49,598 nt of DNA from Candidatus Vogelbacteria bacterium RIFOXYD1_FULL_51_18 (GTDB lineage: Bacteria > Patescibacteriota > Minisyncoccia > Phycocordibacterales > UBA9988). A model generated the notes under the pieces. That model was not told the DNA's origin, searched no databases, and saw nothing but the letters and a program-made list of their open reading frames with translations. The position numbers and the translations under genes were made by a program. The stretch spans positions 1 to 49,598 of the forward strand of contig MHTL01000002.1 in the NCBI GenBank assembly GCA_001823095.1, read 5' to 3'. Shown in pieces: positions 1 through 49,598 of this stretch (position 1 is the first letter of the stretch; every line of letters begins with the position of its first letter).

Positions 1-51
1 GCAATCCTAGCATACTTTAAAAGTGTCGGCTAATCTGCTAGAATCCGCTTT

Positions 52-738
52 ATGTCAACACATGCATCACAAAGCGGAGCGCGCGTCTTCCTCTGGCTTT
101 TAGGCCTCACGCTCATTGCGCTTGCAGGGTTTATTGTTTATATGGCAACGCGGGATGGGGGAGGAGGGAGTGGAACCCTCGCGCCGGGGCTGAAGAATGA
201 TGATCATGCAAGAGGAGCAAGCTCCAATACGCTTGTTTTTGTGGAGTACAGCGATTTTGAGTGCCCCGCGTGTTTAGCGGCGCAACCGGCACTACGCTCG
301 TTGTACGCTGAATTTGCTTCAACGACGACCTTTGTGTACCGTCATTTGCCCTTGTCCCAGCATAAAAACGCAGAGCTTGCAGCGCTTGCCTCCGAGGCGG
401 CCGCCAAGCAGGGCAAGTTTTGGGAGATGCACGATACGCTTTTTGACAGCCAACGGGAGTGGGCGGGAATACCAAATGACCAAGCAAAAGCGTACTTTGT
501 GAAGCTTGCCGAAGGACTTACCCTTGAGACAGTGCGTTTTGCTGTCGACATGGAGAGCGAGGAGCTCCGCGTGCGAGTGCGGCGCGACGCCGATGAGGCG
601 GCGCGCATCGGCGTGCGGGGCACGCCAACCTTCTATGTTAATGGGGTCCAGCTGAAGGTAAAGAGTTTTGATGACCTGCGTGTAGCGCTCCTTGCCCTGA
701 ACGCAGTTGAAGGGTTTGCTACAAGTACAACTCAATAA
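52..738 (+). CDS. DsbA-family thiol:disulfide oxidoreductase (thioredoxin-fold), membrane-anchored
   Basis: N-terminal TM segment, then FVEYSDFECPACLAAQPALR (CPAC active site) and GVRGTPTFYVNG cis-Pro loop. Confidence 0.93.
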   Translation: MSTHASQSGARVFLWLLGLTLIALAGFIVYMATRDGGGGSGTLAPGLKNDDHARGASSNTLVFVEYSDFECPACLAAQPALRSLYAEFASTTTFVYRHLPLSQHKNAELAALASEAAAKQGKFWEMHDTLFDSQREWAGIPNDQAKAYFVKLAEGLTLETVRFAVDMESEELRVRVRRDADEAARIGVRGTPTFYVNGVQLKVKSFDDLRVALLALNAVEGFATSTTQ

Positions 739-1178
739 TGACATACAAAACAGTAGCAGGATTCTGGATTGCGCTCGCTTTCCTCGGGCTTATAGATGCG
801 GGCTATATTACGGTGAAGTACTACTCGGGCGGTGAGGTGGCCTGTCCCATCACCGGCGGCTGCAGTGATGTGCTCACGAGCGCCTACAGCCAGATTATGG
901 GCTTCCCCGTCTCTGCTTACGGCCTCATCTTCTACCTCGCAGCGCTCTTGCTCGCATTCCTCTACCTTGATAGTGGCAGAAAGTGGATTGAGAACGCCAT
1001 GCCCTTACTTGGGTTTACGGGCTTTCTCTTCACCCTCTGGTTCGTGTATCTCCAAATTTTTGTCATTGAGGCAATCTGCTTTTACTGCATGGTCTCGGCG
1101 CTCCTCTCCACCACCATCTTTGCCCTTGCTCTTGCCGCATTTCTCACGCATCGGGGGGAAACAGCTATTCAAGACTGA
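738..1178 (+). CDS. Vitamin K epoxide reductase (VKOR) family membrane protein
   Basis: Multi-TM protein with ACPITGGCSDVLTSAYSQIMGFPVSAYGL and FYCMVSA (CxxC-type) motifs; adjacent to DsbA. Confidence 0.93.
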   Translation: MTYKTVAGFWIALAFLGLIDAGYITVKYYSGGEVACPITGGCSDVLTSAYSQIMGFPVSAYGLIFYLAALLLAFLYLDSGRKWIENAMPLLGFTGFLFTLWFVYLQIFVIEAICFYCMVSALLSTTIFALALAAFLTHRGETAIQD

Positions 1179-1182
1179 ACCG

Positions 1183-1256
1183 TGGTGCGGGTAGGGAGAA
1201 TCGAACTCCCGTCTCATCCTTGGCAAGGACGTGTTCTACCACTAAACCATACCCGC
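1183..1256 (-). tRNA. tRNA-Gly (anticodon GCC), 3' CCA encoded
   Basis: Reverse complement GCGGGTATGGTTTAGTGGTAGAACACGTCCTTGCCAAGGATGAGACGGGAGTTCGATTCTCCCTACCCGCACCA folds as a cloverleaf; anticodon loop TTGCCAA. Confidence 0.97.
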
Positions 1257-1310
1257 CTTCGTTCGCCGCCACGGGCGGACTTCGGCGAGGTAAACCCGCC
1301 GCATTTCGTT

Positions 1311-1339
1311 ATCCTATCAGAGCTTTGGCGTAGGTTCAA
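1311..1339 (-). promoter_or_regulatory. Candidate promoter for tRNA-Gly
   Basis: Minus strand TTGAAC-N17-TAGGAT upstream of the tRNA. Confidence 0.5.
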
Positions 1340-1392
1340 CGTCGGGACGATAAAGAGCTTGACAGAATCTTATCTCTCTTGCTACGCTTGCC

Positions 1393-1440
1393 GTAGATGA
1401 GAGCACAGGTTGGCTAATTCATCTACTTCCTGTGCTAGCC
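1393..1440. other. Interleaved complementary segments (pseudoknot / RNA-switch candidate)
   Basis: GTAGATGA(1393-1400)/TCATCTAC(1419-1426); GCACAGG(1403-1409)/CCTGTGC(1429-1435); GGCTA(1412-1416)/TAGCC(1436-1440), in order A B C A' B' C'. Confidence 0.5.
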
Positions 1441-1476
1441 CGTCGCGCCATGCGCGGCGGGCTTCGCTACTTGTGC

Positions 1477-1482
1477 TATAAT
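1477..1482 (+). promoter_or_regulatory. Extended -10 promoter element (TGCTATAAT)
   Basis: TGnTATAAT upstream of the SD-bearing ORF at 1520. Confidence 0.5.
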
Positions 1483-1519
1483 TAACGAGAACGTACTTTA
1501 TTCTTCAGGAGGTGTAAGA

Positions 1520-1744
1520 ATGGTAATTGGAACAAAAGAACTGTCACTTATTGGCGAGTACTGCACACTGCTCAACACAGAGGGCGTACAGGCCGCCGAT
1601 ATATTTCTGGCCCATTTAGCGCCCGAAGACTGGACGATGGTCAGGAATGAGGCTCTGGCTGCTCGCTTCATTTTCACTCACCGTCCTTCTGGAAATAGAC
1701 CTTATCCACTCCCGTCTGCAGGTGCATACCCAGCTGCGCTATAG
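1520..1744 (+). CDS. Small hypothetical protein (74 aa)
   Basis: ORF preceded by strong SD (caggaggtgtaagaATG) and a TATAAT box. Confidence 0.5.
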
Positions 1745-1751
1745 TGCAGAG

Positions 1752-1916
1752 GTGAAAGCCTATTGCTACCTCAACGGGCGTATCGTCCCGCTTGCCAAAG
1801 CGGGACTTTCTCTTTCTGACCTCGGCGTCCTGCGTGGCTATGGGGTCTTTGACTTTCTGCGTACCTACAACGGCAAGCCTTTCTGAAAGCATGTCGAGAG
1901 CTTACTGCTCGATATT
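1752..1916 (+). pseudogene. Truncated class IV aminotransferase (branched-chain / D-amino-acid aminotransferase family), N-terminal fragment
   Basis: [44 protein letters not shown] then in-frame stop, then KHVESLL in the same frame; rest of gene absent. Confidence 0.75.
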
Positions 1917-1924
1917 AGCTCAAC

Positions 1925-1958
1925 AAAAACCCTATCCGCTGCAGCGGATAGGGTTTTT
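1925..1958. terminator. Bidirectional intrinsic terminator
   Basis: 34-bp perfect palindrome AAAAACCCTATCCGCTGCAGCGGATAGGGTTTTT. Confidence 0.9.
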
Positions 1959-1968
1959 ACAGGGCAGG

Positions 1969-2241
1969 TTATTTGACCGCGTCCTTTAATGCTTTTGCGG
2001 GGCGGAATTTGGGAACATTCATCGCTTTCACCTGAATGCTCTCTCCTGTGCGCGGGTTGCGCGCGGTGCGTGCCGCGCGAGCCTTTACTGAAAAGATTCC
2101 GAGCCCGGCAATGGAGACCTCTCCGCCTTTTGCGAGCGTGGAGACGATCGCATCAATCATGGCGTCAACTGCCTCTTCGGCAGATACCTTAGTTCCGCCA
2201 ATCTTCTGGTAGACGACATCGACGATACTTTGCTTATTCAT
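1969..2241 (-). CDS. hup: HU family DNA-binding protein
   Basis: MNKQSIVDVVYQKIGGTKVSAEEAVDAMIDAI...GLGIFSVKARAARTARNPRTGESIQVKAMNVPKFRPAKALKDAV. Confidence 0.96.
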   Translation of the reverse strand: MNKQSIVDVVYQKIGGTKVSAEEAVDAMIDAIVSTLAKGGEVSIAGLGIFSVKARAARTARNPRTGESIQVKAMNVPKFRPAKALKDAVK

Positions 2242-2319
2242 AAACGTGTGCTCTAGTTGGTAATAACGCGACCTTAGTAATACTAGCTATAAGTATACCA
2301 AGCTAGTCTTGCCTGTCTA

Positions 2320-3858
2320 CTATCGGGCATATTCCACCACCCGCGCCTCGCGGATAACGGTTACTTTGATTTCTCCCGGGTACTTAAGCTCGCGCTCTAT
2401 CCTAAGCGCGATTTCGCGCGCCATTCGGCGCGCTTCCACGTCGCCAACCTCCTCGGGGACCACGAAAATGCGTATCTCGCGTCCCGCTTGGATGGCGTAA
2501 CTCTTCTCAATGCCGGCAAAGGAGCTGGCAATGTTCTCCAAGTCGGTGAGCCGCTTGAGGAAGTTCTCCACGCTGTCGCGCCGCGCGCCAGGCCTGCCGC
2601 CCGAGATGGCGTCGGCAACCTGCACGATGATGGATTCAATGGTCTCGTAGGGGTATTCCTCGTGATGGCTGCGCATGGCCTTGATGATTGATTCATCCAC
2701 GCCAAACTTCTCCAGTATTCTGATGCCGATTTCCACATGAGTTCCCGGCACCTCGTGGTCAATCGCCTTGCCGATGTCATGCAGAAGCGCTCCCACCTTG
2801 GCCACCGAGACGTCAGCGCCGAGCTCCTCGGCAAGCATACCGGCAATGTGGGCCATCTCAATGGAGTGGGTGAGCACGTTTTGCCCATAGCTGGTGCGGA
2901 AGTGGAGCCGGCCCAGTATCATAAGCACGCGCGGGTCCAGGTTAAGCGCGCCGGTTTCGTAGGCGGCCGCTTCGCCTTTCTCCTTGATAATTTTATTAAT
3001 CTCATTTTTTGCCTTCTCCACCATTTCCTCAATCTTTGCGGGTTGAATGCGCCCATCGGCGATGAGATTCTCCAAAGCAGCCTTGGCAATGTGGCGGCGC
3101 ACGGGGTCAAAGGAGGAAATAGTGATGGCGCCTGGCGTATCGTCAACAATCAGTTCAACGCCCGCCATGCGCTCAAAAGCGCGGATGTTGCGCCCTTCCT
3201 TGCCGATAATCTTCCCCTTCACGTCGTCGGAGGGGATAATCACGGCGGTAGACATAATCTCCGGAGTAGAAGAGCTCGCAAGGCGCTGGATGACAGTGGC
3301 GAGAATGTCTTTAGCGCGGCGCTCCAGCGTCTCTCCCGCTTGCGTTTCCAACTTGCGCATGCGCACAGCGAGGTCTTCCTCGGCCTCGCGCTCAACGCTC
3401 TTGACGATCTCAGCGCGCGCCTCATCGCGTGAGAGGCCGGCAATCTCTTCCAGTTTCTTGGCGCGCTCTGCCTCCAAAGCCACGCCACGCTCCTTAATTG
3501 TCCTCACCTCCTCAACCTTCGCTTTAATACTCTCCAATTCGCGGTCAATATCAACCTGTCGCTTGTCCAGAGTCTCGTCTTTCTTAATAAGGTGCTCTTC
3601 TTTTCTTTTGAGTTCCTGTTCTTTTTCTCGTTCCTTTTCCTTTGCCTCCTTCAGGAGCCGTTCGGACTCCTTTTCCGCTTCGGCAATGCGACGCTGCGCC
3701 TCCGCCTTGGCATCGAGGAACGTCTGCTTGATGGTGAGCTCCATAGAGCCCTTCTGGCTCAAGGTGATGAGCCAGCGGAGTATGTATCCCAGCACCACGC
3801 CGGAGAGCCCCGTTGCCGCGAGGAGAAGAATCAATTTTGTAACATTCATAGGCGACAT
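2320..3858 (-). CDS. rny: Ribonuclease Y
   Basis: N-terminal TM, long coiled coil, KH domain (IIGKEGRNIRAFE), HD domain (HDIGKAIDHEVPGTHVEIG); start may be 3849. Confidence 0.97.
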   Translation of the reverse strand: MSPMNVTKLILLLAATGLSGVVLGYILRWLITLSQKGSMELTIKQTFLDAKAEAQRRIAEAEKESERLLKEAKEKEREKEQELKRKEEHLIKKDETLDKRQVDIDRELESIKAKVEEVRTIKERGVALEAERAKKLEEIAGLSRDEARAEIVKSVEREAEEDLAVRMRKLETQAGETLERRAKDILATVIQRLASSSTPEIMSTAVIIPSDDVKGKIIGKEGRNIRAFERMAGVELIVDDTPGAITISSFDPVRRHIAKAALENLIADGRIQPAKIEEMVEKAKNEINKIIKEKGEAAAYETGALNLDPRVLMILGRLHFRTSYGQNVLTHSIEMAHIAGMLAEELGADVSVAKVGALLHDIGKAIDHEVPGTHVEIGIRILEKFGVDESIIKAMRSHHEEYPYETIESIIVQVADAISGGRPGARRDSVENFLKRLTDLENIASSFAGIEKSYAIQAGREIRIFVVPEEVGDVEARRMAREIALRIERELKYPGEIKVTVIREARVVEYAR

Positions 3859-4043
3859 CTGTCGCCGTGACTACATCAGACTAACCACGCGTGGCGGACC
3901 TCCCTACTGGCAGGCAGGATACAGAGGTAAACTTTAAGGCTCGATGTATACGCTGACAATCTGATTTCACGGAAGACAGTAACAATAAAAAACGTAATAA
4001 TCTGTATCATACCAGAACTCGCCTCGCGAGTCAAAACCTCCCC

Positions 4044-4634
4044 TTATGCCTTCTTTGCTTGAAGTATTTTATCAATGAGACCGTACTTCTTTGCCTCTTC
4101 AGAGCCCATCCAATTGTCGCGCTCGGAATCACGCTCAACAATGTCGGGACTCTTGCCGGTATGCTTGGCAAGGAGCATGTTGAGCCGGCTTTTAAGCTTG
4201 AGGATGTAGCGCGCGTTAATCTCAATGTCGGTGGCCTGGCCCTGGAAGCCGGAGGAAATCTGGTGGATCATGATGTCGGAGTTGGGAAGGCAGTAGCGCT
4301 TACCCTTGGCGCCGGACGCAAGGAGAAAGGCGCCCATGGAGGCCGCGACACCCACGCAGATGGTGGAGACGTCAGGCTTGACGTATTGCATTGTGTCGTA
4401 GATGGCGAGCCCTGCGGCTACCGAGCCGCCCGGCGAGTTGATGTAGAGGAGCATGTCCTTCTGCGCGTTCTCCGATTCCAGAAAGAGCATCTGGGCAATG
4501 ACGAGGTTTGCCACATGGTCGTCAATGGGACCGCCGAGGAAGATGATGCGGTCCTTCAGGAGGCGCGAGTAAATGTCGTAGGCGCGCTCGCCGTAGGTGG
4601 ATTTTTCGATAACCGTCGGGATGAGAATTGACAT
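4044..4634 (-). CDS. clpP: ATP-dependent Clp protease proteolytic subunit
   Basis: LPSI/ClpP fold: [55 protein letters not shown]; start at 4634 supported by TTGACA-N17-TATATT-N6-ATG. Confidence 0.97.
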
Positions 4635-4669
4635 AATTGAAATATAACGTACTAAGTTTTGAGTGTCAA
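4635..4669 (-). promoter_or_regulatory. clpP promoter, predicted leaderless
   Basis: Minus strand TTGACA (4664-4669), 17-bp spacer, TATATT (4641-4646), 6 nt, ATG. Confidence 0.75.
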
Positions 4670-4802
4670 TCCCTTGTAATGCCATGGAGAGTGCCGGAGG
4701 ATAGGTAGGCATGGGCAATCCCTTACTCATCAGCAAAGACCTTATTCCACCGGTCTTGCACTGACTTTTCCATGTGCAAACTATAACAAAACGTGGTCGA
4801 GA

Positions 4803-4838
4803 ATAAAAAGCCCGACGATGATAAATCGCGGGCTTTGC
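4803..4838 (-). terminator. Intrinsic terminator downstream of the histidine phosphatase gene
   Basis: Minus strand AAAGCCCGCGATTTATCATCGTCGGGCTTTTTATT. Confidence 0.75.
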
Positions 4839-4863
4839 GGATAACAATAAGGGGTAGATGGCA

Positions 4864-5526
4864 TCACGAATCTTCTTGAAGGCGCGTGATGGGAAAACTA
4901 TGCTTCTTGAGAGGCTTATTTAAGGTGTAGTGCCCGTCATTTCCTCTTGTAAGAATTCGGCACTCACAGTTGCCAAGATTGCTAAATGACTCAAAAAGCT
5001 CCTCTTCCCAACCCATGATAATCATGAGCAAGACTCGGAATTCAAAGCCGTGAGAAAACACGACGATGTCATCCTCTGTCTCTTTCTGTAAGGTAAACAT
5101 CTTCTCCTTGAAAGCTCTCAACCTGCTAATCATACTGGCTACGCTTTCTCCGGTGGGGAATGTATATCGTAGAACTCCAGTCTTGTACCGTTCAGCTTCA
5201 ATCCCAGGTCTATTTTCGGCAGTGATTTTACCCCAATCTTGCTTTACGATGAGCGGCTCAACCTCAATTTGGACATTTACATGATCCGGCAGTTTCGGCA
5301 AAATAATTTTAAGCGTTTGCATGTTTCGAACGCCGGGAGAGGTGTAGAATCGAACGCAGGTGGCATTTTTTAGAAGCTGGGCTAATGTTGCACCAAAATT
5401 TTGAGCCTGCTGGATTCCTTTTTCGGTAAGCGGAATCTCGAGGTCATTCAGTACATCATAGATATTGTTATCTATATCTTCAAGAGACTCTGCATGCCTG
5501 CAGATGATTATTTTTGGATTCTCCAC
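4864..5526 (-). CDS. Histidine phosphatase (phosphoglycerate mutase-like) family protein
   Basis: [13 protein letters not shown]...[19 protein letters not shown] start with AAAGGA SD. Confidence 0.85.
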
Positions 5527-5579
5527 GATACTATCCTTTCTGGTTGGTTTTTCTTTCGTTTCGCAGTAAACTCAATTTA

Positions 5580-6143
5580 ATGAGTAGCCTAGACGATAAG
5601 GAGAACAGTGAGGCATTGATGGTATTGTGCGACAAGGATATTTTCCCGGATGCGCTAGATCTAACCAGTGTAGTTTGGAAAGATCGTCTAACCGGCAAAG
5701 TTGTTCTCTTCAATGAAGAGAACGAGATTGCTTTAATCGGTAATAAGGTAAACGATTTTTTCCTGTTGCCCGGAGGCGGGATAGAGAACGCTGAGTCTGT
5801 TGTCGAGGGTGTCAAGCGTGAATGTCAAGAAGAGACGGGTTGCGAAATCGAGATTCAGAATGCGCTTGGTATAACCGAGGACTTCCGTGCTCGTGACGGT
5901 AGACACTGCATCAGTTACGGATATTGTGCGAAAACCATCTCTTACGGCACTGCGGTTCCCACTAAAAAAGAGACCGATATCGGTGCCTACGTGAGATGGC
6001 TTTCTTTACCCGAAGCAATTGCATTGTTCGTATCACAAGAAAAAAAGGTAAAGGCTGGCGAGGTAAAGTTCTACAACACCTGCTTTAACATATTTCGTGA
6101 TTCGCTTTTTGTCCGCCGCGCTCAAGACATTATTCAGGGATAG
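5580..6143 (+). CDS. NUDIX hydrolase
   Basis: Nudix box GGIENAESVVEGVKRECQEETGCEIEI. Confidence 0.92.
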   Translation: MSSLDDKENSEALMVLCDKDIFPDALDLTSVVWKDRLTGKVVLFNEENEIALIGNKVNDFFLLPGGGIENAESVVEGVKRECQEETGCEIEIQNALGITEDFRARDGRHCISYGYCAKTISYGTAVPTKKETDIGAYVRWLSLPEAIALFVSQEKKVKAGEVKFYNTCFNIFRDSLFVRRAQDIIQG

Positions 6144-6624
6144 TCGCCGTTCTGATTTTATTGATGATGTAGCTTGTTGATATTTCTTCCTCGTTATAAC
6201 GCGGCAGAAATCTGATCTTGGTGCGGGGTGATGCAATCATAATGTTTTTCATTCGTTGCTCCATCTTTTCCGTATTGCTTGGTTCTTCTCCAAACACAAC
6301 GCTATCCGGCTTCAACAGATGTAACGTTTCAAGGTTGCTGGGACTGATATCAGATATGTACGCGAAATCGACAAACCTGATACTTGCAACCATTTTTGCT
6401 CTCTGCTTCTGGTTGATTATCGGCCGCAATGAATCCTTATACTTTCGAGCGTATGAATCTGAAAGTACTGCGACCACAAGTAAGTCTTCAAGCGAAGCCG
6501 CGTATTCCAATAGATGGATATGCCCAACATGGATGAGGTCGAAGCATCCTCCGACCATCGTGAATCTTTTACTTTGTGGCAAGACATTCTTGACCTCTAT
6601 AGCACTTTGGAATATATTGCTCAT
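6130..6624 (-). CDS. Cytidylyltransferase-like (RfaE/TagD-type) nucleotidyltransferase
   Basis: GGCFDLIHVGHIHLLEYAASL (HxGH) and ISTSYIINKI; SD AAGGAGC. Confidence 0.88.
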   Translation of the reverse strand: MSNIFQSAIEVKNVLPQSKRFTMVGGCFDLIHVGHIHLLEYAASLEDLLVVAVLSDSYARKYKDSLRPIINQKQRAKMVASIRFVDFAYISDISPSNLETLHLLKPDSVVFGEEPSNTEKMEQRMKNIMIASPRTKIRFLPRYNEEEISTSYIINKIRTATIPE

Positions 6625-6726
6625 AATAGCTCCTTTTGTAAATGTACAATTCTGTTTTGACTCTGGACTCTATAAACATTATATATAAAAGACAGAAAAA
6701 GTCAATCCCTTCGTCCGTAATACTGC

Positions 6727-6824
6727 AAAATTGAAAAAATCAAAGATTAAAATGACAATGCAAAGTGTAAAATTTTAAATTTTTTCTCTATTTTCCATTT
6801 TGATATTTTATTTTTGATTTTCCA
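6727..6824. repeat. AT-rich degenerate 7-bp-periodic array, two inverted arms
   Basis: AAAATTG AAAAAAT CAAAGAT TAAAATG ACAATGC AAAGTGT AAAATTT TAAATTT then ATTTTCC ATTTTGA TATTTTA TTTTTGA TTTTCCA. Confidence 0.5.
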
Positions 6825-7827
6825 AAAATTTAAGTACAAGCTCATTGGTAAGCTGGCCTGCCACATGCGTATGCAGACGAGAGGGATCGGCATCCGGGTA
6901 ATGCTCTAGCAAATGGGCAACTTCATGCGAGATCTCTTCTTCATTCGGCGCGAGCTTCTCCATCTCGGCGATTTTAGCGAGGATGAGTCCCAGTGAGACG
7001 CGCCTCTCGGCATCCGCCTGCCAAACTGCGCGCAATTCGTCCTCTGTTTTTTTGATGTGGGCGAGGTAATCGGGGAACTTGAGTCCCATATGCTCGATAT
7101 TTGCGCGCAGTTCCGCAAGCATTTTCTCTGTTTCTGCGGCAACCAGCGCTCGCGGTACTGTAATGGGTGTTTGTGCAAGGATGGCCTCTAATGCCCTCAT
7201 CCGCCGCTTATCGCGCGTCTTTACTTCTTTTTCTTCCTGGAGGTTCTCTTGTATTTTTGTTTTTAATTCATCAAGAGAAGCAAATTTTCCCACACTGTGC
7301 GCAAATTCATCGTCCGCCGCGGCGGATGCAGGGAGCTCCATTCCATCGTTTCTCCGCGCTTCCCGCAACTCATTCAGTACGGACTCCACTTCTTGGTTGC
7401 TTACGGTAACAGGTTCTGCTTCTTGCGCGAATTCTTGTTCAGCGATTCTGTGGTAATCGGGGAGCTTCACCTCCGGCGTCACGGCAGTCTTAATGGCAAA
7501 GCCCAAAGGGTTATCCTTGGCGAGCTTGGTGATGGTGATTTCAGGGCGGCCGATGGCGTCAATGTTCTGTTCGGCGAGCATTCCCGGGTATTCTGCCGCA
7601 AGCGTCCGCTCCGCCATTTCGTACAGGACGGCAGATTCACCAACATTCTGGACGAGCACCTTCTCGGGAATATGTCCGGAGCGGAAGCCCTCAATGTGTG
7701 CATCCTCCCCCAACTCCTTCACTGCACTTCCCCAGTATGACATAAAAAGCTCTACCGGGATTTCTCCCGTGAGCGTCTTCTCTGATGGCCCGGAATCAGT
7801 TACGGTGAGGGTAATTTTACCTACCAT
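6808..7827 (-). CDS. tig: Trigger factor-like chaperone lacking the FKBP PPIase domain
   Basis: Ribosome-binding N-domain (IEGFRSGHIPEKVLVQNVG) and C-domain (KTRDKRRMRALEAILAQTPITVPRALVAAETEKMLAELRANIEHMG) joined by a short linker. Confidence 0.85.
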   Translation of the reverse strand: MVGKITLTVTDSGPSEKTLTGEIPVELFMSYWGSAVKELGEDAHIEGFRSGHIPEKVLVQNVGESAVLYEMAERTLAAEYPGMLAEQNIDAIGRPEITITKLAKDNPLGFAIKTAVTPEVKLPDYHRIAEQEFAQEAEPVTVSNQEVESVLNELREARRNDGMELPASAAADDEFAHSVGKFASLDELKTKIQENLQEEKEVKTRDKRRMRALEAILAQTPITVPRALVAAETEKMLAELRANIEHMGLKFPDYLAHIKKTEDELRAVWQADAERRVSLGLILAKIAEMEKLAPNEEEISHEVAHLLEHYPDADPSRLHTHVAGQLTNELVLKFLENQK

Positions 7828-7844
7828 AGACCGCTACTCTAACA

Positions 7845-7885
7845 AAAAAGCTTCTCCGTAGCGAGCTATAGGGAAGCTTTTTATT
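7845..7885 (-). terminator. Intrinsic terminator
   Basis: AAAAAGCTTC...GGAAGCTTTTTATTTATT inverted repeat between two minus-strand genes. Confidence 0.7.
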
Positions 7886-7894
7886 TATTCAATC

Positions 7895-8137
7895 TTACTC
7901 CGCAACGGCGGCCTCCAGATCAGAGAGGTCAATAGCGGTCTCAATATCTGCATCAATGGCATTGAGCTCGTCCGAGCTCGTTGCCGTTGTGGTTGCGGTA
8001 GTAGTGGTTGCTGTCGGCGCCGGTACGGGCTCTTCTACCGGTTTCATCACGGCGACGTAAATGCCGCCTGCGACAAGAAGCAGAATAACGATGATTGCTC
8101 CGATAAGCGCTCCCTTTGAACTTGTTTCTCCTTCCAT
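7895..8137 (-). CDS. Small single-TM hypothetical protein with Thr/Ala-rich linker
   Basis: GALIGAIIVILLLVAGGIYVAVM, then PAPTATTTTATTTATSS low-complexity. Confidence 0.6.
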   Translation of the reverse strand: MEGETSSKGALIGAIIVILLLVAGGIYVAVMKPVEEPVPAPTATTTTATTTATSSDELNAIDADIETAIDLSDLEAAVAE

Positions 8138-8144
8138 AGTAGTG

Positions 8145-8720
8145 CTAATTAGCTGATGATGTAGTAGTAGACGTAGTTGCCATGCTTGCTGGCGCAGTTA
8201 CTGTGCCGAGCGCTCCGGCAATGTCTTGCCGCGCAGCTTTGATTTTGGCAATTGCATCGGCAAGCAATTTGCGAGGCTCACCGATTTTCTTCTTGGCGTC
8301 GGAGAGGCCTTTCCGTACGTCGTCTCCTCCGAGCACGCTCTCAACGTCGGCCACAATCTTTTTTGCAGTGTCCGCAGTGTTTCCCAAAAGTGTCTTAGCG
8401 TCCACGAGATTCTTCTTTGCACTCTCCAACTTGGTTTGACCCTCAGCCGAGAGTCCGCGCGCCTCAATCTTTGCAATTCGCGTCTCCATGCGGGCAATGA
8501 TACTCTTGAGCACTTCAATGTGGCGGGCAATGTAGCCTCTAAGCCGCTCCGCCTTCATTTTTGCTATCCCTTTCCTGTTCTCTACTCTCTGTTGCGCTTG
8601 TCCCGCTTCCCTTTGCGGGGCTTGCCCCGCCGTAGGATTTGCCTGTGCCGACGCAATAGCCGGAGCAAGGCCGATGAGAACAAGGACGAGCGCGAGGCCG
8701 ATGGATAATCCTTTACGCAT
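8145..8720 (-). CDS. Secreted coiled-coil hypothetical protein
   Basis: Signal peptide MRKGLSIGLALVLVLIGLAPAIASAQA followed by helical Lys/Ala-rich region. Confidence 0.7.
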   Translation of the reverse strand: MRKGLSIGLALVLVLIGLAPAIASAQANPTAGQAPQREAGQAQQRVENRKGIAKMKAERLRGYIARHIEVLKSIIARMETRIAKIEARGLSAEGQTKLESAKKNLVDAKTLLGNTADTAKKIVADVESVLGGDDVRKGLSDAKKKIGEPRKLLADAIAKIKAARQDIAGALGTVTAPASMATTSTTTSSAN

Positions 8721-8770
8721 ATTCTTATTTCTAGCTACTAATATGCCTACCTGTCCGCAGTATAGACGCT

Positions 8771-10783
8771 TTATGCCATCAGCGCAACCAAGAGGAGCGC
8801 AATGATGTTCAGTATCTTAATCATGGGATTAATGGCCGGCCCGGCCGTATCTTTATAGGGGTCGCCCACAGTATCGCCGGTTATGGCCGCCTTGTGCGCG
8901 TCAGAACCCTTCCCGCCCAAATGCCCTTCCTCAATGTACTTTTTGGCATTGTCCCAGGCGCCGCCGCCGGAGGTCATAGAAATGGCCACAAAGAGGCCGG
9001 TGATGATGCTCCCCACCAAAAGGCCGCCGAGGGCGATAGGTCCGAGAGTGTAGGCGACGATGATTGGCGCGAGCACCGGGATGAGCGCCGGGGCAATCAT
9101 CTCCTTAATCGCGGCGGCAGTAACAATATCAACACTCTTTTTGTAATCAGGTTGCGCAGTCCCCTGCATGATGCCGGGAATTTCCCTAAACTGTCTGCGC
9201 ACCTCCTCCACCACCTTCCCGGCAGTTTTCCCTACTGCTTCCATGGAGAGCGCCGCAAAATAGTAGGGGAGTAGCCCTCCGATAAAGAGCCCAACGATCA
9301 CCATGGGGTTCCCCAGAGAGAAGCTTGCAAAACTGATATCTGTTCGGAGCGCGGTAAGCTCCTGCGTGTAGGAGCTAAAGAGGACGAGCGCGGCAAGTCC
9401 TGCCGAGCCGATGGCATAACCCTTGGTCACCGCCTTGGTGGTGTTGCCCACCGCATCCAGGGGGTCGGTGACGTCGCGCACGTTCTTGGGGAGTCCCGCC
9501 ATCTCGGCAATGCCGCCGGCATTGTCGGTAATGGGACCAAAGGCGTCGATGGCAATAATGATGCCGGCAAGCGAGAGCATGCTCGTTGCCGCAACGGCGA
9601 TGCCGTAGAGCCCCGCCGCGTAGTGCGCCAACAGAATGCCGATGACAATGGTAATGAGGGGGAGCGCCGTTGCTTTCATGGAGACGGCAAGGCCTTGGAT
9701 GATGTTGGTGCCGTGTCCGGAGAGAGACGCTTTTGCAATTGACTGTACGGGCGCATATTTTGAGCCCGTGTAATACTCGGTAATAACCACAAGCGTGCCG
9801 GTGACAAAAAGTCCGGTGAGCCCTGCTCCGAAGAGAGCTCCTACACTAAAGAGCCCGTTACTCCCCATGAGCGCCTTGGTGAGCGGGTAGAGGAGCGCTG
9901 CCGCTAAGACTGCAGCCGCAATAAGGGCCTTGTAGAGGGCCCACATAATGTTCGTGCTCCCCGGTGAGAGTCTGGCAAACCATGTGCCGATAATGGAGGC
10001 AATAATGGCAATGCCGCCGATAGCGAGCGGGTAGATGATTGCCGGCGCGTAGCCCGGGAAGGTGAGCACGCCGAGCAGTATCGCCGCAACCAAAGTAACC
10101 ACATAGGTCTCAAAAAGGTCTGCCGCCATGCCGGCGCAGTCACCCACATTGTCACCCACATTGTCAGCAATAACAGCAGGATTGCGCGGATCGTCCTCGG
10201 GGATTCCAGCTTCAATCTTTCCCACAAGGTCGGCGCCTACATCAGCAGCTTTGGTAAAAATGCCGCCGCCGAGGCGGGCAAAGACCGAGATGAGGCTCGC
10301 GCCGAGCCCGAGCCCAATAAGGCCACGGACATTCCCTGTTATGGCGTAAAAACCGGAGACGGAGAGGAGCGCAAGTCCGACGACGAGGAATCCGGTAACC
10401 GAGCCGCCCCGGAAGGCAAGAGAGAGCGCTTGAGAGAGGCCCTTTTTAGCGGCCTCTGCCGTGCGGACGTTGGCCCGTACCGAGACATTCATCCCTATGT
10501 AACCGGCAAGCGCTGACGCGACGCCGCCGATGAGGAAGCCTATCCCCGTAAGGAGGTCAATAAAAACGGAGAGAATGATAAACAGGACAATGCCGATGGC
10601 AGCGATGCTGCGGTATTGGCGATTCAAATATGCCCGCGCACCCTCTTGGATGGCTGCTGCAATAGAGAGCATTTTTCCGTCTCCCGCCGGCTCGCGCGCA
10701 ATTCTCCGAGCAAGGCCGAGCCCATAGAGGAGCGCGACAGCGCCGGCCGCGATGGAAAAGATAAGGTAGTTGCTCATATACAT
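8771..10783 (-). CDS. hppA: Membrane-bound pyrophosphatase, K+-insensitive type
   Basis: About 16 TM segments; [68 protein letters not shown] (Lys at the K+-independence position). Confidence 0.97.
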
Positions 10784-10784
10784 A

Positions 10785-11927
10785 TTATTCTTCTGCTGTT
10801 AATAGTTCCGGTGATGTAATGTCAATCTTCCAACCGGTAAGCTTGACGGCAAGGCGCACGTTTTGCCCACCCTTGCCCACAGCAAGCGAGAACTGGTCGG
10901 GGGCGACGTCCACTCTTGCCGCTCGTTCCGTTTCGTTCAGCTCAATGTTCAAGACCTTGGCGGGGGAGAGACCGTTTTCGATAAACTTCTTCGGGTCCTC
11001 TGACCACTCGGTGATGTCAATTTTCTCTCCACCAAGCTCGCTGATAACAGCGGTTACCCGAGCGCCGCGCTGACCAACGCAGGAGCCGACAGCGTCAATA
11101 TTTTGGTCGTGCGAGATCACAGCGAGCTTGGTGCGGGAGCCCGCTTCGCGGGCAATTGCTTTAATTTCCACAGTGCCTGTCGCAATTTCAGAAGCTTCGA
11201 TCGAAAAGAGCTTGGCCACAAACTGCGGGTGCGAGCGCGAGAGACGCAGAGAAATACCTCGGGGCGTATCTTCCACAGCGTAGAGATACGCCTTGATGTG
11301 CTCGCCTTGGCGGTAGTATTCGCCAGGGATTTGTTCTTCGCGTGGGAGGATAGCCACAGTGCGTCCGAGGTCCACAAAGATGGCGCCGCGCTCCATGCGT
11401 TGCACCTTGCCACTCACGATCTCTCCTTGCCGTGCCTCATATTCTCCGAGAATAGACGTTTTTTCTGCACGACGGATGCGCTGAATGATGACCTGTTTTG
11501 CAGTCTGGGCAGCGATGCGCCCGTAGTCTCCCTTTGCCTCTAAGGGGAAAATCAGCTCCTCGCCGGGGGCCACATCTTTTTTAATCTTTTTAGCATCATC
11601 CAGCATGATGTGGTGTTCCTCATTGAAGGTAACCTTGCGCTCGCTTGAGGGGAGCTCGCCTTCGGGCAGTTCAACAATCTCTTCGTCTTCTCCCTCTCCC
11701 GCCGCGCGTAGCATTGACTCGTCAACCACGATCTTGACCTGGTGAAACTCCGCATCCCCTGTTTTTTGATTGAAGGTAGCGCGGACAATTTGCCCTTTCT
11801 TGCCGTAATCCTTTTTATAGGCGGCAGCCAGGGCATCCTCAATGGCATGCAAAATCTCCTCGCGGGGGATGCCCCGCTCCTCCTCAAGCTCTCCGAGTGC
11901 GGCCTGTAAGGCCTTTAAATCCATCAT
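10785..11927 (-). CDS. nusA: Transcription termination/antitermination protein NusA
   Basis: S1 and KH domains; [46 protein letters not shown]. Confidence 0.97.
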
Positions 11928-12123
11928 AGTGCTCTTTTTAGTAAATAAATCGCCCGTTCCCTCTCGGTACGGACGTAACAATCTTCCAGTAAGACCCCAG
12001 TATAGCACCTCCATACCGCCTGTCAATGTTATCCACCGTAGCCAGTGGGAGCAATATGGAGGACTTGCTATACTGTGAGGAAGGGAAAAATCCCATCATT
12101 ACTCGTTTACATAATTATTGCTC

Positions 12124-13206
12124 ATGAAAAAAATATTCTTCCTCACCGCAGTCGTTCTCGGCATCGTCGCCCTCTCCGCCAGCTGGCGGATTGCGTCTGC
12201 GCAAACGTGGACTGCCCCGCTCCTCGCGCCACCAAGCGGCAACACGCTCCCGCCGATTAACGTGGGGCCTGTCCAGCAGGAAAAAGTCGGTCCGCTCATT
12301 CTTAAAAATTCCAATGCCAATGTGCAGACACTCATTCTGCGTAACACTGACGGCAGGGGAGCAATCCAGGCAACTGACCTCCAAAATCGGCCTCGCTTCC
12401 AAATAAATACTGCGCAAGATGGTTCATGGCGCCTCTACGACTTTGCAGGAGGGGTATTTGAAAGCATCTGGTCTCGCGGAGGCAAAATCGGCATTGGCGG
12501 GAACTTCACCACCCTTGCCGAGTCTCTGGAAATAAGGGGAGCATTGCGGTTAGTCCCTATTGGCACTAGCGCCGGCACCAACTCAAACGCAAGCAACCCC
12601 GGCACCATTCGCTATAATACCAATACCGGAGATTTGGAGGGTTATACAGCAGAACCTTCAGCAAGCTGGAAGAGTTTGACGGTAGGTGCGTTACCCATCT
12701 GTTCTGAAGGCCAGACACTTAAGTCGGTAAGCGGAACATGGACGTGCAGCGATGGGGGGGCAGGGTGGAAGCAATATACAACTACCCTTGGGCCTGGAAC
12801 AGCACAATGGCAGGTTTTTAACATACCAAATGCAATAATGGATGATTATTGTCGTGATGAAAATGGTTGCAAGGTGGCAGTAGGCATGCGGAATTGGAAT
12901 TCAAGCAACCAAGGCCAAACTCTTATATCAGATCAGGCAGGGTACCTGGTGCTCTCTCGCACAGGAGGAAATCAATGGAGGTATTCTGTAACGTATGGAA
13001 CCGATGCTAGCGCAAATATCTATGGCGGCGGGGAAGAGCAGGTGTTCAATCAAAATCTCCAGAATTACGGCAATTGTATATTCTCTGATGCAGATACCGT
13101 CGATGCTTCAGGCAATAGGAGGGATACACAAGTAGGATGGTCGCTACTAAAAAATGGAGGCACTACAAATAGTTCGCTCTCCTGTCTCCTTATCCTCACT
13201 GACTAA
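12124..13206 (+). CDS. Secreted CPR-type protein with WTAPLLAPPSGNTLPPINVG N-terminal motif
   Basis: Signal peptide ending ASAQ; shares N-terminal motif with 13291-14175; upstream TTGCTATACT box. Confidence 0.75.
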   Translation: MKKIFFLTAVVLGIVALSASWRIASAQTWTAPLLAPPSGNTLPPINVGPVQQEKVGPLILKNSNANVQTLILRNTDGRGAIQATDLQNRPRFQINTAQDGSWRLYDFAGGVFESIWSRGGKIGIGGNFTTLAESLEIRGALRLVPIGTSAGTNSNASNPGTIRYNTNTGDLEGYTAEPSASWKSLTVGALPICSEGQTLKSVSGTWTCSDGGAGWKQYTTTLGPGTAQWQVFNIPNAIMDDYCRDENGCKVAVGMRNWNSSNQGQTLISDQAGYLVLSRTGGNQWRYSVTYGTDASANIYGGGEEQVFNQNLQNYGNCIFSDADTVDASGNRRDTQVGWSLLKNGGTTNSSLSCLLILTD

Positions 13207-13290
13207 TCCGCTATCAACAGGTCGGGCTTAAAGTATAGAAAGGGGTCTGGTATACTAGAAGAGTATTACCAGCCCTTTTCTTGTGTACAC

Positions 13291-14175
13291 ATGAAAAAAA
13301 TTATTTTTATATTAGCAACACTTCTCACGACGCCGTTTGCTCATGCCCAGTGGGTCGGGCCAGTCTACGCTCCGCCTGCTTGCCCTGCTGGCTCGCCCGG
13401 CTGTGACGCACCAATTAATGTTTCGGTGATTCCCCAGACCAAGGAGGGGGGGCTGACGCTTGGAGGGAAATTCAAATCTTTTAACCAACTATTGAATTTC
13501 AACAATAATACGTTTAATATCTTTGGCCGCGCTTTTGCCACAGGGAAAACTGCCGGCGATACGGGGGATGTATGCATAGACTCAAACAAAAACGGCATTT
13601 ATGACGCCAATGACCAGTGCATCTCGTCGTTTAAGCTTCCTGACCCGAACAGCTTTCTTGGCGAGGGAGGCGAGGCGTGGACACTCTATTATAATGCAGT
13701 TGAGAAAAAGTGGCTCCCAACGTGGCTCCTGCGTATCTACTCTGATGCGAGCACCAACCGAGACAGGAAGTTTGGCATGGTCGTGGTAGGCGAGCCAAGC
13801 CGGAGCAACATCGGGTGGGAAGCTCCGCCGGGTTCAGATAACTTATACAACTCATTCTGTACGCAATCAGGCATTTGTTATGACCGCAACGATGTCTCAT
13901 TCCGCGTGTGGGGCCCCGCAACCTTTGTGGGACCGTCGCAGAGCGCGGGGGCTATTGCCGCCGCAGAGCCGGCGCACCTGCACGATGACACCGCGGTACG
14001 CATCTTTGGCGAGGTGACGGGAACTGGCGGAGGCGTTGCGCCTACCGATGATCCCGCGCTGTGGGTAAACGGGAAGGTCGCCTTCCCAGCGCTCCCGGTG
14101 GATACCACCAACTCTGCAACACATTTTGTCATCAGTAACCCCAATGGCGTTCTCTATCTTAAACCGGCACAGTAA
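13291..14175 (+). CDS. Secreted CPR-type protein, N-terminal motif paralogue of the preceding gene
   Basis: Signal peptide ending AHAQ; WVGPVYAPPACPAGSPGCDAPINVSVIPQTKEGGLTLGGKF. Confidence 0.75.
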   Translation: MKKIIFILATLLTTPFAHAQWVGPVYAPPACPAGSPGCDAPINVSVIPQTKEGGLTLGGKFKSFNQLLNFNNNTFNIFGRAFATGKTAGDTGDVCIDSNKNGIYDANDQCISSFKLPDPNSFLGEGGEAWTLYYNAVEKKWLPTWLLRIYSDASTNRDRKFGMVVVGEPSRSNIGWEAPPGSDNLYNSFCTQSGICYDRNDVSFRVWGPATFVGPSQSAGAIAAAEPAHLHDDTAVRIFGEVTGTGGGVAPTDDPALWVNGKVAFPALPVDTTNSATHFVISNPNGVLYLKPAQ

Positions 14176-14797
14176 TTCTGTCGGAAGTGAGACCCGCCGC
14201 GGCGGGTCTCACTTCCTGCTGCCTGTTTTGGTGTTTAGTTTCTTTCTGCCTGTTGTTGCTTCTGCCGCAGTCCCTGCTGATCTCACAACCACAACCTACT
14301 ATATCAAGAGTGCGCCTGATGGTAGCCTGATGCGCACAGAGCGCGCTTTAGTTGGCTTTGAAATAAATGTGCGCAACGTTACTCCGTTAGCTTCATGGCA
14401 GAGTAATGCGCTGGTGCAGAGCCCGACGGTCGGCTCATCGCTTGTCTCGCGCTCTACGCTCTATGACCTCGGCGGCAACTGGATACTCGATAATCAGAGG
14501 CTCTGTGCAGGCGCTCCGCCGGCTGGCGGATGCAGCAATTTTCGTCTCAAGGGATTTTTGCAATACTATTCTATAGGCGCGCAGGTAACGGTGCGCGCTG
14601 TGCCCGCGCTTGGGTACCGTTTTATCAAGTGGACGGGCGTGCCCTACGGACTTACGGGAAGTATTTCCGGCCTCTCCACCGCATCCGGTCCTCGCGGCTT
14701 CGCACTCACGCCCTGCGCGGAGAGCATAAACCCCACCTGCAGTTTCAGAGTATCTAATCAACTCACGGGATTGCGAGCTGTGTTTGATAGGATCTAA
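14144..14797 (+). CDS. Secreted hypothetical protein
   Basis: Hydrophobic signal FLLPVLVFSFFLPVVASAAVPADL; overlaps preceding CDS; start uncertain. Confidence 0.6.
   Translation: MAFSILNRHSNSVGSETRRGGSHFLLPVLVFSFFLPVVASAAVPADLTTTTYYIKSAPDGSLMRTERALVGFEINVRNVTPLASWQSNALVQSPTVGSSLVSRSTLYDLGGNWILDNQRLCAGAPPAGGCSNFRLKGFLQYYSIGAQVTVRAVPALGYRFIKWTGVPYGLTGSISGLSTASGPRGFALTPCAESINPTCSFRVSNQLTGLRAVFDRI
14183..14216. repeat. 34-bp perfect GC-rich palindrome
   Basis: GGAAGTGAGACCCGCCGCGGCGGGTCTCACTTCC. Confidence 0.9.
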
Positions 14798-14816
14798 ACT
14801 TATCAACTATTTTACA

Positions 14817-14841
14817 TCCGCCGCAGTCGGACTGCGGCGGA
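14817..14841. repeat. 25-bp perfect palindrome with 1-nt centre
   Basis: TCCGCCGCAGTC-G-GACTGCGGCGGA, intergenic, abutting the pilB promoter. Confidence 0.9.
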
Positions 14842-14860
14842 TTATTGCTATACTAAATGC

Positions 14861-16615
14861 GTGCACACTGACCTAGAGCGGTTGAAAGTGTTTTTGGTTG
14901 ACTCCGGCTTGGTAAGCGAAGCCGATATTGATGCGGCCTCCGAGGAGGGACACACACGCAATCTTTCTTTCCAGGATATTCTCATTTCGCAGGGTAAGCT
15001 TTCTGAAGATGAGTTGCGCAAAGCGCAAGCGTATATCTTAGGCATCCCCTTTGTCTCACTTCAGGGGGAGAAAATAGATTTTTCCGTGCTCTCTACCATT
15101 CCCGAGCCGGTTGCTCGCAAATACAACATTGTCGCCTACAAGCGCAGTGAGACGGCGCTTGAGGTTGCCATGCTGGACACGGAAGACCTCGAGGCAATTG
15201 AGTTTGTAAAAAAGAGCGTGGGGCTGCGCATCCTTGCGCGACTCACCGACACCGAGAGTATGCGGCAGGCCCTCGTCCAATACCAAAAGAGTCTCAAGGC
15301 CGAGTTCGGCGACATCATCCAGAAAGAGGCCAAATCTATCACTGCGCTTTCCGAGAATATGAGTCCGGAAGAGGGCAAAGAAGCGCTCAAAAAAATGGCC
15401 GAGGACCTGCCCGTTGTGCGCATCGTGGACACCCTGCTCTCCCATGCGATCATTCAAAAGGCGTCCGACATCCACGTTGAGCAATACGAGCGGGAAGTGG
15501 TCATCCGCTACCGCATTGACGGCATTCTCCACGATGCCATGATCCTGCCGAAGAACGTCGGTCCCGGCATCATTGCGCGCGTTAAAGTGCTCTCTAGCCT
15601 GCGCCTGGATGAAAAGCGCCTCCCCCAAGACGGTCGCTTTAAAATAGATTCGCAAGGGACCAAGGTCTCTTTTCGCGTCTCCATACTCCCCACCTACTAC
15701 GGCGAGAAGGTGGTGATGCGCCTCCTCCCCGACGCGGTAAAGGGCTACACCCTGGAGGGGCTCGGCTTCCACGGGGCGGGGCTTGAACGCGTCCATGACG
15801 CAACGAGGAAGACGACGGGCATGATTCTCGTGACCGGCCCGACGGGGAGCGGCAAGTCAACCACGCTCTACACCATTTTGGATATTTTGAACAAGCCTGA
15901 CGTCAACATCTCCACTATTGAGGACCCGATTGAGTACCAGATGGCGCGCATCAACCAGACGCAAGTCAAGCCGGACATTGGTATGACCTTTGCCGCCGGC
16001 CTGCGTTCCCTCATGCGGCAGGACCCCGACATTATTATGGTGGGAGAAATCCGCGACAAAGAGACGGCAAATCTTGCGATCAACGCCGCGCTCACGGGCC
16101 ACCTCGTGCTCTCTACACTCCACACCAACTCGGCGGGGGCCACCATCCCGAGAATGCTCGATATGGGCGCCGAACCATTTCTCCTTGTGTCCACCATCAA
16201 TGTGATTGTCGCCCAGCGTCTCGTGCGCAAGCTCTGCAGGACGGAAAAGGAGGAATATCGGCTGACTGCCGCCGAGGCTGAAAAACTGGCAAAGGAAGTT
16301 GACCTCCCGCGAGTACTGAAAGTCCTTGAAGCGGAGTCTATTATTAGCCCCGGTACACCGATCACTGATGTTCCCTTCTTTAAGCCTAGACAAACTCCTG
16401 ACTGCCCCGAAGGTTATTCTGGCCGTATTGGCATCCACGAGATCATGGCCATGTCCCCCATCGTGAAGGACATGGTGATGAAGGGTGCAACAGCCGCGGC
16501 CATTGAGGAGCAGGGACGGAAGGAGGGGATGCTCTCTATGATGGAGGACGGCATTTATAAGGCGGCGCAGGGTATTACCACCATTGAGGAGGTGCTCCGC
16601 GTCGCAGCAGAGTAG
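14861..16615 (+). CDS. pilB: Type IV pilus assembly / type II secretion ATPase (PilB/GspE)
   Basis: Walker A GPTGSGKSTTLYTILD, Asp box, LRQDPDIIMVGEIRDKETANLAINAALTGHLVLSTLHTN; GTG start 6 nt after TATACT. Confidence 0.96.
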   Translation: MHTDLERLKVFLVDSGLVSEADIDAASEEGHTRNLSFQDILISQGKLSEDELRKAQAYILGIPFVSLQGEKIDFSVLSTIPEPVARKYNIVAYKRSETALEVAMLDTEDLEAIEFVKKSVGLRILARLTDTESMRQALVQYQKSLKAEFGDIIQKEAKSITALSENMSPEEGKEALKKMAEDLPVVRIVDTLLSHAIIQKASDIHVEQYEREVVIRYRIDGILHDAMILPKNVGPGIIARVKVLSSLRLDEKRLPQDGRFKIDSQGTKVSFRVSILPTYYGEKVVMRLLPDAVKGYTLEGLGFHGAGLERVHDATRKTTGMILVTGPTGSGKSTTLYTILDILNKPDVNISTIEDPIEYQMARINQTQVKPDIGMTFAAGLRSLMRQDPDIIMVGEIRDKETANLAINAALTGHLVLSTLHTNSAGATIPRMLDMGAEPFLLVSTINVIVAQRLVRKLCRTEKEEYRLTAAEAEKLAKEVDLPRVLKVLEAESIISPGTPITDVPFFKPRQTPDCPEGYSGRIGIHEIMAMSPIVKDMVMKGATAAAIEEQGRKEGMLSMMEDGIYKAAQGITTIEEVLRVAAE

Positions 16616-16619
16616 CGCT

Positions 16620-17837
16620 ATGAAGTACTCATTCCGAGCAACAAACAGCGTGGGTGAGGAGGTCAATGGCGAACGGGACGCGCAGGATTCGCTCGGACTC
16701 TCCCGAGCGCTGCGCATGGAGGGACTCTCGCCAATACTCGTCAAACCTATCCCGCAAAAGAGAGAACTGCTGGACCAACTTCTTGGGTCTTTCAGGAGTC
16801 CCCTCTCTCTCCACGACAAAATACTCTTTGCGAGTAATCTTGGCGCCATGATTGAGGCGGGACTCTCACTCTCCCGCGCGCTTGAGGTTATTGAACGGCA
16901 GGGCGGGAGCACTCGCTCTAAGGCGGTTGTTCACACGATTGCCGAGCGGGTACGCGGCGGCGGGAGCCTCCATGATTCTCTTGCGCTATACTCAAACATT
17001 TTCCCGCCGATCTTTATTGCCATGGTTGCGGCGGGGGAGGAATCGGGCAAGCTCTCCCAGTCGCTCGGCATTATTTCCTCCCAACTTGAAAAGAGTTACG
17101 AACTGCGGCGCAAAATTCGCGGGGCTATGATGTACCCCGCAGTCATTGTTACGGTTATTATTCTCATCGGGATTCTCATGATGATTTACGTGGTGCCGAC
17201 GCTCACCGCGACTTTCAAGGACCTCGGCGTTGAGCTCCCGCTCTCCACGCGATTGGTGATTTGGTTCAGCGACTTCGTGAGCGCGCGCAAAATTTTCACA
17301 CTCCTCGCCTTCCCCGTTATTCTGCTTGGCTTCTGGCGTGGCCTAAAGATCCCGAGCGTGAAGCGTCTTTTTGAAATATTGGTCCTCAAACTCCCCCTCA
17401 TTTCGCCGCTCATACAAAAAATAAACTCGGCCATGACGATGCGCACCATTTCCTCGCTCGTTTCCTCCGGCGTCTCAATGGTGGAATCTCTGCGCATCAC
17501 CGAGGACGTACTGCAGAATCACGCCTACAGAGAACTGCTCCGGCATGCGCGCGAGAGCGTGCAGAAAGGGCTCCCGCTCTCTGCGAGTTTCCGCGGAAAT
17601 GAGAAACTCTACCCTATCCTTGTTGGAGAGCTCACGGCAGTCGGGGAGGAGACGGGAGACCTGCCCGGCATGCTCATGAAGGGGGCAGAATTTTATGAGA
17701 AGGAAGTGGAACAGGTGACCAAAAACCTCTCAACCATTATTGAGCCCGTGCTCATGGTGCTCATCGGTATTGTCGTCGGCTTTTTTGCTATCGCTATGCT
17801 TGGACCAATGTATTCGCTCACCGATGCAATCAAGTAG
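16620..17837 (+). CDS. pilC: Type IV pilus inner-membrane platform protein (PilC/GspF)
   Basis: Two T2SF domains; MVAAGEESGKLSQSLGIISSQLE and VGEETGDLPGMLMKGAEFYEKEVEQ. Confidence 0.95.
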   Translation: MKYSFRATNSVGEEVNGERDAQDSLGLSRALRMEGLSPILVKPIPQKRELLDQLLGSFRSPLSLHDKILFASNLGAMIEAGLSLSRALEVIERQGGSTRSKAVVHTIAERVRGGGSLHDSLALYSNIFPPIFIAMVAAGEESGKLSQSLGIISSQLEKSYELRRKIRGAMMYPAVIVTVIILIGILMMIYVVPTLTATFKDLGVELPLSTRLVIWFSDFVSARKIFTLLAFPVILLGFWRGLKIPSVKRLFEILVLKLPLISPLIQKINSAMTMRTISSLVSSGVSMVESLRITEDVLQNHAYRELLRHARESVQKGLPLSASFRGNEKLYPILVGELTAVGEETGDLPGMLMKGAEFYEKEVEQVTKNLSTIIEPVLMVLIGIVVGFFAIAMLGPMYSLTDAIK

Positions 17838-19656
17838 CACACAACGGACCTGCGTAACCGGCAGGCGGGGATTAACGCTCGTAGAAGTGCTCGTCGGCAT
17901 CGCCATTTTTCTCATCATCTCTCTCGGCATTTACGAGGGCTATGCTGGCATCATGAGGCTCGTCGGCGCGTCAAAAATCCGCACGCTCGCCATGCTTGCG
18001 GCCAATGAGGAGATTGAGCTTATCCGAAATTTTCCTTACGGAGATGTCGGCATTGAGCAGGGAATCCCGCTGGGCATCATCCCTCGTGAGCAAACGGTAG
18101 TTAAGGGCGGGGTGAGCTTTCTCCTGCGCACTACGGTGCGCAACATTGACGACCCTTTTGACGGGACCATCGGCGGGAGCCCCAACGATCTCTCGCCCGC
18201 TGATTACAAGCAGGTTGCCATTGATGTTGGCTGTCCTGCCTGCAAAAATTTTTCCACCACTACCGTTACCACAACGATTGCCCCGAAAAATCTTGAGAGC
18301 ACAGGGAGCAACGGCGCGCTCTTTATCATCGTCTTTGACGCCAATGGTGTCGGCATTCCCGGCGCAAGCGTCCATATTGAAAATCCAAGCGCCTCTCCCG
18401 CGATTGTCATCAATGAGCTCACCAACAACGACGGCATGCTCCAGCTTGTTGATGTTCCGCCCGGAACCTTTGCATACCAAATTACCGTGACCAAGGCCGG
18501 CTATTCAACGGCGCGCACCTATCCCGTTGACGATCCTGATAATCCCAATCCCTCGCAGGTTCATGCGACGGTCGCTACGGGGGCGCTCACCGAGATGAGC
18601 TTTGCCATTGATCAGGTGTCTACACTCTTGGTTGAAACAGTACGCGAGAACTGCGAAGCGGTTCCGGATTCTTCTTTTACCCTCCATGGGGCAAAAACAG
18701 TCGGCACTGACCCGACCATCTACAAATACGACCAGAGCCATGTGACGGGGAGCGATGGCAGGACAACCATAAATTCCTTGGAGTGGGATACCTACACTCC
18801 CGCGCTCACTGAAAGCTCGCTGGACTTTGCGGGCTCGTTGCCCCTCTCTCCTTTTGCGCTCAATCCCGGAGCGGAACTGACGCTGCGACTGGTGATAGCC
18901 ACAAAGGACTCAAACACGCTTTTGGTGACCGTAAAGGATGTGGCAGGAGGACTTCCGCTCTCCGATGCGACAGTTATACTCTCTCGGACGGGATTTTCAG
19001 AATCAAAAGTGACGAATCGCGGTCATCTGACTCAAACAGACTGGTCGGGCGGCGGCGGACAGGTTCTCTATAATGATGAGACAAAGTATTACAACGCGAA
19101 TTCAATTGATAACGGGGGCGGCGGCGGAGTGCCCGCCGGCGAGCTTGCGCTTGCGACTGTGCTGGAACAATACGCAAGCGCCGGGAATCTGGAGTCATCC
19201 GTTATGGATACTGGCGGCGCTTCCACGACCTACTACACGCTACTCTGGGAGCCCGGCAACCAAGCGACTTCTACGGGAACGGAGAGCATCAGGTTCCAAA
19301 TAGCCACAGGCAATGATCCTGCAACGACTACATGGAATTATCGCGGTCCTGACGGGAGCTCCGGGAGTTACTACAGCATCTCAAACGGCAGTATCAGCGC
19401 GACGCACAGCAACGAGCGCTACCTGCGCTACACACTACTCCTGCAAACTGCGGATACCTCGGTGAGTCCGTCATTGAGCAATCTGTCGGTGACCTACGGC
19501 TCGCTCTGCACTCCCTACGGCCAGGCGCTCTTCCAGGGGCTTGAGCTTGGAACCTACACGGTGACCGTCGGGCGAGCGGGGTACCAAACCTACACCAATG
19601 ACAGCGTCTCCATTGGCGGCGCGTGGCAAGGGCTAGACGTCTCACTTTCACCATGA
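17824..19656 (+). CDS. Very large prepilin-like protein (about 610 aa) with C-terminal carboxypeptidase-regulatory-like / beta-rich domains
   Basis: Type IV prepilin motif RRGLTLVEVLVGIAIFLIISLGIYEG; internal segments GVGIPGASVHIENPSAS, GGLPLSDATVILSRTGF, LGTYTVTVGRAGYQTYTND. Confidence 0.85.
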   Translation: MQSSSTQRTCVTGRRGLTLVEVLVGIAIFLIISLGIYEGYAGIMRLVGASKIRTLAMLAANEEIELIRNFPYGDVGIEQGIPLGIIPREQTVVKGGVSFLLRTTVRNIDDPFDGTIGGSPNDLSPADYKQVAIDVGCPACKNFSTTTVTTTIAPKNLESTGSNGALFIIVFDANGVGIPGASVHIENPSASPAIVINELTNNDGMLQLVDVPPGTFAYQITVTKAGYSTARTYPVDDPDNPNPSQVHATVATGALTEMSFAIDQVSTLLVETVRENCEAVPDSSFTLHGAKTVGTDPTIYKYDQSHVTGSDGRTTINSLEWDTYTPALTESSLDFAGSLPLSPFALNPGAELTLRLVIATKDSNTLLVTVKDVAGGLPLSDATVILSRTGFSESKVTNRGHLTQTDWSGGGGQVLYNDETKYYNANSIDNGGGGGVPAGELALATVLEQYASAGNLESSVMDTGGASTTYYTLLWEPGNQATSTGTESIRFQIATGNDPATTTWNYRGPDGSSGSYYSISNGSISATHSNERYLRYTLLLQTADTSVSPSLSNLSVTYGSLCTPYGQALFQGLELGTYTVTVGRAGYQTYTNDSVSIGGAWQGLDVSLSP

Positions 19657-20288
19657 TGCATAACATGTCACAGGTGAAAGTGGTTACCGTAAGCCCGTCG
19701 AAGGGGTTCAGTCTTGTAGAAATGCTTGTTGTGATTGGAATTCTCGGCATCATCGGACTTGCGCTCTCAAACTTTCAAGTAGACGTATGGAGGCAGAACG
19801 CGGCGCAGCAGTCGGCGCTTGAGGCGGAAGGAGAACTGCGCAATACGCTCCGGCAATTTATGCATGATGTGCGCGGCGCCTCGCAGAGCAATACCGGCAG
19901 TTACGCAGTAGAGCTTGCCTCAAGCGCTGCGCTCACCATCTACAGCGACGTGGATGGTGATGTGAACCGAGAGCGCGTGCGCTACCGGCTCGTCAATGGC
20001 ACGGTCACCCGCGGCACTACCAAGCCGACGGGATCGCCGGCGAGCTACCTTGACGCAAATGAGAGCATACAGACCATGGTGCGCTCCGTGGCGACTGCCA
20101 CAACGCGCTTTGATTACTTTGACGGGAGCTATATGGGCACAACATCTCCGCTTACTGTCCCCGTTGACCACTCGCGCGTGCGCTTCATCCGTTTTACCAT
20201 TGCCGTAGACAAGGATCCCTCTCTCCCGCCTGCGGCGATTACCATGACGGGCTCCGCTGTCGTGCGCAGTCTCAAAGATAATTTTTAA
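19653..20288 (+). CDS. Type IV prepilin-like protein
   Basis: SKGFSLVEMLVVIGILGIIGLALSNFQVDVW prepilin N-terminus. Confidence 0.9.
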   Translation: MMHNMSQVKVVTVSPSKGFSLVEMLVVIGILGIIGLALSNFQVDVWRQNAAQQSALEAEGELRNTLRQFMHDVRGASQSNTGSYAVELASSAALTIYSDVDGDVNRERVRYRLVNGTVTRGTTKPTGSPASYLDANESIQTMVRSVATATTRFDYFDGSYMGTTSPLTVPVDHSRVRFIRFTIAVDKDPSLPPAAITMTGSAVVRSLKDNF

Positions 20289-20290
20289 TC

Positions 20291-21736
20291 ATGCGCAAAA
20301 TACCTCTCCAGCGCGGCTACCTCATCATCCACACCATCGTCTATGGAGCTATTGCGCTTATCCTTATCACCGGGCTCGCCAACTGGGGGAGCGTTAATAT
20401 CCGCGCCGGGCGCGATGCGGCGTTGCGCGAGCAGGCCTTCCAGATTGCCGAGGCGGGCATTGAGTACTACCGCTGGCACCTCGCGCACGCTTCTACCGAC
20501 TATCAGGACGGCGCTGGCGCCCCCGGGCCCTACGTGCACGAGTACCGTGATGCGACCGGAGCAGTGATCGGGACCTTTACGCTCACCATCACTCCGCCGC
20601 CAGTTGGCTCTACACTCGTCATTGTGGTCTCGGAAGGAGTCGTAACCGCAAATCCTTCCATCACGCGCCGCATTGAAGCAAAGTTTGCCATTCCCTCCAT
20701 CGCCAAGTTTGCCTTTGTTGCCAATTCCAAGATGCGTTTTGGCGCGGGAACGGAAGTGTTTGGCCCTATCCACTCCAATGACGGTATCCGCTTTGACGGG
20801 TTGGCGCACAATCTGGTGACGAGCTTTAAATATAGCTACGACGACCCTGACCACAGCGGCGCCGACGAGTACGGCGTACACACGCATCTCTCTCCCAGCG
20901 ACCCTGTCCCGCCTGTGCCACCACCGCCCGGCACGCCGCCCTCGCGCACGGATGTTTTTATATCGGGGCGGCAAGTAAGCGTACCGGCAGTGGACTGGAA
21001 CGGATTTACTCAAGACCTTTCGCAGATGAAGACCGATGCGCAGACAAGCGGGCGCTATTTTGCGGGATCGGGCGCGCTGGGCTACAACATCGTGCTTAAG
21101 ACGGACGATACCTTTGACCTCTACACGGTGACGAGCCTCGTGAGCCCTCAATCAAACTGCTATAACTCGCAGAACCAGAGCGGTTGGGGAACCTGGAGTA
21201 TTGCCAGTGAGACCCTGCTGGGCAATTACGCCTTCCCCGCGAACGGACTCGTCTTCCTTGAAGACAACGTATGGGTTGAGGGAACGATTTCCAGTGCGCG
21301 GCTCACCATTGCGGCGGGGCGCTTCCCTGAAAGCTCGTCAACAAATGCCAATATCATCGTCAATGAGGACATCCGTTACACTAACTACGACGGCGCTGAC
21401 GTGCTAGGTCTCATTGCGCAGGGTAATATAAATGTCGGGCTAGTGAGCAATGATGTGCTTACCATAGACGCGGCAATTGTTGCAAAAAATGGCCGCGCGG
21501 GGCGCTACTACTATCGCTACGCGTTCTCAAAAAGCTGTTCGCCTTACCACCAACGCGATACCATCAACCTCTTTGGCATGATCGCTACCAAGGAGCGTTA
21601 CGGCTTTGCCTACACGGACGGCAATGGCTACGAAACACGTAACATCATTTACGACGGGAACCTTCTCTATGGTCCGCCGCCCTCCTTCCCGCTCACCTCG
21701 GACCAGTACCAGACAATTTCCTGGCGGGAGCTCTGA
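20291..21736 (+). CDS. PilX-like pilus-associated protein
   Basis: RGYLIIHTIVYGAIALILITGLANWG...QAFQIAEAGIEYYRWHL; in pilin operon. Confidence 0.7.
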   Translation: MRKIPLQRGYLIIHTIVYGAIALILITGLANWGSVNIRAGRDAALREQAFQIAEAGIEYYRWHLAHASTDYQDGAGAPGPYVHEYRDATGAVIGTFTLTITPPPVGSTLVIVVSEGVVTANPSITRRIEAKFAIPSIAKFAFVANSKMRFGAGTEVFGPIHSNDGIRFDGLAHNLVTSFKYSYDDPDHSGADEYGVHTHLSPSDPVPPVPPPPGTPPSRTDVFISGRQVSVPAVDWNGFTQDLSQMKTDAQTSGRYFAGSGALGYNIVLKTDDTFDLYTVTSLVSPQSNCYNSQNQSGWGTWSIASETLLGNYAFPANGLVFLEDNVWVEGTISSARLTIAAGRFPESSSTNANIIVNEDIRYTNYDGADVLGLIAQGNINVGLVSNDVLTIDAAIVAKNGRAGRYYYRYAFSKSCSPYHQRDTINLFGMIATKERYGFAYTDGNGYETRNIIYDGNLLYGPPPSFPLTSDQYQTISWREL

Positions 21737-21753
21737 TGCGCTATACTGGGATG

Positions 21754-22563
21754 ATGAGAGATAGTATCCTTGCCTGTAATTGGAAGATGAATCCCGGGCG
21801 CCGCCACGAGGCGGAGACCCTCTACCAAGGGCTCGTAGCCGCAAGTAAGGCGCTTAAAGCTTCTGAAATCTGGATTGCTCCGCCTACGCCCTTTATAGAT
21901 GGCTTGCGCGAACGGCGGATTTTCAAGCGGCTCTCTCTGGGGGCTCAAGACTGCTCGCGCTTTACGATGGGCGCCCACACCGGGGAGGTGAGCGCTGCAA
22001 TGCTCAAGGAGGCGGGCGCACAATTTGTGATTGTCGGACACTCCGAGCGCCGCGCCATGGGGGAGAGCGATACGGACGTGAATACGAAGGTGCAGTATGC
22101 GCTGAAGGCAAGAATCACCGTGCTTCTGTGTGTGGGAGAAAAGCTCCGTGACGGAGATGGGGAGTACCTTGCGGTTATCGCGAGCCAAGTGAGGAGCGCA
22201 CTCATGGGCGTGCCCAAGAGCGCCTCGTGCCGCCTCGTGATTGCCTATGAGCCGGTGTGGGCCATTGGTGAGCATGCGGCGGCGCCCGCAACCCCGGAGG
22301 ATTTCAGAAGCGTCTCCATCTACATTAAAAAAGTGGTCAGCGAGCAGGTGGGCGCTGGCGCCGCGCTCTCGGTGCCGGTTCTCTACGGCGGCTCGGTGTC
22401 AAAAGACAATGCTATGGGTTTCTTGGACGAGGGGCATGCGGACGGGCTCCTCATCGGGAGGGAGTCGCTCAAACTCTCTGCCATGAAGACAATCATCGCT
22501 GATGCCGAAGCGCTCGGGCGGGCGCGGGCACAGAGAAGCAGAAAACATGAGAGAACTCGCTAA
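21754..22563 (+). CDS. tpiA: Triosephosphate isomerase
   Basis: ILACNWKMNP; VGHSERRAMGESD; AYEPVWAIGEHAAA; LYGGSVSKDNAMGFLDEGHADGLLIGRESL. Confidence 0.96.
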   Translation: MRDSILACNWKMNPGRRHEAETLYQGLVAASKALKASEIWIAPPTPFIDGLRERRIFKRLSLGAQDCSRFTMGAHTGEVSAAMLKEAGAQFVIVGHSERRAMGESDTDVNTKVQYALKARITVLLCVGEKLRDGDGEYLAVIASQVRSALMGVPKSASCRLVIAYEPVWAIGEHAAAPATPEDFRSVSIYIKKVVSEQVGAGAALSVPVLYGGSVSKDNAMGFLDEGHADGLLIGRESLKLSAMKTIIADAEALGRARAQRSRKHERTR

Positions 22564-23668
22564 GCTTAAAGAGAAAAGCCTGCGCGGGAAGCATGTGCTC
22601 CTGCGCCTTGACCTTAATGTTCCTATTGAAGAGGGAAGGGTGATTGATCGCTTTCGCCTTGACCGCGCGCTCCCGACAATTGCGTCCTTGCGCAAGGCCG
22701 GCGCCAAGACCATTATCCTCTCTCATCTCGGGCGTGCGGGGGGCTCGCTCCTGCCAGTGGCTCGCGAGCTCAACAGCGTTATTGACGCGGGCTTTATCCC
22801 CGCGCCTCTGCGGGAGGTGCACAAAACTTTGCGCGAACTCGGAGACGGCGGTGTGGTGCTCTTGGAGAACCTGCGGCGCGACCCCGGGGAGGAAAAGGGG
22901 AGCGCGGCCTTTGCAAAGGCGCTTGCCGCGCTCGGGAATATCTATGTCAACGACGCCTTCTCCGTTTCGCACCGCAAGCATGCGAGCGTGTACGCCCTGC
23001 CGCGGCTCCTCCCTCACTATGCGGGACCCTTGTTTGTGGAAGAGGTGAGTAATTTAAAAAAGGCCTTTAGCCCGCGGCACCCCTTTGTGCTGATTTTGGG
23101 TGGCGCAAAGTTTGAGACCAAGGTGCCCGTGCTCAAAAGATTTTTAAAGATCGCCGACCGCATTGTGGTGGTGGGAGCCATCGCGCATGCCTTCTTTAGG
23201 GCGCAAGGTTGTGAGCTCGGCAAATCGCGCATAGACAAGAGCGTGTCGGCAAAACCCTTCCTGCGGGCGGTGAAAGACGGACGCATTATCCTCCCGTCCG
23301 ACGCGCTTGTCTCTAATGGCTCTGCGGTTGAGGGAAAGGCGGTGACTGCGCTCGCGAAGGGGGACACGATTGTTGATATCGGACCGCAGGGGATTGAGGA
23401 GCTGCGCAGAGCGCTCAAGGGCGCGAAGATGATTCTCTGGAATGGCCCTTCGGGCAACTACGAGAGCGGCTACGGCGGTGGGACGGTGGCCATCGCGCGC
23501 ATGATTGCACGCTCCTCCGCATACTCTATCGTGGGAGGCGGCGATACCGTCACCGCTGTGCAGAAGACAGGGCTCATATCCAAATTTGATTTTGTCTCCA
23601 CCGGCGGCGGAGCCATGTTGAGCTACCTCGCCACTGGAACTCTCCCGGGTATTGAGGCACTTGACTGA
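22547..23668 (+). CDS. pgk: Phosphoglycerate kinase
   Basis: GKHVLLRLDLNVPIEEGRVID; VLLENLRRDPGEE; VLILGGAKFETKVPVL; VGGGDTVTAV. Confidence 0.97.
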   Translation: MRELAKLKEKSLRGKHVLLRLDLNVPIEEGRVIDRFRLDRALPTIASLRKAGAKTIILSHLGRAGGSLLPVARELNSVIDAGFIPAPLREVHKTLRELGDGGVVLLENLRRDPGEEKGSAAFAKALAALGNIYVNDAFSVSHRKHASVYALPRLLPHYAGPLFVEEVSNLKKAFSPRHPFVLILGGAKFETKVPVLKRFLKIADRIVVVGAIAHAFFRAQGCELGKSRIDKSVSAKPFLRAVKDGRIILPSDALVSNGSAVEGKAVTALAKGDTIVDIGPQGIEELRRALKGAKMILWNGPSGNYESGYGGGTVAIARMIARSSAYSIVGGGDTVTAVQKTGLISKFDFVSTGGGAMLSYLATGTLPGIEALD

Positions 23669-23685
23669 AGTCTGACTCCAGTCAA
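23661..23685. repeat. Stop-codon-overlapping palindrome, copy 1 (one G/A mismatch)
   Basis: TTGACTGAAGTC-T-GACTCCAGTCAA; near-identical copy at 35621-35647. Confidence 0.85.
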
Positions 23686-23693
23686 TCAACTTG

Positions 23694-23727
23694 CCGCTAT
23701 CAGTTCATCTGATGGCGGTTTTATTTT
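23694..23727 (+). terminator. Intrinsic terminator after pgk
   Basis: CCGCTATCAG-TTCAT-CTGATGGCGG-TTTTATTTT. Confidence 0.8.
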
Positions 23728-24167
23728 ACCACGCTGGAATCTGATGAAGGCGGGTTTGCCAATTCTGCTCTGATTGTGGCGGCGGCAGTGGAGAGCTCGG
23801 TGGGAGAAACATCTTCTTTGCCTCCCCAGTGCACGTGCCCATCATCCTTATAGCGCGGCATGATGTGCACATGAGAATGGAATATGAGTTGTCCCGCGGC
23901 CCCCTCGTTATTCCAACCAATGTTAATGCCGTCAGCTTTAGTTGAGGACTGTATTGCTGTTGCAAGCTTTTGTAGAACTGGCCCTACTTCACGCAAGAGT
24001 TTTGCCGGCATATCAAAGAGATTGCGATAGTGCTTTTTAGATACAAGGAGTGTATGCCCCACATGGAGGGGCTTGATGTCTAAAAACGCCACAAAGCGTT
24101 CATCCTCGTAGACTTTCTCGGCAGGAATAGCCCCTGCTATAATCTTGCAAAAGACGCAGTCCTCCAT
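23721..24167 (-). CDS. HIT family protein
   Basis: MEDCVFCKIIAGAIPAEKVYEDE...FHSHVHIMPRY (HxHxH); start 6 nt after TATACT. Confidence 0.95.
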   Translation of the reverse strand: MEDCVFCKIIAGAIPAEKVYEDERFVAFLDIKPLHVGHTLLVSKKHYRNLFDMPAKLLREVGPVLQKLATAIQSSTKADGINIGWNNEGAAGQLIFHSHVHIMPRYKDDGHVHWGGKEDVSPTELSTAAATIRAELANPPSSDSSVVK

Positions 24168-24197
24168 GCCACCAGTATATGCTACAATGCTCTCGTT
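24168..24197. promoter_or_regulatory. Compact divergent promoter region HIT / recJ (30 bp between start codons)
   Basis: Minus TATACT at 24174-24179; plus TACAAT at 24183-24188. Confidence 0.6.
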
Positions 24198-25877
24198 ATG
24201 AAGCGAGAACTCGACGACCTTTTGGAAATCCTCCTCACCCGCCGTGGCATCTCTTCCGACGAGCGAGAGCGCTTTCTCCACCCATCTTACGAACGCGACC
24301 TACACGACCCTTTCCTCTTCTCACACATGGAACGCGCAACAGAGCGCATCCTCTCGGGGATCGCGCGTGGCGAGCAGATTGCCATCTTTGGCGATTACGA
24401 CGCCGACGGCGTGCCCGGCACTGCCGTCCTCGCCTCGTGGTTTAGAAAAGTTGGCGCTCCCGCTCGCATCTACATCCCCAATCGCCACACCGAGGACTAC
24501 GGCTTAAGCGAGCGGGCCCTCCGCGAGCTTGCCGGCGGAAGCGTAACGCTGCTCATCACCGTCGATTGCGGCATCAGCAACGCCGCAGAAGTGGCGCTTG
24601 CGAAGGAGCTGGGTATGGACGTTATTATTACCGATCACCATCTCCCTCCGGAGATACTTCCGGACGCGTATGCGATTCTCAATCCCAAGTGTGATGGAGA
24701 GAACTACCCCTTCAAAGAACTCTCTGGCGCCGGAGTGGCGTTTAAGTTTGTGCAGGCACTCGTGCGTTGTCCCGACGCCCCCGCCGTTGGCGGGGTAAAC
24801 TGGGAAAAGTGGCTCCTTGACCTGGTGGCCATAGCCACCATCTCCGACATGGTGCCGCTCTCGGGCGAGAATCGCGTGCTTGCCTACTTTGGCCTCTCGG
24901 TACTGCGGCAGACGCGGCGGCCGGGACTCCGCGCCCTCCTCAATGAATTACGGGTGAATCCAGCCGAGCTTACCGAGGACGACATTGGCTACCTCATCGG
25001 GCCCCGCATTAATTCAGCAAGCCGGATGAGCCACGCCATGCACGCCTTCACCTTGCTTATGACGGAAGACATGCGTGAGGCGCAGGCGCTTGCGCGCGAG
25101 CTTGAGGCACAGAACCGCGAGCGCAAAGAATTGGTGGAGGTGATAATGGAACATGCGCACGGGCTCCTTGACGCATCTACGCTCCCGTCCTTGATTGTTG
25201 TCGGCCACGGGGGATGGAGTCTCGGCGTACTCGGTCTTGCCGCGAGCCGTCTGGTAGAGACCTATCATCGTCCGGTTTTTGTATGGGGAATCAATGAGGA
25301 CGGATTCATGAAAGGCTCCTGCCGTTCTGACGGCACGGTGAATGTGGTTGAGCTTATGCGGAGCGTTGGGGAGGGAGGACTCTTTGCAAACTACGGCGGG
25401 CATCGCGAGGCTGGTGGCTTTATGGTGGCCGAGGGGAGGGAGCATGAGCTTGCCGAGCGTCTCATCGCGGCCTACGAACTTTTGAAAAAGCCGGCATCTC
25501 TAAATGGAGGCATCAAAACGGACTGTACGCTCTCGCTCTCCGATGTGACGCAGGACACCTACAACATCATTATCCGGCTGGCCCCCTTTGGTATGGGGAA
25601 TGAAAAGCCGCTCTTCCTCTTTGAGGGGGTGGAGGTTGCTGGCGTGCGCAACTTTGGCGTTAAGAATGCACACGTGGAACTTCTCGTACGCTCCGCTACT
25701 TGCCCCGCCAGAGGCGTGGTTCCCGCTATCGGATTTTTTGCGCGGCGGACAGTGCCACACGCGCATACGCTTAAGGAGTGCGATTGGGTTGATGTGGTGG
25801 CGCATCTGGATCGTTCCACATACCGATCCCGCCCGACGCTCCGCCTGCGGCTCGTGGATGTCTCGCGCGTGGCATGA
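24198..25877 (+). CDS. recJ: Single-stranded-DNA-specific exonuclease RecJ
   Basis: IFGDYDADGVPGTAVLASW, ITVDCGISN, VIITDHHLPPE, GPRINSASRMSHA, NYGGHREAGGF. Confidence 0.96.
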   Translation: MKRELDDLLEILLTRRGISSDERERFLHPSYERDLHDPFLFSHMERATERILSGIARGEQIAIFGDYDADGVPGTAVLASWFRKVGAPARIYIPNRHTEDYGLSERALRELAGGSVTLLITVDCGISNAAEVALAKELGMDVIITDHHLPPEILPDAYAILNPKCDGENYPFKELSGAGVAFKFVQALVRCPDAPAVGGVNWEKWLLDLVAIATISDMVPLSGENRVLAYFGLSVLRQTRRPGLRALLNELRVNPAELTEDDIGYLIGPRINSASRMSHAMHAFTLLMTEDMREAQALARELEAQNRERKELVEVIMEHAHGLLDASTLPSLIVVGHGGWSLGVLGLAASRLVETYHRPVFVWGINEDGFMKGSCRSDGTVNVVELMRSVGEGGLFANYGGHREAGGFMVAEGREHELAERLIAAYELLKKPASLNGGIKTDCTLSLSDVTQDTYNIIIRLAPFGMGNEKPLFLFEGVEVAGVRNFGVKNAHVELLVRSATCPARGVVPAIGFFARRTVPHAHTLKECDWVDVVAHLDRSTYRSRPTLRLRLVDVSRVA

Positions 25878-26287
25878 TAGCGCTCTACACAGACGGCGGC
25901 GCGCGTGGCAATCCCGGGATTGCCGGCGCAGGCGTGCATATCCAGAACGAAGAGAGCGAGACGATTGAGGATTGCAGTAAGGCGCTGGGGACAGCTACCA
26001 ACAACGAGGCGGAGTATCACGCCGTCATCCTCGGTCTCTCGCGGCTTATAGAGCGCTACGGAGGGGCGCTTACAGGGATGCAGGTGGAGCTGAAGTTAGA
26101 CAGCGAGCTGATTGGACGTCAGCTCATAGGGACGTATCGCGTCAAGAGCCCTAGACTGCGCGCGCTTTATAATGAGGTGACCCGCCTGCGACACTCCGTG
26201 CCGCTCTTGACCATTACCACCATCCCGCGCGAGGAGAACAAAATAGCAGATAAACTTGCAAATAAAGCGATGGACGGACAAAAGTAA
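25874..26287 (+). CDS. Ribonuclease H-like protein (RNase HI family)
   Basis: LYTDGGARGNPGIAGAGVHI...TNNEAEYHAVILGL...KLDSELIGRQ...REENKIADKLANKAMD. Confidence 0.92.
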   Translation: MIALYTDGGARGNPGIAGAGVHIQNEESETIEDCSKALGTATNNEAEYHAVILGLSRLIERYGGALTGMQVELKLDSELIGRQLIGTYRVKSPRLRALYNEVTRLRHSVPLLTITTIPREENKIADKLANKAMDGQK

Positions 26288-26291
26288 GGTT

Positions 26292-26365
26292 CGCACTATT
26301 CATTTTTTTTCGCGCTTTACCCGCCGTGGCGGGCTCCGACGCGACTCAAAAAATGAACAGCGCTC
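26292..26365. terminator. Large imperfect hairpin between convergent genes
   Basis: TTCATTTTTTTTCGCG...CCCGCCGTGGCGGG...CGCGACTCAAAAAATGAA. Confidence 0.6.
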
Positions 26366-26375
26366 ACCTTCTTCA

Positions 26376-26870
26376 TTAAAAAAATCTGACCAGTGCAAGT
26401 GCTCCTGCAAGAATCAACAGCTGTGAAATTACTGCGCTAGCACTCCACCGCAATTTTTTTGAATGCATAAAATCTTGGAAGTCTTGGTTCCATTGCAAAA
26501 ATCGTGAAGGAAATCCTGCGTGGAGAGCCGAGAGGAGGTCAGGGAGAATTGAACCAAGTCCAAGGAGGAAGAGGGGGAGAGGGTGTGCGAGAAAATTTTC
26601 CAGTCCAAGCGCCGCGACAGCAAGCGTTGCGCCGAGCGCTATGTCAAAGCCGACCCGCCCGCAGTCGTGGATGAGAAAATCCAAGAGATTGAAGCGCGGC
26701 GGGTTGGGCCCCTCATTAAACGCATAGCGCAGTTTATAGTCGTAGTGGGGGACGGTATCGGCGAGGTAGTGGCTCCCCAGCGCAAACGCAAAAAGCGCCA
26801 CAGGCGGCACTGCGCCAACGAAGGGCGCTCCGAGAGCGCCGGCAATGGCAATATGCGTGGCGAGTGTCAT
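26376..26870 (-). CDS. Multi-TM hypothetical protein (metal-dependent membrane hydrolase-like)
   Basis: THIAIAGALGAPF...GSHYLADTVPHYDYKLRY...LGLGSILPDLLSALH. Confidence 0.6.
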   Translation of the reverse strand: MTLATHIAIAGALGAPFVGAVPPVALFAFALGSHYLADTVPHYDYKLRYAFNEGPNPPRFNLLDFLIHDCGRVGFDIALGATLAVAALGLENFLAHPLPLFLLGLGSILPDLLSALHAGFPSRFLQWNQDFQDFMHSKKLRWSASAVISQLLILAGALALVRFF

Positions 26871-26931
26871 GGCAACTAGTGTAGCAAAAGAGACTTGCCA
26901 CGGCGAAGCCAATGTGGATTATACTGGGTAG

Positions 26932-28308
26932 ATGCTCGCGCTCCTTATTGGCGCCGCGCTCGCACTCTATGGGTGGAGGGTGGGAGACCGGGCGATTTCC
27001 CTCATAGGGTTTGCGATTTTTGTGCTCGGACTTGGGTTTTTACGTTATGCGGCGCTCACAGGGGAGAGCTCTCTCCCCCACTATGGCCGAACTGTGCTTA
27101 CCGGCACGATTATTGACTACCCGGACCAGCGCGAGAGCTCGGTGCGCGTGGTCATAGAGCCGGAAGGTGAACACGAGCGCGTGCTCGTAATGGCTCCCGT
27201 AGGGACGCAACTTGTCTACGGCGATACGGTGCGGGTCACGGGCGCCATTGCAGTGCCAAAAAATTTTAAGACCGATACCGGAAGGGACTTTGACTACACA
27301 GGGTATCTGCGGCGGCAGGGGATTAGCCGCGAAATTTCTTTTGCGGATATAGAAGTGCTTGAACCGGCAAGTCTCTCGCTCAAAGGAGCGCTTTTTGCAT
27401 TCCGTCGCGCGATTGAAAAGCAATTGCACCAAACCCTCTCCGAGCCGGAAGGCTCGCTCGCGCTCGGCATGCTCCTGGGCGGCAAGGCGGGACTCGGAGA
27501 TGAACTTACCAAAGTGTTCCAGCGCGCGGGCATCATCCATATTGTTGTCCTCTCGGGCTACAACATTATGCTTGTTGCGGAGGGAGCGCGCCTCGCGCTT
27601 GCGCGCGCACCCTTCTTTGCGCGGATGACGGGGAGCGGGACATTTGTCGTTCTCTTTGTGCTTATGGCGGGAGCCGAGCCGGCGGCGCTGCGCGCAGGCG
27701 CCATGGCGCTCATCGCGCTCCTCGCCCGCGCGACGGGGAGGCCATACACGGCCCTGCGCGCGCTTACGATTACCGCCGCCGCCATGACGCTGTGGAATCC
27801 GCTCATTCTCACACATGACCCGGGCTTTATTCTATCGGTGCTGGCAACGCTCGGTATCATTCTCTTGACTGACCCTATTTCAAAAAAATTCTCACGGATT
27901 AGGTGGAAGTTTTTGCGCGAGATTCTTGCAACAAGCACTGCCGCATATGCCGCGGTGCTCCCGTACCTGGCGCTCCAGATCGGCGCAGTGAGCACGGTGG
28001 CGCTCCTCGTTAACCCGCTGGTGCTCCCGCTTGTTCCGCTTGCCATGGCGCTTGGCACCGCCACCGCCGTGCTCGCGTTTGTAAGCCCCGCTCTTGCGCT
28101 CGTCACGGCGCTACCGCTCATTCTCATCCTGCGCATTATGATTGCTGTTGCCCGCGCCTTTGCCGCGCTCCCTCTTGCCTCGCTCACCGTCCCCGCATGG
28201 AGCGGGTATGCGCCGATGTTCGTGTATGTTGGTGTGGGAGTGTGGTATTGGTGGTATAGAAAAAGAAAAAGCCCCGACACGCTTGCGCGATCGGGGCAAA
28301 TAAACTAA
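26932..28308 (+). CDS. comEC: ComEC/Rec2 family competence protein (OB and transmembrane Competence domain)
   Basis: GLGDELTKVFQRAGIIHIVVLSGYNIMLVAEGARL; multi-TM; no MBL domain in this ORF. Confidence 0.9.
   Translation: MLALLIGAALALYGWRVGDRAISLIGFAIFVLGLGFLRYAALTGESSLPHYGRTVLTGTIIDYPDQRESSVRVVIEPEGEHERVLVMAPVGTQLVYGDTVRVTGAIAVPKNFKTDTGRDFDYTGYLRRQGISREISFADIEVLEPASLSLKGALFAFRRAIEKQLHQTLSEPEGSLALGMLLGGKAGLGDELTKVFQRAGIIHIVVLSGYNIMLVAEGARLALARAPFFARMTGSGTFVVLFVLMAGAEPAALRAGAMALIALLARATGRPYTALRALTITAAAMTLWNPLILTHDPGFILSVLATLGIILLTDPISKKFSRIRWKFLREILATSTAAYAAVLPYLALQIGAVSTVALLVNPLVLPLVPLAMALGTATAVLAFVSPALALVTALPLILILRIMIAVARAFAALPLASLTVPAWSGYAPMFVYVGVGVWYWWYRKRKSPDTLARSGQIN
28264..28298 (-). 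terminator. Terminator of the minus-strand gene, embedded in the 3' end of comEC
   Basis: Minus strand GCCCCGATCGCGCAAGCGTGTCGGGGCTTTTTCTTTTT. Confidence 0.75.
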
Positions 28309-28334
28309 CTTGATACTTGAGACTTGGCGCTTAA
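28307..28334. repeat. Degenerate heptad array (NACTTGR-like)
   Basis: AACTTGA TACTTGA GACTTGG CGCTTAA. Confidence 0.5.
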
Positions 28335-28343
28335 GCCCCTATC

Positions 28344-29888
28344 TCATCCTTTTCCACCGTCATCCGTGCGGATTTTGTGGGGGAGCGTGATGCTAAACAC
28401 GTTGATTGCCCCCAAATCTGTTTCCCAGAGGCTGTTATGCCATGACATTCTTCCGAAGCTAAAACCTCTCGGAAATGCAACAGGATATCCCCACCCAATA
28501 GTGATGGACTCGAACAGGAGTTCGGTGTAACTCTCGGAGTTAGCATCAGGAGCGAGAGAGGCATACACATCTATTTGCTTCTCTACCGGCCAATTGCCGT
28601 CCCACGAGCTCTCACTCATGTCAAAGAGCCACACGACCCCTTCTTCTTTCTGAATGCGTATCCCCTGGAATCCAATCGTACCGATGACCAATTTAAGGTC
28701 AGTGAGAAATGAGTAAGGAATAACATCTTTGTTTTGCGTCGAATCTGGGGCCTCCGGTACTGGTGTTTCCGGAATTTCTACCGGAGCCCATTCCCTCTCC
28801 GCGATTTGCCAGATGCCTCCCTTGCCTTGAGCACGGATAGGCATGTGAGCAATCAGTTTGCCTGTGTTGCCCGGGAAAATACCCTCACAACGCCTTACGA
28901 TATCAAAGACGGCCGTGCCATAGGGATTAAGCAGAAAGAATTGATTTTTCTGCGGTTTCCCCACGACAGCATTTGCGCGCATGTCGCTCGGTAGAGCGGG
29001 TGAACGATCTTGCCACCCGAACTCGTTGAACGACCCTCGGACATTGTATTCCATAATGCGTAGTGCGCTCGGGTCCAATAGGTCCAGTGCAGGGGCAATA
29101 GTTCTGTACGCACGACCATCATAATTATTCTTTGTACTCTTGAGTGAGAACTCCAGGACAAGCAATAACTTGTCACCTGCTCTAAGGTAGAGCTTCGGAA
29201 TGTCCATGGTGCGGAACCCAAATCGAATGACTCCTTCGCGGACCATGCCACGTACGGGGACTTGCCGTTTCAGTTTTCCGTCCTCGTCAACAATGATGTA
29301 GTAGAGTGTTGGATTCGACAGCTCGTTGAAATCGAGCATACGATTCTCCTGCCCGGTAATGGGTGCGTTGACGATGCGGTTTACCATAAAAATGGCAAAC
29401 CGGATATCAACAGCGTCCGCATTCTGATCTTCCACCAACCATGTTCGGTACATGCGGACGGTTTCGTAGTCTTGGAGGTTTACGGCGGTAATCGTTGGCT
29501 CCGTGTTTGACTCGGGTACGTAGGGTTGGTCTGAAGTATCTAATCCGTACCATGCGGGGAGTAGCGTGACTATAGGCGCAAACTTACCTTCTGTTCCCGG
29601 CGGCAGGGGGATATCGTAATCCACACTCCCGCCTCCGCCACTACCACCACCGCCACCAGCATCTTTGTTGGCCTTGGCTTCAGTGCGTTTCTTGATGAAG
29701 GCCTGCGCTAGAGGAACAAACTCCTCCGGCGACTGGGGGGTCTGGTACTGTTGCTCTCCTGATGCGCCCGCAATGAGCGTGGGGGAGAGAGGCGCACCCT
29801 CGGCAGTGCCGAAGTATATGTACAATGCAACTGTTGCTCCCACTAAGATTACCAACCATGCCCAGAAGACGATCTTTTCTCTCTTCAT
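28344..29888 (-). CDS. Large membrane-anchored/exported hypothetical protein with Gly/Ser linker
   Basis: N-terminal TM (FWAWLVILVGATVALYIYFG), linker DAGGGGGSGGGGSVDYD, long globular C-terminus; SD AAGGAGAT. Confidence 0.75.
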   Translation of the reverse strand: MKREKIVFWAWLVILVGATVALYIYFGTAEGAPLSPTLIAGASGEQQYQTPQSPEEFVPLAQAFIKKRTEAKANKDAGGGGGSGGGGSVDYDIPLPPGTEGKFAPIVTLLPAWYGLDTSDQPYVPESNTEPTITAVNLQDYETVRMYRTWLVEDQNADAVDIRFAIFMVNRIVNAPITGQENRMLDFNELSNPTLYYIIVDEDGKLKRQVPVRGMVREGVIRFGFRTMDIPKLYLRAGDKLLLVLEFSLKSTKNNYDGRAYRTIAPALDLLDPSALRIMEYNVRGSFNEFGWQDRSPALPSDMRANAVVGKPQKNQFFLLNPYGTAVFDIVRRCEGIFPGNTGKLIAHMPIRAQGKGGIWQIAEREWAPVEIPETPVPEAPDSTQNKDVIPYSFLTDLKLVIGTIGFQGIRIQKEEGVVWLFDMSESSWDGNWPVEKQIDVYASLAPDANSESYTELLFESITIGWGYPVAFPRGFSFGRMSWHNSLWETDLGAINVFSITLPHKIRTDDGGKG

Positions 29889-29916
29889 TTCTAATCTCCT
29901 TGTTTTCAATGATCAA

Positions 29917-29937
29917 CCCCGTAAAACGGGGTTTTAT
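29917..29937 (+). terminator. Terminator-like hairpin in the divergent intergenic region
   Basis: AACCCCGTAAAACGGGGTTTT. Confidence 0.55.
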
Positions 29938-29972
29938 AAGCTCTTTTTACATGATAGCATGTTTTTATATCT

Positions 29973-30002
29973 TTGTCAATCTTCCGCGTGAGGAGCTACA
30001 AT
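29973..30002 (+). promoter_or_regulatory. Promoter of MBL-fold ComEC-like gene, predicted leaderless
   Basis: TTGTCA-N18-TACAAT-N6-ATG(30009). Confidence 0.7.
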
Positions 30003-30008
30003 GGAGTC

Positions 30009-30860
30009 ATGCAGAAGCTCAAAATTGGGGTTTTGGCAGGATTAACTCTCCTCACCGCGCTTGTGTGGTATGCAGTCTGGCAGGAAGAGCAGAGGGGGCT
30101 CACCGTGGCTTTTTTGGATGTTGGGCAGGGCGATGCCGTTTATATAGAAGCTCCCAACGGCAATCAACTCCTTATCGACGGCGGGCGGGGGAGGGCAGTC
30201 CTGCGGGAGCTCGGCGCTGTAATGCCTCTCTATGACCGCAGCATTGATGTGGTGCTGGCTACACACCCTGACGCCGACCATATCGGCGGGCTCATCCCGA
30301 TGCTGGAATCCTACCGCGTGGGCGCGGTGATTGAGTCCGGCAATGAGCGCGAGACGGCGGTGACTGTAGGTTTTGAAAGAGCCGTGGCGCAGGAGGGGGC
30401 ACTGCGCGTTGCCGCGCGGCGCGGAATGCGCGTTGATCTCGGGGACGGCGCCGTGTTTACTATCCTGTATCCGGATAGGAACGTTGCACGAGTGGAATCA
30501 AACGAGGCGTCCATTGTGGGCCAGCTCCGCTACGGCAGTACCACCGTGCTCCTCACGGGCGATGCGCCCGCAAGTGTGGAGCGCATTCTTATTGCAAAGG
30601 ACGGTAGCGGGCTACAGAGCACGGTGCTCAAGCCGGGTCACCACGGTTCGCGCAGCTCCTCTGTGCTGGAGTTCCTTGCCGCTGTTTCGCCGGAGCTCGC
30701 CGTTATCTCGGCGGGCACGGGCAACAGCTATGGGCATCCGCACACGGAGGTGCTTGCGCGCCTCGCACAATCAAAAATCCGTACCCTGCGTACGGATGTG
30801 GAGGGGAGAATTATATTGAAGAGCGATGGGCGGCGCTTGAGCGTGAGTGCAGAGAAGTAG
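30009..30860 (+). CDS. ComEC C-terminal-like metallo-beta-lactamase fold hydrolase
   Basis: VAFLDVGQGDAVYIEAPNGNQLLIDGGRG; LATHPDADHIGGLIPMLE; LKPGHHGSRSSS. Confidence 0.92.
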   Translation: MQKLKIGVLAGLTLLTALVWYAVWQEEQRGLTVAFLDVGQGDAVYIEAPNGNQLLIDGGRGRAVLRELGAVMPLYDRSIDVVLATHPDADHIGGLIPMLESYRVGAVIESGNERETAVTVGFERAVAQEGALRVAARRGMRVDLGDGAVFTILYPDRNVARVESNEASIVGQLRYGSTTVLLTGDAPASVERILIAKDGSGLQSTVLKPGHHGSRSSSVLEFLAAVSPELAVISAGTGNSYGHPHTEVLARLAQSKIRTLRTDVEGRIILKSDGRRLSVSAEK

Positions 30861-31047
30861 TAAGGTGCTTTTTTGCCTTGAGACAGCGTGTGCAGATTTT
30901 GATTCTCCCGCCACTAGGCAGGCGTGCCCACTGTAGGTTCAAAAAAACACGCCGCTTGCCGGTCGGATTGTACTTAGTGGCGCGCACGCGGTTGGAGTAG
31001 CCTCCCGCAATGCGGCTCCCGCGCCCGCACAGTGGACAAACTTTCAT
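30811..31047 (-). CDS. rpmB: 50S ribosomal protein L28
   Basis: MKVCPLCGRGSRIAGGYSNRVRATKYNPTGKRRVFLNLQWARLPSGGRIKICTRCLKAKK. Confidence 0.88.
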   Translation of the reverse strand: MKVCPLCGRGSRIAGGYSNRVRATKYNPTGKRRVFLNLQWARLPSGGRIKICTRCLKAKKHLTTSLHSRSSAAHRSSI

Positions 31048-31102
31048 AGGTGTTGAGTGGCCAAAAGGTATGGTATCATAAAGCTCCCCATTTGCAAGAA
31101 AT

Positions 31103-31714
31103 ATGTTTGAGACCCTATTCCTTATTCTCATCCTCATATTCTCGGTTGTTATCCATGAGGTTGCCCACGGCTACGCCGCAAGCGCCTTGGGCGATGATAC
31201 CGCGCGCCACGCGGGCAGGTTGACCCTCAATCCTTTAGCGCACCTTGACCCGGTGGGCTCGGTACTGGTGCCTCTCGTGCTCGCGCTCCTGCCCGGGGGG
31301 CTGATTCTCGGCTGGGCCAAGCCGGTTCCCTACAACCCTTACAACCTGCGCGCGCGGCGCTTCGGCCCTGCTATCGTTGCGCTCGCAGGGCCGCTCGCCA
31401 ACATCTGCTTGGCGCTTTTGATGGTAGTCGCGGTGCGGCTCCTGCCCGTGGCGGGCATCGCGCTCTCGGAGGCGCTCTTTGCAGGCATCGCCTCCATTGT
31501 GCTTATTAACGTGGTGCTGGCGCTTTTTAATCTCATGCCCGTGCCGCCCCTCGACGGCTCCAAGGTGCTTTTCTCGCTCCTGCCGTACCGTTACCATTTT
31601 ATAGAGGAGGCGCTGGAGCACTACTGGTTCATCTTCCTCCTCGCGGCGCTCCTCCTCTGGCCTTACCTCGCCAGTTTTGTCATCGCCCTCACCACACTCC
31701 TCTTGGAGGTCTAA
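31103..31714 (+). CDS. Site-2 protease (M50) family membrane metalloprotease
   Basis: VVIHEVAHGYAASALGDDTARHAGRLTLNPLAHLDPVGS; FNLMPVPPLDGSKVL. Confidence 0.93.
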   Translation: MFETLFLILILIFSVVIHEVAHGYAASALGDDTARHAGRLTLNPLAHLDPVGSVLVPLVLALLPGGLILGWAKPVPYNPYNLRARRFGPAIVALAGPLANICLALLMVVAVRLLPVAGIALSEALFAGIASIVLINVVLALFNLMPVPPLDGSKVLFSLLPYRYHFIEEALEHYWFIFLLAALLLWPYLASFVIALTTLLLEV

Positions 31715-31715
31715 A

Positions 31716-31771
31716 CACCCCACCCCTTACCCCTCTCGCCCTTGGGGGAAGGAGCAGGGGGGTGGGGTTTT
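31716..31771. terminator. Large intrinsic terminator
   Basis: ACACCCCACCCCTTACCCCTCTCGCCCTTGGGGGAAGGAGCAGGGGGGTGGGGTTTT. Confidence 0.75.
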
Positions 31772-31800
31772 ATAGACTCACCGTATTTTTGCGTAATAAA

Positions 31801-31844
31801 AAATCATATCACTTTTCTACGATCGTAGAATTTTGGTATGATTT
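31801..31844. promoter_or_regulatory. Nested dyad / candidate operator
   Basis: AAATCATA...TTCTACGATCGTAGAA(31815-31830)...TATGATTT, all symmetric about one centre. Confidence 0.6.
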
Positions 31845-31921
31845 TTATATGTGGTAAAAATGGATTGAAAAATTTACTGCTTTGGCGGCAAATTCTTTGA
31901 AATAAACTGAGTAAAGTAAAA

Positions 31922-31947
31922 GGCCACCAACTTTTTTGCTGGTGGCC
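31922..31947 (-). terminator. Intrinsic terminator for the minus-strand ORF
   Basis: Minus strand GGCCACCAGCAAAAAAGTTGGTGGCCTTTTACTTT. Confidence 0.75.
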
Positions 31948-31980
31948 CTGCGACGCCGAACATGGCTGGACATCCGGTAG

Positions 31981-32319
31981 TTACTTGCTGTGATTTTTCC
32001 TGAATTCAATAGCAAGCTCGATGACCTTCTGGATGACTGGGCCGGGACAAGCTTGAAGCCCCGCCTTCGCAATCTCACGATATGCCTGCTGCTGTTGAGG
32101 GGTGAGCTCATCGTAGCCGTCGGGGCTTTTCCAATCTTCGGGAAAGACGTCAGGGACGAACTCGAGGATCTTCTCTATCTGATCTCGGACGATTGGATAG
32201 AACTCGACCTGCCGGAAATAGAAATAGTCCTCGATTTCGTGTAAAACCTCGGCCTCTCCGCTCAAACGAGCTCCAAGGGACTCCAGATGTTCGACCTGCT
32301 GGAACAATGATTGCGCCAT
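31981..32319 (-). CDS. Hypothetical protein (112 aa)
   Basis: Complete ORF with SD AGGAGGTTGCC-ATG and downstream terminator. Confidence 0.65.
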   Translation of the reverse strand: MAQSLFQQVEHLESLGARLSGEAEVLHEIEDYFYFRQVEFYPIVRDQIEKILEFVPDVFPEDWKSPDGYDELTPQQQQAYREIAKAGLQACPGPVIQKVIELAIEFRKNHSK

Positions 32320-32471
32320 GGCAACCTCCTATTCAGTTTTATCGGTGCAATATCTAACAATGATATTAGCAAAATGATCATAAAAGTCAACACTAAAAAT
32401 AATAAAATTATGACGGCCGTCTTGAAATTATTATCAGTTTGAAACTTGGTCATTAGAACCTGCTACTTACC

Positions 32472-32502
32472 GCCCCGACACATCGGTGTCGCGGGCTTTT
32501 TC
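32472..32502 (+). terminator. Terminator-like hairpin upstream of rpsL
   Basis: GCCCCGACACATCGGTGTCGCGGGCTTTTTCTT. Confidence 0.65.
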
Positions 32503-32540
32503 TTGCACATTTTTGGCGCGTATAGTAGAGTTACGCTCGT

Positions 32541-32963
32541 ATGCCGACAATTAATCAGCTCGTCCGCCGCGGGAGAAAGCGGCAGGTCAAGAAGGCACGC
32601 ACCGTCGGGCTCGCGCGCGGTTTCAATACGCTCAAAAATAAACCTGTTTTCTACCCGTCTCCATTCAAGCGCGGCGTGTGCATCCAAGTCAAGACCACCA
32701 CGCCTAAAAAGCCGAACTCCGCTCTGCGCAAAATTGCCCGCGTGCGCCTCACCAACGGCATGGAGGTGACTGCCTACATCCCCGGCGAGGGGCACAACCT
32801 GCAGGAGCACTCGGTGGTGCTTATTCGCGGTGGGCGCGTCAAGGACCTCCCGGGTGTGCGCTATCACATCGTCCGCGGCGTGCTGGACACCAGCGGGGTG
32901 GAAAAGCGCCGCCAGTCCCGCTCGCTCTACGGCTCAAAAAAGAATACGGTAGTCGCCAAATAA
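32541..32963 (+). CDS. rpsL: 30S ribosomal protein S12
   Basis: [15 protein letters not shown]...[22 protein letters not shown]...[15 protein letters not shown]. Confidence 0.98.
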
Positions 32964-32968
32964 AATAT

Positions 32969-33448
32969 ATGAGAAGGAGTGTAAAAAATCGGAATAAGCC
33001 GGCGCCGGATTACCGTTTCAACTCCGCGCGTGTTTCGCAGTTTGCAAACTATGTGATGGAGCGCGGCAAAAAGAATGTCGCGCAGAAAATTGTTTACGGC
33101 GTGCTGGAGAAAATCGGAAAGGAGACGGGCCAGAACCCGGTGGAGGTCTTTGAGTCCGCCATCAGAAATGCGGGACCCACGGTAGAGGTGCGCTCGCGCC
33201 GCGTGGGCGGCGCCAACTACCAAGTGCCGCACGAGGTGCGCCCCGAGCGCCGCACCTCATTGGCATTGCGCTGGATGATTGCCGCCGCGCGCGCAAAAAA
33301 GGGAGCGCCCATGGCAGAAAAACTTTATGATGAAGTCGTCGCCGCCTCGCAGAACCAGGGCGAGGCGGTAAAAAAGAAGGAGAACGTCCACAAGATGGCG
33401 GAGGCCAACCGCGCCTTTGCCCACTTTGCCTGGACCTCACGCAAATAG
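32969..33448 (+). CDS. rpsG: 30S ribosomal protein S7
   Basis: QFANYVMERGKKNVAQKIVYGVLE...RRVGGANYQVPHEVRPERRTSLALRWMI. Confidence 0.98.
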   Translation: MRRSVKNRNKPAPDYRFNSARVSQFANYVMERGKKNVAQKIVYGVLEKIGKETGQNPVEVFESAIRNAGPTVEVRSRRVGGANYQVPHEVRPERRTSLALRWMIAAARAKKGAPMAEKLYDEVVAASQNQGEAVKKKENVHKMAEANRAFAHFAWTSRK

Positions 33449-35620
33449 ATGAACGGCAATCTCGAGAAGACACGCAACTTTGGCATCATTGCGCACATTG
33501 ACGCTGGCAAAACAACGGTGAGCGAGCGCATTTTGTTCTACACCGGCCTCTCGCACAAAATCGGCGAGGTGCACGAGGGCGCGGCGGTGATGGACTGGAT
33601 GGAACAGGAGCGCGAGCGCGGCATCACCATTACCTCTGCCGCAACGACCGCCTTCTGGGTGCCAACGTACTTGTCCGCCGAAGTCCGCCACGACGGAGCG
33701 GATGCAAAAGGCGATACCGCCTCTCCGTATCGCTTTAACATCATTGACACTCCCGGCCACATAGACTTTACCGTTGAGGTAAAGCGGAGCCTGCGCGTCC
33801 TTGACGGCGCCGTCGTCGTTTTTGACGGAGTTGCCGGCGTGGAGCCGCAGAGCGAGACTAACTGGCGCTATGCCGACGAGGGGAAGGTGCCGCGCATCTG
33901 CTTTATTAATAAATTGGACCGCACGGGCGCCTCGTTTGAGCACTCCTTTGCAACTATTTTGGACCGCCTCACTCCTAACGCGGTGCGCATACAGATTCCC
34001 ATTGGCGAGAGTGAGGCGCATGAGGGCGTCATAGACCTTCTCATCATGAAGGCCTACTCTTTTGAGGGCGACAAGGGCAAGGAGGTGATTGAAAAAGAGA
34101 TTCCCGAGAATCTCCGCGCGGCGGCCGAAGAGTACCGTGACATGTTGGTAGAAAAAATTGTTGAGCACGACGATGCCGCTATGACCAAGTACCTCGGCGG
34201 AGAGGAAATTCCCGTACAGGAGCTCAAAAGAATTTTACGCGCGGCCTGCATTGCCAACAAGCTCGTACCCGTCTTCTGCGGCTCGGCGCTCAAAAACAAG
34301 GGCGTCCAGCTGATACTGGACGCAGTGGTGGACTACCTGCCCTCTCCGCTGGACATCCTGCCGGTAAAGGGGCTTGACCCGGTGACGGGAGAGGAGATTC
34401 TGCGCCACGCGACTGATGACGAGCCATTTGCGGCGCTTGCCTTTAAGGTGCAGACTGACCCCTTTGTGGGCCAGCTGACTTACTTCCGCGTGTATTCGGG
34501 AAAGGTGGAGGCCGGCTCCTACATTTATAATGCGACGACGGGCACCAAGGAGCGTGTGGGACGCATTGTGCGCATGCACGCTAACCATCGCGAGGATGTG
34601 AAGGAAGTGCACGCGGGAGAGATTGCCGCTATGGTGGGACTTAAGAGTAGTAAGACTAGCGATACGCTCTGCGATGCCGAGCACCCCATCCTCTTGGAGA
34701 AGATTGAATTCCCCGAACCGGTGGTGTCTTTGCGTATTGAACCAAAGACGAAAGCCGATCAGGAGAAGATGGGCATGGCGCTCAAGCGTCTCTCTGACGA
34801 GGACCCGACCTTCCGCATCAAGTCCGACCAGGAGACGGGGGAGACGATTATTTCCGGCATGGGCGAACTGCACTTGGACATCATTGTTGACCGTATGAAG
34901 CGCGAGTTTAACGTGGAGGCAAATGTGGGTAAGCCGCAGGTAGCCTACCGCGAGACCATCACCGGCACCGCAGAGGTAGAGAATAAGTACATCAAGCAGA
35001 GCGGCGGCCGCGGCCAGTATGGCCACGTGCGCATCCGTGTTAAGCCCTTGGACAAACACATCCCCGAGGGCGCAAAGATTCCCAAGAACGTCACGCGCGA
35101 GCATAATTTTGAATTCATCAACAACATCAAGGGCGGCATTATCCCGCAAGAGTATATTCCCGCAGTGGAGAAAGGCATCCGTGAGGGCATGAGCCGCGGG
35201 GTGCTCGCGGGCTTTGAGCTCGTTGATATATCCGTTGACCTCTATGACGGCTCCTACCACGAGGTGGACTCATCCGAGATGGCCTTTAAAATGGCCGGCT
35301 CCATGGCGCTACAGGATGCGGCGCGGCGGGCCAATCCGGTAATCCTTGAACCGATTATGAAGGTGGAAGTGGTAACGCCGGAGAAGTTTATGGGCGATGT
35401 GACGGGTAACCTTTCGTCCAAACGCGGGCAGATTGAGGGCATGGAAGAACGCGGTGGTAACCGCGTGATTCGCGCCAAGGTACCTCTTTCGGAAATGTTT
35501 GGCTACGTCACTTCCCTGCGCTCCATGACGGAGGGGCGGGCAACCTTCACCATGGAATTTTTGGAGTACGCCATCGTCCCCCAGAGTGTCGCCACCGGCA
35601 TCATTGAATCGCGCAAGTAA
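33449..35620 (+). CDS. fusA: Elongation factor G
   Basis: [39 protein letters not shown]; full-length EF-G domains II-V. Confidence 0.98.
33674..33702. repeat. Degenerate GC-rich palindromic element inside fusA
   Basis: TCCGCCGAAGTCCGCCACGACGGAGCGGA; lies in a coding insertion between TTAFW and [10 protein letters not shown]. Confidence 0.6.
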
Positions 35621-35647
35621 ATTGACTGGAGTCTGACTCCAGTCAAT
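35621..35647. repeat. Post-stop palindrome, copy 2 (perfect 13-bp arms)
   Basis: ATTGACTGGAGTC-T-GACTCCAGTCAAT. Confidence 0.9.
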
Positions 35648-35653
35648 TTATGC

Positions 35654-35779
35654 AAAAAGAAAAGGCCCCGAGCGGGGGCCGAAGGTGAGGTGGGAGCTAA
35701 GAGAGGATTTTGCGCCTGTTAAGGATTAGCAGGCGACGGGGGCAATGTTCTTAAGCCAGAATACTGACTTTTGCTACTT
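35654..35779 (-). ncRNA. Candidate novel sRNA (about 125 nt) between fusA and tuf, transcribed opposite to both
   Basis: Minus strand promoter TTGACA-N18-TATAAT, two predicted hairpins, C/U-rich segment, terminator GGCCCCCGCTCGGGGCC-TTTTCTTTTT. Confidence 0.5.
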
Positions 35780-35785
35780 TCTTCC

Positions 35786-35815
35786 ATTATATCATAGAAC
35801 TATATCATTTGTCAA
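35786..35815 (-). promoter_or_regulatory. Near-consensus sigma70-type promoter
   Basis: TTGACA (35810-35815), 18-bp spacer, TGA-TATAAT (35786-35791), minus strand. Confidence 0.75.
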
Positions 35816-35986
35816 TATCCAGTGGTAAATCCACCATTGAGCCGTAGTTTTGGACTTGCTCCGTGTCCGCCACGGCGAATGTGCGGGGTTGACTTCCAGT
35901 GGAGGTCTGCTAGTATCCTAGTACGCATTCTGCGCGCTTTTTATTGTGCACAGTCGTGTTATTTATAAGTTATCTATCATAAAAGT

Positions 35987-37180
35987 ATGGCAGACAAATT
36001 TGACCGTTCCAAGCCGCACGTCAACGTCGGCACCATCGGGCACGTTGACCACGGCAAAACGACGCTCACCGCGGCTATTTTGCATGTGCTGAACCTTGCG
36101 GGCAACAAGGTGAAGATGCGCGGTGTCAACGAGATTGACAACGCCCCCGAGGAGCGCGAGCGCGGTATTACCATTGCACTCTCGCACAACGAGTACGAAA
36201 CGGCAGCCCGCCACTATGCGCACATTGATGCGCCCGGCCACGCCGACTACATTAAAAACATGATTACCGGCGCCGCGCAGATGGATGGCGCTATCATTGT
36301 GGTTGCGGCAACGGACGGCGTGATGCCCCAGACGCGCGAGCACATCCTCCTGGCCCGCCAAGTTGGCGTGCCTAAGATTGTGGTCTTTCTCAACAAGGTA
36401 GACATGGTTGACGACAAAGAACTCGTTGACCTTGTGGAAGAGGAAGTGCGCGATCTCCTCACCAAGTACGAGTACGACGGCAAGGGCGCGCCGGTCATCC
36501 GCGGTTCTGCGCTCAAGGCGCTTGACGCAAAGAGCGCTGACGACGAGGCGGCCAAGCCAATTCTGGAACTTGCCAAGGCGCTTGACGAGTACATTCCCGA
36601 GCCGGTTCGTGATACATCCAAACCCTTTCTCATGCCGATTGAAGACATCTTCTCCATTGAAGGCCGCGGAACCGTAGTTACCGGACGCATTGAGCGCGGC
36701 GTGGTAAAGGTGGGTGAAGAAGTTGAGATCATCGGCCTCAAGGCAAGCGCTAAGACGACGGTGACTGGTATTGAGATGTTCAACAAACAGCTGGACGAGG
36801 GGATGGCAGGCGACAATGCCGGCGTCCTCCTGCGCGGTGTGAAGAAGGAGGACATTACTCGCGGCCAGGTGCTGGCCAAGCCGGGATCAGTCACGCCGCA
36901 CACCGACTTTGAGGCGCAGGTTTACATCCTTAACAAGGATGAAGGCGGCCGCCACACTCCGTTCTTCAACGGCTACAAGCCGCAGTTCTACATCCGTACC
37001 ACCGATGTGACCGGAGAGGTCACTCTCCCCGATGGCGCCGAAATGGTCATGCCGGGCGACACGGTCACCTTCAAGGTAAAGCTCGTTGCCCCGGTGGCGC
37101 TTGAGGAGAAGCTCCGCTTTGCCATCCGTGAAGGCGGCCACACCGTCGGCGCCGGTTCTGTTACCAAGATTACCGCTTAA
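35987..37180 (+). CDS. tuf: Elongation factor Tu
   Basis: [47 protein letters not shown]. Confidence 0.98.
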
Positions 37181-37181
37181 T

Positions 37182-37595
37182 ATGGCAGTCGCTCTCGTTA
37201 AGCCTAAGGCCGCGCCTCGCACTGCTGCGCAAAAGCCGCGCGGTGCACGCAAGCCTGCGGTAAAGAAGGCGGCGGGAGGCGGACTAGAGATGGGGAAGCT
37301 CCGCATCCGCATCTCTGCCTACGAGAACAAGGTGCTGGATGCCTCGGTCAAGCAGATTATGGACACTGCACTGCGCTATGATGCGACCGTGCGCGGCCCG
37401 GTGCCCTTGCCTACGGGCATCAAGCGCTACACGGTCAACCGCGCGTCCTTTATAGACAAGAATTCGCGGGAGCAGTTTGAAATGCGTATCCACAAGCGGC
37501 TCTTGGATATCCTCAATCCCAATCCCAAAATCGTGGAGAGTCTCACTAACCTCTCCCTGCCCTCTGGCGTTCACATTGACGTCAAGATGATGTAG
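37182..37595 (+). CDS. rpsJ: 30S ribosomal protein S10 with basic N-terminal extension
   Basis: KLRIRISAYENKVLDASVKQIMDTALRYDATVRGPVPLPTGIKRYTVNRA; about 35-aa Ala/Lys/Pro-rich extension. Confidence 0.95.
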   Translation: MAVALVKPKAAPRTAAQKPRGARKPAVKKAAGGGLEMGKLRIRISAYENKVLDASVKQIMDTALRYDATVRGPVPLPTGIKRYTVNRASFIDKNSREQFEMRIHKRLLDILNPNPKIVESLTNLSLPSGVHIDVKMM

Positions 37596-37604
37596 TAATC
37601 TATT

Positions 37605-38219
37605 ATGAAGTATTTACTCGCCACAAAGATAGCGATGACGGAGCTCTTTGATGAGAGCGGCAATGCCCATGGCGCAACCGTCCTCAAAACCGGCCCTCTT
37701 ACCGTAACGCAACTGCGCACAAAGGAGAAGGACGGCTATGCCGCGCTCCAGGCGGGATTTGTGGCGGCTAAGGAGAAATCGCTCACCAAGCCTCTCAAGG
37801 GCCATCTCAAGGCTTCAGGAGGGCTCTTTAAACATTTGAAAGAGTTTCCATTAGATGGCGACATGGAAGTGAAGGTGGGAGATACGGTAGGCCTGTCCCA
37901 ATTTGCCCCCGGCGATACCGTTACCGTGCGGGGCATCTCTAAGGGCAAGGGCTTCCAGGGTGTGGTGAAGCGGCACGGCTTCCACGGCGGACCGCGCTCG
38001 CACGGCCAAAAGCACTCCGAGCGCGAGCCTGGCTCCATCGGCGCCTCTGGCGTCCAGCGCGTGTACAAGGGTGTCCGCATGGCCGGCCGCATGGGAGGAG
38101 ACGCGATTACCGTTAAAAATCTCACTGTGCTTAAGGTTGACGCAGAGCGTAGCGAGCTCTATCTTAAGGGTGCAATTCCCGGGCGCCGTGGGACCGTGCT
38201 TACCGTCATTGGCCGCTAA
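37605..38219 (+). CDS. rplC: 50S ribosomal protein L3
   Basis: GDTVTVRGISKGKGFQGVVKRHGFHGGPRSHGQKHSEREPGSIGA. Confidence 0.98.
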   Translation: MKYLLATKIAMTELFDESGNAHGATVLKTGPLTVTQLRTKEKDGYAALQAGFVAAKEKSLTKPLKGHLKASGGLFKHLKEFPLDGDMEVKVGDTVGLSQFAPGDTVTVRGISKGKGFQGVVKRHGFHGGPRSHGQKHSEREPGSIGASGVQRVYKGVRMAGRMGGDAITVKNLTVLKVDAERSELYLKGAIPGRRGTVLTVIGR

Positions 38220-38228
38220 GATAACACT

Positions 38229-38894
38229 ATGGAACAGGAGCTCTACACATGGGAGGGTAAAAAAGCTGGCACCGTCACCGTGCCGGAAGAGCTCTTTGCC
38301 TTGCCCTGGAATGCCGACCTTGTGCACCAGGTCATTACTGCTATGCAAAGCAACGCCCGTGCGGGCACTGCGCACGCCAAGGGGCGCGGTGAGGTACGTG
38401 GCGGCGGCAGGAAACCTTGGCGCCAAAAAGGCACCGGACGTGCCCGCCACGGCTCAAGCCGTTCGCCAATCTGGAAGGGCGGTGGAGTGACGCATGGACC
38501 GACTAATGAGCGCAACTATGACCGCAAAATTAGCAAAAAGATGCGCAATAAGGCTCTGCTTACTGTGCTCTCGCAAAAGCTCCGCGACAAGGAACTCCTT
38601 TTTGTGCAATCAAGCGTTCTCAAAGCGCCCAAGACCAAGGAGGCGGCGGCGAGACTCGGCAGTTTAGCCGAAGCTCTCGGGTACCCGCATTTGCGCTACC
38701 TGCGCGGCAAGCGCGCGCTCATCACGACCCCGACTCTTGAGGAGGCGATGGTGAGGAGCTTCCGTAACATACCCAGCGCGCGTGTTGAGGAATTGCGCAC
38801 CGTGAGCCCCCTGGACCTCATAAGCTACCAGTATGTGATTATGGAGAGCCCCGCAGAGAGTCTTAAGGCGCTTGCAGGGCGTGTAAAAAAATAA
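38229..38894 (+). CDS. rplD: 50S ribosomal protein L4
   Basis: QSNARAGTAHAKGRGEVRGGGRKPWRQKGTGRARHGSSRSPIWKGGGVTHGP. Confidence 0.98.
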   Translation: MEQELYTWEGKKAGTVTVPEELFALPWNADLVHQVITAMQSNARAGTAHAKGRGEVRGGGRKPWRQKGTGRARHGSSRSPIWKGGGVTHGPTNERNYDRKISKKMRNKALLTVLSQKLRDKELLFVQSSVLKAPKTKEAAARLGSLAEALGYPHLRYLRGKRALITTPTLEEAMVRSFRNIPSARVEELRTVSPLDLISYQYVIMESPAESLKALAGRVKK

Positions 38895-38895
38895 T

Positions 38896-39198
38896 ATGGC
38901 GCAGATTGCACACAACATTAAACGGAGTTCGCAGATGCTTATAAAACCCCATATAACCGAGCGCGCTTCAATTCTCTCTGAAAAAGGCGCGTATGTGTTT
39001 GTGGCGTCAGAGCGCGCGACCAAGCGCGATATCGCGCATGCCGTTAAGGAACTTTACAATGTTACTCCCGTCAAGGTGAACGTCATCTCGGTCCCGTCCA
39101 AACGCCGCATCGGGCGCCGCGGCATCCGCGGTGTGCGTCCCGGTTTTAAAAAAGCGATTATATTCCTCAAACCAGGGGAGAAGATTGACCTCGGATAA
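38896..39198 (+). CDS. rplW: 50S ribosomal protein L23
   Basis: LIKPHITERASILSEKGAYVFVASERATKRDIAHAVKELYNVTPVKVNVI. Confidence 0.96.
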   Translation: MAQIAHNIKRSSQMLIKPHITERASILSEKGAYVFVASERATKRDIAHAVKELYNVTPVKVNVISVPSKRRIGRRGIRGVRPGFKKAIIFLKPGEKIDLG

Positions 39199-39200
39199 TC

Positions 39201-40043
39201 ATGAAAAGCTACCATCCCACAACGCCGTCCCGCCGTCACATGACCACCATCACCTACAAGGGTGTTCTTACCCGTGGGGAGCCGCACAAAGCGCTTACGA
39301 GAGGGGGCAAGCGCCATGTGGGGAGGAATGCGGATGGGCGCATTACTGTGCGGCATAAGGGAGCAGGGCATAAGCGCCTCTACCGCGAGCTTGATTTTAT
39401 GTACAATAAGTACGACATGCCCGCCACGCTTGAGTCGGTTGAGTACGACCCCAACCGCTCCGGCTTTATTGGCGTGGCGCTCTACCGCGATGGCGAACGC
39501 CGCTACGTGCTGGTACCGCAGAGTATGAAAGCGGGTGATACCTTTACGGTCTCTGAAAAGGCGGAGCTTACGGTAGGCAACCGCGTGCCGCTCAAGCGCG
39601 TTCCTGCGGGAACCTTTATATACAACATTGAGCTCAAACCCAAAGGCGGCGCTAAGCTCGTGCGCTCGGCGGGAAGCTTTGCGGAGGTGTTGGGAATACA
39701 TGCCGGCTCTGTGAACGTCAAACTTCCCTCATCGGAGGTGCGCCGTATCAGTGAGAATGCTTGGGCCTCGGTGGGGGCGGTTTCAAACGAGGAGTACAAA
39801 TTGGTAAATATCGGCAAGGCCGGCCGCTCGCGCTGGATGGGAATCCGGCCAACAGTGCGGGGGAGCGCCATGAACCCGGTAGATCACCCATACGGTGGTG
39901 GTGAAGGCCGTCAGGGAAGGGGGACGCGCCGCGCTAAGAGCGCATGGGGCAAGCCGACGGGCAAGGGGCAAAAAACACGCCGTCCCAAGAAGTATTCAAA
40001 CGTGCATATTGTCTCCCGCCGCAAGGTAGGCAAGCGTAGTTAA
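39201..40043 (+). CDS. rplB: 50S ribosomal protein L2
   Basis: GRITVRHKGAGHKRLYRELDF; GIRPTVRGSAMNPVDHPYGGGEGR. Confidence 0.98.
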   Translation: MKSYHPTTPSRRHMTTITYKGVLTRGEPHKALTRGGKRHVGRNADGRITVRHKGAGHKRLYRELDFMYNKYDMPATLESVEYDPNRSGFIGVALYRDGERRYVLVPQSMKAGDTFTVSEKAELTVGNRVPLKRVPAGTFIYNIELKPKGGAKLVRSAGSFAEVLGIHAGSVNVKLPSSEVRRISENAWASVGAVSNEEYKLVNIGKAGRSRWMGIRPTVRGSAMNPVDHPYGGGEGRQGRGTRRAKSAWGKPTGKGQKTRRPKKYSNVHIVSRRKVGKRS

Positions 40044-40070
40044 TACTCCAGACCAGAGTATAATAGGAAT

Positions 40071-40628
40071 ATGGACTGGAACGTGATTATTCCTATTGCG
40101 GCAACGGTCATTGCCGGTGTTATTGCATGGTTTTTAAAGAATACCATTGAGAATTTGGTGAATACCGACAGGAGGATAGAGGTGAAAGTAGACAGAATTG
40201 AATCGTTTATCAAAGCCGCTTCTAACTCAATCGTCGAGATACAGACTCTCTTGGGCGGAAGAGGTTTTACTATCAATCAGAAACTTGCGTATGCCCCGGG
40301 CAGCCCTCTCAAACTGACTGATTATGGGGAGACGATAATGAATGAGAGCGGGTTCTATACGATTCTGAAAGAGAATGGTGACTTTTTTGTTGATCTTGTC
40401 AAAAGCAAGAATCCGCAGACAAACTATGATATCCAAGATTACTCTATGGCAGTGCTCAAAGAACTGGCAGATGCAAACAACCTGTTGGCAATACCTCTTA
40501 AGGAATATGCCTTTAATGAGGGCTTACCCCTTGAGATCGTACTGAACAGCGCGGGCATTGTGTTGCGGGATGAAGTGATGAAGGAATTGAGTTTTGGAGA
40601 CGCTACCCTTGATAAAAAACCATTGTAA
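40071..40628 (+). CDS. Membrane-anchored hypothetical protein
   Basis: N-terminal TM IIPIAATVIAGVIAWFL; TATAAT exactly 6 nt before ATG. Confidence 0.7.
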   Translation: MDWNVIIPIAATVIAGVIAWFLKNTIENLVNTDRRIEVKVDRIESFIKAASNSIVEIQTLLGGRGFTINQKLAYAPGSPLKLTDYGETIMNESGFYTILKENGDFFVDLVKSKNPQTNYDIQDYSMAVLKELADANNLLAIPLKEYAFNEGLPLEIVLNSAGIVLRDEVMKELSFGDATLDKKPL

Positions 40629-40713
40629 TCTAGTGGGTGGATAAATGAGTTTGATGGCACGGAGCCTCGGGTGTATAATGAATTCAGGTCTTTTTAGTAA
40701 TAAATTCATAGCT

Positions 40714-42924
40714 ATGATACGAAAATTAGTGGTACTCGGTGTTATCGTTATCGCAGTGTTTGCGGTAGCGGGCCAGGCGCAGGCGGCAACCTGCACCCTC
40801 TTGACCGTCAACTTGCGCAATGGGAGCTCCGATGCACTCATTGGTAGCCAGGTAAGCTCGCTCATTCACTTTTTGCAGGAGTCCGGTCATATCTCCTCTG
40901 CGGTTGCGCTGACACCAGGCCGGATGACCTTTGGTCCGCAGACACTCGCGGGACTTAAGAGCTTCCAAGTGTCCGAACGGCTGGCGCCAACGGGGGTTGC
41001 CAATCTCGCCACGCGCTTTCGCATCTTTGCGCGATCCTGCGGGGCAGGGAGTATTACTCCAACTCCCACGGTCTCTGGCTGGCAGGCGGGAAGCCCGCGC
41101 ACAGTCACTTGGAATCGTGCGCTCATACGCGCGGCAAACGTGGAGCTGGCGCTTAAAAAGATTGATACTTCTGCACGCTATGTGATTGCCGCGGCAACAT
41201 CTAACGACGGCTCCGAACTCCTCGTCCTGCCTTCATCGCTTCCTGCTGGCTACTACGACCTTGAGGTGCGCTTTGTGTTCACCTTTGGCGGGAAGAACTA
41301 CGCGCTTGGCTACCCGGCCGCCGCCGCGCGGCAGGTGAATGTGGCGGCAGTAAGCTACTCCGGTGGGGGAGGCGTGAGAGGAGAAAGTAACGCGCAACGG
41401 GAAGAACGCGAAGCGCGCGAACGCGAAGCGGCCGCAGGCTCCTTTGATACCCTCTCGGCGCCCGGGATACTAGTAAACGGAGCCATAGGGACGCTTAATG
41501 TGAGAGGCACTAATATTGCCCGTTATGACGTCATATTTACCTGTGCGAGCAGTTATGCCGCTGCATACCATTCATTAACGGGAGAAGTCTTCTGTGCTTC
41601 CTCGCGTCCGGCATACAACCTTGGAACTATTTCTATTTCTGGTTCCGAAGGGTCACTTAACTTCCAAGCAGTTAACCCTAGCGTTTCTCAGAATGGAATA
41701 ATGACGCTAACTGTCCGTGCCTATAATTCCGCAGAGTCTCTTGTCGATGAGAAATCAGTGACGATTACAGTAACTCCGTACGGAGGAGTATCGTCTTTTG
41801 GGCTTACGGTAGATAAGTCAGGGACTCTTAGCTCTGGAACATCAGTCAATATCACCAAGTCTTACAGTAATCTTGCACGAGTTGAGTCAGTGATGACCTG
41901 TAGCGCGGGGATATCAGCACGGAATATAAGTAATCAGGAACTCTGTAACACAGGGACAAAGAGCGAGGGTGTACCATCGTTTGCGACTGGCGACCTCCTG
42001 TATGCGACTCTCACAAACAGCTCTGCAGTGACTGGCAACATGAGCTACACCGCACGCGGATACAATTCTGCAGGAACATTGATTGGCAGCAGAACGATTA
42101 GCTTGAGCGTGGCGCCGGCTTCTGCACAATCTTCACTCGGCGCTCTCTCGGTGAGTGGCGGTAACACTATTCTCTCGGGCACTTCAGCAAATGTATACCA
42201 AACATTCAGCAATGTTGCCCGGATTGAATCAGACATGCTCTGTGGCCTCGGTGTGAGCGCTATGAATATTAGCAGCAGTGCAAGCCAGAACTGGTGCAAT
42301 AGCGGCATACGCACTGAAACCCAACCATCCACTGCCACCAATCGCTTGCTCTCCTTCACTTTCACCAACAGCGGCCAATCAAACGGCACGGCAGCGCTCA
42401 CTACCCGCGGCTACAATGCCTCCGGCGCGTTGGTGGGAACACAGTCAACAACCCTTACCGTGACGCCGGCGCCTTCAGCCCTGCCGCAGCCATCGCCTTC
42501 TCCTTCCGGATCTTTCAGTTACCTCTCGCTACCTTCGATTATTCTCGGCGGGACGACGGGTACACTGTACGCGAGCGGCAGCGGGATCAGCCACTACACG
42601 GTTGATTTCAACTGCGGTTCCCTTGGCGGTGCATACATTTACCATCCCACCTCTGGAGAACTCTATTGCTCATTCCAGCATGCTTCCATCACTGTTGCCG
42701 GTCCAAACGCCTCACTCTCGTTTCTTGCGATGAACACATCCGGCACAGCCAAAAGTGTTTCGGTTACTGTGCGCGCGTATCGATCTGACGGATCGCTCGT
42801 TGATACGAAGTCAGCTGACGTTAGAGTAAATTCGGCTTCTGCGCTCGCTCCCTCTTCTACCCAATACGGCGCGGTGGGCGCATTGCTCCAGCAGTTTATC
42901 AATCTCATACTTAATTCACGGTAG
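40714..42924 (+). CDS. Secreted repeat protein: peptidoglycan-binding-like N-domain plus four Ig-like/beta repeats
   Basis: Signal peptide ending AQA; SLIHFLQESGHISS...GPQTLAGLKSFQ; four C-terminal repeats each with a Cys pair; upstream TGTATAAT. Confidence 0.8.
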   Translation: MIRKLVVLGVIVIAVFAVAGQAQAATCTLLTVNLRNGSSDALIGSQVSSLIHFLQESGHISSAVALTPGRMTFGPQTLAGLKSFQVSERLAPTGVANLATRFRIFARSCGAGSITPTPTVSGWQAGSPRTVTWNRALIRAANVELALKKIDTSARYVIAAATSNDGSELLVLPSSLPAGYYDLEVRFVFTFGGKNYALGYPAAAARQVNVAAVSYSGGGGVRGESNAQREEREAREREAAAGSFDTLSAPGILVNGAIGTLNVRGTNIARYDVIFTCASSYAAAYHSLTGEVFCASSRPAYNLGTISISGSEGSLNFQAVNPSVSQNGIMTLTVRAYNSAESLVDEKSVTITVTPYGGVSSFGLTVDKSGTLSSGTSVNITKSYSNLARVESVMTCSAGISARNISNQELCNTGTKSEGVPSFATGDLLYATLTNSSAVTGNMSYTARGYNSAGTLIGSRTISLSVAPASAQSSLGALSVSGGNTILSGTSANVYQTFSNVARIESDMLCGLGVSAMNISSSASQNWCNSGIRTETQPSTATNRLLSFTFTNSGQSNGTAALTTRGYNASGALVGTQSTTLTVTPAPSALPQPSPSPSGSFSYLSLPSIILGGTTGTLYASGSGISHYTVDFNCGSLGGAYIYHPTSGELYCSFQHASITVAGPNASLSFLAMNTSGTAKSVSVTVRAYRSDGSLVDTKSADVRVNSASALAPSSTQYGAVGALLQQFINLILNSR

Positions 42925-42971
42925 ACACACATAGCTTCTGTTTTTGCGTCGCATTGTGATATAGTTGAGAA

Positions 42972-43247
42972 ATGCAGAAGTTGCCTCAAATATTCAAATC
43001 CATACTCTGGGCCCATGATTTTGATAAATGTGATCCTGAAAAGATGAAAAAAACCATAATCATTCAAGCTCTTAGCTATGGCACATTAGACCATTGGAAT
43101 TGGATCAGGTCGTTTTATGGAGATGCCGAGATAACAAACATCTTATCCAGTGTCCCAATGACCGAGATCCGATCCAAGACTCGCGCATTGATAGAGACAA
43201 TTTTTAATTTCAATGATTGGAATTATGCACCCAGAGGTTCTAAGTGA
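42972..43247 (+). CDS. Small DUF6922-like protein, candidate antitoxin partner of the AbiEii gene
   Basis: IFKSILWAHDFDKCDPEKMKKTIIIQALSYGTLDHWNWI; overlaps downstream AbiEii gene; TATAGT 6 nt before ATG. Confidence 0.6.
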   Translation: MQKLPQIFKSILWAHDFDKCDPEKMKKTIIIQALSYGTLDHWNWIRSFYGDAEITNILSSVPMTEIRSKTRALIETIFNFNDWNYAPRGSK

Positions 43248-43836
43248 AAAAACTAAAGCTGTTTGGGATACGTGTGGTTTTTTGAAGGGTTTTTATTTGG
43301 CAGGTGGAACCGCGCTGGCTCTTCAATTGGGGCACAGGATTTCAGTTGATCTGGATTTTTTTTCCGATAATCCCATACAGAGAACTCTCTTGTCTGAAAT
43401 TGAAGGAATTTTTGGACCGGTACATATCTTGGTAAAAAATAAAGACGAGCTCACCGTTATTGCAGATGAAGTCAAAATAACTTTTCTCTATTACCCGTTT
43501 CTTTTATTACACCAAACAGTGTCTACTGGCGTCGTCCCGCTTGCGAGCGTTAAAGATATTGCTTCAATGAAAGCGTATACTCTGGGGAGGAGACAATCAA
43601 TAAAAGATTATATTGATTTGTATTTCATCTTTTCAAAAAATCTAATTTCTCTTTCGGATGCGATGGGAGAAGCAAGGCAAAAATATGGCGATGCGTTTAA
43701 CGACAGACTTTTTTTGGAACAATTACTGTATTCAGATGATTTAGAAGATGAAGAAATTAATTGGCTCCAAGAGAAGGTCGGCAAAGAAACGATGAGTGAT
43801 TTCTTTTCTGTCTTGATCACACAAGCCAAATTATGA
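43225..43836 (+). CDS. AbiEii/AbiGii-family nucleotidyltransferase toxin
   Basis: FYLAGGTALALQLGHRISVDLDFFSD; ASMKAYTLGRRQSIKDYIDLYFIF. Confidence 0.9.
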   Translation: MHPEVLSEKTKAVWDTCGFLKGFYLAGGTALALQLGHRISVDLDFFSDNPIQRTLLSEIEGIFGPVHILVKNKDELTVIADEVKITFLYYPFLLLHQTVSTGVVPLASVKDIASMKAYTLGRRQSIKDYIDLYFIFSKNLISLSDAMGEARQKYGDAFNDRLFLEQLLYSDDLEDEEINWLQEKVGKETMSDFFSVLITQAKL

Positions 43837-43885
43837 TTGGACGGGAGCTTGACTTGCAAAGCTCCATGGGTATACTATGAATAGT

Positions 43886-43905
43886 GCCCTGCGGGGCTTT
43901 TTATT
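43886..43905 (+). terminator. Short intrinsic terminator between AbiEii gene and secE
   Basis: GCCC-TGC-GGGGC-TTTTTATTT. Confidence 0.65.
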
Positions 43906-43917
43906 TAGAATAGAACA

Positions 43918-44097
43918 ATGAGCATTGGAAGCTACTTTGAGGAGACCAAGCGCGAGCTTGGTCACGTTAATTGGCCGACGCGCAACCAGTCGGTGAATTT
44001 TACTCTCACTGTTATTGTCTTTTCTGCTGGCATCTCGCTCTTCCTTGCCCTCTTTGACCTCGTCTTCACCTTTATCCTCGGCAAGCTCATCGTGTAA
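43918..44097 (+). CDS. secE: Preprotein translocase subunit SecE (59 aa; absent from the supplied ORF track)
   Basis: MSIGSYFEETKRELGHVNWPTRNQSVNFTLTVIVFSAGISLFLALFDLVFTFILGKLIV; directly upstream of nusG; TAGAAT-N6-ATG. Confidence 0.93.
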   Translation: MSIGSYFEETKRELGHVNWPTRNQSVNFTLTVIVFSAGISLFLALFDLVFTFILGKLIV

Positions 44098-44117
44098 GCT
44101 CGCGCGTTTTTATATAT

Positions 44118-44675
44118 ATGGCAGAAGAAGCACTACAAGCAGAACCCTCGCGCGACAAGCGCTGGTACGCCATCCACACCTACTCGGGCTACGAGAATAC
44201 GGTGCTCCGGAACCTTAAACAGCGCATTGAGTCGCTGGGCATGGAAGACAAGATTTTTAACGTGATTGTGCCGATTGAGAAGGTTGTGAAGGTAAAGGGA
44301 GGCAAGCGCGTAACGGTTGAAGAAAAAATCTACCCGGGCTATGTGCTGGTTGAGATGGTCTATGACCCCGAGAGCTGGTACGTGGTCAGGAATACCCCGC
44401 GGGTGACCGGCTTTGTCGGCTCCGGCGTGATCCCCGTGCCTCTCAACGAGCGCGAGGTTGCCGAGCTTTTTGCCCGCATGGGGGACGAGACAGTCAAGCA
44501 TACCATTGAGCTCGTGCCCGGCGAGGCGGTGCAGATTGTAGACGGGCCTTTCAAGGATTTTGAGGGCACGGTCTCTGAAGTGGATACCGACCGCGGCAAG
44601 GTCAAGGTGCTCGTCTCCATGTTTGGGAGAGAGACGCCCTTAGAGCTTGATTTCTTGCAGGTTAAGAGAATTTAA
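44118..44675 (+). CDS. nusG: Transcription termination/antitermination protein NusG
   Basis: KRWYAIHTYSGYENTVLRNLKQRIESLGM...GYVLVEMVYDPESWYVVRNTPRVTGFVG; KOW domain. Confidence 0.97.
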   Translation: MAEEALQAEPSRDKRWYAIHTYSGYENTVLRNLKQRIESLGMEDKIFNVIVPIEKVVKVKGGKRVTVEEKIYPGYVLVEMVYDPESWYVVRNTPRVTGFVGSGVIPVPLNEREVAELFARMGDETVKHTIELVPGEAVQIVDGPFKDFEGTVSEVDTDRGKVKVLVSMFGRETPLELDFLQVKRI

Positions 44676-44701
44676 GGAGCGTAGCGACTATAAATTCCTT
44701 A

Positions 44702-44951
44702 ACCCCGCCCTCACTTATGTTCTATACATACGTGATCAAACGACAAGGCGAACGTGGGTACTATATCGGCTATACCGCAGATTTGCGAAAAAGGCTCAAA
44801 CAGCAACAGTGCTAGACAAAATTGTAAATTACTATATTATGAGGCCTACCTTACCGAGAGCTTAGCGCGACGAAGAGAGTACAAGCTCAAGCAGTTCGGT
44901 GGCGCATGGAGTTCGTTACGGGAGCGATTAGATATTAAGTAAGGGCGGGGT
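44702..44951. repeat. 10-bp perfect inverted repeat bracketing the GIY-YIG pseudogene
   Basis: ACCCCGCCCT (44702-44711) / AGGGCGGGGT (44942-44951). Confidence 0.7.
44717..44942 (+). pseudogene. GIY-YIG nuclease superfamily protein, disrupted by one frameshift
   Basis: MFYTYVIKRQGERGYYIGYTADLRKRLKQ in frame 0, then NSARQNCKLLYYEAYLTESLARRREYKLKQFGGAWSSLRERLDIK in frame +1. Confidence 0.85.
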
Positions 44952-44954
44952 GGT

Positions 44955-44987
44955 GATTTTCTAACTCACTCCGTTCGTAAGAAAATC
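44955..44987. repeat. Hairpin immediately upstream of rplK
   Basis: GATTTTCT-N17-AGAAAATC, 5 nt before ATG. Confidence 0.7.
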
Positions 44988-44992
44988 ATCCT

Positions 44993-45415
44993 ATGGCAAA
45001 AAAAGTTACCAAAACAGTTAAATTGCAAATTGCAGGCGGCAAAGCAACACCAGCGCCGCCGGTGGGCACCGCGCTGGGGCCGACCGGCATCAACATTGGC
45101 GACTTTGTGGGCAAGTTCAACGCGGCGACGGCGCAGATGGCGGGGGACATCGTCCCCGTGATTGTAAGTATCTACGATGACCGCAGTTTTGATTTTATAT
45201 TAAAAACACCGCCAGTCCCGCAATTTATTTTGAAGGCCGCAAAAATTGATAAGGGAGCAGGCAAAACAGGCATGCAAAAAGCGGGGAGCATCACCAAGGC
45301 GCAGGTGCGCGAGATTGCGGAAAAAAAGATGGTGGACTTGAATGCCAAAGATATTGGAGGCGCTATGCATATGGTCGCGGGCACTGCCCGCTCAATGGGG
45401 GTGGAAGTAGTCTAA
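44993..45415 (+). CDS. rplK: 50S ribosomal protein L11
   Basis: KLQIAGGKATPAPPVGTALGPTGINIGDFVGKFNAAT...KTPPVPQFILKAA. Confidence 0.98.
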   Translation: MAKKVTKTVKLQIAGGKATPAPPVGTALGPTGINIGDFVGKFNAATAQMAGDIVPVIVSIYDDRSFDFILKTPPVPQFILKAAKIDKGAGKTGMQKAGSITKAQVREIAEKKMVDLNAKDIGGAMHMVAGTARSMGVEVV

Positions 45416-45457
45416 GACACCGAGTGCTCAAATTCAAATTCCCAACACTCGGTGTCT
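45415..45457. repeat. Inverted repeat at the rplK stop codon (12-bp perfect arms)
   Basis: AGACACCGAGTG-N19-CACTCGGTGTCT. Confidence 0.85.
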
Positions 45458-45534
45458 GCCAAGACTTGCAAAAGGCAAGCTTCTTCTGTATGACGGAGGG
45501 AGGAAAACGATCTTTGACGTGAAAGGAGCGTAGC

Positions 45535-46641
45535 GTGAAGCATAAAAGGAGGTACGAAGGAGTCCTGCCGCGACAGATGCTTGTTGATCTTATTCGCACC
45601 GGCTACATTGCTGGTGCGGTAGAGGCCCAGGCAAATCCGTCATCTATTGATCTCTCACTTTCAGAAGAATGCTACCGTGTGGAAGGGATCGTACAGCCGC
45701 GCATCGGTGAGCGCGTTGCAGATCTGCTTGGCTGTGTGGGAGCTATTCCCCATGAGCTCTCACACCCTATGGAGGTTGGCGTCTCGTACCTTGCGCGGCT
45801 CCGGGAACGCCTGCGCTTGCCGCGAGAGGTCTATGGCTACTGCAATCCAAAATCCAGCACGGGCAGGAATGATGTGCACGTGCGCGTGCTTGCCGATGGC
45901 GTCCCGCGCTTTGATGCGGTAACGCCGGCGGGGCACAAGGCGGAGCTCTGGCTCGCCATCACCCCAAAGTCCTTCCCGGTGGTGATCCATCCCGGAGAAC
46001 GTGTGGCGCAAATGCGTCTCTTTACCGCGAACACGCGCTTCTCGGAACTGGAGCTTGAGGTGGAGATAAAGCGCAACTCGCTCGTCTTCTCTCCGGGCGG
46101 TCGCCCTTTAGAGTATGATGACCTTAAGATTACCGATGCCGACGGGTCGGTGCTCCTCACCTTGAGTTTGCGTAACGGCGCAATAGGCTACCGGTGCCGG
46201 CGGCCGTCCCGCGTGCTTGATTTTTCACAGCGCGGCTACTGCTGGGAGGACTATTTTGAGCGCATCCGTGCCGAGGAGGGGATGCTGCGCTTGCGCCGCG
46301 GCGAGTTCTATGTGCTTTCAACGCATGAGTGCGTTTGCGTGCCGCCCCATCTCTCCTGCGAGGCGGTGGATATGGACTCGCGCACCGGAGAGTTCCGCTC
46401 CCACTATGCCGGCTACATTGATGCCGGTTGGGGTTTTGGGAAGAATGGGAAGGGGAAGGGTAGCCCCATTACCCTTGAAGTGCGCCCTTTTGAGGATCTG
46501 GTTATCCGTGAATGGCAAGCCTTTGCTAAGATTCGCTTTGAGCGCATGGCGGCGCTACCTGACGCGCACTACGATGAGCTAGCCACCTCACACTACCGCG
46601 GCCAGCGCGGCGCCCGCCTCTCCAAGCACTTTGCGCAATGA
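45535..46641 (+). CDS. dcd: Two-domain 2'-deoxycytidine 5'-triphosphate deaminase
   Basis: PSSIDLSLSEECYRV, YGYCNPKSSTGRNDV, IHPGERVAQMRLF and second domain VDMDSRTGEFRSHYAGYIDAGWGFG; GTG start with AAAGGAG SD. Confidence 0.88.
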   Translation: MKHKRRYEGVLPRQMLVDLIRTGYIAGAVEAQANPSSIDLSLSEECYRVEGIVQPRIGERVADLLGCVGAIPHELSHPMEVGVSYLARLRERLRLPREVYGYCNPKSSTGRNDVHVRVLADGVPRFDAVTPAGHKAELWLAITPKSFPVVIHPGERVAQMRLFTANTRFSELELEVEIKRNSLVFSPGGRPLEYDDLKITDADGSVLLTLSLRNGAIGYRCRRPSRVLDFSQRGYCWEDYFERIRAEEGMLRLRRGEFYVLSTHECVCVPPHLSCEAVDMDSRTGEFRSHYAGYIDAGWGFGKNGKGKGSPITLEVRPFEDLVIREWQAFAKIRFERMAALPDAHYDELATSHYRGQRGARLSKHFAQ

Positions 46642-46677
46642 AAAAACCCCTGTCCGCCGCGGCGGACAGGGATATTT
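46641..46677. terminator. Bidirectional terminator containing a 24-bp perfect palindrome
   Basis: AAAAAACCCCTGTCCGCCGCGGCGGACAGGGATATTTTT. Confidence 0.85.
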
Positions 46678-46685
46678 TTGTGCCG

Positions 46686-47468
46686 TCATACCTTGCGATG
46701 CGCTGTGCAGAAATGCGGGTGCCCGCCTACGTCAGTGACTGTGTAATCGCGGAAAAGGTTTGGGTAGCGCTCCTGCATGAGGCGGCCGACCTGGCCGAAG
46801 ACGATGCGGATTTCTTCTTCTGCGGCGGGATCAGTACGCATCTCAAGCACGTGGCGTATGGCGCGGATGTTCCCGCTCCAGCCGATGGCCGTGGCGAGTC
46901 CGATAGGCGCGATGCGACGAAATGCTGAAGTGAGCACCTTTTTTACCCCAAAATCCCTCATTTCATCGATGTGAAAGAGTTCAGCGAGTTTGTACTGTAG
47001 CCCCTCTAGGTGTTCGAACGCTCTGCCCATAATCTCCATTGCCTCCGGGCTTTCTCTGATGATCGTTGGCGCCCAGAATCCGAGGTCAGTGAGCCTCACA
47101 AAACGCAGACTCTCTTGCGAGATGGCAACACCAGCTCGGTGGCGGACAAGCTCATGCGTGAATACGCGAGAGACGTCGGCAAAAGCAAAGTTAATTACTG
47201 CATGCTCCATGACGGAACCGTGTCCAACTTCTATGACGTGGTCAATATACTCCTTGTTGCTCTCACGCACCTTCCGGATATTGGGGTTGAGACCGATTGC
47301 GAAGCTCTTGTAGCAGAGTTTACCGTAGAACTCGGTGAGCTTTTCGGCATCCGATTGCGCATTCGAGTCCCAGTGGGGAGCGCCGATGTGCTCCAGGTAA
47401 CTCTGCATGCCCTCGGGAATGATTCGCGTTTCTCCCACGAGAAACACTCGGGGCTTTACCTCTTTCAT
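46686..47468 (-). CDS. thyX: FAD-dependent thymidylate synthase
   Basis: HELVRHRAGVAISQESLRF (ThyX motif); GHGSVMEHAVINFAF; SD GAGGAGG. Confidence 0.96.
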   Translation of the reverse strand: MKEVKPRVFLVGETRIIPEGMQSYLEHIGAPHWDSNAQSDAEKLTEFYGKLCYKSFAIGLNPNIRKVRESNKEYIDHVIEVGHGSVMEHAVINFAFADVSRVFTHELVRHRAGVAISQESLRFVRLTDLGFWAPTIIRESPEAMEIMGRAFEHLEGLQYKLAELFHIDEMRDFGVKKVLTSAFRRIAPIGLATAIGWSGNIRAIRHVLEMRTDPAAEEEIRIVFGQVGRLMQERYPNLFRDYTVTDVGGHPHFCTAHRKV

Positions 47469-47641
47469 AATGTGCCTCCTCGTGTGAATGTTCTTGACTT
47501 CCCGCATCCTAGCTTTTCTCTGCTATACTTGCAAGGTGCTTATGGTGAAGGTGAAAAAATTGCGCAGGTGCGGTAGCATGGGTTCTTGATATTTGATAGA
47601 CTGGCGGCAGAACGCACTTTGTATGAGAAAGGAGTTTATAG

Positions 47642-48271
47642 ATGTCTTTGATTGCGATAGAAGGCGGTGAAGGAGCGGGGAAGAGCGCCCTAGTAAAAGC
47701 GCTCTCTATGGAGTTCACGGGGTACCCCATTACCTTTGTTCAGGAACCCGGCACGACTGCTCTTGGCAGAGAAGTGCGGAACCTCCTGATGGATCGGGAA
47801 ATGAGCCTGGGAGCGGAATTTTTTCTCTTTCTTGCGGCGAGGGCGCAACTTGCAGAAGAGATCATGGTCCCCGCGCTTAAGAAGGGCAGGCATGTTGTCT
47901 GCGACCGCTACTGCGCATCTACGTTTGCCTATCAGATCGTTGGGCGGGGCAGGAGGGATCTCACAGAGACTTTTTTGAGAGCGCAAGAACTTTTCCCGAT
48001 GCCGGACCGTTACATCTATCTTGTTGTGGATCCGAGTATTGGGCTCACGCGCAAAGAGGGGTCTCATCAGGCCTTAAATCGTTTTGATCAAGAGTCACTG
48101 GATTTTCATCGCCGGATCGGTGACGGTTACGATGAGTTTTTTGCCTCCATTGAAGATACGGTACATGTTCTGCGCATTGATGCCAACATTCCCGAAGGGG
48201 AAGTCCATGACGCGGCTATTGACATCATTGCTCCACTCATCGGCGCGAGCAAATTCGCATTCAGTAAGTAA
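47642..48271 (+). CDS. tmk: Thymidylate kinase
   Basis: MSLIAIEGGEGAGKSALVKALS; QEPGTTALGREVRNLLM; VVCDRYCASTFAYQ. Confidence 0.95.
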   Translation: MSLIAIEGGEGAGKSALVKALSMEFTGYPITFVQEPGTTALGREVRNLLMDREMSLGAEFFLFLAARAQLAEEIMVPALKKGRHVVCDRYCASTFAYQIVGRGRRDLTETFLRAQELFPMPDRYIYLVVDPSIGLTRKEGSHQALNRFDQESLDFHRRIGDGYDEFFASIEDTVHVLRIDANIPEGEVHDAAIDIIAPLIGASKFAFSK

Positions 48272-48412
48272 TGTTTGTGCCACCACCGCCACACTCTGTG
48301 AGAGTGTGGCGGTTTACTTATCCACTTCCTCCCCGTTGCCCTCGTGGGGGGGGTGTTACAATAAAACGGTTACTAACCTTTGTCGAAAGGTTTCAGCGGC
48401 GCTTAGTTTTAT

Positions 48413-48461
48413 AACTTAGTATTTGGTGCTTGATACTCAGTACTTAATACTTGCAACTTTT
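48413..48461. repeat. Degenerate heptad array (7 units)
   Basis: AACTTAG TATTTGG TGCTTGA TACTCAG TACTTAA TACTTGC AACTTTT. Confidence 0.6.
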
Positions 48462-48466
48462 GTACC

Positions 48467-49486
48467 ATGTCCACGAATTATCAAAAGCAGATCGCTAAGA
48501 ACAAAGGGGCGGTTATTAGCACTCTCGTCGTTGCCTTTCTTGCTACTTATATGGTAATGAGCAATGGAGGGTTTTCATTAAAAAGCGCGAAGGTCGCCGG
48601 TGTGCCACAAGGAGCAGAAGAAGCGGCTGCACTGGAGCAACTTGCGCAGGTGAGTAGTGTTGGTACGGCGGCGAATATTCCTGTTATCACTTCTTATGCT
48701 ATTTTCGGTTACGGGTCAGCAACAAGCACACTTGTTTTGTCTGGATCGGGTTTCTCTACCACAAGTAACATGGTTACTATATGCCGTGTGACCGAATCAG
48801 GCGCATGTGCATCAAGGCGCCCTGATGTCATCTTTATCTATGATATTCGGGCATTTCCCGAATCTGCAACGTCATCGAAAATCGCATTTAATCTTCCTAG
48901 AACATATTCTAACGGGACTCTTACGCAAGTGTATCAACCTCATCTGCTAGCTGTATACAATAAAACTACAAAAAAATATTCAGGGAGAATACGCCTGCAA
49001 TCCCTATTGCATGGTGACCAAATAGTACCCGCCGCAATATGGACGTTAGTCAGTGCTCCGGGGCCAATAGTAACTCGTCCCAGCTATCTTGGGGCAACTA
49101 GCACGATTACTGCGCAGATGACCTTTCGTGTTAGGGCGCAGGGAGGGACACTTCTAAAACCAAACATCAGAGACTTTGGCCTTGCATTTGTCTCGTCACT
49201 CTCCTCTACTTCCTCTATACAAAATGCAACAAAGGTTATTGGCGCAGGATATCCCGGTTTTTACTCAATAATTGATAGTATCTCTCCGTCTGATAGTTCA
49301 GTTGGCGATGGCGGTGAATATTTAGTAACAGTTAAAAGTATATTTGTGCCGCAACGACAAAATCAACGGACTGAACTTGTGTATTACACAGCAACATCTA
49401 CGAAAGCAATGATAGGCGGTAAGGTATATTACTCTACTGGTAACAATGGAAAAGGCTGGCGCACTACCGGTGTTTATTTTCCTTAA
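48467..49486 (+). CDS. Exported hypothetical protein
   Basis: N-terminal TM GAVISTLVVAFLATYMVM, beta-rich Ser/Thr-rich body. Confidence 0.7.
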   Translation: MSTNYQKQIAKNKGAVISTLVVAFLATYMVMSNGGFSLKSAKVAGVPQGAEEAAALEQLAQVSSVGTAANIPVITSYAIFGYGSATSTLVLSGSGFSTTSNMVTICRVTESGACASRRPDVIFIYDIRAFPESATSSKIAFNLPRTYSNGTLTQVYQPHLLAVYNKTTKKYSGRIRLQSLLHGDQIVPAAIWTLVSAPGPIVTRPSYLGATSTITAQMTFRVRAQGGTLLKPNIRDFGLAFVSSLSSTSSIQNATKVIGAGYPGFYSIIDSISPSDSSVGDGGEYLVTVKSIFVPQRQNQRTELVYYTATSTKAMIGGKVYYSTGNNGKGWRTTGVYFP

Positions 49487-49500
49487 CCAATAAGTCTTTT

Positions 49501-49532
49501 AAAAAAGTCTCCGCTACGGCGGAGGCTTTTTT
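49501..49532. terminator. Intrinsic terminator
   Basis: AAAAAAGTCTCCGCTACGGCGGAGGCTTTTTT. Confidence 0.85.
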
Positions 49533-49565
49533 GATGGGAGATTTCTGCTAGAATGGCCATGAGAG

Positions 49566-49598
49566 GCAAGGAACAAGTATCAAGTAATAAGTATCAAG
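49566..49598. repeat. Degenerate heptad array in opposite orientation, running off the window end
   Basis: GCAAGGA ACAAGTA TCAAGTA ATAAGTA TCAAG. Confidence 0.6.

Follow-up and report, generated by a model that had tools for sequence, protein, structure and literature searches.

Two translation genes in tandem, fusA and tuf, lie on the plus strand of the window (the whole stretch of DNA analysed, 49,598 nucleotides), and the 366-nt gap between them (35621-35986) holds a compact set of promoter, hairpin and terminator signals on the opposite strand. The features, in order along the window, are:

33449..35620, plus strand: fusA, encoding elongation factor G (open reading frame and Pfam match)
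35618..35650, no strand: perfect 15-bp inverted repeat directly past the fusA stop (−19.6 kcal/mol)
35654..35680, minus strand: intrinsic terminator, GGCCCC-CGCTC-GGGGCC then TTTTCTTTTT (6 G-C pairs, −12.0 kcal/mol)
35654..35780, minus strand: candidate RNA of ~125 nt, with its expected start at ~35780 from the −10 spacing and its expected end in the T run
35681..35712, minus strand: C/U-rich linker, 75% pyrimidine with one G (mean predicted unpaired probability 0.90)
35713..35735, minus strand: hairpin 2, CGCCTG...CAGGCG, 6 bp (−8.4 kcal/mol, ~98% paired)
35719..35787, minus strand: 22-codon frame, the only one of at least 20 codons, no Pfam match to its peptide
35753..35770, minus strand: hairpin 1, AAGTCAG-TATT-CTGGCTT, 7 bp with a UAUU loop (−6.7 kcal/mol, ~98% paired)
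35786..35794, minus strand: extended −10, TGaTATAAT (6/6 match plus TG)
35810..35815, minus strand: −35 hexamer, TTGACA (6/6 match)
35889..35916, plus strand: TTGACT-16-TAGTAT with TG (9/12 match), the probable promoter of tuf itself
35987..37180, plus strand: tuf, encoding elongation factor Tu (open reading frame and Pfam match)

The minus-strand promoter is of the extended −10, sigma-70 type and matches at 12/12 positions, with an 18-nt spacer between TTGACA and the −10; a preliminary description of this DNA had picked out these elements, and all are where it had placed them. The terminator that it named is likewise present, with the hairpin GGCCCCCGCTCGGGGCC at 35680-35664 and TTTTCTTTTT running on to 35654, but the stem begins 105 nt past the −10 rather than the ~125 nt given; this distance gives an expected length of ~125 nt for the RNA. 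Beyond the terminator, the inverted repeat at 35618-35650 carries no more than a short T run on each strand (a poor U tract); it is likely the end-of-gene hairpin of fusA, and could possibly also serve the minus-strand RNA as a backup, making it a two-way terminator.

Of the properties that identify a stand-alone sRNA gene, a promoter and an intrinsic terminator of its own are thus both present as DNA signals, and the third, the lack of an encoded protein, also holds. No minus-strand ORF of at least 60 aa lies inside the unit, and the 22-codon frame, the sole candidate, begins at the only ATG (35787-35785), which overlaps the −10, just as previously described; this frame is probably not translated.

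We asked how often such signals arise by chance. The whole window was simulated with Markov models, 20 times at first order and 120 times at second order, and no promoter matching at 12/12 positions appeared; when only the gap was simulated at first order, the probability of one was about 0.0003. A terminator of such grade is expected in a random 260-nt stretch with a probability of about 0.003-0.005, and none of 120 simulated windows contained a full promoter-terminator unit, so that the intact unit without a credible ORF, the core of the preliminary description, lies far beyond chance. Sites matching at 11/12 or better numbered six in the window, vs. 0.45 expected from first-order simulation (spacers of 16-19) and 0.21 from second-order simulation (spacers of 16-18). 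Loci from other genomes, 772 kb in all and mostly patescibacterial, held 63 promoters of that grade vs. 27 expected; 40 lay near gene starts, showing that sequences of this type mark promoters here. Neither a second orphan unit of equal grade elsewhere in the window nor an orphan promoter-terminator pair of equal kind in those 772 kb was found. Judged by the simulations and by this absence elsewhere, the fusA-tuf unit is rare and can hardly be noise. A discrete non-coding RNA of ~125 nt is thus likely to be transcribed, and we predict from the DNA signals that, on balance, it is real.

The predicted fold of this RNA consists of three separate local hairpins, with ensemble pairing of ~98% in each: the two described previously, which we locate at 35770-35753 and 35735-35713, and that of the terminator. 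The previously noted C/U-rich stretch falls within 35712-35681 and is predicted to be ~90% unpaired. For the whole RNA the folding energy is −31.9 kcal/mol, with a z of −2.3 relative to shuffles; such a modest z means that the fold by itself is not evidence of function.

The host genome (633,812 bases, 99% complete) appears to belong to the order Paceibacterales (Parcubacteria), judging by the names of its closest FusA relatives, the nearest of which, at 76% identity, is from a Ca. Vogelbacteria genome. The candidate RNA had been proposed as novel, and it indeed has no Rfam match at the gathering threshold and nothing meaningful at E values up to 10. Neither BLASTN nor a single-sequence covariance model found a homologue in 396 other Paceibacterales genomes, all outside the host's family; nor did the covariance model find one in the ten genomes with the closest FusA relatives or in the loci from other genomes. 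When BLASTN was relaxed to E values up to 1 there were hundreds of weak matches, the best of 18-38 nt and mostly to the AT-rich promoter or to the terminator and T-run end, which we take as background. The sole covariance-model match was weak (E = 0.006, in one genome among 397 searched) and about at chance level. The RNA was not found in viral contigs, the best matches in phage records covering promoter letters only.

Comparison of the gap itself gave a similar picture: no comparable minus-strand promoter with a terminator was seen in relatives' fusA-tuf gaps of up to 1 kb. Conservation in relatives, to which the preliminary description had looked, is thus, as far as genomes from outside the host's family can show, not borne out by BLASTN, covariance model or gap comparison. 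As far as can be seen from the genomes and gaps compared, the unit is lineage-specific. Across Parcubacteria the gap ranges from about 50 (51) to ~4700 nt (variable at loci L024, L026, L028, L029, L033, L034, L041 and L046). Some of these gaps hold other genes or small ORFs; L024 has small ORFs and terminators to go with them, and at a further relative locus, L023, a large unrelated gene lies directly 3' of fusA, which together give the gap the look of an insertion site.

Several other explanations of the unit were weighed, the first two of them being the chief competitors. One, to which we give a low probability, is that transcription itself is what matters: convergent minus-strand transcription, together with the terminator and the fusA inverted repeat, would insulate tuf from fusA read-through, and the RNA would be a by-product. 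The unit lies exactly between the two genes, faces fusA and is divergent from the tuf promoter with ~73 bp between them, and the absent conservation would suit a by-product; however, fusA is already followed by a strong hairpin (−19.6 kcal/mol), and insulation has no need of the two additional clean hairpins in the RNA. We also think it improbable that the signals are spurious or decayed. They would then be a reverse promoter of AT-rich sequence, or what is left of an earlier gene at a variable site of insertion, and would yield no functional RNA. The great variability of the gap in relatives, some with other genes or small ORFs, and the lack of conservation in those searched are what such an origin would leave, but a perfect promoter with an intact terminator is very unlikely by chance, and decay would be expected if they were useless.

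It is very unlikely that the unit is instead a tiny mRNA, in which a weaker upstream promoter, TTACCA-18-TATAGT (35828-35799), would start transcription near 35792, so that the 22-aa frame MEESSKSQYSGLRTLPPSPANP would be read from an almost leaderless message. The upstream site matches at 9/12 positions with a TG, the frame is intact, and near-leaderless translation is plausible where so few window genes have a Shine-Dalgarno (SD) site; against this, transcripts from the much closer-matching 12/12 promoter would begin past the ATG, and the peptide is without a Pfam match.

That the RNA is a divergent 6S or SRP RNA copy missed by Rfam is barely credible: both are missing among the Rfam matches of the host genome, but the candidate, though likewise short and of housekeeping size, has neither the long interrupted hairpin of 6S RNA nor an SRP-type fold or sequence, and matches neither family (RF00013, RF00169) even at E values up to 10. 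An SRP RNA would also have no Ffh partner here, and since Ffh was not found none is expected. The host and 20 relatives (21 Paceibacterales genomes) yielded no SRP RNA (RF00169, RF01854) and no Ffh above the cut-off, two marginal Ffh-domain matches falling far below it, with searches (RF00169 and Ffh) that matched in most or all control genomes; this agrees with the published loss of SRP in Parcubacteria (PMC4508563). No 6S RNA scored above the cut-off in the same 21 genomes, an absence that is weaker because the 6S model also misses several control genomes.

Stand-alone genes for trans-acting sRNAs are intergenic, the Hfq-dependent sRNAs of enterobacteria being examples. The candidate resembles them in its sigma-70 promoter, its size (~100-130 nt), its local hairpins and open linker, its terminator with a U run and its lack of a credible ORF; it differs in that no Hfq and no conservation were found, and in being known from DNA signals alone. 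Hfq (PF17209) had no match in the host genome or ten relatives, in a search that did detect it in 5 of the 14 controls, among them E. coli and B. subtilis; a KhpA-like protein was found in the host. The Rsa RNAs of staphylococci are C/U-rich, carry UCCC motifs and pair with SD regions. Here too a single-stranded C-rich stretch could pair with G-rich sites, but it is part of a linker and not of a hairpin loop, its pairing with start regions does not exceed that of shuffles, and SD sites in the window are few.

Indeed, pairing with SD sites is the part of the preliminary description that found no support. Over 35 start regions of window genes the C/U linker showed no excess pairing, 29 of 100 shuffles doing equally well, and only about 7 of 51 window genes (with crude start calls) had an SD-like motif no more than 20 nt from the start. 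The best local pairing, −22.9 to −23.2 kcal/mol, was with a dCTP-deaminase-like gene, in its start region at 45535; this target was set aside, 13 of 200 shuffles equalling it; pairing of the 5' part of the RNA with the fusA start region was equalled by 6 of 200, not significant across ten tests. Pairing with tuf or with the fusA 3' end gave nothing above shuffles. We regard as highly doubtful the fuller proposal of a new Hfq-independent Paceibacterales sRNA, coupled in position to fusA and tuf, whose C/U linker mimics an anti-SD sequence and so acts selectively to repress the SD-led mRNAs, a minority where initiation is mostly SD-less. The simpler idea of a discrete sRNA stands as to the unit, the lack of an Rfam family and the defined local structure, though not as to SD pairing.

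What is directly established is that the DNA signals exist, that they are improbable by chance, and that neither a credible ORF nor a detectable homologue was found; from these we infer, as the best reading, a lineage-specific orphan sRNA gene, together with its transcription, ends, function and mode of action. Under this reading an RNA polymerase of the sigma-70 type would begin on the minus strand near 35780 and make a ~125-nt RNA in which two short hairpins are followed by the single-stranded C/U-rich linker and then by the GC-rich hairpin of the terminator. It would stop at the U run about 35 nt short of the fusA end, and no protein would be made. Action of the RNA in trans through base pairing is an indirect and tentative suggestion: the open linker might pair with purine-rich segments in a single mRNA or a small number of them, without Hfq but perhaps aided by a KhpA-type chaperone. 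A literature search, with most subscription-journal papers outside its reach, turned up no study of regulatory sRNAs in Patescibacteria, and so strong and compact a candidate beside core translation genes is a specific and cheap target for metatranscriptome mapping. If the orphan sRNA gene is transcribed, a genome of ~0.63 Mb without detectable Hfq, SRP or 6S RNA still keeps a stand-alone sRNA gene.

The 7-mer CCAGTGG occurs twice in the gap, at 35820-35826 just upstream of the minus-strand −35 and at ~35896-35902 in the spacer of the tuf promoter; the pair may be a shared operator or may be due to chance.
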